DNA from: Eublepharis macularius
Taxonomy: Eukaryota; Chordata; Lepidosauria; Squamata; Eublepharidae
Direction of reading: 5' to 3'
Length of the DNA: 64,000 nucleotides
NCBI RefSeq assembly: GCF_028583425.1
Contig: NC_072790.1
Span: 14,552,552 to 14,616,551, forward strand
The position numbers and the translations under genes were made by a program. The notes below the pieces were generated by a model, which was given only the letters and a program-made list of their open reading frames with translations, was not told the DNA's origin and did no database searches. Below, one piece after another: positions 1 through 64,000 of the stretch (its first letter is position 1; each line of letters starts with the position of its first letter).

Positions 1-842
1 TACTTCTCTTTTTCCTTTGAGTCTGCAATGACTTCCTTCAACGCCTGAACGTTCAGGATTGCATGGCCAATGTTCTGCTGAAGGGGCAGTCACGCCGTCA
101 CCTCAGTTTATTGTTGTGAACATGCATGCAACTTGCCCACCCCCAACAAAATACTTCTTTTGTGGCAATTGTCTTACAAGCAGAAGAGAGGCATATTTTG
201 GTTCCTCTCATGCCACGTTCGGTCTCTGTTGTGGTATGGGCACTTCCTGAATACCATATAAACATCTTCTTACTTGCATTGATTTCACTTGTCTTCTTTT
301 TTTTTTTTAGTTACCCTGGTTCTCACGAAGGCAGGTGATCTGCTTTAATTTGAATTTGGTTAACCGGTCTCATAAGCACCATGATCCAGAACCCTGAACT
401 TCCCATTCTGTGAGAATAAAACTTTCCATGCCTATATGGGGATTTTTCATTTCATACAATGACATCCCGAACAGAATCATATTCTTCTAAACCCAATGAC
501 TTCAGCAGACTTAGAAAGGCATAGCGTTGCATGAGATAGTACTGCTAGAAATGTAGACCCCCCCCAATACCAGAAAATTGGGGGAAAGGATTCCCCCCTA
601 GGAAATCCCCCTCCCCATTTTTCCAATAGAAAAACTGGAAATTTTGTAGAGCACTGAAATAAACTATGAAGTATTTTCTTTTGTAAAAAATGAAATGCTT
701 TTATAAGGCAAGGTTTTATTGTGAAATATGAACACTTAGGGGGCCCAGGAAACTCACAGGGGATCCTATTATTTTAGCCCCCCTCCAGCTGCCTGCTCTC
801 TAACCAGCCAACCTGTCTGCAGAGCCACCGCCTTCCACTGAG
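1..842. other. Unassigned non-coding DNA
   Basis: I see no gene or named repeat here. It has simple T and C runs near 297-309 and 559-567 and short frames without family resemblance. Confidence 0.5.
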
Positions 843-1042
843 AGCCAAACTACAAGTGACGCCTTACACAGGTTGGACACTTGTCAGCTTCCCTCAAGTT
901 TTGATGGGAAATGTAGGCGCCCTGGTTTTACAGCTTGGCTCTCCATTACAGCTGCAAGATCAGGATGCCTACATTTCCCATCAAAACTTGAGGGAAGCCG
1001 ACTAGTGTCCAACCTGTGTAAGACGTCACTTGTAGTTTGGCT
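843..1042. mobile_element. Fold-back MITE, CTNAG-target family, copy 1
   Basis: This 200-bp element has terminal inverted repeats of about 75 bp (AGCCAAACTACAAGTGACG at the left, its complement at the right). It is flanked on both sides by CTGAG (838-842 and 1043-1047). The short centre includes CAGCTTGGCTCTCC. There is no coding capacity. Confidence 0.85.
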
Positions 1043-2175
1043 CTGAGAGGGTCACATTTTTTCTGAAGAATTCCCCTTGCCTTAACCCAGCCCTATTCTC
1101 TGAGTTTCTGTCCACTGGAGGGGGCAGGTTCAGAATTAGATATATGATCACTCCTGCATATGCCGTAGACATATAAAACATTCTTTCAAACATGTATTGA
1201 ATGTTTAAATGTGACTAATTTCGTCCACAATTAATATGCTATAATGTGTATGATAATACATATTGAAATGCTCCATATTTTCACTATGATAAAGTTTAAC
1301 GCAACATTAAAATGTGTTCCTAGCCCAACTGTGACTGTATGAGATTACATCTGTGCAGATAATGCATTTTCTTTCCTTTCCTTTAAGAAAGGGTGTTATC
1401 TGCACAGAAATAGTCTCATTAAAAAAAAATCTGTTTTTTCCGTTTTCAACTTTAATTTTTTCCTGCCTCTCAGATGGCAAAGATTAAGACACATAAGGAA
1501 AGGTAGTAGAGGGTGCAACAGTTCATATAACTCTCTTTCTTTCTTTAGTATTAGGTATACTCACAATTTTGCTTGCCGAAAACAAAGGCATTTATACTTT
1601 GAAATTTCATAGATATGCCAAATAGTACAACTGTATACACTAACTGATGTGTTTTATGTTGTCAAAGCAGTATAATAAATTTAGGATTTTAATTTCTCAA
1701 CATTTTTCCATGTCTTTACAATTAAAAAAAATGTACACCAAGTAATTTCCTGTTAGAAAAGATAATTCACATAGGAAATGTCCAGTCACAGCAAGACTCT
1801 TTTCCTTATTCGACTCCACCTTGCTCTCCTCAGAATTTTCCACACCTTCGAATACAGCAGAAACCAAAGTGTGAACAAGACCTTGTAACCTCTCCCCAAT
1901 CTGGGGAATCAATAGAGTTGCCAATAATTACTGAAAAATTACCCTAATTACAGTAATTACTGAAAAATCTTTCCACTTTCCAACTGCTTGCTGTCAGGAA
2001 TAAGGTACATCCATTTCTTCCCCCACAACATCCTATCACAGGGAACACAGAGGCACACAGATTAAATCCAATCTTGTATAATCCTGGGGATAACCGTTTG
2101 TGTCAATGAAAGTTAGGGTCTCTTACTGTTCTTTCTGCTTATTTTTAACTGAGTCATCAAAGGCTATCAATTACT
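1043..2175. other. Unassigned stretch with one hairpin
   Basis: No gene was recognised. An imperfect hairpin pairs 1341-1362 with 1396-1417 (stem of about 22 bp around CTGTGCAGATAA). A 75-residue open frame at 1697-1924 on the minus strand resembles nothing I know. Confidence 0.5.
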
Positions 2176-2266
2176 AACAGCGAATCTTAAATAAAGTTAC
2201 TCCAGTCTAAGCCCATTCATGTTAAGGGGCTTAGACGGGAGTAACTCTGTTTAGGAGTGCGCTGTA
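2176..2266. mobile_element. Short fold-back MITE (about 90 bp), copy 1
   Basis: This near-palindrome has arms reading AGTTACTCCAGTCTAAGCCC and the inverse, with an outer pair ACAGCG/CGCTGT. The same element recurs at 28329-28408 and 30952-31037. Confidence 0.75.
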
Positions 2267-3495
2267 AGAGGACTAACTTTGCCTCCTCATTGCCTAGAGT
2301 TGTTCTTGATGTAGCTGTTTTCCTCACAGTAGCTTGGATCCTTCTTCAGGAGTGGGAGTGATTTTCTTTGATTACTTCCCACTCTATTCCCAGGGCTCGC
2401 TGAACCCTACAGGGCAGGATTTCAGGGTGCATGGCAGGCTACAGTAGCAATAGGGGAATAGCAAAAAAAAATCCCTCCCTGCTTGTAGAAGTAGCTTCCA
2501 CAAGCCAAAAACTTAGGTGGGACCCAAACCAGTATCTTCTGGCAGAAGGGAGCCAGGGAGCATCAAACTGGAGTTAAAATTGTAATCATGCATAATAGAA
2601 AATCTCGTGGGGATCTTTTGAGGGAGGGTAATTTCCAAAGGAAAAAATGATGAATATTAACTTACTTAATACCAAGTGGTTACACAAGTAGGCTTAGATT
2701 TTTTTGCAGTTCTGAATTATTGTATGCTCCGAATAAATGCGGCTCCATGTTTTTGAAGCATTCTAAAGCATTCCATTGACTTCTAGTTATACCCTTCTAA
2801 GTCCACAAACATAGAAAAGCTGAGGATTGCACTGTAAGGTAGCTCTGTATAAAGACCTCATTCCCAGTGGCTGAGGTGTGCAGCTTTTGACTGCCCAAGC
2901 TCAAGTGAACTGAGGATGCAAGGCAGTTTAAGTAAATAGTGATTTCCCCTGGAATTCTTGGCCACAGCACTCCACACATACCTTCTTTACAAGGTACCCT
3001 TCTCGTATGCGCCTGGGTTCTGTTTCTGGTTCTTGATCCATCTTTGTTTGTCCTGTCAAGTCCGACACGGCCAGCAGTTCAAACACTTCTGATGGTGTCA
3101 GGGGTTTGCATACTGCCTGGCTTCAGCTGTCACTTTCATAAGTTTCCCCGCTTGGTAATCACATGAAAGCATACCCAACTTCCCCTTCCGGAAGAAGGAA
3201 ATGCAGAGCCAGATGTATACACTAGGTTAAGCACTTTGCTGTTCTGAGCCCACAGGATAAGGCAAGCAACAAACTAAAGTAAATAATCATTGCTTGTTCT
3301 GGGAGCGAGTGTGTGTAAAAAACAGGATTTTCTTGATAAATGAGTTAAGAAATGGATATTAAAACACGATTTAAGAAATGATCCTATGGAGTCGCAGCTT
3401 TCTGAAAAAGAATTTCTAAACAAAATCCGAAGAAATGACAAAGTAATCTGATGAGCGGTAATAAACATGCCACTGCTCGGTTATTCTACGGAGCA
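2267..3495. other. Unassigned stretch
   Basis: I see only scattered short frames and no family resemblance or clear repeat termini. Confidence 0.5.
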
Positions 3496-3499
3496 CCGT

Positions 3500-4960
3500 A
3501 TTTATTTATTTATTTATTTTATTTATTGATGGCCTGCCTTTCTCACTGAGATTCAAGATGGATTACACAGTGTAAGAGTAGTACAGTCAGTATCAAGGAC
3601 AATTTCATAAACAATGCCTTAGGGTAAATAAATGCAAGTTTACAAAGACGTAGCATGAGCAAGAATCCAATACAGAGTTGATGAAATGCTGAAACAGAAC
3701 ATAAGCAATTCTAGGGCTGACATAGGAGCACATATTTAAAGCAACATAATGGGTGAAGTCTATGGTCCCTAACTCATTAGTGGAGCATCTGACACCCCTC
3801 CCTACAATACAAAAGCCTTTTTGAATAATTTGGTTTTGCATCGTTTGCAGAAAGCCAGAAGAGTGGGGGCTCTCCTGATCTCCTCAGGCAGGCTGTTCCA
3901 CAAGGTAGGGGCCACCACAGAGAAAGCCCATGTACAGGCTACCGTTGATTTTGCCCATGTGCAGGATGGCACCTGCAGGAGACCCTGTTCAGATGAGTGA
4001 AGTTGCTATGGAGGAGCATAGGGAGGGAGAAGGTCCCATAGGTATGGCTGATCAAGGCTGTGAAGAGCTTTGTATGTGATAACCAATACCTTGAACTGAG
4101 CACAGTAACTGTTAGGTAGCCAATGGAGTGACTGCAGAATGGGGGTGATGCTCATACTCCTGCTTGCTCCTGATAACAATCGTGCCACAGCATTTTGCAT
4201 CAATTGGAGTCTTCTAGTTAACTTAGGTGGGAGACCCGTGTATAGTGCATTACAATAGTCAAGTCTTGATGTTACCATGGCATGGATCCAGGTGGCCAGG
4301 TCGGCCATGTCGAGGTAAGAACCCATCTTCCAGGCTACTATGAGGTTGTAAAAAGCGTTTTTTGGAGCTGCCTTAACTTGTTTTTCTAGTAGTAGCATTG
4401 CATCCAGTATAACTCCTAGGCTCTTAACCGAGTCTGCAAGGGTCAAACAAACTTCATCGAAAGTGGGGAGTACAATGTCCTTTAAGTTCTCTCCCTTCCC
4501 AACAAGCATCACTTCTGTCTTGTCTGGGTTCAATTTCAACTTGTTCATTTTCAGCCATTTCACCACAGCTGTCACGCAGTGGTCCAAGGTTTCTACTGCA
4601 TCCTGGGGGGACCAGGAGAGCGAAATATAGAGCTGGGTATCATCTGCATATTAGTGACATCCAACTCCATAGCTGCGAATGAGTTCTCCTAAAGGCTTTA
4701 CATAGGCACATCCTTTGACGCCCATTTATGCTTCTATATACCTCAACAGGATGGCATGGTCTACTGTGTCAAAGGCTGCCAATAGATCCAGGAAGAGCAA
4801 TAAGGAGGCATAGCCTTTGTCTATATTCAGATGGAGATCATCCACTAACGCGACTAGTGCTATCTCTGTCCCATGCCCTGGTCTGAATCCAGCCAACAAA
4901 ATGAAAACACAAGAGTAGGGTAGAATGCAAATAAATAAATTCACAATAAAGTCAAGCCAA
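3500..4960 (-). mobile_element. L2-like non-LTR retrotransposon, 5'-truncated and decayed
   Basis: Minus-strand frames at 4006-4587 and 4726-4944 encode the end of a reverse transcriptase. Visible motifs are AGFRPGHGTEIAL, LLFLDLLAAFDTVDHAIL (palm motif A region), then DYCNALYTGLPPKL and LQSLHWLP, the typical tail of the L2 group within the CR1/L2 superfamily. Frameshifts and stops separate the pieces, so it is inactive. The low-numbered end has a TTTA-rich tail near 3500. Upstream reverse transcriptase domains and endonuclease are missing. Confidence 0.8.
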
Positions 4961-5163
4961 TATATTGAAGTACAAAACTCTCAACATAATCAAGAATCCA
5001 GGAGGATTATATAAATCAATAATCATACATGAAGGATCATTCAATACAGATATAAATATATAAATCACACAATAATCATGGTGCAAGACAATACAGAAAG
5101 GAAGGCATCCAATAGGTAAGCTCCCAACCAATTGATGGGACAGTCCAATATTGTTTATTAATA
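4961..5163. other. AT-rich unassigned stretch
   Basis: AT-rich, without a recognisable gene or terminus. Confidence 0.5.
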
Positions 5164-5171
5164 ATTATCTC

Positions 5172-5430
5172 CAGGGCTTTTTTCTGGGAAAAGAGGTGGT
5201 GGAACTCAGTGGGTTGTCCTTGGAGAAAATGGTCACATGGCTGATGGCCCCGCCCCCTGATCTCCAGACAGAGGGGAGTTTAGATCGCCCTCTGCGCCGC
5301 TCAGCTGCGCGGAGGGCGATCTAAACTCCCCTCTGTCTGGAGATCAGGGGGCGGGGCCACCAGCCATGTGACCATTTTCAAGAGGTTCCAGAACTCCGTT
5401 CCCCTGCGTTCCCCCTGAAAAAAAGTCCTG
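5172..5430. mobile_element. hAT-type fold-back MITE (CAGGGCTTTTTT family), copy 1
   Basis: Termini are CAGGGCTTTTTTCTGGG at the left and AAAAAAAGTCCTG at the right. The perfect 8-bp TSD ATTATCTC (5164-5171 and 5431-5438) is the hAT signature. The centre is a long GC-rich palindrome around 5300 whose arms contain GACAGAGGGGAGTTTAGATC. Confidence 0.92.
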
Positions 5431-5438
5431 ATTATCTC

Positions 5439-6940
5439 AATTCTATTTCAGGTGAAGCCAGTGAAGGTGGAGTGCAAACCGCAGAGCCCACAATGCCCAA
5501 CACGCAGTGCCAGCTTGAATCCGCCTAAGGTACAGTTTTACATGGCTGCCATATTCTTGAAAGAACTGCAGTGTATCCATTCTCAAACAAACTCTCAGGA
5601 GCAAGGTGGAGGGGCTGAGGATTGCATCCCCCAGACCATCAGAATCAGGGTTAAGTTTGGAGTTTGGAATTAGAGAATGCTCTCTAATTTTTACTGCCCA
5701 CAACTCATCCCCTCTAGCCAAGCTGGGAAATTCCATAAGTAAAGTTGCTAGCAGGTCTGGAGAAAAATGTCCTGCCCTTTTAATAGAAACTTAATGTATG
5801 AAAATGGAAAGCTGACGCTTTTCTCAGGGCATGGAGGTATATCATATCTGTGTGCCCAGGGCCATAAAAGGTGCGGTGAGTGTGTGTCTGTGTCTGTGCT
5901 GTCATCTTTTTTTGCTGCAAATAAACAGGCAGAGGCCACCAAGTGCACCTATATTTACGTGCATGACTTATAGCAACCCCAAGGGGCTTTCCCGATGAGC
6001 AGGGCCACCTTTAGCACTGTTTAATTCACAGGCCAACTCAGTTTACAGAGGCAATCTTTCTGCCAAAACATAACAGCCTGCTCAACTTTCTCTCCATGCC
6101 CACCCATGCCTTTTTAAATTGCTAGCTTTGCCCCACCCATCGAGATTGCCGTCTCCCATGAGAACTTTGCCCGACCCTCCCAGGCGGTGGGGGTCCTCTT
6201 CCCACCCTCACAGCTGAGAATCCTGGCTGGCAAACACTCCCCCCCCCCTCCACTGAGCAGAGGGAAGGGAAAGTTTCTCTCTACTCCCACTCCCATATCT
6301 ACAATATAGAGGATCGAACTAGTTACCTACCTTACAGAGGGTGTTGTAAGAATTGCAACATCATATATGGGAAGGGTTTTAGACACGCTAAAGCAGAGCT
6401 TACTTGTGAGCTACTAGTAACTTGCAGGTTGCTGTTTAATAGCTTGTGCATCCCCTAGAAGATCCTGGAAAAGTTCTACTTCAGACTTCCCCCCCTAAGC
6501 TTTCATTTCACAGGATTTTTCAAAGTGGGCTTAGCTGATATCTTCATTCCTGGTGTTCCTATGATACCGCCAGCATCCACACGCAGCCAACCCACCTGAT
6601 CCCATGGTGTGCATCACATCAGAGATTTTTTAAAGCATAATCTGTTTAATTCCACTGCAAGATTAATTCCATTACAGTTACATCATGAAACTGGGGCATT
6701 ATGAAGAATAATTGACAAAAGACTAAAGCTGATTAAGCTGGTTGGGAGGGGCTGCTTTTGTGTTATTTTAAAAACTCGTAGTTTTGTATAGCCAACAGGC
6801 TGTACTTCACCATTTTCAAATGCAAGCCGCCAGCACAACTATGGATTTCTGATCATGTGGTCCACTACTGAAAAAATCTTAAAGGCCTCTGTCCCTAAGA
6901 CTACGGTCTGTCAAAACTGTGACAGGCTCAGGATACAGGC
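5439..6940. other. Unassigned stretch
   Basis: It contains C-rich runs near 6235-6255 and overlapping short frames on both strands. No recognisable protein or repeat terminus was found. Confidence 0.45.
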
Positions 6941-6944
6941 ATAG

Positions 6945-7065
6945 ATCCAGAGGAGTTAGCCGTGTTAGTCTGTAGTAGCAAAATCAAAAAGAGTCCAAAA
7001 AGAGACCTTTAAGACTAACCAATTTTATTGTAGCATAAGCTTCAGGTGTGGTTCTTTAATTGGAA
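6945..7065. repeat. Dispersed repeat with GTTAGTCTG/AAGACTAACC motifs, copy 1
   Basis: It carries GAGTTAGCCGTGTTAGTCTG followed by AGACTAACCAATTTTATTG. The same block appears at 9500-9620, 20640-20875, 32290-32475, 37660-37880 and 43115-43245, often as a fold-back with a central CATCTGACGAAGAGAGCTG. The class is unknown to me. Confidence 0.6.
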
Positions 7066-7094
7066 ATGGCTCTCCTTGTAAAGAAAGTTTGATG

Positions 7095-7210
7095 TTCCCT
7101 GATCAACAGGCACTATATGATAACCAAGGCTGACCCTGCTTAGCTTCTGAGATCTGACGAGATCAGGCTCACCTGCGCTATCCAGGTCAGGGCACATACA
7201 TACATACATA
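7095..7210 (-). repeat. 5S rRNA-derived SINE fragment
   Basis: The minus strand matches the 5S rRNA internal region: ATCTCGTCAGATCTCAGAAG, then CTAAGCAGGGTC, then CCTTGGTTA. It ends in a (ACAT)n simple repeat at 7193-7209. It is not a functional 5S gene because both ends diverge. Confidence 0.75.
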
Positions 7211-7582
7211 ACTGCATTACAAAAATAACAATGCTTGCAAAAATCCTAATTCTGTTATGTTGCATTTTAAAGACTCACACCAGCTCTTATCTTGTTCAAT
7301 GATAAAAGTGCCCTCTTCTGGTACTTGAAGCAATGTGACACAAGGATTTCTTTCATGTAGTGTACTGTTAGAATGGCCTAATCTGTGCAAAAGCCACTTT
7401 AAGATTATTTTAATGTATATCCCATATCCTAAGCCCGGCATAGACCTGGAAACTCAGAGCAGATTCAGCCGAGTTCGTTTCCCACCGCAGATGCTTCCCC
7501 CCTCCTTCATTCCATTATGAAAATCTACCGCTATCCTGAGCTCATCAATGGCTTAATGTGTACTCAGATTAGTGTTGCATGT

Positions 7583-8766
7583 TCACAGACTCACAGAGTT
7601 GGAAGGCGCCACACAGACCTTTTAGTCCAACCCCCCTGCCCAATGCAGGATGAGCCTAAAGCATCCCTGACAAATATTCATCCGGCCTCTTCTTGAAAAC
7701 TGCCGGTGAAGGGGAGCTCAGCACCTCCCTAGGCAGCTGATTCCACCTTTGAACTACTCTGACCATAAAAAAGTTTTTCCTAATATCCTGCAGGTAATTT
7801 TCTGCATGTCGTTTAAGCCTGTTGCTTCAAGTCCTACCCTCTGCTGCCAACTGGAACAGCTCCCTGCCCTCCTCCAAATGACAGCCTTTCAAATATTTAA
7901 AGAGCGCAATCATGTCCCCCCTCAATCTCCTCTTCTCCAAACTAAACATTCCCAAGGCCCTCAGCCTTTCCTCGTAGGGCTCAGTCTCCAGACCCCTGAT
8001 CATTCTTGTCGCTCTCCTCTGCACCCTCTCGATTTTGTCCACATCCTTTTTTGAAGTGAGGCCTCCAGAACTGCACACAATACTCCAGGTGTGGCCTGAC
8101 CAGAGCAGTATAGAAAGGGACTGTGACCTCCTGCGATTTCGATGCAATGGCCCTTTTGATACAACCCAAGACTGAGTTTGCCTTTTTTGCCACCGCATCA
8201 CACTGACTGCTCATATTTAGTTTACAGTCCGCTCTTACCCCAAGATCTCTTTCACATACACTACTACCCAGAAGTGTATCCTCCATCCTGTATTTGTGCT
8301 TCACATTTTTGTGGCCCAGATGTAATACTGTGCACTTATCTATCTTGAATTGCATCCTGTTCACAACTGCCCACTTCTCCAGAGTATTCAGGTCATGTTG
8401 AATTTTAACTCTATCTTCTTAGGTGTTTGCCACTCCTCCCAATTTGGTATCATCAGCAAATTGAATGAGTAGCCCATTTACCCCTTCATCCAGATCATTG
8501 ATGAAAATATTGAAAAGTACTGGGCCGAGAACTGAGCCCTGCGTCACCCCACTGGATATTTCTCGCCAATCTGTTGAAACGCCATTGACCACCACTCTTT
8601 GGGTGCGGTCCACTAACCAGTTCCCTATCCACCAAACTGTCCTATAGTCCAGTCCGCAGTCTTCCAGTTTACCCATTAGAATGTCATGGGGAACCTTATC
8701 AAAAGCTTTACTGAAATCCAGGTTAATCACATCAACGGAGTTCCCATGAACTCCAGGGGAAAGCAT
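7583..8766 (-). mobile_element. CR1 LINE, 5'-truncated, 3' end complete
   Basis: The minus-strand frame 8419-8766 shows the CR1 reverse transcriptase palm: [15 protein letters not shown], then [20 protein letters not shown] and FADDTKLGG with the catalytic Asp pair. The frames 7981-8364 and 7827-8201 continue the ORF2 C terminus ([20 protein letters not shown]) in shifted frames. The low-coordinate end is the CR1 3' tail around AGAGTTGGAAGG. Frame breaks show it is dead. Confidence 0.92.
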
Positions 8767-9265
8767 TCTGCCCTACTTCTGTGCCTTCCATAGTAGCTGC
8801 ATATCAGCTGGTGAACTGTTTCACTGCATGGAGATAAAGCTCATCCCTTGCTAACGTGGACATGATCTGACTAATACCCTGCAGGGTTCCATCCATGATA
8901 CCTTTACTTTATCACTTCTTGTCACTCCTCTTATTTGCACAGGTATCAATTGTACGACTGCCATGCCTTGTTAAAAATTGGCTACCCTAGTTTGGGGGAG
9001 GGGGAATTAATTCAGCAAGTCTGCAAACTGGCTGTGCAGTGAGCTCAATCATTTTAGCATATATTATGATATGCATTGTAAGATGCGTGTGTGTGTGTGT
9101 CAGCCTTTAGTAAGAACATTTGTTGAGCGAATTTGTCCTGAACAACGGAATGCTGATGTTTCATAAAGGACTGACCAGCCAATCATGGCTGGGTTCAGCT
9201 TATCTACATGAAGCTGCCAATCACGAAGATATGAAATTGCTGAATATTATCTACTCAGATAGGCA
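8767..9265. other. Unassigned stretch
   Basis: No gene was recognised; a (TG)n microsatellite lies at about 9088-9099. Confidence 0.5.
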
Positions 9266-9269
9266 ATAG

Positions 9270-9395
9270 ATCTTCAGGATCTCGGGCAGGGGGGGGCAGT
9301 TCACATCACTTTCTGGAGATGGCGGGGATTGAACCGGGGATTTTCTGCACACTAGGCAGATGCTCTACCACTGCGCCACAGCCTCCTCCATGGCT
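9270..9395 (-). repeat. tRNA-derived SINE
   Basis: On the minus strand the head reads GGCTGTGGCGCAGTGGTAGA (A box) with GGTTCAATCC (B box), then a non-tRNA body. The continuous body and lack of acceptor-stem pairing argue for a SINE and not a tRNA gene. Confidence 0.75.
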
Positions 9396-9499
9396 GAACA
9401 TGAAGGAAGCTTCATACTTCTGGATTTGTTTAGCTTTCTGCAATGCAAGCAGTTATCTTTCTAGATGTTTCTTTCCTTCATATCTGGTCTGCTAACTGA

Positions 9500-9620
9500 C
9501 AAAGGGGGTTTGACTCTTAAAAGCTTATAGCCTAGATATCTTGTTGGTCTTTTAAGGTGCTACTGGACTTGAATCTTACTGTCCTACTACAGTCCAACAC
9601 AGCTACCCAATATGAACATA
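9500..9620. repeat. Dispersed repeat with GTGCTACTGGACT motif, partial copy
   Basis: It contains AAAAGCTTATAGCC, AGGTGCTACTGGACTTGAAT and CTACTACAGTCCAACACAGC, matching the family noted at 6945. Confidence 0.5.
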
Positions 9621-10048
9621 TAGCACCTGTTTTGAAATAATTTTCCATTGTGGAAAAAGTGGGGTATAAATGAAGCAAATCATAACTATAGCTGAAGATG
9701 GGGGGACAGATAGAGTAGGTTGGTTAAGGAGTGGGGAGGAGAGAAGGAAGCAGGGAAAGGGGAGGGGTTGCCAGGATGGAGAAAGAGGAAATAAGGGGGG
9801 GGGGAAACAAGTTGCCCCCCAAGATCTTGTGGATCCTCGCTTGTATTATATATGTCTCTGTAATTGCCTCTCAGTTTCTTGGATATAAGTATCTGAGAGT
9901 ACCATGAAGAGAACACATCAGTAGAGATTATACAACATGTACTCCAGACTCTGATATAAGGTTACCCATTTCAGCCTGAAAAGGGACACGTTCATAGTCA
10001 CAATGTTGCAGATACCCCCTTCACAGCAGACAGAAGTGCTGGCAATCA
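9621..10048. other. Unassigned, locally purine-rich stretch
   Basis: G/A-rich from about 9700 to 9810; no gene seen. Confidence 0.5.
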
Positions 10049-10716
10049 GGCCGAGACTTCAAACATACAAATATGCTCGATCTCTTTCTTCAGAGGGTGA
10101 TCCATGGAAGAGACAAGACACATTTTCCTGTGTGTAAGCCTTTTCATTACCAGAATGTTTGTCTTCTGGGGGAGTTTTGAACAAAAGAGGGTTAACAAAA
10201 ATGTATGGAGTAGGCCCGAAGTGAAGAAATAAATCTTTGATTCATGAACTCTGGGAAGATCCAGGTGTTCGGCGTGGCCTCTCCTCTTTACAGGTTCTGA
10301 GATGCAGTTTTTCCTCACAGCAGCAGGAAATGACCCATAACCGTTGTCTGGGAAAGGCCCAGGCCAGAAGATGGCGGCTCTTCTGCTAACTGCTATCTTC
10401 TCAGAGAGTCCTTCTTCCACAGAGAGATGCTCGTGTCCTCAGGAAAATCACTTCAGCTCCCTCTTCTGTTTTCTGGAGTTCACCCCACATTTTGCCTGTA
10501 CTGTTGCCAGGCAACCACTCCCCCACCCTTTCTCCAAAAAATCACCTCAGACCGGAGAGAAATGTTTCTACACCAGAACAGCTATGCAGGGAAAAACAGA
10601 AGGCAAACCTTCTGGTAATGAAAAGGCTTGCACACAAGAAAATGTGCCATGTCTCTTCCGTAAATCGCCCTCTGAAGAAAGAGACCGAGCCTATTTATCT
10701 GTTTGACGTCTCGGCC
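10049..10716. mobile_element. Fold-back DNA element with about 120-bp inverted ends
   Basis: The left arm starts GGCCGAGACTTCAAAC and the right arm ends GTTTGACGTCTCGGCC. Internal pairs such as GAAAAGGCTTGCACAC versus GTGTGTAAGCCTTTTC extend the pairing to about 120 bp. No convincing TSD was found, so the superfamily is undetermined. The open frames inside (10046-10420, 10344-10706) are incidental. Confidence 0.75.
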
Positions 10717-10834
10717 TGCTTGCCTGTACTTCTGCCTGCTTTTCAAAAGAAAGGATTATTGAGGGTTTGCGTTCCGATGCCCCGAAGGACCTTCGAACAT
10801 CCCCTTGGATGTCTTGTCCAAACGCAATTAGGGC

Positions 10835-11043
10835 TAAGGTTGCCAAATCCAGGATGAGAAGTTCCTGGAGATTTGGAAGTGGCGACTGGGGTGGGTGGGG
10901 CTTGGGGATGGGAGGGACCTCAGCCGGATATAATGCCATAGAGTTCACCTTCCAAAGCAGCCATTTTCTTCATCTCTGTCATCTAGAGCTCAACTGTAAT
11001 TCTGGGTGATCTCTAGGACCCACCTGGAGACTGGCAACTCTGG
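10835..11043. mobile_element. AGGTTGCCA/TGGCAAC-type short MITE, copy 1
   Basis: The left end is AAGGTTGCCAAATCC and the right end GACTGGCAACTCTG. The interior has TTCCTGGAGATTTGG and ATAATGCCATAGAGTTCACC, the markers of this family across the window. Confidence 0.75.
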
Positions 11044-11516
11044 CTTGGACTGTGATGACTTGGGGTGCGTGACTTCTGTCCCTATGTTGTCCCCCCCCTC
11101 GTGCTATTTCCATGGACCTGCCAGATTTTGCATTTTCAACAAAATAGTATCAGTTCACACTACTATCCCACTACAGGGTCACCTTGTAAGGGTCAACCAA
11201 ACCATGTCACAAAGGCAGAGATGAGGCTGGTAGTGAGTAGTGACTAGAGACAGGGCTTTTTCAGTGCTTGCCTTTGGTATGCTTCCCCTCTTGAGGCTTG
11301 TCTGGCACCTACTTTACTATCTTTTAGGCACCCATATCTTTTACCCAGGCTTTTAATTCAGGGTTTTATCTTTCCAGCTTTTTAATGGTCTGTTTCTGGT
11401 CTGAACTCTGGCAGTATGGATATTTTAATGCTTTTTGCATCCTGGGCTTGTTTCAGTGGCTTGTGGTTTTTTATATCATTAACATATTGCTTGCTTGTTT
11501 GTTTGTAGTTCACCTT
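11044..11516. other. Unassigned stretch
   Basis: No gene or clear repeat terminus seen. Confidence 0.45.
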
Positions 11517-11655
11517 TCTCAATGAGACTCAAGACGGATTACGCAGTGTAAATCAATACAATCAACAGCTAGAACATTTAATAAGTCATTCAATAATAAT
11601 AAGTCATTTGCAGAGATTTGAAAATAAGCAGAGAACTGAAACAATGTTGATACTG
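11517..11655 (-). repeat. L2-like LINE 3'-end fragment
   Basis: TTCTCAATGAGACTCAAGACG and the following bases match the 3' end of the L2-like element at 3540-3580. Confidence 0.65.
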
Positions 11656-11675
11656 AGCATAACAACAACAATAAC

Positions 11676-11938
11676 AACAACATTCGATTTATATACCACC
11701 CTTCAGGACAACTTAATGCCCATTCAGAGCAGTTTACAAAGTATGCCATTATTAACCCCACAACAAAACACACTGTGAGGTGGGTGGGGCAGAAAGAGCT
11801 CTAGAGAACTGTGACTAGCCCAAGGTCACCCAGCTGGCTTCAAGTGGAGGAGCAGGGAATCAAACCCAGCTCTCCAGATTAGAGTCCTGCACTCTTAACC
11901 ACTACACCAAACTGGCTCTCACAACTAAACCTCACATA
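11676..11938 (-). repeat. tRNA-derived SINE (GTGTAGTGGTTAAGAG type), copy 1
   Basis: On the minus strand it begins with GGTGTAGTGGTTAAGAGTGC (A-box region) and a B-box-like GGTTTGATTCCC. A body with CAAGGTCACCCAGCTGGCTT (read on +) follows, and it ends in (AAC)n. Copies lie at 49878-50125 and 63626-63880. Confidence 0.82.
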
Positions 11939-12145
11939 TATATGGCAGGAGTGGGATTCAAACCAGCAGAGTGCTGATTTGCAGTCCAACCAATTAACCA
12001 CTATGCTACAGCAGCTCTGCTGGATCAAATCAGTGTTCCATCTAGTCTAGCATCCTGTTTCACACAGTGGCCAACCAGTCACCCTAGAGGGCCAATTAAT
12101 CGGGCATAGCAACTGAGGCCTCCACCTGAGGTTTCCTCCTAGATC
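11939..12145. repeat. SINE head plus CR1/L3-like 3' fragment
   Basis: 11939-12005 resembles a second tRNA-derived SINE on the minus strand (GGAGTGGGATTCAAACC, TTAACCACTATGC). 12008-12145 carries TCCATCTAGTCTAGCATCCT, shared with 23800-23950 and typical of a CR1/L3-like 3' region. Confidence 0.55.
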
Positions 12146-12589
12146 CGGCATTTAGAAGCTAACTTCCTCTGAAAATAGAGATTTCCTGCAGTCACCTGGG
12201 TGAGTGATGGATTTACCCTCCATGAAAATAAAATCAATGCATCCTGCACATTTAAATAGTTCTGCTTAAGATTGCTATGGTTTAGGCCTGTATACCTTCC
12301 AACCACCATGCTGAATAAGGTTTTCCAGCTGTGAATTGTTGTTTGCTTGCTGAGCAGGCAACACAAAGAACCTTGCTGGGCGGTGTTCGGCCACTGCAGA
12401 CCAGGAGTTGCTATCATATCATAAGCCACTTACTTTGGGCTCTGCAGAATTGCCTAAGGAATTGTACTAAGTGCCGTGTGGAACCACAGGCCCCAGAGCC
12501 TGGCAGCAGCCCTGGAACCTGAAGCAGTAGATCCCTACCGCACCACTCCCAGAAACCTTACCTGAGCAGGCAGCAAGAAAGGTACCATT
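12146..12589. other. Unassigned stretch
   Basis: No gene or repeat terminus was recognised. Confidence 0.45.
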
Positions 12590-12750
12590 GTATATGGAAA
12601 AATGTTTTAAATGTTTTAATTATTTATTCATGATGTTTTTATTGTTTTAAATTCTATGTTGTAAATTGTTGGTTGTTACACTGCCCTGAGCCCATCTGAT
12701 GGGGAGGGCAGTCTAGAAATGTAATGTAATAAATAATAATAATACCAGTA
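12590..12750 (+). repeat. LINE/SINE 3' tail ending in (AAT)n
   Basis: It contains CTGCCCTGAGCCCATCTGATGG and ends in AATAAATAATAATAAT. The same tail type is seen at 19860-19925, 48280-48350 and 50128-50200. Confidence 0.6.
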
Positions 12751-12984
12751 ATAAATAATAGCTTGGCCCTAGAGCTTGGCAGCAGCCCTGGAACTTGAAG
12801 AGGTAGATCCCTGTCCCACCACACACAAAGAAAATTCAAGCTCCAATGCACTCTCCCTGTCTCTCTCTCAAAATGCCAACAGCAACTGTCTCTCTCCCTC
12901 TCCACTGTCTGCAAAACCAGAGCTAGGAGCCCCCCTCCCCCCTGCTCTTTGCTTCCTTGTAACAAATTTGGAGCTCCACACTTG

Positions 12985-13258
12985 AAAGGAAGACCTGCCT
13001 ATCAAGCTAAATTGGGCTTAGATTGGGGTTTCCAGGGCAACAGCAGGAGTTCAGAGAGTTCAGACAATCCCTGCCTCTGGTTGCTAAAGGAATTGATTGC
13101 AGGTGCCAGACTGTCTGGCTTGACGAACAGCAACGAACGAGGCTTGCAATGACCACCTGTTCATTTAGAATGGGGTCTCACGAACAGCTTGTTGTGAACA
13201 GCTGATTGGGCTGTTCGTGGCTTTTTTTAGTTCGTATTGCTGTTTGTGCCCATCTCTA
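12985..13258. mobile_element. hAT-type MITE (TAGAGATGGGC family), left end unclear
   Basis: The right end reads GCCCATCTCTA. The body shares GGTGCCAGACTGTCTG and GAATTGATTG with the full copy at 41157-41480. No left terminus is visible. Confidence 0.6.
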
Positions 13259-13825
13259 GTCCTGACTGACTCATCAATGTCCAGCCCAAACTCCTGAACC
13301 TAGAAACATGAAATATGGGGAGCACATTTCTTTCATGATGTAAACACCCACTAAGAAAGGATTTTAAGAAATTCGCCCCCTAAGGGGATAAAAAGGGTTA
13401 ACGTGTTTTCTCAAAGGGATACAGCTTCCTTGTGTGGCTGGCACACTGCTGCCTCCTTGCACCCCCACCCACTGCCAGCTCGGCCATTCTTCCATGATTG
13501 GGACAGCCTTTCAAGGCTGATTGATCCTCACCCTCAACATTCTAAACAGTATGCAGTTGCTATCGGGAGTCATGGCATGGGTCCTGAGGTAAAATGTACC
13601 CCCCAGTCTTCTCATAAAAGGTTCCAATCTCCCTGTGGGGCCTGGCTTTCATGTGTGGCTGGCAGGCTCCTGCCCGCTTGCACTCCCCTCTCTCTGATTG
13701 GTCAGCTGTGGAACTCTGTGTTCTGAGGTAAAAATCAGGTCAAGGAAACTGCAGACAGTTGAAGAAAGGCAGTAACTGGATTTAAGGTAGTTAAATACTG
13801 TAGCAAAGCACAGGTATCAAGCTAG
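13253..13825 (+). mobile_element. Non-autonomous Helitron, both ends kept
   Basis: The 5' end begins at TC after a host A, with CCTGACTGACTCATCAATG and GAACCTAGAAACATGAAAT. The 3' end has the GTAGCAAAGCACAGGTATC hairpin region and closes with CTAG followed by host T. It is an internal-deletion derivative of the elements at 21358 and 33072 and has no helicase. Confidence 0.85.
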
Positions 13826-14265
13826 TGAAGATATAAGAGATCAGACAGCCACAGGCACTGGCCTAGGCTCATTCGAAAATATAATATTCTGAAACTTTCT
13901 ATCCATTAGAGTGGATAGACCCTAAACTCATTTGCAGAAATCAGGTTTTCCCCCCTGTGTTTTTTCTCCTTTTTGTCACATAGTTCCCTTTTCTACTTCA
14001 AAACGAGTGTTGTTTCTTATTGTGATATCTCCTTTCAGAACGGGTTTTTCCACAAGCCTTTTACATAGAAATTACATAGGCAATACTGTATCAAAATATT
14101 TCACAGCTACAGTTGCCAGCTGCCTGGAATAAAAAACCCCTCTCCTTTTCCTTTAATTAAGGCTCAATGTTATTTACCTTTCATGGCAACCCATAAAAAG
14201 TATCAGCAGCCCATTTCCACACGTTAAGTCTCAAGTGAAAGGATAAGGCATTTTTTCCAGGCCTA
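13826..14265. other. Unassigned stretch
   Basis: Nothing recognised. Confidence 0.45.
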
Positions 14266-14269
14266 CACT

Positions 14270-14960
14270 GTAGAGTCTCTCTACATGAGATGCCTCAGCA
14301 TGTTTCTCAAGTCTAGGGAGAGGCAATGTTTGCTGGGAAGTGTAATTTTAAAAGACAGAGTGGGCAGAGATTGCTCCTCAGAGGGTTTGTTAATTTCATC
14401 TTCACCTTCCCAAAGGCTATGTCAATTTCACCTTTCCAGTCTAAAACGGTGTAGGCTTGCAACCAGAGGGCAGCTAGGAATGGAAATAGGCTAGAGCTGC
14501 CTTCCAGAGCCAGGTTTGGACCTGGAGAGGTTCTAATGGGCTGAAGTTTCCCTTCTGGCATTTCACAGCCCCTTCATACAGCTCCAGTGTATAGCAAAGC
14601 CTTTGACCTGCCCGAAGGCTCTGTTTTTTAAAACTACCCTTCCTGGCTAACATTGCATTTCCCAACATGTATTCTTCACGTGTCAGATGTCTCATGTAGA
14701 CTCATGTAGAGTCTCTCTACATGAGACATCGGACATGTTAGCTGGGAAGGGTAGTGTGCCGGGAAGGGTAGTGGAGCCGTGAAATACCAGAAGGGAAACT
14801 TCTGCCCTTCTAAGCAGTTTGGCTGTGTACTGAATATCTTAACATTCAGAACTAAGGCCTGTATATGGGGTAAAATTCTGAAGCTCTACCTTTTTAAACT
14901 ACACTTTCTGATTATCATTGCATCTCCCTACACTTGACAAACATGCACTGAGGTGTAGAG
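14270..14960. mobile_element. Fold-back DNA element with TCTCTACATGAGA ends, plus partial second unit
   Basis: Ends are AGAGTCTCTCTACATGAGA at about 14273 and GTCTCATGTAGA at about 14690. A partial, rearranged second unit follows directly from 14700. The interior (AGACAGAGTGGGCAGAGATTG, CCTGGAGAGGTTCTAATGGG) is present in inverse order at 46190-46620. Confidence 0.7.
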
Positions 14961-15090
14961 AGACTTCATTATCCTAAATATTAAAGAGAGAACTATGATT
15001 TGGAAGGTCTAAGTGCAAATCTCCACTCTGTCATGGAAGCTCTCTGGATGACCTTGGGCCAGTCACACACTCCCAGCCTGACTTCCTTTT
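14961..15090. other. Possible MIR-like SINE remnant
   Basis: GACCTTGGGCCAGTCACACACTC is a motif common to MIR/CORE-type SINEs. The rest is decayed. Confidence 0.35.
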
Positions 15091-15091
15091 A

Positions 15092-15432
15092 GGTTTGCCA
15101 ACTGGCTTATAGTAGAACAGCCTGCATCTGATATGTCAGCTGGAGATCAGTTGTAATTCTGAGAGATCTCCAGCCACCACTTGGAGACTGGCAACCCTAT
15201 TAATGTGACATTACTTACCAGGTTATATTATTTACCTCCCTACCATCAAAAGTTTTAGCTATCCACGTAAAGCCTCTTTTAAAGGGGCAGGACATTTTTC
15301 TCCAGGCCTGGTGGGTGGACTCTATGGCATTATACCCTGCTGAGGCCCCTCCCCTCCCAAACTCCACCCACTCCAAGCTCCACCCCCCAAATCTCCAGGA
15401 ATTTCCCAACTTAGAGCTGGCAACTCTACCGG
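15092..15432. mobile_element. Two adjacent GGTTTGCCA/TGGCAAC-type MITE copies, inverted
   Basis: 15092-15200 ends in GGAGACTGGCAACCCTAT. 15290-15432 runs in the opposite sense, with TCTATGGCATTATACCC and GAGCTGGCAACTCTAC. Both are internally deleted. Confidence 0.65.
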
Positions 15433-16328
15433 CCATTAAGCTTTTATTTAAGAGACATCTTTTCTCCAGGTTGTTGGCAACCTATAGATCGTTAGCTAAT
15501 GCTTTCTCCTTTGAAGTTGTTTCTGTGTCCCTTGATGCTCTCAAAAATGGACTGAGAAATTTGGGACTCTGGCCTTTTCTGATGAATGCATAACCTCAGC
15601 TCTATCCCATATGACACATGGCCATGAATGCATAGTAATACACACACAGTGGCTCCTATTGTATAATGGAGCAACCAACGAAACACCCAGTTTCCTTAAA
15701 CTTGAAGGTTTCTTTATTAACAGTAACGGTAGGGCCAGTAACTTGGCTTGGGGAAAAAAAGATATAAAAATAGTTAACAAACTGCAGTTCATGTCCACTA
15801 GGCCCAGAGTTGTCCTGGCCCACTTCCTAATAGTTCTTGGTCGGCCCTGGTGACCTGTAGGTTTCTAGCTGTGGAAGTAAAACTGTGCCCCTCCTACACT
15901 CCTGCTTGCACTGAGGCCTACTGGGATAGCTTCTTAAAGAGGAGGTACACCACAGCTCCCGCACCAGGCATAACCTTAGTCTTGCATGGCCTTTCCATGG
16001 TGCTCCCACTATACTCTTTCATAGCCCATGTACAGGGGTGTGTGCCAGTTGCTGCCGCCCTGGTGTCTTCAAAAAATTGCCTCAAGACTGGCACACAAGC
16101 ATTTTCCTGTCCTGATCTTGTCCCACCCATCTACTTTTTGCATGCTGCCTTCTCAGAAATACTTTGGGTGAGTGGATGATAGTACCACCACCCCTTGCTT
16201 TCTCTGCTGGGTTATACCACAATCACCTCACTACTCTGGTGTAAAGCTGCACACTGTGACACAATCCTGAAATAAGATGCTCCCAATCCTGCAGCCTTCT
16301 CTTCCTGGGCAGCAACCTATACGTTTGG
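15433..16328. other. Unassigned stretch
   Basis: Overlapping short frames on both strands have no family resemblance. Confidence 0.45.
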
Positions 16329-16336
16329 ACTCCACA

Positions 16337-17078
16337 TAGGGTTGCTGGGCTCCTTCAACCTCCCGGCAGGGGGATTGGGGCCTGGCACTCACCTTCTGGG
16401 TGTATGTGTGCGCACGCATGCTCCCGCAAGTGTGATGATGTCACTTCCGGGAAGTGACGTCATCACGCTGTGCCCCCCCCCGGAGTGCGCCCACGCTCTG
16501 CAGGGGCTTGGATCAGGGCCACTGCGGAGGGCAGGAGCACTCCTTTCCTCTGCAGTGGCCCAAAACAGGCCTGATCCATGCCAAAATGGGCTTGTTTCAG
16601 GCCCGTTTTGACGCAGATCGAGCCCATTTTGAGCTGCTGTGGAGCACAGGAGCACTCATGCCCTCTGCAATGCCCAAAACGGCCCCTTTTTGGCACAGAT
16701 CGGGCCCATTTTAGGTCGCTGCGGAGCACAGGAGTGCTCCTGCCCTCCGCAGCACCAAAAATGGCCCCGTTTGGGAGTGGATTGGGCCTGTTTTAGGTCA
16801 CTGCAGAGCACTGCAGCGCTGAAAACGGCCCCATTTGGGAATGGATCGGGCCCATTTTTAGTCACTGCAGAGCGCAGGAGCACTCCCGCGCACCGCAGTG
16901 GCCCTGATCCAGGCCAAACTGGGCCAATCCAGGTGGCTGGTGCGCACAGGAGCACGCAGCACCACAGGGGAGCATGCACAGACGGTTTGCCCCCCCCCCG
17001 CCAGCCAGGTAAGTGGGGGCGGGGTGTGAGGGGTGGGGGCGGGGATGCCCCGCCCCCGCCCGGGGTATGGTATCCCTA
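16337..17078. mobile_element. Non-autonomous hAT-type element containing a minisatellite
   Basis: Termini TAGGGTTGC and GGTATCCCTA sit between perfect 8-bp TSDs ACTCCACA (16329-16336 and 17079-17086). The interior holds TGATGTCACTTCCGGGAAGTGACGTC palindromic sequence and, from 16560 to 16920, about five 75-90 bp tandem units. There is no transposase. The GC-rich open frames are incidental. Confidence 0.85.
16560..16920. repeat. Minisatellite, units of about 75-90 bp, inside the hAT-type element
   Basis: Each unit contains a version of CGGGCCCATTTTAGGTC, then CTGCGGAGCACAGGAG, CACTC and AAAACGGCCCC. Units differ by several substitutions. Confidence 0.8.
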
Positions 17079-17086
17079 ACTCCACA

Positions 17087-18215
17087 CCAAGTCATGCTCC
17101 CAGTCCTGCACCCTTGTCTTCCTGGGCAGCAACCTCTACGTTTGCTGCCACACCAAGTCAGCGTTGCTCACATTAGCCTTTATCCTGCTTCACTGCAGGA
17201 TTTAAACTCTCATTGATTATAGAAGTAAATACACAGCAGCAGCACAAACCGGCTACATTTTAGGCAGGCTGCTTGCCCCAAATTATTAGATGGAAACAAA
17301 TATTTGTCAACTAATTCCAAGGGCAGTGAAAGAGACGATGACTCTGTCATTAACTATCATCACTTTCATCTGCAGGAACAGGCAGCTCTCTAAATCATGT
17401 GCAGATCCAACAAGCATGGAGCAAGCGCTCTTCACAGCTGAGCTTAGCGCCTGCAGTATAAATTTCACAAAGCGCTATTTTTAGAGGAGATGAGATTTTT
17501 CAGCTTCGTTCTCATTGAGGCAACATCTCCCTCCTCTAGTTTAAAAGCTTGTTGAGTTGAAGTACATACAGGAAACAAAAACATGTATCCATCGGCCAGC
17601 ATGCACAGTGTCCAAGAGGCAGGAAATAGAATGTGCGAAGCCAAAAGACTGTCTCTTTTATAGTGCACACTACACATCATAGACAAACAAACAAAATGCA
17701 TAAATACGGCTTTGCTCTGGGGCATAATCAGTTTTTCGGCTTCCCATCTCTTTCAGCCTGTGCTAAAGGATAATACAGCAGCTGAGAAACATATTTCTGA
17801 AAACTTTCCATTTTTAAAATTTATTTTACTGAATTTGCACCCTGCATTTCTTCCCAATGGGAACCAAAAGTGGCTTGCACTGTTCTCCGTGCCTCCGTTT
17901 TATACTCACACAACCACCTTATGAAATAGGTTAAACTGACAAAGTACACTTAGAAAGGATATTTCGGGTATATGCATTTCCCTCTTCCACCCATCTAACG
18001 ACTATGGAATGAATTTTTAGGTCGAAAGGGGGTGACCTGCAGACGGATGGAATTCAGAAATCTCTCATCTGGGTAATTTAAGAATTGATTAATAACCTTG
18101 TTCTCGGCCCTTCTGAATCCTACCACACAGCCTCGTGGCTTTCAGCAACTTTGTAGAGAAGGCCAGAGCCACGCAAGGAAAGGCTCATAACCACTTTTCC
18201 CGGACAGCTGATGGT
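17087..18215. other. Unassigned stretch with one MIR-like remnant
   Basis: At about 17850-17935, CCCAATGGGAACCAAAAGTGG and a following ACAACCACCTTATGAAATAGG resemble the tail of a MIR-type SINE. The rest is unassigned. Confidence 0.4.
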
Positions 18216-18217
18216 GA

Positions 18218-18416
18218 GGCTAGCACAATCTCATCAGGACTAGGAAGCAAGGCTCAGTTGGCCTTGGTTAGTACTCATATGGGAGACCCCCAAGGAAGAC
18301 TAGGGCCACTTTTCAGTGGAAGGCAATAGCAAACCACCTCTGAACGTCCCTTGCCTTGAAAACTCTCTGGGCTGCTATAAGTCGGTTATGACTTGACAGC
18401 ACTTTACACACACACA
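18218..18416 (+). repeat. 5S rRNA-derived SINE with LINE-like tail
   Basis: The head follows 5S rRNA: AATCTCATCAGGA, GAAGCAAGGCTCAG, then CTTGGTTAGTACTCATATGG GAGACC, which covers the A, intermediate and C boxes. The tail (GGCAATAGCAAACCACCTC, AAGTCGGTTATGACTTGACA) ends in (ACAC)n and resembles the 3' part of the Sauria SINE. Confidence 0.82.
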
Positions 18417-18560
18417 CTAAGTGTTTGCATTCTTTGTAACTGCCCAGTGCCTCACTTGCTCTAGTACAAAGGATAAACATTTAAAAATAAGAAATCATTT
18501 GTAAGACATAAGAGAATATTTCCATTTGACAGACTGAAGAAAATTTAGCTGAACTATATT

Positions 18561-19260
18561 CTCTAGTAGAGGTGGGCATGGACTGGGAAAAACCCATGGC
18601 ATTTTATAGACCATGGACCAAAAAAATTTTCACAGTCCAGTGCCAGTTCGCGAACCAACCATTCCGTAGGTCCAGGTGGTGCCGGAACACTTTAATCTCC
18701 CTTGCTCCAGCTGTCTGGTGGGCCACCAATCAGCTGGAGCAAGGGGTGATTTAAATGTTAAAGTGCTCCTGGCACCGCTTGCCAGCAGCACCAAAAGCAC
18801 TCTAACCCCTCCCTTTCTCCAGCTGACTGGAGGCCCACCAGTCAGCTGAAGCAAGGGGGGATTTAAATGTTAAAGCGCTCCCGGCACCGCTTGCCAATGG
18901 CACTGGGAGAGCTCTAACCCCCCTTGCTCCAGCTGACTGATGGCCCACCAGTAAGCTGCAACAAGGGGGGATTTAAATGTTAAAGCGCTTGCAGTGCCAC
19001 CTGCCAGCGGTGCCAGGAGCATTCTAACCCCCCTGGTCCCCTCAGGCCTGCCAGTCAGCTGGAGAAAGGGGGGGATTTAAATGTTAAAGCACTCCTGGCA
19101 CTGCTTCCCAGCAGCACTGAGAGCGCTCTACCCCCTTTGCTCCATCTGACTGGTGGTATGCCATTTAAATGTTTTAAATGTTAACATGCTCCCAGTGCCG
19201 CTGGCCATTGGCGGAGCACTCTAACCCCCTGGTCCCCCCAGGCCTGCCAGTCAGCTGGGG
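18561..19260. repeat. Tandem array of about 110-bp palindromic units
   Basis: About five units each contain TTGCTCCAGCTGACTG, CCCACCAGTCAGCTG and GCAAGGGGGGATTTAAATG, TTAAAGCGCTCC. The first two segments are reverse complements, so each unit can form a hairpin. A further single unit lies at 20400-20480. The array sits next to a TAGAGGTGGGCATGG terminus at 18567. Confidence 0.8.
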
Positions 19261-20515
19261 ATCACCCCTCCGTGAGCCACCTGAAGCCCAGAAAGAGCCA
19301 TTTCCCTGCCATGCAAGAGACAGGGAAAGGGCCCTTTAAACTCCAGCAGGCCTGCGGAGGGGGGGATCACCCCTTTGCGGGCCAGCTAAAGCCCGGAAAG
19401 GGCTGCTTTCCTGCCATGCAAGCCATGGATCGCCCCTCTATGGGCCAGCTGAAGCCTGGAAAGTGCTGTTTTCTTGCTGTGCTGGGAAAATTCACTTTAA
19501 ACTCCAGCTGGCCCACAGAGGGAGGATCGCCAGATAACAACAACAACAACAACATTCAATTTATATACCAGCATGAGATCTTCACTGAGCCTCCCACCAG
19601 CCTCCCACTAAGTGTGGGGTTATACAGTGTTCACCGGCCGGCTGCCCAACATATGGGTACAGCACGGGGCTAGGTAGTGCCCATTCATTTGCTGACCCAT
19701 GTACGGGTTGCAGTACATTATCTGTCTGCTTCCCTCCCCCTGTATGTTGATGGGCAGGAATCTGGAATTGACCTCATCTTGGGACAGTTAGTATCTGTTG
19801 TTGATTTTATGATGAACTGTTGTTTTATGAATTGTTTTAATATTTGTATTATAGTTTTATAACTGCTGTGCCTCGTCCTGAGCCCGCTTGCGGGAAGGGT
19901 GAGTTAGAAATGTAATAAATAATAATAAGAGTAATAAATACAGTCCTTCAGGACAACTTAATGCCCACTCAGAGCGGTTTACAAAGTATGTTATTATTAT
20001 TCCCACAACAAAACACCCTGTGAGATGAAGCCTGGAAAAGCGCTTTAAACTCCAGCTGGCCCATGGTGGAGGGATCCCCACCCACAAGCCAGCTGAAGCA
20101 CAGGAAGTCTGGCTACGGCTTATTTCACCCAATGGGAGGAGGAGGAGGGAACCCGCTCCTCCCCCTCCCATCAGATGAAATAAGCGATGGAGCAAGAAGT
20201 TTCAGTGTGCTCCGAATCTTCATGGAGCATACTAAAGCAGGGCAATAAGCGGTTTCCAAAGTGGCTTGCTGCTTTGGAAACAAATCACTTATTTCTGATT
20301 CTTTTTCCCACTTCATAAATTCCGAAGTGGGAAAACCGAATCTTTCCATCCCGGCACACCCCTACTCTTGACTTCGTTTGCCAGTGGCTCTGGGAGCACT
20401 CTGGCCAGTCAGCTGGAGCAAGGGGGGATTTAAATGTTAAAGCGCTCCCGGCGCCGCTTGCTAGCAGGTGGGGAAGCTTTAACGGACCACAGACCAATGG
20501 ACTAGCGAAAAGTCT
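19261..20515. repeat. Mixed repeats: SINE pieces and GC-rich repeat DNA
   Basis: 19535-19570 is an (AAC)n plus SINE 3' end. 19860-19930 is the CCTGAGCCCGCTTGCGGGA tail. 19940-20025 is a SINE body fragment (AGGACAACTTAATGCCC). The remaining parts are related to the 18.7-kb array. Confidence 0.5.
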
Positions 20516-20875
20516 GTGGAGTTTTATACAACTCATAAGATTTCTAAACAAACAGTTCTTACAAACATCCAGTCGAGGTATGTGATCTCCAGAGCATGCT
20601 TGATTGGCAGGTCATAGCCAGCATTTGAAAGGAATACAATAATAAAAAGTCCAGTAGCACCTTTAAGATTAACCAGCTTTATTGTAGCATAAGCGTTCGA
20701 GAACCACAGCTCTCTTTGTCAGATGCATCTGATAATACATCTGACGATGCATCTGACGAAGAGAGCTGTGGTTCTTGAAAACTTATGCTATGATAAAGTT
20801 GGTTAGTCTTAAAGGTGCTACTGGACTCTTTACTATTTTGTGACTACAGCCTAACGTGGCTAACTCCGCTAGATC
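20516..20875. repeat. Fold-back dispersed repeat with unique leader, copy shared with 32168
   Basis: From ATACAACTCATAAGATTTCT through GTCAGATGCATCTGATAATA this stretch is nearly identical to 32168-32475. The fold-back arms are 20640-20722 and 20742-20840. Confidence 0.7.
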
Positions 20876-20883
20876 TATATAAC

Positions 20884-21357
20884 AATAAAAACATTATATT
20901 ATCGAAGGCTTTCATGGACGGAGAACATTAGTTGTTGTAGATTTTCTGGGCTGTATGGCCGTGGTCTTGGCATTGTAGTTCCTGACATTTCGCTAAACCT
21001 CTGAAGATGCCAGTCACAGCTGCTGGCGAAATGTCAGGAACTACAATGCCAAGACCATGGCCATACAGCCTGGAAAATCTACCAATAATGATATAGAGTG
21101 TAGTGTCCTTGGGGTTTCTGTACCTTAGGGGGGTTCTATAGAATATTCTGTACAGGAATTTTTTGTCTGCATTAGACATATGAGTGTATGGATTGATATT
21201 GTTATTGCACTGTTTGCACAATTTATTGGAATACACCTTTTCATGAATTTTTCTAATGTGAGTTGAGAGGCAGTATATTTATTGTTGTACGATATCTGGG
21301 TGGTCTACACACTGTTTATTTCTACTGCTTGCTGGATATTGAGCCTGTTTTTCGTTG
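20884..21357 (-). mobile_element. Penelope-like element fragment with inverted ends
   Basis: It begins with the complement of the GTGAAAGCCTTCGA tail seen at 35300. Two inverted copies of the CCTGACATTTCGC block follow, one of which (20985-21035) is a complete hammerhead-like core on the + strand. The minus-strand frame 20928-21236 (YSNKLCKQCNNNINPYTH) is of unknown role. It is joined abruptly at 21358 to Helitron sequence. Confidence 0.55.
20990..21050 (+). ncRNA. Hammerhead ribozyme-like motif, Penelope copy 1
   Basis: CTGAAGA at 21001-21007, a stem II GCCAG/CTGGC, GAAA at 21028-21031, then TGTC with the predicted cleavage after C21035. The 15.2-16.2 pair is T:G here and weaker than in the 35.2-kb copy. 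Confidence 0.55.
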
Positions 21358-23784
21358 ATTTCCTGTGTGGCTGGCAGGCTCCTGCCTGCTTGCACCCCCT
21401 CTCTCTGATTGGTCAGCTGTGGAACTCTGTGTTCTGAGGTAAAAATCAGGTCAAGGAGACTGCAGACAGTTGTAGAAAGATGGTGCAAGGCTCCTGAATA
21501 GGGATTTTATATAAAAGTCAGTATGGCAACTGAGTTTTTAAACATTCATGGGAAGATGGTGCATGAACTTTCTAGGGGCCATTTTGATGCAAACCTCTCA
21601 TATGAACCTGCCAAAGTGCCCACCACACCACATCTCAGGATCTCTTTTAACACTCATGTTCTTAACCAGAGTTACGCCATGTGTAAAATTGTAGTTGTTA
21701 AGCTTTTTTTCCCTCCAGGTCCAGATGTTGTTTTGGCTGCGTTTTCCATGGGAGAGAATACTTCTTATCTGTCTCTTCAGCCGAAGACCTTGACAACCCG
21801 AGCCTTCCCACGTCCACGTTCTCAACATACAGAACTGTGGGGGGAGGCTGGGAACGAGGGGTTTGATGTATTGCCAGTTTCGTTTTGTATCTCATTCTCA
21901 ACAATGCCTATGTTCAGTCAAGATCCTTTTTAGGCCTTGGAATATGGATACTTGTATCAGAGCCTAGTCTTTCAATAAACCTTTTGAAACCAAGAAACTT
22001 GTGCTTCTTGCAGAAGGGGGAGATGAACTCTAGATAACGGGGATTCCATAGTCTGACACCTCAGTCCAACTCCACGTCACACCTCTCGCAGCCATCACCT
22101 CTTACTGCCCCCAAGAAGCCTCCTGGCAGACATCATGCAAGATACACCGATGCTAAAAGGAGGAAGCAACTTAGAGATGCAGCAAAGAAATATGCACATC
22201 CTACTCCTGTGGTGCACCGAGCAGCAGTGGCCAAGTACCAGCAAGATCACTCCGAGGTGCACAGAGTGGCAGAGTCTCTCTACTAGCAAAGCAATCCTGG
22301 AAGGCGAGTAGAGAGGCACTCACTTCCATGGAAGGTCAAGGCTCACTCAGGCATGGCCTATGATCCTTCGCTACCTTCAAGCTGCCTCTTAACCTCATCC
22401 ATGCAGAAACATCCCTGTTCAGCATCTCAAAACAAAGCAACACGGCCCAAGTGCTGTGGAACTGTAAGCTCATTGTTTGGGGTGAAAGCACCATGGCGCA
22501 CAATGGGTGTTTTGAGGCACTGAGCATAACCCTCAAAGATGTCAGGGGCAATAAGAGACTGTTGGGAGGAGTCACCGTGCAGCTAGCTGGAGACTTCTGG
22601 CAGACTCTGCCAGTAGTGCCAAGGGGAACTCAAGCTGACGAGGTTACCAAGTGTGTCAAGGCGTTGTATCCCTCATCAGGAAACTCTAAGAAAGAACATG
22701 AGGGTCCACTTGAGAGGTGAGGTGTCCGCTGGGGAATTCTCTGAACTCCTACTCAAAATAGGGGACGGAGAGTATCCCGAGTCCAAGGGAAAGGTGAACA
22801 TCCCTGCAGACATGGGCACAGTAGTGATGACCCTAGCAGACCTAACAGCCACGATATACCCTGATATCGTCACTATCATGGAGAAGTCCACAGACTGGCT
22901 GTGCAAGTGTGCCATTCTGACCCCCAAGGATGACAAGGCTGCCATCATTAAACACAACTTAACTCCCTCGAACAGGCAGAAATGGAGTACAGATCTGTGG
23001 ACTCAGTGGAGCAAATGGATGATGTGGTCTACTACCCTGTGGAGTTCCTCAACACGCTCAACACTCCTGGCTTCCCAGCCCACAAGCTTCTCTTCAAAGT
23101 GGGGGCTCCAGTGATGATGCTCCAGAACCTCAGCCCACCCAAACTCTGCAGTGGCACCAGACTGTGAGTGAAAGCCCTCCACAGGAACGACATTGAGGCC
23201 ACATTGTTCACCAGCACTGCTTGGAGGGAGTCGGTGTTAATACCATGCATACCACTCATACCATCAGATAACCTCTTTGAGTTCAAGAGACTGCAGTTCC
23301 CCCTCAAGGTCTGCCAAGTCCCAGGGGCAGACACTGAAGGTGGCAGGAATTGACTTGAGGGGGGACTGCTTCTCACAGGGGCAGTTCTACGTGGCCTGCT
23401 TCAAAGTGAGCTCACCCAGCAGCCTGGTGATCGTAGCACCTGAGGCGAAAACCACCAATGTGTTCTATAAAGAGGTCCTTCAGTAGGAAAAAAACAGTTG
23501 TATGTATTTTTCACTTTATTTATTGCACTACAATCTTTTCCTTCTAAAAATCTCTTCAATAAATGTTACATTTCAAAATTCACTTCATCAGTTTTCAGCG
23601 TCAACACACTTCGCTGTATTCAAACACCTTTGTGAGGCTTGGGTACTATGCTATTACACTACAAAACCAACTCAAAAACAAAAGCCCACAAACCCACAAA
23701 CCAAAAAAATGTTACATACCCATAAATATTATAACTGGATTTAAACGAGTTAAATACCGTAGCGAAGCACAGGCATCAAGCTAG
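21358..23784 (+). mobile_element. Helitron, 5'-truncated, with decayed Rep/helicase gene
   Basis: Shared 5'-region sequence starts at CCTGTGTGGCTGGCAGGCTC. The coding part (22440-23488) is PIF1-like helicase in broken frames. The 3' end has CCGTAGCGAAGCACAGGCAT and CTAG at 23781-23784 followed by T, the Helitron terminus. The 5' TC end is lost at the junction with the Penelope-like fragment. Confidence 0.88.
22440..23488 (+). pseudogene. Helitron PIF1-like helicase, C-terminal part, broken
   Basis: In a functional Helitron this is the 5'-to-3' helicase half of the RepHel protein, used in rolling-circle transposition. Visible pieces are LLGGVTVQLAGDFWQTLPVV with PRG (helicase motif II region, with Asp of GDF), LLKIGDGEYPE, DWLCKCAILTPKDD, then [28 protein letters not shown] and [20 protein letters not shown]. 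The end is [20 protein letters not shown] with YVAC and APEAKTTNVFYKE. Frames change at about 22700, 22960 and 23170 and an in-frame TGA follows GTRL. No Rep domain with its HUH motif is visible. Confidence 0.85.
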
Positions 23785-23955
23785 TGGGAAATAAGAGCAT
23801 CAGAAGAGCCCTGTTGGGTCAGACCAGTGGTCCATCTAGTCCAGCATCCTGTCTCAGTTGCCCTGAGGGGGCAGCAACAGAGCATAGGGCTGAGCCTTTC
23901 CCCTGAAGTTGCCTCCTGGCTGATGCTGTATGTGAAGGTTTCTTTTAGTCACCAT

Positions 23956-24273
23956 CAGGGCTTTTTTTCAGCAAGAAGGCGGTGGAACAGAGTTCTGGCA
24001 CCTCTTCAAAATGGTCACATGGCCGGTGGCCCTGCCCCCTGATCTCCAGACAGAGGGGAGTTGAGATTGCCCTCCGCGCCAGTGGCAATCTCAACTCCCC
24101 TCTATCTGGAGATCAGGGGGCGGGGCCACCAGCCATGTGACCATTTTCGCCAAGGGCGATTTAAACTTTAAAAAACTCTCCCCTCGTTCCAGCTGACCCA
24201 AAGTGATGTCATTGTGTGGCCCTGAATTCCACCACTGAGTTCCAACACCTCTTTTCCCAGAAAAAAAGCCCTG
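23956..24273. mobile_element. hAT-type fold-back MITE (CAGGGCTTTTTT family), copy 2
   Basis: Termini CAGGGCTTTTTTTCAGC and AAAAAAAGCCCTG, with TSD GTCACCAT / GTCACCTC (6 of 8). The internal palindrome includes CCCCTGATCTCCAGACAGAG and its complement. Confidence 0.88.
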
Positions 24274-24383
24274 GTCACCTCTCCTTCACGAATCTGTCCA
24301 TCTGTCCCATCCCCTTTTCAAGCTGCCTCTGCCTGTGGACATCACTGTATCCTCCAGTAGCAAATTGCACATTTTAATCACAC

Positions 24384-24649
24384 TTTTTTTTTATTAGAAA
24401 ATTTTATTGGATGAGATAATATACAATCATTACTTAGTACAATATATTTATCCAATTTTTAATTCTTCTACATATCTATATACCCCACCCCTCCCCTCCC
24501 CCTTTTCTTTGTTGACTTCCAACAACATTCGAGCCCCCCATTTATTCATAGATATTATTATTATTACACTATATTGCTAATACTTATGCCATGGTATAGA
24601 TCTTAATATATTTTCTTTCATTAAAGTCTTTTTGTATGTAATTTAAAAT
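24384..24649 (-). mobile_element. L1 3' end fragment
   Basis: A T run at the low end (poly(A) on the minus strand) and L1 3' UTR-like AT-rich sequence are bounded by the perfect 14-bp TSD CATTTTAATCACAC (24370-24383 and 24650-24663). Confidence 0.88.
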
Positions 24650-24785
24650 CATTTTAATCACACCTTGCGTAAAGAAGTATTTATTTTTGCCCTCCCTGAA
24701 TCTACTGCCCTTTAGCTTCATTGGATATCTATGAGTATTTGGGGAGAGGGAGAAAATGTTCTCCCTACCCACTTTCTCTCCCCCA

Positions 24786-25440
24786 GACGTAATTTTATAA
24801 ACTATAAACATCAATTATAAACCTTAAAAATAATTTTCTAAATAAAAATCCCCTCGTTACCAAGGGGTGTTTTTAAGTCTGACACTTTCTTCAAACTAGG
24901 CCAGGTTCTTGGCTAAGAAATCTACACTCCAACACCTAAAAGTCCAGTGGGGAAAAGGCACTCTTTCTACATTTGCACCAAAGTGTTCTTTCAAATGAAA
25001 CAAATATAAAAGCAGCCAGTAAGCTAAGATCATTATACATCTGACCTATCAAGAAAGCCAATGCAAATCAATAATTTCAGCTTCACACAATTTACTGAGC
25101 CATGATATGCCCTGTCCTAGTGAGAAATCTAATTGCCCGCTAATGCCAGCCAATGTTGATACACTCCACCTTCTGCTCTGTTGATAGAAAACTGTAATGG
25201 TAGGAACACATTTTCAACACGATCATTTCTTTTGATCCTTCCACCACATTTTGGCTCTCGGACCTTTCTAGCATATGCAAGCAATAGCCAGCAGCCAGAG
25301 AAAACTTGGTTGTATCAGCACATATTGTTGTCCCTGACTGTGCATAAAGACAGGATATAAATTGTGTAAATAAAATAAATAAATCAACAAACACACTGTG
25401 ATCAAATATTACTGATACTTTACATCTACTGTAGTCAAGG
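24786..25440. other. Unassigned AT-rich stretch
   Basis: Nothing recognised apart from a TAAATAAAATAAATAAATC tail near 25365. Confidence 0.45.
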
Positions 25441-25569
25441 TTATGTGTAAGGAGGCAGTAGCAGGGGACAGTCTTGGACTCTATATTCTGTTTGTGGCCC
25501 TCCAGAGTAACTGGAGCTGCTGGGAGAGATACGATGCTGGACTAGATGGTCAACTATATTGCAACTATA

Positions 25570-26033
25570 TTGCAATTGCAATGGCTTGCAGGGAACTCAT
25601 TGAAATTCATAAGCATAAGCACAACTTCAACAGGAAAGAAGAGACTTTAAGAATGAATAGAGCTTGGTTTCCAGTCCTGAAAAACACCAGGTTAACAAAA
25701 TACTCTACATCTTACAATAGCCCTGCAGAGAAGATTAGCATATCAAGCACCAATCCATATGCAAAAGAACCTCCTCAGGATACAGTGAAGCATTAGCACT
25801 CCATTAGCATTCCACACCCTGGGAAACCCTTACAGGATGACACAACCCAACCCACCTTTCTGAGTAGATATAAATCACCTGCTAACATCTTCTCCACAGT
25901 TTGACATAGAGATTTCTGTCTTTCAATGCTTCACCTCTGAAGATACCAGTCACAGCTGCTGGCGAAACATTAGGAACTACAATGCCAAGACTACAGCGAT
26001 ACAGCCCGGAAAATCCACAACAACCATATATTG
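25570..26033 (+). mobile_element. Penelope-like element, 3' part
   Basis: The frame 25443-25796 ends with [20 protein letters not shown] and [14 protein letters not shown], a C-terminal tail shared with the copy at 34977-35162. A decayed hammerhead-like block (25937-25973) and the CAAGACTACAGCGATACAGC terminal sequence follow. GIY-YIG-type endonuclease ancestry is inferred only. Confidence 0.6.
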
Positions 26034-27305
26034 CAATTGGTTGCAAACATCAACGTCATTATCCATTGTTAATAGATTTGCATATTTTATGACCATGCCT
26101 TTTCCTCCCTTATAGTTATACTGAAATATCCCTTCATAGCTCCCTGGCCCCCCTTTCATGGCATCTATACACAATCCCTTCCTTGGAAGCCATGACTGTA
26201 GGAACAAAATTGAGGGATTCCATATTAAGTTCTAGTTTCTTACATAATAGCATCATGATATTTGCTTTGCTTTCTCTGACTTTTCAATGAGTTCTGCTGC
26301 ACGCAGATTTTTTAAAAAGGGAAGGAAGACACATGCCTGCATTTTCCAAGAACTGGCGGTCTTCTGGCAAAACCATAATTATGTTTTCCATAGGATTCCT
26401 TTGGATGTTGTCATTCAGGGAAGAGAAACTTTTGGTCTGAGTTCAGCCTCAGCTGGAGTATGGGTTTGAGTATGAAGTGAGATTAGCTGGAATCTACAAG
26501 GTTTGGATCTATAAACATTAAAAATTGTGGCTGTGCTCAGTTCTCTCAGAAGGCTGTCTTCAAACCAGTGCCTTTGGTAGCTGTCCACAATTACAGTGCT
26601 GAAACAACCCCTAGTCATATAGACAATCTTGCAATCTATGTAGCAATGCTCCAGTCTATGGCAATGATTAACACCAGCTTGGACATACTTAGAAGCTTGG
26701 TTAAATGCTACCATACTGGGAAAGATGCCATCATTTTCTATACACAGATCTCGAGACGCAGTGCCCAGCATTTTCACCTCTGTGATCTTTGTGCCTTCGG
26801 CTATCTAAATATATTTATTCAATTATTAACTTTCTTTGCAAAGGCTGAGCTAATGACGAGGACCCTGTTTGCCAAGTTAATATGCAATAGGTACATCCTC
26901 CTTCTCATCTGCAGTTATGTAAAAAGTATTGCCAGGACTTCCCATTACAAACATTCTTCTTCTTGGTTCAGAAGTGAACCACCCATTTACACACAGGATT
27001 AGAGACAGCAACTGGCTTTCTATGTTACTGTTTGTGAGAACAGAATACTTAGAAGGAACCCCAAATGAGTAGGATGGTTTCCTCGTTCTACCTCCCAAGC
27101 AAAGGATACAAAATGGTATGGGTCAGATCACCACGACTGTCCTCTTTGTGACCAGCAAGCAAGCAATGACAATGAGAGAAATGCCAAGTTGTCCTGGGTG
27201 TGTCTGTGCTTCAGTTGTTTTGGGTTAACTGTGGGAATGAATAGTTCAATATTAATTTAATGCTCCACTTTTGAAAAATCTCTATTCTCACTCTCACGTG
27301 CATTT
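26034..27305. other. Unassigned stretch with one longer open frame
   Basis: A 120-residue frame at 26415-26777 on the minus strand (KMLGTASRDLCIENDGIF near its start) and a 144-residue frame at 26568-27002 on + overlap each other. Neither resembles a family I know and neither has splice or promoter context. Confidence 0.4.
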
Positions 27306-27307
27306 TT

Positions 27308-27490
27308 TCCTTAAGCATAGTGGTTAAGTAATTGGGCTGCGATATGCAGCACTTCACTGGTTCGAATCCCACTCCTGCCAGGAGTTCAGCAGGTGGCCCT
27401 GGGTAACCTGCTTCTTTCAGCCCCAGCTCCCCAGCTGTATTGTGGGGATAACAGTGACTTTATTCACTGCTCTGAGTGGGGCACTAATTA
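27308..27490 (+). repeat. tRNA-derived SINE, second subtype
   Basis: AGCATAGTGGTTAAGTAATTG (A-box region) and CTGGTTCGAATCCCACTCC (B box), then a body ending GCTCTGAGTGGGGCACTAAT. Confidence 0.75.
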
Positions 27491-28328
27491 TAATTTGCAC
27501 TCGATTGACCTAAAATTCATTGTAAGGTCTCCTGAAACTCTAAATACTGATGAGTTATTAATATAGATATTTGCAACCATCATTTCATGTGGAACAGAAT
27601 GGAAAAGGTTAAAAAAAGAGAGAGATGAATTTAGAGAAATACCACCAGTCCCCTAGATGCAGTATTTACTGTAATGTAAGGCACCCATAAGGCTGTACAT
27701 TGGAGAACGTAGCCCAGTTGTCTGCGACTTCGGTACAATCATCCAAGTTGATTTCTTTGAAGAGCGCGCAGTATCAGTGGATGGATTTGACTGACTGATA
27801 AATCCTAGTATGTTATGAGCTCTGACCTGAAGCAATAAGGTACAAGGATGTGGTGCATGTTATTGTTGGTAACACATTTCGTGGAAATGGAAGGGATTCA
27901 TAATAATAAAGTATATGAAGAAAAAGAGAGTGGAGTGGATCATAGCAGAGAACTGGAAGGGAGCAACGTTCATCCAAATCAGTCTCCTCACCCCCACCCC
28001 AGGACCAACCAGTGATATGTTCACCATGGAACATCCCCCATATTTTAACTTATGGATTTGAATGCCATTCAGATATTGCATTACTCTTCATATATCACAG
28101 AGGACTGAATTGAATTGACTTTCATGTGGCATGATCAAGAAGGCAAGATGGCTTGTTTATTTTTATACTTGAGTCTTGCATGCACGCCACAAGGCTGTGT
28201 ACCACTGCTCATAAAATTGTACAAAAAATAAAATTATGATAAAACGTAATAGCACACTAAAAATAGCAACTCAGTTACAAAAAGCGACAAGATTTCTAAT
28301 CCAGAAACCTGATTTTGAAACTCTTATA
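27491..28328. other. Unassigned stretch
   Basis: Nothing recognised. Confidence 0.45.
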
Positions 28329-28408
28329 CTGCAATCCTAAACGGAGTTGCACCCTTCTAAACCCAGTGACTCCAATGGGCGTAGAAGGGTGTCTGTTTAG
28401 GATAGCAC
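28329..28408. mobile_element. Short fold-back MITE, copy 2
   Basis: Arms TGCAATCCTAAACGGAG and CTGTTTAGGATAGCA flank a CCAATGGGCGTAGAAGGGTG centre. Confidence 0.75.
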
Positions 28409-28539
28409 CATCTGCCTGCCCTTAATAAGTTTGCTGAGTGTATTGATCCTCATTTAGCCCTTGATCATCTCCTGAAACAAGTCCAAGGACCTCACTGCAG
28501 ACGAGAAAGGGAGAAGATGGAGTAATTTTATTTTACTTA

Positions 28540-28690
28540 ATTTGGACTCTACCTTTCTCCCCCAAGGGTGGTGACTTTTGGCCAGTCACACCCTCTCAGC
28601 CTATTCTACCTCACAGGGTTCTTATGAGGATAAAATGGTGGAGGGGAGGACGTTGTAAGGCACTTTGAGTCCCCACCAAGGAAGAAACAG
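28540..28690 (+). repeat. SINE 3' tail (MIR/CORE-like)
   Basis: CTCAGCCTATTCTACCTCAC, AGGATAAAATGGTGG and CACTTTGAGTCCCC are typical of SINE tails. Confidence 0.5.
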
Positions 28691-28789
28691 ATAAATGAAC
28701 AGGCTGAGCTTCTTGGTTTCTCTCTTTGCAAAGGTTGTTCACCAACAGTGGTTTGGGTCCCCAAATCAAGCGTTTAGTTTGATTGAAAC

Positions 28790-29215
28790 TGGGGTTGCCA
28801 CCTCAAGGCTGGGAAATTCCTGGAGATTAGGGAGATGGCAGGATTTTGGGGGGGAGGGACCTCAGCAGGGTATAAAGCTGCTATGTTCTCCAGGGGGACT
28901 GAGCTCGGTCGTCTGGAGATCGCTTGTAATCCCAGGAGATCTCTAGGCCCCAACTGGAGATGGGAACCCTAAAGGGTTGTCAGCTCTCGGTTGGAAAATT
29001 CCTGGAAATTTAGGGGTAGAGCCTTACTGAGGACGATGGTGTTAAAGGAGCAGAGGGACCTCAACCGACCGCAACACCACAGAGTCCACCTTCCACCAGC
29101 CGTTTCCTCTGGGGAACTGACCACAAGCCAAGCCAATTGGACCTTCGTGGTCTCCAAGCCCTGGTGCATTTTCCTGGTGCAACAGAAGTCCCCCCAGTGG
29201 CAGTGAAGCCATTTT
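28790..29215. mobile_element. Two tandem copies of the GGTTGCCA-type MITE
   Basis: 28790-28972 runs from GGGGTTGCCACCTCAAGG to TGGGAACCCTA. The next copy follows at once from AGGGTTGTCAGCTC at 28975 to about 29215. Both share TTCCTGGA(A/G)ATT and the ACCACAGAGTCCACC-type centre. Confidence 0.7.
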
Positions 29216-29264
29216 CAAAACCATTTCCCCCAGTCAGTTAAACCACCTTTTACAATAGACAGAT

Positions 29265-30110
29265 GGGAAGATAAAGGGAACATAGGTAGGCAGATAGAGA
29301 GAGAACATAGGTAGGTAGGTAAGGTAGGGAGAGACAGAAATAGGCAGGGAGGGAGGGAGAACATAGGTAGGTAGGTAGGTAGGTAGAGAGAGAGAGAGAG
29401 AAATAGGCAGGGAGGGAGGGAGGGAGAACATAGGTAGGTAGGTGGAGAGAGGGGGGTAGGTAGGTAGGTAAGGAAGGGAGAGAGAGAGAAATAGGTAGGG
29501 AGGGAGAACATAGGTAGGTAGGTAGGTAGGTAGAGAGAGAGAAATAGGCAGGGAGGGAGGGAGGGAGGGAGAACATAGGTAGATAGGTGAAGAGAGGGGG
29601 GTAGGTAGGTAGGTAGGTAAGGAAGGGAGAGAGAGAGAGAGAAATAGGGAGGGAGGGAGAACATAGGTAGGTAGGTGGAGAGAGGGGGGTAGGTAGGTAG
29701 GTAAGGAAGGGAGAGAGAGAGAAATAGGTAGGGAGGGAGAACATAGGTAGGTAGGTAGGTAGAGAGAGAGAGAGAAATAGGCAGGGAGGGAGGGAGGGAG
29801 GGAGAACATAGGTAGATAGGTGAAGAGAGGGGGTAGGTAGGTAAGGAAGGGAGAGAGAGAGAGAGAGAGAGAAATAGGGAGGGAGGGAGAACATAGGTAG
29901 GTAGGTAGGTAGGTAGGTAGAGAGAGAGAAATAGGCAGGGAGAGAGAACATAGGTAGGTAGGTGGAGAGAGGGGGGGTGGGTAGGTAAGGAAGGGAAAGA
30001 GAGAGAGAGAGAGAGAAATAGGTAGGGAGGGAGAACATAGGTAGAAATGTAGGTAGGTTGGGGGGGGCAGAGAGATAGGGGGGGAGAGAGAGATAGGGAA
30101 CAAAGGCAGG
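29265..30110. repeat. GGTA/GAGA/GGGA compound minisatellite upstream of CNRIP1
   Basis: About 850 bp are built from GGTA, GAGA and GGGA tracts in recurring blocks marked by AGAACATAGG. The marker recurs roughly every 57-89 bp, at least ten times. The + strand is almost free of C and contains many runs of four GGG triplets separated by single A, for example near 29413-29428. Long open frames on the minus strand (Ser/Leu/Pro/Thr/Tyr-rich) are translations of the repeat and not genes. Confidence 0.95.
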
Positions 30111-30119
30111 CAGGCAGCT

Positions 30120-30930
30120 CCTTGCACCCGCAAGCAGACCGCGGGCGTCAGGCTCGACGCTCCTTCTTCCCTCCGCCGCGGCTGGCGTTGGGCGTCGGCT
30201 CCTCCCCGTCGGCGGGGACTCCGGCCGTAGGATTAGCGCAGGACGCGGGCTGCGCGCCTCGCCCTCCCCTCCTCCCTTCCTCCTCCCTCCCCGGCAGGCG
30301 GCTCGGGGCCGCGGCGTCACCTCCGCCGGGCTCGGCTGGCGCGCCCCCGGGTCGGCGTCGTCCGTGCGCCCGCCCGCCCGCCCGCCCGGCCTCGCCTCGC
30401 CCTTCTCGGCGCCTGGCCGCGATGGCCAACCCGGCGGTGCCCAGCCTGGTGCGGCTGAGCGTGGCGCTGAAGATCCAGCCCAACGACGGGCCGGTCTTCT
30501 TCAAGGTGGACGGGCAGCGCTTCGGGCAGAACCGGACCATCAAGCTGCTCACGGGCGCCAAGTACAAGGTCGAGGTGGTGCTGCGCCCGGGGCTCGTCCA
30601 GGCCGCGTAAGTGCGCCTCCCTCCCTCCCTTCTCTTCCCTTCCGAGATTGGTTTTCCCGGCGGCTCGGGGCTTCCATCTTCTTTCTCCGCCCGTGCGCGC
30701 GCAGGTCGCTGGCTGGAGGATTCCCACGACGCGGGTCTCCCGGACCCGACGCGCCCTGCTCGGCCAGAGACCCCCTTCGCCCTTGCCAGGTCTTGCCCCG
30801 TTTAGCCTTTGCCGGGGAACGGCGAGCACCTTGGCGGGGACCGCCGCTCTCGGCCCCCGGGCTTACTCGCGAGTAAAGGCGAGGCGGCCAAAAAGGCCAA
30901 AGGCCGGGCGGCCTGGGGTCGGCAGAGGAC
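30120..30930. promoter_or_regulatory. CNRIP1: CpG island promoter of CNRIP1
   Basis: This is the only long stretch of dense CpG and very high G+C next to a gene start in the window. It includes a run of CGCCC repeats near 30367-30390 that would act as GC-box (Sp/KLF-type) sites. I see no TATA box in the expected place, consistent with a CpG-island promoter. The transcription start cannot be fixed from sequence alone and probably lies between about 30150 and 30400. Confidence 0.75.
30422..30606 (+). CDS. CNRIP1: CNRIP1 coding exon 1
   Basis: It encodes residues 1-61 plus two bases of codon 62. The donor reads GCC GC|GTAAGT, so the reading would stop at once if unspliced (TAA at 30608). The exon is very GC-rich because it lies in the CpG island. 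The first 8 residues are unlike the conserved core that starts at [11 protein letters not shown]. Confidence 0.95.
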
Positions 30931-33900
30931 TTTGCTTTCCTGCAGTCCAACCGTGCAATCCTAAACAGGGTTGCTCTAGTCTCAGCCTTTTGAAATCAGT
31001 GGGCTTAGACTGGGGTATCTCTGTTTAGGATTGCGCTGCCAAATGCCTCCGCAGCACTGGATGGACTTAGGCCCCTCAGGCTGTGGTCCGGTGTACACTT
31101 ACCTGAGAGTAAGCTCCATATAAATATGAGTAGCCCTTGCTTCTGAGTAGTCTGGCATGTCTGTCTTGGCATCACCAGCTCCAGGAAGAGCTCTTGGTTA
31201 TGTAACTGGTCTGTCTCTGCTTCCTTTTAGATGGCCATCATGTTTTTCCTTTGGAAGGGCGTCCGTGTCTTTTTCGCTCTGCCTTATTTTAACCCAAACT
31301 CAACATTTCCTTTCAGCACTGCTGATACTTCTCCCTTCTCTCTGCCCCCCCCTATATTTATTTAGGGATGCCCCCCTAACTATAACAGCAAGGGCTGGGG
31401 CACCCCAGTGCTTTGTATGGCATGAGCTTTCTTACTGTGGGACAAGAGAGCCTACACTCAGATGCAGAAAAAAGGAAACCAGCTGCCCTTTCAAAAATAA
31501 GGCCCCTTTCGTTTCAGAGCTGCACCTGTCCAGCGCAGCAAAAAATAACAGAGATTTTGTGGCACCTCCAAGAGTAACACAATTTTTAATCCAGCCCTAG
31601 ATCTTGTAGACTGGAGGGCTTTCCACAAGGCTGTGAAATGATTACCCTGGTATAAAAATAGTCTCTAAGACAGCCATACACCCCCCCCCCAAACATATTT
31701 CCAGCTAACCTAGAAAAATGGATTTGATGTTAGCAAAAACGATTTGGCTGCAGAATTTTTTCTTCCCGGAGTGGGTCTTCAAGGTGGCCGGAGGCACAGT
31801 CGTGGAATAGACAAAACTCGTTCTGGTTTAGTTCTTAAATTGAGGGTGACTGAATAGAACGCTTTCTTCTCTCTGGAACAGAAACATGAAGCTGCCCTGC
31901 TGAATCATGTCCTTGTGTGACTGAGATCAGGATTGTCTGCCTGAATGGGTAGCAGCTCTCCAGGGACTCAAGTAGAGGTTTTCAGTAGGGGGAAAGTTTG
32001 CCAGTTTGGAGTCCCCCTTCTCTCCTTGTCTGAATCATAAATCAAGGCTTCAAACTTGGTGATCATAGAATTAAAGGTTTATTTTTCAATAAGCCTCATG
32101 CAGTCGTTTAAGTAACTGATGCACAAAGGAAAGCATCGGCACCTGTATTTTATACCTTGCAGTTAACGCAGAAAATTTTTTATACAACTCGTAAGATTTC
32201 TAAACAAACAGTTCTTACATCCAGTCGAGGTATGTGATCTCCAGAGCATGCTGGACTGGCAGGTCATAGCCAGCATTTGAAAGGAATACAATAATAAAAA
32301 GTCCAGTAGCACCGTTAAGATTAACCAGCTTTATTGTAGCATAAGCTTTTGAGAACCACAGCTCTCTTTGTCAGATGCATCTGATAATGCATCTGATGAT
32401 GCATCTGACAAAGAGACCTGTGGTTCATGAAAGCTGACGATGCATCTGACGAAGAGAGCTGTGGTTCTTGAAACGCGACAGAGGGCAATCTAAACTCCCC
32501 TCTATCTGGAGATCAGGGGGTGGGGCCACCGGCCATGTGACCATTTTTGCCAAGAGCGATTTAAACTTTAAAAAATTAACCCCTTGTTCCAGCTGACCCA
32601 GAGTAACGTCATTGTGCGGTCCTGAGTTCCACCGCTGAGTTCTACCACCGCTTTTCCCAGAAAAAAAGCCCTGCTTACAAGTATTAGTGGAGGGGAGTTC
32701 CAATGGCTGGTATGGCATTAGCTTGAATTGGAAGAGGAGTTGGCATGGGAGGGTGAAACTGAGACTCTTTCTTCCCTGCTACATATTTATCTGCAAAGCG
32801 AGAAGGCCTGTTTCAACTGAAAAGGCGCATTATCAGTTGCTGGCAGATTGACTTTGGATCCCATCTCAGCCGTCCTGCATGTCCTGTCAGCCAGTTCAGA
32901 AACGCAGTGGGGAGCTGTGTTGGGGCTGCTTTCTATTTCCTAAAATGCACCCACAAATAGCCAGGGAAGGACTGAAAAGTGTTTCAAGTGGCATGTGTGA
33001 ATTTGGCCTTTACAAGTAGTGTTTGCCAACCCTGGAGTTCCTCAGGGCATTGTCAGCAGTTGTGGGAGCAATCTCTCTATATAAAGACAAGTGTCCTGAC
33101 TGACTCATCAACGCCCAGCCCAAACTCCTGGACCTAGAAACATGAAATTTGGGGAGAACATTCTTTTTCATGATGTAAACACCCACTAAGAAGAGATTTT
33201 AAGAAATTCGACCCTTAAGGGTAAAATGTGTTTTCCCAAAGGGATACAGCTTCCTTGTGTGGCTGGCAGGCTGCTGCGTGCTTGCGCACGCCCCCCCCCC
33301 TCCGCTAACTGCCAGTTCGGCCACTCTTCCCTGATTGGGCCAGCCTTTCAGGATCATTTGCATATGTGGGCTGATTGGGGCTCACAATGTTCCACACCTC
33401 ATCTCACCCCCCCCCCTCCAGAGACAGTTGGAACACAGAGGTCATTTGCGTATGTGGCCTGATTGGTCCTCACCTCCCACATTCTGAACAGTATGCAGTT
33501 GTTATTGAGTGTCATTGAATGTGTCCTGAGGTAAAATGCACCTCCCAGTCTTCCCCTAAAAGTTCACTGGGACCGCCAGTCTCCCTGTGCGGCCTGGTTT
33601 TCCTGTGTGGCTGGCAGGCTCCTGCCTGCTTGCACTCCACTCTCTCTGATTGGTCAACTGTGGAACTCTGTGTTCTGAGGTAAAAATCAGGTAACGAACA
33701 CTGCAGACAGTTGTAGAAAGATGGTACAAGGCTCCTGAATAGGGATTTTATATAAAAGTCAGTATGGCAACTGAGTTTTTAAACATTCATGGGGAGATGG
33801 TGCATGAACTTTCTAGGGGCCAATTCAATGCGAGCCTCTCACATGAACCTTCCAAAGTGCCCATCACACCACCCCTCCCTTAGTCCAACTCAACCTCACA

Positions 33901-36900
33901 CGACTCGCAGCCATCACCTCTTACTGCCCCCAAGAAGCCTCCTGGCAGAAATCATGCAAAGCTGCCATCATTAGTGAAACGCTACTTAACTCCCTCGAAG
34001 GGGCACAAATGGAGTACAGATCTGTGGACTCAGTGGAGCAAATGGATGATGTGGTCTACTACCCTGTGGAGTTCCTCAACACGCTCAACACTCCTGGCTT
34101 CCCAGCCCACAAGCTTCTCTTCAAAGTGGGGGCTCCAGTGATGCTGCTCCGAAACCTCAACCCACCCAAACTCTGCAATGGCACCAGACTGCAAGTCAAA
34201 GCCCTCCACAGGAACGTCGAGGCCACATTGTTCACTGGCAGTACTCAGTGTGTGTGTCTGTGTTGGTGTTCATACCATGCATACCACTCATACCATCAGA
34301 TAACCTCTTCGAGTTCAAGAGACTGCAGTTCCCCCTCAAGGCCTGCTTTGCTATGATGATCAACATGTCCCAGGGGCAGACACTGAAGGTGGCAGGAATT
34401 GACTTGAGGGAGGACTGCTTCTCACAGGGGCAGTTCTACGTGGCCTTCTCCAGAGTGAGTTCACCCAGCAGCCTGGTGATCCTAGCACCTGAGGGGAAAA
34501 CCACCAATGTGTTCTACAGAGAAAAAAACCCTGGTTGTACATATTTTTCACTTTATTTATTGCACTACAATCTTTTCCTTCTAAAAATCTCTTCAATAAA
34601 TGTTACATTTCAAAATTCACTTCCTTGGTTTTCAGCATCAACATGCTTCGCTTTATTAAAACACCTTTGTGATGCTTGGGTACTATGCTATTATACTACA
34701 AAACCAACTTTAAAAAAAATCTCACAAACCAAAAAATGTTAGATGGTTGTTGTGGGTTTACCGGGCTGTATGGCCATGGTCTTGGCATTGTAGTTCCTGA
34801 CGTTTCGCCAGCAGCTGTGGCTGGCATCTTCAGAGGTGTAGCACCAAAAGATAGAGATCTCTCAGTGTCACAGTGTGGAAAAGATGTGGCAGGTCATTTA
34901 TATCTACTCAGGAGGGGTGGGGTTGAGCTGAGTCATCCTGTAAGAGTTTCCCCGGGTGTGGAATGCTAATGGAATGCTAATGCTTCACTGTATCCTGAGG
35001 AGGTTCTTTTGCATATGGATTGGTGCTTGATGTGCTAATCTTCTCTGCAGGGCTATTGTCGAGTATAGAGTGTTTTGTTAGCCTGGTGTTTTTCAGAACT
35101 GGAAACCATGCTCTGTTCATTCTTAAGGTTTCTTCTTTCCTGTTGAAGTTTTGCTTCCACACTGTGACACTGAGAGATCTCTGTCTTTTGGTGCTACACC
35201 TCTGAAGATGCCAGCCACAGCTGCTGGCGAAACGTCAGGAACTACAATGCCAAGACCACGGCAATACAGCCCGGTAAACCCACAACAACCATCGTTCTCC
35301 GGCCGTGAAAGCCTTCGACAATACATCAAAAAATGTTACATACCCGTAAGTATTAAAACTGGATTTAAGGTAGTTAAATACCGTAATGAAGCATGAGTAT
35401 CAAGCTAGTCATGGAATAAATCAAAAATTTTGAAACGTCACAAAAAAAATCCCAATATACAAGCCCATTTTCTGGGCAAGGAGCAGGGGTCACTGTGTGT
35501 GTGGGGGGGAGGGGGTAGTTTTGAATTTCCTGCATTGTACAGGGGGTTGGACTAGATGACCCTGGAGGTCCCGTCCAACCCTATGATTCTAAATATCACA
35601 CAGGAAATAAACCTTATGTTGACTTTGGATGTGAACTTTATTTTGATTTGATATCTGGGAAAAAAATTAGACAATACAAAAGAGAAAAATTGCTTTACTT
35701 TTTTTCTTACGATGTAAGCTGACTAGCAGCTCTATACAAATCAACGTTCTTGACTATGATCTAGCAGAAATTGAATTGCAGTCCCCACCATCAACTTTTT
35801 CTGGCCTGGGAACGTTTTCCTAGGTAGGGGTCCCTTGGAATTTGAAGAAATAACTTAGGGACTCCTCCATGGAAAAGATTTGGGAAGCGCTGCTTGTTTC
35901 AAGTTTGCTTGAATTTCTTTCCTAGGAAAAAAAGACAAGTGGTGGAAAGAGTCTTACAGATACACACACTCTGCTTAGGGCAGGAAATTCAAACCAGTGC
36001 ATCCCTGACAAACGGGATTCGTTCCATTGTCAAACTGAATTTGCCTTTGGGATTCCTCAGAAGAGCGAGTAAAGCCAGGCTTGTCTGTTTCAGGACCATG
36101 GGAATAGGGGGTGTGACTGTGCCCCTGGAAGAGAAGTCGCGAGACACCCAGATGGTTACCTACAGCGGGATCTATGATACGGAAGGGGTGCCCCACACCA
36201 AAAGCGGGGAGAGGCAGCCAATCCAGGTCACCATGCAGGTAAGTTTGCCTCTGGGTGCGGAGTGACCGAAGGCCAGGCCCCCCGAGTTAGCAATGTTAGC
36301 CAGCCCAATTGAAACAGCTTGGTCTGTGCCGAAATCCATAGATGAGAAGTTTTCCCACACATGGGGGACAGCTTGTGTCTTTCTGTTAACCTGCTATTGA
36401 AAGCAAAGCTGCAGGAAGTATTTCAGAGTTGGTTACCCTCTACTTGGTCAGCGAGTTCATAGCTGCAGGGCTTTTTATCAGGGGGAACGTGGGAGAACGG
36501 AGTTCTGGAACCTCTTGAAAATGGTCACATGGCTGGTGGCTCCGCCCCCTGATCTCCAGACAGAGGGGAGTTGAGATTGCCCTCCGTGCCACGTGGTGCG
36601 GAGGGCAATCTCAACTCCCCTCTGTCTGGCGATCGGGGCGGGGCCACAAGCCATGTGACCATTTTCTCCAAGGGCAACCCACCCCCTCTTTCCCCAGAAA
36701 AAAAGCCCTGCATTGCTGACAAGCTGACAAGTGAAATCGATTTGCAGGGTTTCGGTGGGGAGGCGAGAATGTTTTTGAGGAACCATTGAAAAGCTATATA
36801 CTTACTGGATTCATCATCGTCATAAGCTTTATTGCATTGGCTCACAGCTTTAGCAATTAACATAACTGGATTCAGAATCCTAGGTTTTAAGAACTGATTG

Positions 36901-39900
36901 GAAGCAGGTAGGCAAGCTCAAATTTTATGCCGGAGGCTGGAATAGAGGGATAGTTTGTAGTTGCAACCGGTGAGTTGGAGGGAGTGTGTGTGTGGATGCA
37001 CAATAGGTGTTATTTCTTGGGCATTTTTTTTGTAGCAACAACAGTGTCCTCTTGTAACACCCTGTACTTTTAAGCAGCGGTAGCAGTTTGAAGCATTGGC
37101 TCAGCACCCATCTGTGCAGGTGACCTCAGCTGTACAAGAGGATAATGATGAAACAAACACTGGACTCTTCCCTTCCCCCCGCCCCAAATCTAACAGTCAG
37201 CTAAGTGGGAAAATAGCAGGGATGATGCAAGAGCGTTCCAAGGCCATTTAGGCACCTCTTCCCACCGGAGGAGAGAGGAGACACAGATAACAGTGGGAAT
37301 GAACACCTCCCCTCACATAGCTTCACACCCGCAGTTTAAGCACAGAACACTCTCCGCATTAACCATAACATATAGCATGAGTACACTTACAGCAGCAGGG
37401 TATGTGGCTGGCCCTGACAGGTGAGGGCAAGCATGACAGGTGACGGCAAGCACCTGACCATTTGCCACTGAGCTTTTTCTTGCTCCATCTCCTCCCCACA
37501 CCCTGGGCTTTGCAGCTGTCTTGCAACAGATCCACAACCCGTGTTTGGGGTCCCGAGGTCAGTCGCCCCTGCCTTGAGGCCAGACTAGATGAGCCAGAAA
37601 GGTGATGTCAGATCTCTTTGTTGCAAAGCAAGGATTGGAAGAAGAGTCCCTTTTTATGATCCAGAGGAGTTAGCCGTATTAGTCTGTAGTAGCAAAATAG
37701 TAAAGAGTCCAGTAGCACCTTTAAGACTAACCAACTTTATTGTAGCAAACTTTCGAGAATCACAGCTCTCTTCGTCAGGCGCATCGATTGTAGCATAAAC
37801 TTTCGAGAGCTGCGACTCTTGAAATCTTATGCTGCAATAAAGTTGGTTAGTCTTAAAGGTGCTATTGGACTTTTTACTATTTTCCATTGATGATGAGGGG
37901 AACGTGTGTGTGTGTGTGGGTGGGGGGGGGACCAAATTGGCAACCTGTGTTTGGGTAAGGGGAAGAAAATGCCTGATGCAGTCAGTCTGGAGGAGATAAG
38001 GCAGGGAGAACTTTTGTCCAATTCATTCCAGTTCAGTAGAAATTAGACCCCTTGCTTTGTCGATGAATGAGGCACCCTTGGCTTCTCCATCGCTGCTTGG
38101 CCTTCTGGTTTGCGTCTGTTGCAGAGGAAGGCGAAGGAGACGGGGGCTGCGTTTGCTTGTGTCCGCTGCTTGTGTTTCCCCCTGCAGTTTAACTTGAGCA
38201 GGAGCCCAGCTTCTCATCTTCACAGTATTATTCTGTCAAGTGCTGTTGGATGCCTTTAGTCTGTCAGATGACTCAGTGACACTTCTGGTTCTGAGTGGGA
38301 TGGAAAGTTTCTCTTGAAGGACTTAGGCAGCCGTTGCAATATTGGAAAATCTTAATGCCTTGGGGATGAGCAAAAGTCTGTGTTTGGGAACATGACTTTG
38401 TCTAGGGGATTAACAGAACTGAAAGGAAATGAATCAGGAGAGCTGTTGCTTTTTTGAGGCGTTGCCGCTGAGTAAACTGGATGTGGCTGGGGCGCATCGG
38501 TCAAATATGAGTTGTTTCTCTTGGTCCCAGGAGTAAACGCCAAATGACATTGGTTGACACAAGTAATCTTACTCCATTTCTGTGTTAGTGGTTACAAAGA
38601 TCTAGCCCCTTCAATGTACTTCCAACGCAAATCAGGACTGGTTCTAGGGTTGCCAGCACCCAGGGCAACCCAAGTCCGGCCGCGCGCACTGCACATGCTC
38701 CCGGCACTGCATGATGACATCACTTCCATGATGTCATCAGGCACTGTGGAGCATGCCACCCCGTGTGGCAAGCCGGCTGCCCCGGTGCACCGCGGAGCTG
38801 GCGGCGACAGCGCGGGTGGCTGGGAGGCCACCTGTGCCTTTTGCTTGCCCCGCTGAGGTGGCGGCTGGCTTGCCGCAGGTGAATGGCGCGGGCAGCCTCT
38901 CAGCCACCCGCGCTGCTGCCACCAGCTCCGCAGCATGCTGGGGCAGCCGGCTTGCCGCGTGGGTGGCACACTGACAGGGCAGCAGGCTTGCTGTGCGCCC
39001 GCTGCTCTCGCAGCAGGCAAATGGCGCAGGCGGGCTCCCACTGCCCTCTGCTCAGCAGCCCACGCACTCCTGGGAGCTGGCAGCTGCACCCGCTGCCCCC
39101 TCTTTGATGGTGCCGGGGGCAGACTACCCCCCCCCCCGTCCCCCCGTCGATCCGGCCCTGATGCAAGTATGCATTTTCTCTGCAGCATTCGGTCTGTCAG
39201 TTGAGTATTATACTATACCTTGCTCACTAACGAACAAGTATTGGGAGAATTGGGAGCTTTTGACCCTAGAGCATGGCTGTTTGTGCCACCATTCTGCAAA
39301 AGTGCAGAAATCAGCACGGTAAGAAAAGCTTTTTTTTAAAGCAAGGGGTTGTATGTCCTGGAGAATGTGTAACCAGTTCCATGGAAACCTTGGAGGCAGG
39401 ATTGCTGCCTGGCAGCAGGCTTCATTGCAAACCCAAAGAGTGCTAGTTAATGGTTCCTCATCCTCTTGGAGAAGAACGACAAGTAGAGTGCCTCAGGGAT
39501 CAGTCCTGGGATCTGTTCTGTTCAACATTTTTATAAATGATTGGGATGAAGGAAAAGAGAGAATGCTTATTAAATTTGCAGATGATACTAAATTGGGAGG
39601 GGTAGCAAACATGGTAGAAGACAGAGTAAGGATACAAGATGATCTTGACAGGCTGGAAAACTGGGTTAAAACAAATAAAATGAATTTCAACAGAGATAAA
39701 TGCAACATTCTGCATTTAGGGAAGAAAAATCAAATGCATTACTAGGATGGGGGAGACCTGTCTTGGCAGTAGTATGTGCAAAAAGGATCTAGGGGTCCTA
39801 GTAGACCATACACTGAACATGAGCCAGAAGTGTGATGTGGTAGCTAAAAAGGCAAATGCGGTTTTGGGCTGTATCTACAGAAGCATAGTGTCCAGATCAC

Positions 39901-41821
39901 GGGAAGTGATGGTATCGCTCTGCTCTGGTTAGACCTCACCTAGAGTATTGTGTTCAGTTTTGGGCACCACAATTTCAGAAGGATACAGAGAAGCTGGAAT
40001 GTGTCCAGAGGAGGACAACCAAGATGGTGAGGGGTCTGGAGACCAAGTCCTATGAGGAAAGGTTGAAGGAGCTCAGTATGTTTAGCTTGGAGAGGAGACG
40101 ACTGAGAGGTGTATGATAACCCTCTTCAAGTACTTGAAGGGCTGTCATATAGAGGTTGGCGCGGAGTTGTTTTCTGCTGCCCCAGAAGGTCAAACCAGAA
40201 CCAATGGCTTGGAATTAAATGAAAAGAGTTTTCAGCTAAACATCAGGAAGAGCTTCCTGACAGTTGCAGCAGTCCCTCAGTGGAACAGGCTTCCTCAGGA
40301 GGTGGTGGGCTCCCCTTCTTTGGAGGTTTTTAAACAGAGGCTAGATGGCCATTTGACAGCAATGCTGATTCTATGAACCTGGGCAGATCGTGAGGCGGAG
40401 GACAGAATGGGTTACATCAGTACTTAGTTCTCATGGCCCTTCTTACTTGCCCAGAGTAATGCTGATCACCACCTTGGGTTCAGGAAGCAATTTTCCTCAG
40501 ACCAGTTTGGCTAGGCATCCTGGAGGTGTTTTGCCATCTTCTGGGCATGGAGCAGGGATCACTGGGGGTGTGGGGAGGAGAGGTAGTTGTGAATTTCCTG
40601 CATTGTGCAGGGGGTTGGACTAGATGACCCTAAAGGTACCTTCCAACCCTATGATTCTATGATTCTAATGCGTAGATCACTGATCTTCATGACTAAGTGA
40701 AGCAGAATGAATTGTGCTTATTTCAGACAAAGATGTGGAATTTATATGGATCGCAGAATCCACTTCTGCGTCGCCTGGATGCAGAATCTTTTTAGCATAC
40801 AGGATATAAAGGCTTGGATCCAGGGGTAGTTTTTCTGTAGGTAAAAGATCTTGGCTTGCTGAGCACAAACTCTTTATCCCCAAAATGCCCTGCAGAAATC
40901 TTGTTTCTAGGGGTCCTCTCTCTGTCAGGAATAGGATTTTGGGGGCCATTTTGTGCTGCCATGGGAGGGGGAGACCATGCTTCCTGGGCAAAGGTGTCTG
41001 CGGTAAGAGCTAGTCTGGATTCAACACAATGCCTTTTGCTTACTAGGTGCTATCAACTGCCAGTTCTTCTAATAGGTGGTCTAGTACTCAGTCCCTTCTG
41101 CAGATTGTACTAGTACAAGTTAACCAAGTCTTGGAGCGTTGTTCAATACTTAAGACTAGAGATGGGTGCGTGAAATGCGACAAACTTCGAACCGCACGAA
41201 CTTGCCCCGGTTTTCAAACCGGTTCATTTGCTTCGTGAAAATGTCACTTCCAGGGCGGCAGCAGGTTTGCAGAAAGCCCATTCCCCCTGTTACCTAGGAA
41301 ACCAATTGATTGGCACCAGACTGTCTGCAGTGATGAACTGAAAAATGAACCAAACATACTGGCCTAAAGTTTGTGGCGGTTTGTCAGAAATGAGCTCTTA
41401 TGAACCACTGATTCGCAAACCACAAACCAGCCCGGTTCGTGATGAACTTTGGTTCATATTTCGGTTCGTGCCTATCTTTACTTAAGACTCTTGTGGCAGA
41501 AGCATCAAAGTGAATGTTGGTCTTTTAAAGCTTATGCTACAACTGTAGGAGTCTTTTCCAAGGCAGTTCTTCACAGAGGGCAGTGGCTCAGCCTGTCGTA
41601 TGTGAAAAGAGGAACTAATGATTCACTAACCGAAATGGGTTTATTCTTCTCTGCAGCTCGTGGATATTGGCACCTTTGAAACCGTCTGGCAAGTCAAGTT
41701 TTACAACTACCACAAGCGAGACCATTGCCAATGGGGGAATAGTTTTGCATACATTGAGTATGAATGCAAGCCCAACGAGACGCGGACCCTCTTATGGATC
41801 AACAAGGAGAACTTCTACTAA
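30422..41821 (+). CDS. CNRIP1: CNRIP1 (cannabinoid receptor-interacting protein 1) or close paralogue, three coding exons
   Basis: The spliced CDS joins 30422-30606, 36094-36238 and 41657-41821 and encodes 164 residues, the usual length of the family. CNRIP1 is a small cytosolic protein that binds the C-terminal tail of the CB1 cannabinoid receptor and modulates its signalling. Family hallmarks are read directly: IQPNDGPVF and [18 protein letters not shown] in exon 1, YDTEGV and [10 protein letters not shown] in exon 2, and [20 protein letters not shown] followed by [10 protein letters not shown] in exon 3. Both introns are GT-AG, phase 2 and phase 0. The start is the only in-frame ATG in the open 5' frame and has G at -3 and +4. 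The patch at residues about 51-77 and the final residue (Tyr) differ from the mammalian protein as I remember it, so this could be the second CNRIP1 paralogue. Gene family is certain; orthologue versus paralogue is open. Confidence 0.96.
30952..31037. mobile_element. Short fold-back MITE, copy 3, in intron 1
   Basis: CGTGCAATCCTAAACAGGG and TCTGTTTAGGATTGCGCTG are inverted arms separated by a CAGTGGGCTTAGACTGG centre. Confidence 0.8.
32168..32475. repeat. Dispersed repeat, near-identical to 20516-20800
   Basis: It shares GATTTCTAAACAAACAGTTC, CCAGTCGAGGTATGTGATCT and the CATCTGACGAAGAGAGCTG block with the left-flank copy. Confidence 0.75.
32476..32673. mobile_element. hAT-type MITE (CAGGGCTTTTTT family), left end missing
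   Basis: It retains TCCCCTCTATCTGGAGATC and the right terminus AAAAAAAGCCCTG, and directly abuts the dispersed repeat on its left. Confidence 0.75.
33990..34530 (+). pseudogene. Helitron helicase C-terminal fragment, frameshifted
   Basis: The first frame reads [40 protein letters not shown] and [15 protein letters not shown]. After a break near 34240 the second frame reads [40 protein letters not shown] and [12 protein letters not shown]. The conserved MSQGQ...YVA.SR segment (superfamily 1 helicase motifs V-VI region) is better kept than in the 22-kb copy. It is not functional without the N-terminal Rep and helicase motif I, which are deleted. Confidence 0.85.
34785..34850 (-). ncRNA. Hammerhead ribozyme motif, minus strand
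   Basis: Read on the minus strand: CTGAAGA (34833-34827), stem II GCCAGC/GCTGGC, GAAAC (34806-34802), then GTC (34803-34799 region, cleavage after the C at 34799). Stem III is the two-base AC/GT pair seen in minimal hammerheads of Penelope-like elements. Confidence 0.65.
35190..35252 (+). ncRNA. Hammerhead ribozyme motif, plus strand
   Basis: CTGAAGA at 35212-35218, stem II GCCAGC/GCTGGC (6 bp), GAAA at 35229-35232, then CGTC with predicted cleavage after C35236. Stem I can form CCT/AGG next to the core and TTGG/CCAA further out, with an internal loop between. All core bases fit the consensus. Confidence 0.7.
35525..35592 (+). repeat. CR1 3' tail fragment
   Basis: GGGGTTGGACTAGATGACCC through CCAACCCTATGATTCTA is the CR1 3' end. 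Confidence 0.85.
36094..36238 (+). CDS. CNRIP1: CNRIP1 coding exon 2
   Basis: The acceptor is a pyrimidine tract ending TTTCAG at 36093 and the donor is CAG|GTAAGT at 36239. One base completes the split Ala codon, then 48 codons follow. They contain [19 protein letters not shown] and the conserved KSGERQPIQ stretch. The frame closes exactly with exons 1 and 3. Confidence 0.95.
36466..36710. mobile_element. hAT-type fold-back MITE (CAGGGCTTTTTT family), copy in intron 2
   Basis: Termini CAGGGCTTTTTATCAGG and AAAAAAAGCCCTG, TSD CATAGCTG / CATTGCTG (7 of 8). It lies 228 bp after exon 2. Confidence 0.88.
37660..37880. repeat. Fold-back dispersed repeat in intron 2
   Basis: GAGTTAGCCGTATTAGTCTG and AGTCCAGTAGCACCTTTAAG on the left, and the inverse TTAGTCTTAAAGGTGCTATTGG on the right. 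Confidence 0.65.
38645..39160. repeat. GC-rich repeat related to the TAGGGTTGC hAT-type elements
   Basis: The left end TAGGGTTGCCAGCACCC and an internal TGATGACATCACTTCC palindrome match the style of 16337-17078 and 55042-55399. I could not identify the right end. The CpG-rich open frames inside (up to 198 residues on the minus strand) are Ala/Gly/Arg-rich repeat translations. Confidence 0.5.
39395..40668 (+). mobile_element. CR1 LINE, 5'-truncated, in intron 2
   Basis: The frame 39353-39745 shows [34 protein letters not shown] and [13 protein letters not shown] (catalytic Asp pair kept). Later frames carry the ORF2 end ([31 protein letters not shown]). The 3' end GGTTGGACTAGATGACCC with CTATGATTCTATGATTCT repeats is complete. 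It is in the same orientation as CNRIP1 and broken by frameshifts and stops. Confidence 0.92.
41157..41480. mobile_element. hAT-type MITE (TAGAGATGGGC family), intact ends
   Basis: The left end TAGAGATGGGTGCG and right end GCCTATCTTTA lie between perfect 8-bp TSDs CTTAAGAC (41149-41156 and 41481-41488). The interior is rich in GGTTCGTG/GAACC motifs. It ends 176 bp before exon 3. Confidence 0.92.
41657..41821 (+). CDS. CNRIP1: CNRIP1 coding exon 3 with stop codon
   Basis: The acceptor TTCTCTGCAG ends at 41656. The exon has 54 codons plus TAA at 41819-41821. It holds the best conserved part of the family ([20 protein letters not shown], then YECKPNET) and ends in NKENFY. A hAT-type MITE ends only 176 bp upstream. 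Confidence 0.96.
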
Positions 41822-43080
41822 GCTGGACGAAAGCAGTGTGGCTGGACGATCTAGTGGCAGACCCTTCCTCCGACAATCTCTTGGTGAACAAAAACCAGCA
41901 CAAAGCCTTAACAGAGGCATTCTGCAGAGATGCTTGTGGTTTCTGGCAGTCCAAAGTCCAATTCTTTGGGGATGGGTTTCTTTGGGGTTGAAAATTAGTT
42001 TCCAGGTGACTGTGCTTAAGACTGTAAGTACAGATTATCTGCATAAAATGAGAATTTTAGGATTTGACATCCCCCCCCCAGCAAATTGGAAATGTTCCAC
42101 ATCTTCATAGTAAACAGGATGCGTGCAGAGTTCCCATCAAGGTCTGGATGCTGGCCCTTCTAATAATTTCCCAATTCGAGTCATTTTGCCAAACTCGGCA
42201 TTGATTTCTTCTCTTAGATGAAACCAGTTCGGAGCTTCTGTATTTTACTCCAGTCTTAAACATGCTCCTTCATCCGTCTCATCACCGTAGGTAGCAACAG
42301 AGTAGGTGTTAGATGGTCGCACTTCTGCTAAAGCAAAAGCCACATCCCTGTTTTAAGTTGCATTTGTTTAGTTGCCATATGGGGGGTGGGTGACTTGGCA
42401 GTTTCTCATGGTTTTAACTTTCGTTGGCTGTTGTGAAAACTTCTGTGAACAGCTTTCCTATCTTGTGAGCCTCATTTTCAGGTGTCAAACTTCCCAGTTT
42501 CTCAAAACAACCCTTAAAAGCAATGGCAGTAATGAATTGTTGGCATAGAAGTATGTAAGAATGGAGAAGCAATACATGTATTGTCTTAAGTAACGTGTGT
42601 ATCGTATGAATCCTTGAACATAACAGTGATTTTAAATGTAATGTTGGCATATAGAGTCTGTTCTATTTTCAGAGTTTTCCTGTTTCAGCGATTATTGATA
42701 AGGTAAACCGAAGCAACTCGAGTTACTGTTCACTTCTTCGGCTCCAACTGTTCAGTTGCACCAAACAGCCTTTCAAGTAAAATATGATTGCAAACAGGAC
42801 TATTTTAAGGAAACAAAGTATTTTTGTGCAGGAGTCTGAACTCTGGTGCTATGTCTTGTGTGAATTTGTTTACAGCTTAGTTGCAAGCAAACTGGAAGCA
42901 CCTTTTTATATTGGTGAATGAAATGTTGTTCCCTTGAAGTCTCCTGGCCTGAGGTGGCTTGTGTATCTGCTTTACCATTATATATCAACTGTTGTTAAGT
43001 CTCTTCATGTGATGAATAACCTTTAAACTGTAATCACAAGTTTTGCTTTTCATAATAAAGGAGTTGGAAAGCAATCCCCA
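41822..43080 (+). other. CNRIP1: CNRIP1 3' untranslated region
   Basis: This follows the TAA stop and runs to about 20 bases past an AATAAA hexamer. It is AT-rich, contains no recognisable transposon, and differs in character from the repeat-packed DNA on both sides, which supports its being transcribed exon sequence. The exact cleavage site is inferred. Confidence 0.65.
43054..43059 (+). terminator. CNRIP1: Polyadenylation signal AATAAA of CNRIP1
   Basis: This canonical hexamer lies 1.23 kb after the stop codon, with the next repeat starting about 50 bases downstream. It is the most plausible poly(A) signal for the gene. Confidence 0.65.
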
Positions 43081-43114
43081 CCCCAAATGGCTTTCTCATC
43101 TAAGTAGATCGTTT

Positions 43115-43245
43115 AAGTTGCGTAGCCGTATTGGTCTGTAGCAGAAGATCAAGATTCAGACCAAGTAGCACCTTAAAGGCCAACTACCCTGGAAATCTAG
43201 TTGGTCTTTAAGGTGCTACTGGACCTGAATTTTGCTCTTCAGCTA
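43115..43245. repeat. Fold-back dispersed repeat
   Basis: GTATTGGTCTGTAGCAGAAG on the left and TTTAAGGTGCTACTGGACC on the right, with AGCACCTTAAAGG inverted between. Confidence 0.6.
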
Positions 43246-43454
43246 AGCAGGTAATTTTTCCATTCTTGTTGGTAACCAGCCCAAGGTCACTTGCTATGTA
43301 CCCTGCTTGGGTCTCCAGTATGGATGCTGCAAACTTTTCAGAAAGTGTGACTTGCCTTACTCAACATGAGCAATAGGACAAAGAGTGTTAGTCTTTGGCA
43401 TGGTGGCTGGGTAACTGTTGGTCACATGTGCCTGATTGTGGTTTCTGGCATTCC

Positions 43455-44396
43455 GGTACTTTTCAATATTTTTATCAATGATCTGGATGAAGGGGTAAAC
43501 GGACTACTCATTAAATTTGCTGATGATACCAAATTGGGAGGAGTGGCAAACACCCCAGAAGATAGAGTTAAAATTCAACAAGACTTGAATACTCTTGAAA
43601 AGTAGGCGGTTGTGAACAGGATGCAATTCAACATAGATAAGTGCACAGTATTACATCTGGGCCACAAAAATGTGAAGCACAAATACTGGATGGGGGGATA
43701 CACTTCTGGGTAGTAGTGTATGTGAAAGAGATCTTGGGGTAAGAGCGGACTGTAAACTAAATATGAGCAGTCAGTGTGATGCGGTGGCAAAAAAGGCAAA
43801 CTCAGTCTTGGGTTATATCAAAAGGGCCATTGCATCCAAATCGCAGGAGGTCATAGCCCCTCTCTATACTGCCTTGGTCATGCCACACCTGGAGTACTGT
43901 GTGCAGTTCTGGAGGCCTCACTTCAAAAAGGATGTGGCCAAAATTGAGAGGGTGCAGAAGAGAGCGACGAGGATGATCAGGGGTCTGGAGACTGAGCCCT
44001 ACGAGGAAAGGCTGAGGGCCTTGGGAATTTTTCATTTGGAGAAGAGATTGAGGGGGGACATGATTGCTCTCTTTAAATATCTGAAAGGCTGTCATTTGGA
44101 GGAGGGCAAGGAGCAGTTCCAGTTGGCAGCAGAGGATAGGACCCGAAGCAACGGGCTTAAATGACATGCAGAAAGTTACCGGCTGGATATTAGGAAGAAC
44201 TTTTTCACAGTCAGAGTAGTTCAAAGGTGGAATCAGCTGCCTAGGGAGGTGGTGAGCTCCCCCTCACTGACAGTTTTCAAGAAGAGGCTGGACGAATATT
44301 TGTCAGGGATGCTTTAGGCTCATCCTGCATTGGCCAGGGGGTTGGACTAGAAGGTCTGTGTGGCCCCTTCCAACTCTGTGATTCTGTGATTTCTAT
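43455..44396 (+). mobile_element. CR1 LINE, 5'-truncated, 3' end complete
   Basis: It is in the same subfamily as 7583-8766: [36 protein letters not shown], then MSSQCDAVAKKANSVLGYIK and [20 protein letters not shown]. It ends GGGTTGGACTAGAAGG and CAACTCTGTGATTCTGTGA. It carries stops near 43604 and 44162. Confidence 0.92.
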
Positions 44397-44517
44397 ACCC
44401 CAAGTCATGGCGTGTCTCTCTTAAAGACAGAAAAGTTCGGTTAAATGTGCTGTTTTTGCACCTGTGCATTTGCAGTTTTCTCTCCTCCCTCACAGCCAGA
44501 AGTCTTTTCTTTGGCGG

Positions 44518-44640
44518 GACAAAGTGCAGTCAAGTCATAGCTGACTTACGGTGAGCCCTGCTGGAGTTTTCAAGGCAAGAGACTAAAGGAGGTGGTTTGC
44601 TATTGCCTACCTCTGTTTCTTGCCTTTCTGGCTCTATATT
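44518..44640 (-). repeat. SINE tail (Sauria/BovB-like 3' end), inverted
   Basis: TCAAGTCATAGCTGACTTAC and GGTGGTTTGCTATTGCCTAC are the complement of the tail at 18310-18400. Confidence 0.6.
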
Positions 44641-44727
44641 TATGGAAAGTAAGTTCATCTGTAGCTAAGGGCCAAACTACAAGTGATGCCTGCGGCTAGC
44701 TGGACACTTGTCAGCTGCCCTCAAGTG

Positions 44728-45929
44728 GTTTTTTTTTTTAAGAAATTTTTATTGGTGAGTACATAGTTATTACATACATTCCCCATCATACCTAATTTAT
44801 TTCAACCCCCACCCTTTCCCTCCCCCCTCCTTATAGACTTCCAACAGCTTTCCAACCCTTAACCTATCTTATTACTTAACTTATTTTCCATTAAATTCTT
44901 CTAAATCATATATGTATTATATCTCTTACTCTAAGCATATTCAAATTCTCTTATATATACTCTATCAAATCCACTAATATATCCATTCTCTACATCACTA
45001 TTTAAACTGTATATTTTTGATAAAGTCTCTTAATAGTAATACTAGCTTAGGTTAATTAATTAATAGCTAAATTTTCCCATTAGTGGTAAAGTTACTTCTC
45101 TCTTCTATTTAAGAAATCACAAATTAATAGTTCTCAAACTGCCACAGTCCTCCTTTCACATCCCATTTTTTTTCTAGATATTGTTTCAATTTCCCCCAGT
45201 CTGCAATATATTCTCCTGGATCAAGGTCTTTGAGTTTTCTTGTCATTTTATCCATCTCAGCCATGTACAGCAATTTGTAAATCCAATCTTGTGTAGTTGG
45301 TATTTCTTGTACTTTCCATTTCTGCGCATACAAAAGTCTTGCTGCTGTAGTCATGTAAAATAACAATGTTCTATACTGCATTGGAACATCTTCCATTCCC
45401 AAGTTCAGTAGCAGCAATTCTGGGTTCTTATTTATTTGGGTTTGCAAAACCTCATTAATTACTTTAATTATATCTCCCCAGTATTGCTTAGCTACCTCAC
45501 AAGTCCACCACATGTGGTATAATGATCCTTCATGCTTTTTACATTTCCAGCATCTGTCTGACATATTAGTATTTCCTTGCGCAATTTTCTTTGGTGTTAG
45601 ATACCACCTGTACATCATTTTATATACATTCTCTTTAATATTTGTACAAGTTGAAATCTTCAGTGTATTTTTCCACAAATGCTCCCAAGCTTCCATTGTT
45701 ATTTCTTTATGAAAATTTATTGCCCATTTCACCATCTGGACTTTAACTGTTTCATCTTCTGTGTGCCATTTTAGAAGTATTTTATAAATTTTCGAGATTT
45801 CTTTTTTACCTTCTTGTAAAATCACTTCTCCTAATTCCGACTTTTCTAATCTTATTCCTCCTTTTGAACAGTCCGAGTTGTAAAGATCTCTGATTTGCCT
45901 ATATTGAAACCATCCATAATGAGGAGATA
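44728..45929 (-). mobile_element. L1 LINE, 5'-truncated insertion into the MITE
   Basis: The perfect 15-bp TSD AGCTGCCCTCAAGTG occurs at 44713-44727 and 45930-45944. The low end starts with a T run (poly(A) on the minus strand), then a 3' UTR of about 390 bp, then the ORF2 end. The boundaries are exact, which makes this a fairly young insertion. Confidence 0.93.
45124..45929 (-). pseudogene. L1 ORF2 C-terminal domain, 5'-truncated but open
   Basis: This is the C-terminal region of the L1 endonuclease/reverse transcriptase protein, after the polymerase domain. Visible are VYKMMYRWYLTPKKIAQ, then CWKCKKHEGSLYHMWWTC, the Cys/His cluster typical of L1 ORF2, and RTLLFYMTTAARLLYAQKWK. About 268 residues are open with no stop. 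The ORF continues upstream only into host or MITE sequence, so there is no start codon of its own and the polymerase and endonuclease domains are missing. Confidence 0.9.
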
Positions 45930-46189
45930 AGCTGCCCTCAAGTGTTGATGGGAAATGTAGGCATCCTGGTCTTGCAGCTTGGCTCTCCGACTGCTGTCCA
46001 ATGGACTTTTCAACTGTCACTTGTCCAACGTTCCGCCAAGCTGCCAACATTTCCCATCAAAACTTGAGGGAAGCTGACAAGTGCCCAACCTGTGTCAGGC
46101 GACACTTGTAGTTTGGCTCTAAGGAGCCCTTCTTTTACCCAAGAGGAGCAGGATTAGCAGAGTGGGAGGAACAAAATGTAAGCTGCGCT

Positions 46190-46620
46190 TCTTTGAGTCT
46201 TTCTACACAAGACATCTGACGTGAAGAACACGTGTCAAGAGATGCAATGCTAGCTGAGAAGACAGCTAAAAAGACAGAGCTGGCGGCAGGGCAAAGGCTT
46301 TGCTATCCACTGGAGCTGTGTGAAGGGGCTGTGAAATGCCAGAAGGGGAACTTCAGCCCATTATAACCTCTCCAGGTCCAAGCCCGGCTCTGGAAGGCAG
46401 CTCCAGCCCATTTCTATTCTTCACTGCCCTCTGGTTGCGATCCTACACAGTTTTAGACTGGAGAAGTGAATTGACAGAGCCTTCTGGTGGCGAAGATGAA
46501 ATTAACAACCCCCTGAGGAGCAATCTCTGCCTGCTCTGTCTTTTTAAACTATGATTCCTGGCTAACATTGCATCTCCCTATATTTGACAAACACACGCCA
46601 GGGCGTCTCGTGTAGGATCC
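46190..46620. mobile_element. Fold-back element, inverted copy of that at 14270
   Basis: GTCTTTCTACACAAGACATC at the left and GCGTCTCGTGTAGGATCC at the right. The interior includes GAAATGCCAGAAGGG and GAGCAATCTCTGCC, in reverse order relative to 14270-14700. Confidence 0.7.
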
Positions 46621-47884
46621 CTTCTCTTCCGCAAAAGGAGCAGGATAGACAGAGCAGGAGGAGCAAAATGTAAGCTGTGCTTCTTTCGTTCTTGTGTCTC
46701 TAGGCTAAGCCTGGACGTCTCCTTGAGTTACAGCTGATCTCCAGACTACAGAGATCAGTTTCCCTGGAAGAAATGGCAATTTGGGAGGGTGGACTCTGGC
46801 GACACATGTGTAGGCTGTGGATTAAATGGACTGGAATATTCTCATATGCCTTTACTGTACCCTCACTGTGTAAGACGGAGAGTAAGCACTGAAGTGAACT
46901 AATCAGGCAGGGAGGCTCTACAGTGAATGTATCTGAAAGCCTGTTATTTGTAGTTTAACAGAAGATTACATACACATATATACATATAGCCCAACGAGTA
47001 GCAAAATACATATATGCCACTATATCTGTAGACTAGTAGGATTAACTCCCAAGTTAATCATGTAGTACAAGGAACCAAGAAAACGAGAATAAATAGATAA
47101 TTTTTAGAGGCAAGAGAATGCCAGCTGGACTTTTGATCTATGAAGCAAGACAGTTACAAAGAAGAAAGCAGTTACGACTGGAATGCAGGGAGGGAAGCTA
47201 ACCAGGATGCCCTGGTCGTAAATGGCACTGCTGAGTGAGATAAACCCGTTTCAGCAGAACTCCTCAAGGACTTGAGGTCTTCTCAGGACATCCAGGCGCC
47301 GGATAAAGTGCTTGGGTAGTTTCAAACGTATTTCAGGAAGGGGAGAGAGATCGCTCCCACTTCAACATATGGCTACGTACACTGAAGGGATTGTTTGTTT
47401 AATGATCATTAAGGACAGAGTATTGAAAAACATGACAGTCGAGGTGGATCGCGACACATTTCCGTGGGGCAAGAACAAAATGGCAACTGTATGAGTGGGA
47501 AAGTGACAGGGGAGAAGGAGATGTTCTTTGAAATGATAAACAATATTTCTGAAGTGATAAGTGATGTTAATTGGGAACGCATGCATGGCTAATGATGTCC
47601 AGAATTGATCTGCCAATGTAGGACTGCCAAGTCATTGGGGTGGTCACCTGCACGGACCAATCTGGTCACCAATACTGTAATTTGTGCTAATGAACCAACA
47701 GGTACAAAATGTCTTGCATAGCTGTTGGAGCCCAGATGAGCGACGGGCCTGCCCAGATCTTGTATCTTTTCGGCGGGGCTGTAAGACAGAGATGTTCCGC
47801 CCGGCATATGGTTGAGGCCAGCACTGGATCCATCTAATTAGCCTCCCTGCCGGTCTCCTGCCAGTGTGTGTGGGGGGAGCATCT
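46621..47884. other. Largely unassigned stretch
   Basis: 46715-46800 looks like half of a GGTTGCCA-type MITE (GAGTTACAGCTGATCTCCAG). The rest, including AT-rich 46960-47100, shows nothing recognisable. Confidence 0.45.
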
Positions 47885-47892
47885 GCCCCCAC

Positions 47893-48121
47893 TAGGGTTG
47901 TCAGCTCCATGTTGGGAAATTCCTGGAGATCTGGGGGATGAAACCTGGAGAAACCTGGAGAAAGAGGGGTTTGGGGAGGGAAAGGATCTCGGCATGGCAT
48001 AATTCCATAAAGTCCACTCCCCAAAGTAGCCATTTACTCCAGGTGAACTGATCTCTGTGGCCTGGAGACCGGTTGTAATTCCAGGAGATCTCCAGTCACT
48101 ACCTGGAGGTTGGCAACCCTC
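47893..48121. mobile_element. GGTTGCCA-type MITE with hAT-like TSD
   Basis: The left end TAGGGTTGTCAGCTCC and right end GGTTGGCAACCCTC are flanked by GCCCCCAC / GCCCCCAT (7 of 8). This is the only copy of this family here whose TSD I can read clearly. Confidence 0.75.
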
Positions 48122-49369
48122 GCCCCCATGCTTGAGGAGTTAAGAGTTTCACCAACCCACACCTCCTCCCTTTTCTTCCCTTGTGTATGGTGGGCAGGGA
48201 AAGGGGAAGGGTGCCCCAACTGGAATGCCGAAATCTATGTTTGCACTGAGATGCATTTTATTGGTTTTATCTATTGTAATTTATTTATGATTGTAACCCG
48301 CCCTGAGCCTGCTTGCGGGGAAGGTGGGCTAAAAATCTAATCAATCAGTCACAGAGGGGCCTTTACTTTCTGTGTACTAGTCCTCTTCCAGGCTGAGCTG
48401 CCTCCTAGGCCATACCTTCAAATCCCAAGGAATTTCCGAAATCGGAGTTGGTAACCCTAACAAAGATGGACGTGGCCAGAAGTGTTAGTCCGTGGCTCTT
48501 GACCTTTAGCCCCCGGCTCATGCCCCTGGGACCTTTAATGTTCTGACACTTTGGATACAAGACGAATCCAGTATGTAGCTGGTGGTAACTTTCTGTTTGT
48601 TTTAGATAAGTGGTATGTTTTGACGATATTGATTGAGTCATGTTGTGAGCTGATTTGGGTTCCCTCGAGGAGAAAAGCGGTGAACAAATATACAAAGTAA
48701 GTAAATGGAATGGCATTTTCCAATTTGGGTGTCGTTGTCGTTAATCATTAGTATGCAAGAGCCTTGTCCCTGCTACTTCCTGGCTAGAAGCCCCACGCAT
48801 CTCCACCCACCTCCTCCCTCTCCTCTTCCTTCCTTATCCAAAGCAAGCAACTGTCCTGCTGTTTAACATGAAGCAGGAGAAATGTAGAGTTCTGTACTGG
48901 GAAGGAACTTGCGGGCCATCTAGCCCAACTTCCTGCTCAACTCTAGAGCATTTCTCAACCGGTGGCGATGCAACCTCTGCTAGACAATCCTCAGGAAAGA
49001 TTAGGAATGTTTTGTTCATTTGATTTATTCGTTTTGTATCCCGTCCTCCCTGCGAGCAGGCTCAGGGCGGGTCACAACATGAATAAATACAATACAAGGT
49101 AAAATATACAACGTAAAATAGATATAAATTTACATTAAGAACATTTCTCCTAATGTTCAACCAAAAATCCAACTTCCTGTAATTTAAGCCCATTAAATTT
49201 CATCTCGTCCTGTAAAGCAGCAGAACTCTTATCCTTATGATAATACCTGAAGGGCTGGTTGACCCTTGGGCCAGTGACGCATTCTCAGCCTAACCTAGGG
49301 CCAAGGTTTTTTTGGCCCTGGCACCAACCTGGTGAACTCTCTGTCTTTGGAGACCCGAACCCAGTGGGA
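48122..49369. other. Mostly unassigned, with repeat tails
   Basis: 48280-48350 is a CCTGAGCCTGCTTGCGGGG tail on +. 49020-49110 is the same tail inverted. No gene was recognised. Confidence 0.45.
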
Positions 49370-49374
49370 CTTAG

Positions 49375-49606
49375 GGCCAAGCTACAAGTGATGAATGACA
49401 CAGGTTGGACACTTGTCAGCTTCCCTCAAGTTTTGATGGGAAATGTAGGTGTCCTGGTCTTGCAGCTTGGCTCTCCGGCTGCTGTCCAATGGACTTTTCA
49501 ACTGTCACTTGTCCAACGTTCCGCCAAGCTGCCTACATTTCCCATAAAAACTTGAGGGAAGCTGACAAGTGTCCAACCTGTGGCATTCATCACTTGTAGT
49601 TTGGCC
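49375..49606. mobile_element. CTNAG-target MITE, copy 3
   Basis: GGCCAAGCTACAAGTGATG at the left, CACTTGTAGTTTGGCC at the right, flanked by CTTAG (49370-49374 and 49607-49611). The interior includes CTGCTGTCCAATGGAC. Confidence 0.9.
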
Positions 49607-49877
49607 CTTAGTATCATTCCATTGGGCTTGTAATATATAGATATTCCACCAAGCTTATGGGGGTTGAAGCGGGTGGATTCTCCAACCAGCCTCCTGCCAG
49701 TGGGAGAGGGGGACGTGCCCTCCCACTCTAGGTTGTCAACAGGTGGATGGCCCCCTTGCCCTACGGGCCCTGGTATTGGGAGAATGGGGATGAACTGTGT
49801 GTACTGCATTATGATGATGTTTCAACACAATGTTAACTGCTACCATTGTTTTTATATTTTTGTACATTACCATGTAC

Positions 49878-50200
49878 AGTTTGGTGTAGTGGTTAAGAAT
49901 GCGAGACTCTAATCTGGAGAGCCAGGTTTGATTCCCCACTCCTCCGCTTGAAGCCAGCTGGGTGACCTTGGGCCAGTCACAGCTCTCTCAGAGCTTTCTC
50001 AGCCCCACCCACCTCACAAGGTGTTTTGTGGGGATAATAATGACATACTTTGTAAACCGCTCTAAGTGGGTGTTAAGTCATCCTGAAGGGAGGTATATAA
50101 ATCAAATGATGTTGTTGTTGTTGTTACGTTGTACTCCACTCTGAGCCTGCTCTGCAGGGAGAGTGGACTAAAAGTCCAATAAAATTAAATAAATAAATAA
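49878..50200 (+). repeat. tRNA-derived SINE plus LINE-type tail
   Basis: GGTGTAGTGGTTAAGAATGC, then GGTTTGATTCCCCACTCC (B-box region), a body with TGACCTTGGGCCAGTCACAG, then (TTG)n. A second tail CTCTGAGCCTGCTCTGCAGG ending in AAATAAATAAATAA follows at 50128. Confidence 0.82.
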
Positions 50201-50329
50201 CCTACTTCACAGGGTTATTGTTTTGAGGCTAATGGAGGAGACAAGAATGATGTAAGCCATTTAAAGTGTCCATTGGGAAGGAAAATGTGGTATAAAGGAA
50301 GTAAATATATCTCCATTGTCTGCCTCTGC

Positions 50330-50480
50330 ATTTGTCTACATCTTTTTTGAAGTGCGGCACCCGAAGCTGGACACAGGACTCAAGATGACGTCTGACTAGT
50401 GTACAGTCAAGTCGCACTCTTGCTGCATATGACTTGGATATTATTCTCTTAACACAGCGATTCCATTCTATGCACCCAAG
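50330..50480 (-). repeat. CR1 internal fragment
   Basis: The minus strand encodes LVRRHLESCVQLRVPHFKKD, a decayed version of the CR1 HLEYCVQFW segment. Confidence 0.7.
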
Positions 50481-50499
50481 AGCTGATATTGTCATGCTG

Positions 50500-51453
50500 T
50501 TATCTGCAGCTGACAGCCTGGCACCTTCTCAAGGGTAGGTTAGGGCAGAAAATGTACCGCTGTTGCCAGAAAGACAAGGGACCGGCCCAATTATGAGTCA
50601 GACGTAAGGTCTTGCCTCAGAAGGTAAAGTGGAAGGAGTCAGTCTTTTGGCAAAATGTTTTGGGCACGCTGCTGAGTTAGGAAGCAACACTAAGATGCCC
50701 AACGTTCTGTTTTACGAGAGGGATTTCTTTACTGTTGCTAAATCCTGGCTGTCTTGCATCCCACAAGGCACCCATGTGCTTTGTGGTGTTCACTTTCTTC
50801 TTCCCCAAAGCTTCTGTTACCTAAAGCAACATTATCCTGTGTTTCTTCTGCCTCAATGAAGAAGGAGATGGTTCAGAAAAGCGTAGGAAGCATTGACTTG
50901 GTGTCTGCAGGGAGTACCCGTTTGGAAACGTCTTCCTTCATCATAGGAGGCTTGATTTGCAACCTCCCAACACTTCAGGATTGGCACTAGCGCCCCACAG
51001 CAGGCATTTTGTGGTGGCGTTCATTAGCTGTTCTCAAAATTCCCAAAGTGCCCACAGGCTCAACAAAGTTGAGGACCCCTTTTCTAACATATGCCAGTGG
51101 GGTATTCATGTCTGAAAATGTTTATTTTAAACGTATTTCCGTCTCTTAAGATTCTCGGCTACATAGGCCATGGTAGGAAGATGAGAATCCTATCGGTTTG
51201 GCAGCTTGGTGGGTGAATGGCCACTTGACCTATCTCAGTATTTATATTCTCTCTTAGCATAGTTGCACACACTGCTTCTCTGAAATTTCAAGCTTAGAAG
51301 TGAGAAAGTAGTACATGTACTTGCTGGAACACTCAAACCAGATATGGAAAATGAGTCATGAAGGCAGGGGGGATAAGGAAAGAGGTGGTGATTAGAGACA
51401 GGACTCATGACAGTTCATTTTGGTGTTTACACACTGCATTAACCAGTGGATTT
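50500..51453. other. Unassigned stretch
   Basis: Short frames only; nothing recognised. Confidence 0.45.
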
Positions 51454-51469
51454 TTGGGGTGTCATTTTC

Positions 51470-52991
51470 TTTTCTTTTTTAATATTTTTTTTATTTTTCA
51501 GTATACAAAACACTACACAAGACTATCACAAGGGACGGGAAAAGATGGAGAAAAGGGAAAGGGGCGGGGAGAATAGGGAAAAAAGGGAGGATAACCTACA
51601 ATCAACACTACACTTCAATGTTTTCCCTTCATACTGCCATAATAAAAAAAAAAGCTCAATAAGATAATGATGGAGTGGTTAATCATACAGAATACACATT
51701 CCAAATTCTAATTAAACTTTCCTCCCCCTTCTGGGTCCCGGACGCAATTCTCTCTGAGCAGCCGCAACTGCGGTGCTCGTCTCCTCCCCCCCCCTCAGAC
51801 TTCTCCTTTTCTTCCTGCTTGGTGCACTGGAATTCCGGGTTTTTCTCCTCAAAATCCCTTAGTTGATCTTCTGATAATATCTCATAGGCTTGATCTTTAT
51901 GTCCAAACCATATTCCTTCCGGAAGTAACCATTTGTACTTTATTCCGCGGTCCCTCAGAAGAGCTACGAACTTTTTGTACTTAAAACGTCTTTTCCGGAC
52001 TAGAAATGGAACGTCCTTCAAAATCTTGACTTTATTGCCCATAAAGTCCAAATCCGCATTATATGAGTTATATAGGATAGTGTCCCGAATCTTTTAAAAT
52101 GAAAAGTCAATGATGATCTCGCGAGGCAGCTGTCGCTTTATTGCATATTTTGAAGAAGCCCGACGGACCTCCAAAATGGCGCTTTTGACCTCTTCTTTAG
52201 TTGTCCTCGCGGGTGTCGCCAGTAGTTCCGAGACCAAACCCCACAGATCCTCATTTTCCTCCTCTTTCACGTTTTGGAGGCGCAAAATTGTCTGCGTTCG
52301 TTCCACCTGTAGCCCGATAAGCTGGTTCTCCACCAACTTCAGCTCTTTTTTCGTAGCCTTCACAAGTGACGCACTTTCCAGAGCAGACTTCTCTGCCCCC
52401 CCCCCGCTGCTTCCTTAATGGTTTTCACTTCGCTTTCAATTAAGCCCACCCTTTGATCAGTTTCGTTCAGCTTGTCAACAAAGGGTTTTATGGCTTCCAC
52501 CACCGCCCTGCGCACCAATTCTTCGAGCGACTCTCCCTTCTGCAAGGTAGCCAAGATTGACTTACCCAGAGCGGGACTTTGCTTCTTTGCAGCCATTTTA
52601 GGGGGGGGGCGCCAGCCAAATTCTGGAACTCACCGAAGGGGAAGAGCGAGTCTTCTTCAGATCCACCGCTCCTTCACAAACGCTTGTAGAACAGAAGGGA
52701 TTCGCTTGTTTGCAGGCTTCCGCCTGTTTCTTTTATTTGCCGTTTCTCGTTGCCCGGCGGCACTCAAGGCGCCGCGCACCTCTGCCGGCCTCCATAGGGA
52801 CAAACGGGCAATTCCCCCCCCACATAGATTTCGGGGGGTTCTTCCCGCAGCGTCCCGGACCCTGCCTCCCTAACTGGGAGTCCTGGGGGCTAATCCTTGC
52901 AGATCAGCCGCCCGGTCAGGGGGCTCGGGCGCTTCCTCCCGGACCCGCGGAGAGGAGCGTCCGACATGGCTGAGAAAACGAAACCAAATCC
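51470..52991 (-). mobile_element. ORF1-only L1 derivative (HAL1-like), full insertion
   Basis: It is bounded by the perfect 16-bp TSD TTGGGGTGTCATTTTC (51454-51469 and 52992-53007). On the minus strand it has a CpG-rich 5' UTR of about 395 bp, ORF1 in three frames, a short purine/pyrimidine-biased 3' UTR and a poly(A) tail. No ORF2 sequence lies between the ORF1 end and the tail, so it resembles the half-L1 elements known in mammals. Confidence 0.82.
51683..52596 (-). pseudogene. L1 ORF1p-like protein, frameshifted
   Basis: ORF1p is the L1 RNA-binding chaperone. The N-terminal part (52596 downward) is MAAKKQSPALGKSILATLQK followed by a coiled-coil-like stretch (DKLNETDQRVGLIESEVKTI). A poly-G tract near 52400 breaks the frame. 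The middle part (to 52094) has ENQLIGLQVERTQTILRLQN and LWGLVSELL of the RNA-recognition region. A stop at about 52094 then separates the C-terminal domain (51683-52051: VKILKDVPFLVRKRRFKYKK, RGIKYKWLLPEGIWF). Domain order is complete for ORF1p. Confidence 0.82.
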
Positions 52992-53007
52992 TTGGGGTGT
53001 CATTTTC

Positions 53008-53889
53008 AATTTATTCCATAACAATTTATGCAGAGATGGGTGTATTAACCTTTTTTTCTCTCATTTTCAAAATCTCAGCAATTCTTCTAGATATATGTTA
53101 TTTTAAAAACTTCCATATGGTAAAGCAGAATCTCGAAATAACCAGTGTCCAATATAAAAATAGGGTTCCCTGAGTATAGAAATGGGTGGTGGTGAATTTC
53201 TCTTAGACTGAAATATAATGATAGTATATTTGGATAGTATAATACCAATTTATTTTTTTTAAAAAACAACAGATTGCAATGGCTTATGAATGAATTTTTG
53301 GTAGGTATCAAATATTTTAAAAGAGAGGTTATGCTGATTCTTCAGATGTGGAAAGATGTGAAAAGATGTGTAACCCAGGCATGTAACCGGTGCACTAACG
53401 TTGCTACAGCTAAGTAGATCTGGATTAAGAGGGCGCCAAGCGACCCGGTATAGTAGGGTTCCCAATTGACCTGGAGAAAAATGTCTTGTTCCTGAAGGCA
53501 AAATGTGTGGAAATAGTCAGTTGAAGCTTTTCATGGCATGGAAATAAATAACCTCTATAAAAAGAACAAGGCATGTTTTTTCCTGCAGAGAGTTGGCAGT
53601 ACTACTATATATGCACTGCTTTTTGTCCCATAGAAGAACGGTGGTATATAAATAAAACTAAAATCACAATTGAAACTCATACAAAATCAGCTTAAAATGA
53701 TAAAAATCAAGAAAGTGGCCATTTAAAATCACTGTTACAAAGGGTCCATTTAAAGGAAAACAACAGAAGAAGGATTTTGAAAACAGGGAAGCCTGGCTAG
53801 TCACTATTTATTACATTCATATCCTGATCTTCCTCCAAGAAACTCAGGATGTGAATGTAGTTCTCACATCCTCCATTTCATTCTCACAG
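53008..53889. other. Unassigned AT-rich stretch
   Basis: 53600-53680 has a SINE-like tail (GGTGGTATATAAATAAAAC). Nothing else was recognised. Confidence 0.45.
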
Positions 53890-54013
53890 CAAGGTTGCGA
53901 GGTAGTTTAGGCTAAGATGAACCCCGGGTCACCCAGTGAGTTTGACCAGGTGGGGGCCAGAACTTGGGTCTCCCCAATATCACCTCAGTACTCTAACCAC
54001 TATGCCACCACAC
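53890..54013 (-). repeat. MIR/CORE-like SINE fragment
   Basis: GGGTCACCCAGTGAGTTTG, then GAACTTGGGTCTCCCC and ACTCTAACCACTATGCCACC, the inverted SINE head. Confidence 0.6.
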
Positions 54014-54016
54014 TGG

Positions 54017-54207
54017 GGCCGTTTCCACACGGCTTACCTTCCCTCAGAACAACCCGGAACATTGCGCAAAAAATGCAGCAGATCGCGTTTTCTCATGCAA
54101 GATTTGCGTGACATCGTGCAAATCTCGCGCAAGAAAATGTGATCTTCCGCTTTTTTGCACGATGTTCCAGATCGTTCCGAGGGAAGTTAAGCCATGTGGA
54201 AACAGCC
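54017..54207. mobile_element. Fold-back MITE (GGCCGTTTCCACACGGC ends)
   Basis: A 191-bp near-palindrome with left end GGCCGTTTCCACACGGCTTA and right end GCCATGTGGAAACAGCC. TGG flanks both sides, possibly a 3-bp TSD. The centre pairs AAATCTTGCATGAGAAAACG-type sequence with its inverse. Confidence 0.8.
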
Positions 54208-54210
54208 TGG

Positions 54211-55033
54211 GTATCAACTCTTTGGCAGAATACTGACAGCAAGGGTGACTGGCCAGCCTTCTTGATGAAACTGTAGCAAAGCAGGCCCTGCTTAAAGGTT
54301 AATGCATGAAATTAGGTTTCATCTCTGGAACTAAGATAATGGGGTGGTAGTGATGCCAGTCCCCCAGTGATTCCCTGCTCCCACCTCTTGCTTCCTGCCA
54401 TTTCTCAGAGAAACAGTGGAATAATATTTTCTTTTTTTAAAAAGTCTGTTGAAGCAATGGCTTGACATCACTTCCATGGGAAACCCAGAAGTGACATCAT
54501 GCCTCTCTAGGAAATACCAGAAACTCTATGGTAAAACCCAGAAGTCAGTCCTCTCTAGAAACCATTGAGATACCTTTTGCTTTACCATAGAGCTTCTGAT
54601 GATTCCTAGAGAGGCAATATCACTTCCAGATTTTCCCCAGAATTGACATTACACTGGTGCTGCCAACTGCCTTCCATGTCTTCCCACCCTGGTTGTCCCC
54701 TGGTTGCCAGGTCTCTCACAGCAATGGGTGACTTCTTCATGCCTGCCATTCCTCAGAGGGGCAGCAGAGGGGAAGAAACTGCTGGACAATATGACATGAC
54801 TTCTGGTGAATACACATAGAGCCTTGTCTGAAACCTAGAGTGTCACACCCAGATATTCTCCAGAAGTGAGGTCACACCTTTGGTGTAGTCATCCACCCTG
54901 CTCTGTCCTTCTCCCGCTGGTGGCAAGCCAATACTGATGCATATGATAAGAGATATTGCCTAAGTAAAGTATGTTGGGGCCAAGCAATATAGGCCTTTAA
55001 AGGTAACGGCCAACGCTGTGTACTGATACACAC
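54211..55033. other. Unassigned stretch
   Basis: An imperfect inverted pair (CCAGAAGTGACATCATGCC and AGAGGCAATATCACTTCC) suggests old repeat DNA; no gene. Confidence 0.4.
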
Positions 55034-55041
55034 CAAGATGC

Positions 55042-55399
55042 TAGGGATCCCATTCCCCTGGTGGTGAATGGAATTCCCACTACTGCTTGCCTGGCCAGCA
55101 GGGGGAAAGGCAAGGAATGGGTTTCCTAGGCCCATTCCCTTCCTAGGCACATTCCCCCACACATACACCCCGAGAGCGCTCCCATGTTTTGCAGTGGGCC
55201 AATTTGGGCCCCAAAACAGACCTGATTTGGCCCATCTGGGGCTCAGATCACTCCACTGTGATGTGCACACATGCACTCCCCAGCCTTGCACAATGATGTC
55301 ACTTCCTGGAAGTGTGGGGCCGCAAATGTGAGAAACTTGCCGGAAGTAACAGTAAGGTAAGCACTTCTGCCAGGAGGGTAAGGGGACCAAGCAACCCTA
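55042..55399. mobile_element. hAT-type element with TAGGG ends, second copy
   Basis: The left end TAGGGATCCCATTCCC and right end AGCAACCCTA are flanked by CAAGATGC / CAAGATAC (7 of 8). The interior has AATGATGTCACTTCCTGGAAG. It is inverted relative to 16337-17078. Confidence 0.75.
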
Positions 55400-55599
55400 C
55401 AAGATACCCCGATTAGATTTGTTTCCCTGAAACTTCAATCAGTCTACAATTTAAAAGGCTTCTTAAAAACTTGCAAGAAATCTGCATTACTTGTAAAAGG
55501 GTCGTGTACACACATACAAAATGTATGCACAACCCAAAATGCTGTCTTACCAGCAAGATGAAGACGAACCCATTTTGTACGCACATGGGCTCTTTGTAG

Positions 55600-56105
55600 T
55601 GTTGCCAGCCTCCGGGTGGTAGCTGGAGATCTCCCAGAATTACAACTGATCTCCAGTCCACAAAGATCATTTCCCCTGGAGGAAATGGCAAATTTGGAGG
55701 GTGGGCTCTATGGCATTATACCCTGCTGAGCTCCCTCCCCAAACTCTATCCTCCCAAGGCTCCAAACCCCAAATCACCAGGAGTTTCCCAGTCCACAGTT
55801 GGCAAGACTAGTTCATTCAAAAATGATGTCAAATGCACAGAAGGACAGGGAAGAAGTCGGATTGCCAACTTCAGTTTGGGAAATTCCCGGTGATTTGGGG
55901 GTAGAGCCTGGGGGGGGGGGCTACATTTCGGAAAGGGAGGGACAACAATGGTGTATGATGCCATACAGTCCTCCCTCCAAAGCAGCCATTTTTCTCTGAG
56001 TGGTCTTTGTAGTCTGTAAATCAGATGGATTTGAGTCCAGTGGCACCTTAGATCAGCTGTTATTCTGATATATTCCCAGGCCCCACTTGGAGGTTGGTAA
56101 CCTTA
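55600..56105. mobile_element. Two GGTTGCCA-type MITE copies, head to head
   Basis: 55600-55812 begins GTGTTGCCAGCCTCCGG and ends CCACAGTTGGCAAGAC. 55856-56105 begins GGATTGCCAACTTCAG and ends GGAGGTTGGTAACCTTAG. Confidence 0.7.
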
Positions 56106-56120
56106 GGGACACTAACTGAG

Positions 56121-56260
56121 AGCCGAGTTTTGATGGGAAATGGTTTTACAGCTTGGCTCTCCATTACAGCTGCAAGACCAGGACGCCTACATTTCCCATC
56201 AAAACTTGAGGGAAGCTGACAGGTGTCCAACCTGTGTCAGGCATCACTTGTAGCTTGGCT
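56121..56260. mobile_element. CTNAG-target MITE, copy 4, internally deleted
   Basis: The left arm is shortened (AGCCGAGTTTTGATGGG); the right end CACTTGTAGCTTGGCT is complete. CTGAG flanks both sides (56116-56120 and 56261-56265). Confidence 0.85.
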
Positions 56261-56439
56261 CTGAGCATTGCTGGCCAGATCAAAGGACATCCCATAATGG
56301 TGCATGAACAGTCCTAGCGAGTTCATGGCAGAGAGCCGCTGGGGCTTCATGGTCCAAATAGGATCTGGAGGACCTGAGATCATCATATTCCTATCCTGAC
56401 ATGAAATTCAGTGTCTGACCTGGGGCCTCTCACTGTCTC

Positions 56440-56560
56440 TCAGCCTAACCTCACAGGGTGATTGCTGTGAAGCTAATAATAAGTTATAACACACTTTGTT
56501 AACTGCTCTGAGTGGGCATTAAGTTATCCTGAAGAGAGGTATATCAATCAAATATTATTA
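56440..56560 (+). repeat. tRNA-derived SINE, 3' half
   Basis: AACTGCTCTGAGTGGGCATT, AAGTTATCCTGAAGAGAGG and (ATT)n match the 3' half of the SINE at 49878. Confidence 0.7.
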
Positions 56561-56767
56561 TTGTTATTTTTAACCTGACTCACAGTATTGTTATCATGAT
56601 AAAATGGTGATGGGAAAACCATGTAGGCCCCCCTGTGCTACTTGGAGGAAAGTGGGATAAAAATGACCTAGATAGGAATGTAAGATCTTCTCAAATATTT
56701 ACTATCTTCTTTTGTGTGTCTCCTCGTCTTCCTCCTCTCTCCCAACTCCACTGCTCTTCCTGCTTGT

Positions 56768-57000
56768 TCAGAGTTGGAAGGGGCCATACAGACCTTCTAG
56801 TCCAACCTCCTTCCCAATGCAGGATGAGCCTAAAACATCTCTGACAAATATTCACCCAGCCTCCTCTTGAAAACTGCCAGTGAGGGGGAGCTCACCACCT
56901 CCCTAGGCAGCTGATTCCACCTTTGAACTACTCTGACCGTGAAAAAGTTTTTCCTAAGATCCAGCCGGTACCTTTCTGCATGTAATTTAATCTTGCTACA
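56768..57000 (-). repeat. CR1 3' fragment
   Basis: AGAGTTGGAAGGGGCC, CAGGATGAGCCTAAAACATC and GGCAGCTGATTCCACCTTTG match 7583-7810. Confidence 0.88.
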
Positions 57001-57483
57001 ATTGTAATTTTACATAAGCAGCTATTCAACTATGTTGAATAAATATATAAATATTCCTCCTCCCCCACTGATTTGGAAACATGTTGCAATTAATTTTTTA
57101 TCCTAATCCTCCACTAGATGGTGATAAGTGGAGAGAGATCGCATTCACTAGCATCTTCCAAGAATCCCCTGCCTTCATTTTATGCTCAAGTGCGCTACCT
57201 CATCTTGAGAGCATTTCCTAAGAAATAAATCCCACTGGTATAAATGGGGCTTAATCCCAATTGGCATGCATAAGATTTCATCTTTTGGACCTTTTTAACA
57301 CCCACACGATTCAAAACCTTTTGTGCTACATTTGGATTTTTAATGCAAAGGTAAAACTTTTTTTGGCCAGTGTAATGATAATTGTTATAATTTAGAGACA
57401 GTCCCTTAGTTTGAGGATTTGCCCTAAAATCACACGGCCTTCGTTCAAGAATAAGGCTTGGTTTAAGACTAAACTTCACTTAG
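57001..57483. other. Unassigned stretch
   Basis: Nothing recognised. Confidence 0.45.
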
Positions 57484-57692
57484 GATTGCCAGTTCTGGCT
57501 TGGGAATTCCAGGATGTTTGGGAGTGGAGTCCGGGAACAGTGGAGGTTGGTGAGGGGACTTAGTGGGGTATAGTGCCACGGAATCCACCTGCCGACACAG
57601 TCATTACTTCCAGAGGAACCTGTAGTCTGCAGTCTGGGAATGAGTTGTAATCCTGGGAGATCTCCAGACCCTGTCTGTAGATTGGCAACCCC
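57484..57692. mobile_element. GGTTGCCA-type MITE
   Basis: GGATTGCCAGTTCTGGC at the left and AGATTGGCAACCCCCTA at the right, with the typical GGAATTCCAGGATGTTTGG. Confidence 0.7.
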
Positions 57693-58324
57693 CTAGGTGC
57701 CAAATCCTGCCACCTCTTCCTGATCCTTGCCCCTGCTCAAATGAGCAGCGTGGGGGAAACGATTGGGTGAGAAGATGGTGGTGATGCAGCGATACCACTT
57801 CTGGATGAAACCTGGAAGTGATGTCACTGGCATGCTAGGATTTTGCCGCTCTCTATGGTTTTACCAACATGCTTAACTGCAAAGAAGTTCCATGGAAACC
57901 AATGGCCCTTCTAAGGAATGGGCTTTGTTATTTGGGTTCCAAGCTGGAATTCTGAAAGCGCACAGTCAAAAGATCCTCGCTCAAAAGTGTATGAGAAATT
58001 GCCCACAAGGAGAAGCAAAGGCAGTAAAAAGCTTTCATGTCGCCCAGTGGCAATTAACTCAAAGTGACATGTATGCTGTAATCATTTGGCACTGTAAACA
58101 TTCCCATTGGTAGCTTAATCTAGAGTCTAGGCACTCCCTTTGAACTAATCCTCTCTCACTGAAAGAGAGATTTGTCCTAGTCAACAGCGTGTTTGGAAAC
58201 TTACACAATACATTTAAAAATATTTTAGAGTTGGCTTTGAAAGAAGGAGAGAAGCCCAGGCAAGCCAGAGTCTCAGATGAAAGAATATGAAAGCTACCCT
58301 AAAGTTAAATTTGCTTTCATAATA
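57693..58324. other. Unassigned stretch
   Basis: Nothing recognised. Confidence 0.45.
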
Positions 58325-58332
58325 CTTGAAAC

Positions 58333-58705
58333 CATGGCTTTTTTTCTGGGAAAAGAGGTGGTGGAACTCAGCGGGTTGCCCGCACAGGGGGCAACTCCTG
58401 GCGGGAGGTGGTGCCCCTGGTACCACATGCGTGTGCGCAAAGTGCACACATTCTCCCAGGACTGCACAATGATGTCACTTTGGGTCAGCTGGAACAAGGG
58501 AGGGAGTTTTTTAAAGTTTAAATCGCCCTCGGCAAAAATGGTCACATGGCTGGTGGCCCCGCCCCCTGATCACCAGACAGAGGGAAGTTTAGATTGCCCT
58601 CCAGCAATCTCTGGAGATCAGGGGGCGGGGCCACCGGCCATGTGACCATTTCCAAGAGGTTCCGGAATTCCGTTCCCCAGCGTTCCCGCTGAAAAAAAAG
58701 CCCAG
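58333..58705. mobile_element. hAT-type fold-back MITE (CAGGGCTTTTTT family), longest copy
   Basis: The left end CATGGCTTTTTTTCTGGG and right end AAAAAAAAGCCCAG lie between perfect 8-bp TSDs CTTGAAAC (58325-58332 and 58706-58713). It keeps more interior than the other copies, including GCGGGAGGTGGTGCCCC. Confidence 0.92.
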
Positions 58706-58749
58706 CTTGAAACAAGGAATTAGCAAATGTGTGGGTGAATCAGGGCCAC

Positions 58750-58960
58750 AGAAAATATCCCATGAAGTTTATTTACTTAGATATTTCTCTCCTATGATTT
58801 ACAATATTTCTTAGCCTTACAACAACAACCCTGTGAGGTAGGTTAGGCTGAGACAGAGTGACTGGCCCAAGATTACCAAGCAAGCTGCCATGGCAGAATG
58901 GGGATTCAAACCCGAGTTGCTCAGATTCTGCTCCTTTGTCCTCTGCACCATGCTAGTAGT
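58750..58960 (-). repeat. MIR/CORE-like SINE
   Basis: AACCCTGTGAGGTAGGTTAGG, then GGGATTCAAACCCGAGTTG and CTCTGCACCATGCTAG, in inverse orientation. Confidence 0.65.
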
Positions 58961-59297
58961 GGCACACACAGAAGTAACGTTAGAAATGCGCTGTCGTAAA
59001 ATCCAAGCCACGTACCCCTCAGTAACATTGAAACTAGTTTGAATTGGGAAATTATGAGCAGCCGATAATCTTTGGAAAGATTCTCTTTGGCCATTAGCTT
59101 GGTGCCTGGTTGTGGTGAGAGAACAGCTAGAGATCCCAGGATTAATTTTGCAGGTAAACAGTTATTTAACTGTGTAGTAAATCATGCTTTGGTGATTCTG
59201 AATGGACACAGAAACTGGGATCTTATGGGTGACTTTGTGTGACAAATAGAGGTAGTAGTGTAATTATATGCTGTTCTCACCACGCTTACTCTCTCAG

Positions 59298-59413
59298 GGC
59301 CAAGCTACACATGACGAATGACACTTGAACGGCAAGTGGATTGAGTGGAGGGCAAGTGAACAGGGAGAAATACACTTGCTGTTCAAGTGTCATTCGTCAT
59401 GTGTAGCTTGGCC
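59298..59413. mobile_element. CTNAG-target MITE, short divergent member
   Basis: A 116-bp palindrome with GGCCAAGCTACACATGACG and its inverse at the ends, flanked by CTCAG (59293-59297 and 59414-59418). The interior differs from the other four copies. Confidence 0.82.
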
Positions 59414-59967
59414 CTCAGATTTATAAGTTTAAGGTGGGTGATTATCAGGGAGGCGACCATCTTCCTCTGCAGCTTTCTGTTCTAGCTTCACCATGCTCTT
59501 TAATATCTTCTGGATTCTCAACTGATTCTTTGCAGTGGGAAAAAGTTAGACGGTCACCTGAATCAGCTCCTATAGTAATGAATATCATTTGTTCTAATGA
59601 ATGCAAGTCTATCTTAGCGGAGATTTTGAAACAGAGGGATATTGTAAGAATGACAGAATTATTATCTACTGTCTCTGGATCTTTTCAAGCCAATTTATTC
59701 AAAACCCTTACTCCCCTCTAGGCACAAATGGGAAAATGCTTGGTTCGACGAGGAGCGTAGAGGATATATCAGAATAATTAGAACCAAGCTCCACTTATTA
59801 CCAATTCACATGATCACCTATTGGAGTTTATATTCTTGAAGAAGGAGTTTAGAATTTTGATAAAGCACAAAAAGTGGCTTGCACTTTATGAAAATGGGGA
59901 GATTCTCATCTCAGCTATTAATAACAATGAGTTACAGACCTATTGGAATATAGTCAATAGAGGCCTC

Positions 59968-60100
59968 TCTGCTCTCTGGGCATGGAACAGGGGTCACTGG
60001 AGCAGTCGGGCGGGGAGGTAGTTGTGAATCTCCTGCATTGTACAGGGGGTTGGACTAGATGACCCTAGAGGTCCCAACCCTATGATGTTGGGATTCTAGT
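59968..60100 (+). repeat. CR1 3' tail inserted in the LINE
   Basis: GGGCATGGAACAGGGGTCAC through GGGGTTGGACTAGATGACCC matches the CR1 end at 40545-40668. Confidence 0.85.
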
Positions 60101-60982
60101 AAGTTTCCATCATGTATTGCCCCCAGGATATGGGAATGATATTTTGCCACTATTTTTGCACTGAATCCTGAATCCGAGATCAGAGGGGAACCTGTAGAAC
60201 CCTCCCCAAACAGATTTCTGGCTGCCTGTACTCCCGGAGGCAGTGAGCTCTTTAATTAAAAAAATGCACTCAGGCAAAGCACCGGGGCCAGACCTGATAC
60301 CAGTAGATCTCTTGAAAACTAATCTATCTTGGTGGAGTAATTTATTGGCTCTGCTCTTTACCCAAATCAACATCTCAGGTATTATTTCTGCATCCTGGAA
60401 ACATACAACGATAGTTCCTGTTTATAAAAAAGGTCCTAAAACTGACCCTGCAAATTACCGGACCATTAGTCTCCTTTCAACAATTGGTAAGGTATATGCG
60501 GCCTTCCTCCATTCTAAACCGCTGAACTAGACAGAATCTGAAGGAATATTATGTCTGGAACAAGCTGGATTTAGGAGAGGTGCCTCAGTTCTTGATCACT
60601 CTCAGGAATCCGCCTTGAGCCTGCTTGTGGAGAGGAAGGGCTAAAAATCTAATCAATCAATCATATTGCACCATCTAGTGGAGAAGTATTCCTCATTCTC
60701 AGGAGATCACGTAGCTTTTATGGACCTAAAGGCAGCTTTTGACTCTGTCCCTAGATCCCGTCTCTGGACTAAATTGGCCAGAACAATATTTGGCTAATTT
60801 TTAAGCTGTATGAGAACACTACTGCACAAATTTGTTGCAGCCCCAAAGGACGACTTACCGGTAATATCCACCTTTCTAAGGGTGTTAAGCAAGGTTGCCT
60901 TTTGGCCCCTCTGCCTTTTAATTTATATATCAATGATATGATCCCTTGCATATAAAAATTAGCACTCTATGCACCTACATTA

Positions 60983-61279
60983 AGAGCCCCGTGGCGCAGA
61001 GTGGTAAGCTGCAGTATTGCAGCCAAGCTCTGCTCATGACCTGAGTTCGATCCCGGCAGAAGCTGGGTTCAGGTAGCTGGCTCAAGGTTGACTCAGCCTT
61101 CCATCCTTCCGAGGTCGGTAAAATGAGTACCCAGTTTCCTGGGGTAAAGTGTAGATGACTGGGGAAGGCAATGGCAAACCACCCTGTAAAAAGTCAGCCA
61201 AGAAAACGTCATGGTGTGATGTCCCCCCATGGGTCAGTCATGACTCGATGCTTGCACAGGGGACTACCTTTACCTGTAC
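60983..61279 (+). repeat. Sauria SINE
   Basis: The tRNA-like head has CCCCGTGGCGCAGAGTGG (A box) and GAGTTCGATCCCGGC (B box). The body includes CCATCCTTCCGAGGTCGG and the tail GGCAATGGCAAACCACCC, GTCAGTCATGACTCGATGC, ending ACCTTTACC. A perfect 16-bp TSD CTATGCACCTACATTA lies at 60967-60982 and 61280-61295. This family marks lepidosaur genomes. Confidence 0.95.
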
Positions 61280-61989
61280 CTATGCACCTACATTAGCAAG
61301 ATATGAAATTCCAGTCCTTCTCTACGCAAATGATACAGTGTTGCTATCCAGGACTGAATTGGGTCTATGCAAGATACTAAATGTATTTGCCGACTACTGT
61401 TCTCAAGAGGGACTTACCATAAATTATAATAAATTGAAAATGATGGTCTTTTCAAAAAAATCCTTTTCAAGCCGTAGGACATGGACCTTTAAGGGAGGAC
61501 AAATAGAGCAGGTAACTCAGTTTAAGTACTTGGGAGTGGTATTTAACCATAATCTGTCTTGGAAACCTCATATTAATATAGCAACAGAAATTGCTAAAAC
61601 CAACTCAAAAGCTCTTCTAAGGTTTCACTGCTCAAAAGGTGGTCAGTGTATACCCATGGCTATTACAGCCTTCATGCTAAAATAATCCCTTAGATTTTGT
61701 TTGGGGCTGGTATATGGATAAGGGAAGTTACTGAATCCTTAGACTATATACTCCATTAGTTTTTACGTCGGAAGGCAGGAGTGCCTAACTGTGTTGCTGG
61801 ACCTGTGCTTACAGCAGAATTTGTGCAACACTCCTTGGAGGTCAGAGCTTGTCTTGCTGCCTTCAAATTGAGAATGAAGTCAATTGAGGGATCTTACTGA
61901 TTTTGAGAAGATAATCATGCAGAAATAATCATGCAGAAAAAGAATCACAAAAATAATCATGCAGAAAATCATGAAGATAATCATGCAGA

Positions 61990-63135
61990 AAAAGAACCAT
62001 ATTTTGGGCCACATTTACAAACTTTTACTTCAATACGATACTGAAACAGAACAAGTTAAAACTTGTATGATAAATGGATGCAAAATTTTGGAGAAGAAGT
62101 AACATTTCAACAGTGGGAAAATGTATGGACTAAGGGCATAAAATTTACAGCAAACCAAACGCTCAGAGAAAACTGGTATCTTTTTTAGATGGTACATTAC
62201 ACCAAAAGACACTGAAAAAATGGATAATAAATATGTAGGGTCATGCTGGAAGTGGAAGGAAGCAGATGGCTCTTTCTTTCATATGTGGTGGACATGTAAA
62301 AAAGGTAAAACATTTTGGAAAAATATACATGCTGAGATTCAGAAGATTCTAAAAATCAGTTTTGCTATGAAACCCTAGACCATGCTGTTGGGAATCATAC
62401 CAGACAATGTGAACAGAACATTATATGAACTATTTCGATATTTGCTGACGGTGGCAAGAGTGGTAATGGCAAGTAAATGGAGAATGCCCAACCAGGGAAA
62501 TTTGGAAGGCCAAAATGTCAGAATATGCAGTGAAGGCAAAATGGCAGAATTACATAAATAGAAGGCCAATTAAAGAATTTGAAGAGAAATGGGGAAAATG
62601 TTTTGTCTATAACTGATAAAATTTATAAGATGTCTTAGTCCTGCAGATTTACAAATAATGGCATATTGATATATTTGACAACCTGATTGTAAGATAATTA
62701 GTTATATAAAAATAATAGATTGTATAATATTGAAATATTGGCCAAAAGTCAGCATTGTTACTGTTAAGTAAAGTACGAGTAATAGGTAATGAAGATAAGG
62801 AGTAGAAATAGGTTAGAATTCTTAATAGTACTTTATTTTAAGGCTCTTAAAGGTTATGATAATCAGTTATATTAAATAATAAGCAGTGTTAATGTTAATA
62901 ATTGTTTATTTATTATTACTAAAATAATGAGTAGAAATAGCTTGGAATTTTGCATGTGTTGTTTATTTCGGAAAAATATTTAATCACTATTTGAATATCT
63001 ATAAAGGTCATGACTTTGATACTTTGTATTTTAATAATCCTTGCAGTACACCGTTTTATATCTACTTTGCTTGTCCCCCTTTTTCCCTTTCTTTTCTGTA
63101 CTCCATTTTTACTTTAATAAAATTTTAAAAAAGAG
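61990..63135 (+). mobile_element. L1 LINE, 5'-truncated, decayed
   Basis: On + the ORF2 end can be read through stops and shifts: FRWYITPKDTEK, CWKWKEADGSFFHMWWTCKK and LFRYLLTVARVVMASKWR. It corresponds to the L1 at 44728-45929. The end has TTTAATAAAATTTTAAAAAA. AGATAAT-like bases on both sides may be a worn TSD. Confidence 0.82.
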
Positions 63136-63500
63136 ATAATGAAGGTCGACTATTTGGCACCGAATGCCCAAGGAGGTCTCTTATACTTGCTAAAGGAAAG
63201 CAGCCATAGAAGCATATGGGAAAGATATATAGATAACAAATTTGCACGGCTTGGTCTTTCACCCACCAATACTCAAGAATATAAACTCCAGTGAAACAAT
63301 GAAACTGATTAGGTCGAGGGTATTCAATATAGACCTGGCTAGTACTCTAGCCTGTGCGAGACGAGTATGTTCCCCCCTTGCACTTGGAATCCCTCCTCCT
63401 GTGACTCTTCCTTGGTACAGGAGTTCTCTTACAATTCCTAATCACAGGCATGCTTTTACACTCGCTAGACTAAATTCCTTCCCAACTGCAGAGCTAAAGG

Positions 63501-63595
63501 GATCCAGTATAATCCTTAGGCTCTTAACCGAGTCTGCAAGGGTCAGACGAACTCCATTGAAAGTGGGAAGTACAATGGTGCGACCAGTGCAATAG
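63501..63595 (-). repeat. L2-like LINE fragment
   Basis: GGCTCTTAACCGAGTCTGCA and ATTGAAAGTGGGAAGTACAA match 4395-4475 of the L2-like element. Confidence 0.75.
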
Positions 63596-63625
63596 AGATG
63601 CTGGATCACCTTATATTATTCTATA

Positions 63626-63880
63626 ACAACAACAACAACATTCGATTTATATACCGCCCTTCAGGACAACTTAATGTCCACTCAGAGCCGTTTACAAAGT
63701 ATGTTATTATTATCCCCACAACAAAACACCCTATGAGGTGGGTGGGGCTGAGAGAGCTCCAGAGAACTGTGACTAGCCCAAGGTCACCCAGCTGGCTTCA
63801 AGTGGAGGAGCGGGGAATCAAACCGGGCTTTCCAGATTAGAGTCCCACGCTCTTAACCGCTACACCAAACTGGCTCTCTG
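63626..63880 (-). repeat. tRNA-derived SINE, copy with (AAC)n end
   Basis: (AAC)n, then CCTTCAGGACAACTTAATG, then TCTTAACCGCTACACCAAAC, the inverted head. It is nearly identical to 11676-11938. Confidence 0.85.
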
Positions 63881-64000
63881 CCACCAGTGGGAAGCCCCCA
63901 GGTCCCAGTGGATCATTTCTGCATTACTTAAACATCAACATCCCCTGGTATCATGGGTAATAGCCCCACATTTGGCAGATTCTGAGCCAGAGTTAATGCG

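Follow-up and report, generated by a model that had tools for sequence, protein, structure and literature searches.

We consider it highly probable that intron 1 of CNRIP1 harbours an antisense, 5'-truncated Penelope-like element (PLE) of the Penelope/Poseidon type, built of cDNAs joined head to head and carrying hammerhead cores that would be locked in an RNA hairpin and silent. The insertion was analysed within its surroundings, hereafter called the window, i.e., the whole stretch of 64 kb of DNA. The exons of the host gene, both introns of which are bordered by GT and AG, were delineated as follows:

30422-30606 (+): CNRIP1 exon 1 (coding part), with donor GTAAGT; Pfam PF15043, E 2.8e-21
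36094-36238 (+): CNRIP1 exon 2; Pfam PF15043, E 5.2e-14
from 41657 on (+): third CNRIP1 exon piece; Pfam CNRIP1, E 9e-20

The insertion is located about 770 bp upstream of exon 2, in antisense orientation to the gene, and has the following components:

34730-34741 (no strand): left target-site duplication (TSD), CAAAAAATGTTA, an exact 12-nt match to 35327-35338
34742-35326 (-): very likely 5'-truncated PLE of 585 bp, delimited by the TSD and arm boundaries, with the ORF C-terminus on the minus strand
34742-34880 (-): direct (sense) pseudo-LTR arm and start of the next ORF, ending at ORF +86, tail absent
34977-35156 (-): C-terminal 59 aa encoded by the PLE ORF (...QDTVKH) and stop
35155-35293 (+): inverted pseudo-LTR arm, with 98% complementarity to 34742-34880
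35294-35326 (+): tail of 33 nt, present on this end only, where the element ends at ORF +119
35327-35338 (no strand): right TSD, CAAAAAATGTTA

The two arms, of 139 nt each and separated by 274 nt, differ at 3 of 139 positions (35183, 35259 and 35263), none of them inside a core, and both retain the in-frame ORF start. At the junction, the end of the ORF and the right arm share two nucleotides (AA). BLAST analyses revealed two further PLE copies in the window. Between 34743 and about 35156 the element is 88% identical to one of these sister copies (25617-26027), and the 59-aa ORF remnant is similar to that of this + strand copy at 25.6 kb. Only these C-terminal residues are left of the protein in the 34742-35326 copy, which lacks an RT or GIY-YIG domain. 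A Pfam search with the related 126-aa ORF at 25.4 kb returned no family, and the single match of a PDB sequence search with the sister copy's C-terminal PLE sequence was at chance level (E 1.2). The inverted pseudo-LTRs, the optional tail and the short TSD are those of PLEs, and it is very likely that the element belongs to them, a family name that we infer from anatomy and not from a database match. Both this identity and the location in CNRIP1 intron 1 had been proposed in an earlier note; the former is borne out by the anatomy and the latter by the two + strand exons matching PF15043. The note had set the bounds of the element at 34742-35327, of which the start is correct, whereas the 12-bp TSD places the end at 35326.

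A similar organization was described for Penelope of Adineta vaga: the pLTRs are inverted head to head, one of them may carry a 31-bp tail, and short TSDs flank several copies (9 and 10 bp in two that are described); some copies, including one with inverted pLTRs, have none (PMC3846280). The element in CNRIP1 shares with it the inverted pLTRs, the one-sided tail, the short TSD and a pLTR reaching into the ORF start, and the word 'hammerhead' is absent from the main text of that paper. Since inverted pLTRs, a tail on one end and a short TSD are all as in described PLEs, opposed cores can be regarded as an ordinary product of PLE integration. Opposed arms are a usual PLE layout, and the insertion looks like an ordinary one, with an already described arrangement.

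The closest point of comparison for its ends is PAc, a Poseidon element of Anolis carolinensis. According to the published description, PAc reverse transcription most often starts 111-118 bp into the ORF, its protein acts on both target strands by cutting and extending them, and an optional tail of 30-40 bp lies between two reverse-transcription start sites (PMC11167929). One end of our element (+119) is near the published start, and its 33-nt tail falls within the published range; for the second PAc start site, the available description gives no numeric position to set beside +86. Unlike PAc, the element at 34742-35326 is a 5'-truncated inverted pair without an intact ORF, and the likeness is drawn from description rather than from alignment. 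Its two ends would correspond to reverse-transcription starts within 120 nt of the ORF start, at +86 and +119, 33 nt apart. Each target strand would have primed one cDNA; both cDNAs would have read through the hammerhead region and been joined head to head, with AA shared at the junction, yielding inverted pseudo-LTRs with one core per strand. The insertion may be a clean example in which the two ends of a PLE look like two reverse-transcription starts, with opposed hammerheads left behind.

Instead of priming on both strands, inverted copies may alternatively arise by self-priming on an antisense template, the route favoured in PMC3846280. That the insertion is a DNA transposon with inverted repeats, non-autonomous or MITE-like, as inverted arms of 139 nt and the TSD might suggest at first sight, is most improbable in view of its unequal ends with a 33-nt tail on one only, the protein C-terminus between the arms on the minus strand, the in-frame ORF start kept in both arms, and a sister copy that has just one arm and retains somewhat more of the same ORF.

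We then turn to the hammerhead cores of this probable PLE. A pattern search of the 64-kb window confirmed what had been reported earlier, namely one core on each strand with a perfect 6-bp stem II and the positions of the two predicted cuts. The two are identical 35-nt minimal cores of sequence CTGAAGATGCCAGCCACAGCTGCTGGCGAAACGTC:

34799-34833 (-): minimal hammerhead core, PLE-sense, with a predicted cut after 34799, 26 nt beyond the ATG (A at 34827)
35202-35236 (+): minimal hammerhead core, CNRIP1-sense strand, with a predicted cut after 35236, 26 nt beyond the ATG (A at 35208)

The sense strand of the PLE is the minus strand, so it is the inverted arm that holds the + core, the one in CNRIP1 orientation. 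The conserved CUGANGA ... GAAA ... UH core is present on both strands. Stem II (GCCAGC/GCTGGC) is closed by a 7-nt loop, stem I has 3 bp (AGG/CCU), and an extra U lies between A9 and stem II in both cores. Stem III is a loopless helix of 2 bp (GAAACGTC) that cannot close in a monomer. The earlier note describes neither the extra U nor this stem III. The cores thus depart from a three-stem hammerhead, stem III being loopless and stem I improbable when folded. They conform to the minimal hammerheads of PLEs, with helix III missing, a location in a pseudo-LTR at the ORF start, and a cut 26 bp past the ATG.

Such motifs were described in PLE pseudo-LTRs as minimal type I hammerheads from which helix III is usually missing (Cervera and De la Pena 2014 and Lunse et al. 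2017, as cited in PMC6155905, PMC7761336, PMC7229834 and PMC10085705), and the missing helix III and the pseudo-LTR location are shared by the cores analysed here. They reportedly lie in tandem and possibly self-cleave when dimeric, their role and activity in vivo being called unknown (PMC7761336, PMC6155905). Unlike these tandem hammerheads, the insertion in CNRIP1 has one core per strand and no internal cis dimer. The PAc ORF begins with stem II, its ATG follows C3 and G8, and the predicted cleavage site is 26 bp beyond that codon (PMC11167929). By that published description, an ATG where stem II begins, C3 and G8 ahead of it and the 26-nt cut distance are common to both systems; only stems I and II are named for PAc, and stem III is loopless here. 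The cores would then be copies of a minimal hammerhead that belongs to the element and overlaps the ORF start codon, and in the living element they may act in tandem copies or with the PLE protein bound.

With a loose core pattern, the only two matches in the window were the two cores. Such matches by themselves mean little, because a shuffled window is expected to contain 0.55 of them, and at least two occurred in 8 of 100 shuffles. We therefore also used a stricter descriptor, combining CTGANGA, a stem II of 4-6 bp, GAAA and an adjacent loopless stem III, which matched four times in the window and in none of 300 first-order Markov sequences. Three of the four matches are in PLE copies, namely the two cores and 21001-21035 (+) in another copy; the fourth is at 37747-37778 (-). 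The two cores count as one event, because a single template gave rise to both arms. No match resulted from a pattern that assumed a 6-nt loop, since the actual loop has 7 nt, and a motif scan of viral_contigs gave none. The hammerhead-like sequence at 37747-37778 (-), CTGACGA...GAAAGTTT, has a 5-bp stem II including a G-T pair and lies in no recognised element; it is perhaps a chance match, even though 0 of 300 Markov sequences gave any.

A covariance-model match, whose absence the earlier note had named as a result that would refute its hammerheads, was found on neither strand: the Rfam hammerhead models had no match at the gathering score in the 64-kb window, none up to E 10 in 851 nt spanning both arms, and none up to E 10 in a search of 101 nt from the right arm. 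These models may perform poorly on variants without stem III. Two other Rfam matches on the right arm, Hovlinc (E 2) and Sphinx_2 (E 3.3), were set aside as far under their gathering scores.

Folding predictions indicate how the cores would behave in RNA. On either strand, a near-perfect 139-nt complement precedes the core on the same RNA. In the whole-element RNA, each core pairs base for base with the opposite arm (predicted MFE of -370.5 kcal/mol on the + strand), the probability of stem II is 0.0, and forcing the hammerhead, with stems I and II formed and the core open, costs 78.4 kcal/mol on either strand. To mimic transcription, a series of 3' ends was folded: seven on the + strand (35229 to 35326), six on the - strand (34805 to 34700) and three shorter + ends without stem II; the stem II probability was 0.0 at all 13 ends containing it. 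When the arm was folded alone, stem II formed with a probability of 0.91-0.995 per pair and stem I with 0.01-0.02, and the hammerhead fold lay 3.1 kcal/mol above the best fold (3.6 to 6.5 kcal/mol in shorter pieces). Thermodynamic folding of this kind leaves out kinetics, proteins and tertiary contacts.

We also considered dimers. A cis dimer needs a second core in direct orientation, which is absent from the insertion with its one core per strand; the next + core (21001) is 14 kb away, upstream of CNRIP1 exon 1. For a trans dimer of arms, forcing the interaction via stem III gave -49.7 kcal/mol, and -37.7 kcal/mol with stem I as well, compared with -49.4 kcal/mol for two separate monomers and -55.9 kcal/mol for the free dimer. 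As the stem III-forced dimer (-49.7) is no worse than the monomers (-49.4), a trans dimer is allowed on energy, and the folded dimers are not decisive. In the lone inverted pair, both cores would be locked in the 139-bp RNA hairpin and hence silent.

The hairpin itself might matter to the host. Given two inverted arms of near-perfect complementarity, 274 nt from each other within a single intron, and the low predicted MFE of the + strand RNA, it is conceivable, if rather unlikely, that an intronic double-stranded RNA of about 139 bp, and not a ribozyme, is noticed by the host through RNA editing or small RNAs. This reading can hold together with that of a silent PLE.

In PAc, the best studied close relative, the hammerhead RNA remains uncut unless the PLE protein is present (PMC11167929). 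We regard as very doubtful a scheme in which a PLE protein binds intronic arms bearing the ORF start and activates their hammerheads in trans, host pre-mRNAs being cut, while in copies like the present one the inverted arm would serve as an off-switch. If true, scattered PLE copies would cut host pre-mRNAs in cells with active PLE protein. The insertion makes one point testable, namely whether the ribozyme is kept silent by an inverted arm of its own transcript when the PLE protein is present.

The earlier note had further suggested that the + core could cut the CNRIP1 pre-mRNA, for which we found no support. Cleavage after 35236 in normal cells, reducing expression or altering splicing, is extremely unlikely. 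The conserved core bases do lie on the gene's own strand, intronic hammerheads are known in RECK and CTCL (PMC6155905) and an intronic self-cleaving ribozyme in Cpeb3, and a PLE hammerhead reportedly self-cleaved without protein at 3-25 mM magnesium in earlier work of the PAc authors (PMC11167929). Against these stand the loopless stem III, the antisense arm upstream on the same RNA, the 0.0 probability of stem II in the whole-element RNA and the low probability of stem I even in the arm alone, the unmatched Rfam hammerhead models, and PAc, whose hammerhead is inactive without its protein and at whose cut site no reads begin or end in the public RNA-seq sets that its authors examined (PMC11167929). 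The predicted folds suggest that neither core would cut CNRIP1 RNA; cutting is unlikely because the core is buried in a long hairpin, 78 kcal/mol below the forced hammerhead. A hammerhead match in an intron thus need not imply a cut pre-mRNA.

The sister copies of the PLE in CNRIP1 differ in their organization. The second copy (25579-26026, +) is 5'-truncated, with a single arm and a slightly longer ORF piece than the 34742-35326 copy; it ends at about +84/+85 of the ORF and is bounded by a 13-bp TSD, TATATTGCAATTG. Its core is decayed, with ATG changed to ATA and GTC to ATT. In the third copy, at about 20894-21091, two arms are fused head to head with no ORF body between them. It harbours a complete core on the + strand at 21001-21035 (a GAAATGTC variant) and a remnant core on the minus strand. 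Its BLAST matches stop at +116 and +71, the latter extending by eye to about +85; its ends are degraded, and a search for its TSD found none.

Several other features were observed around CNRIP1. A Pif1-type helicase remnant at 33847-34530 (+), with a match to Pfam Pif1_2B_dom (E 9.4e-19) in 33847-34356, is probably a Helitron; a piece at 22617-23114 (+) is presumably a Pif1-type helicase remnant as well. Adjoining and overlapping CNRIP1 exon 1, at 29215-30500 (-), long open frames run across a repetitive stretch of LPTYVLPPSLFLSLSLP-like units. A weak Rfam tRNA match at 9314-9385 (-), with 30.9 bits for a gathering score of 29, is possibly a SINE. Past CNRIP1 exon 2, at 36517-36666, nested inverted repeats with 51-nt arms without a gap and 32-nt outer arms resemble a small palindromic transposon.
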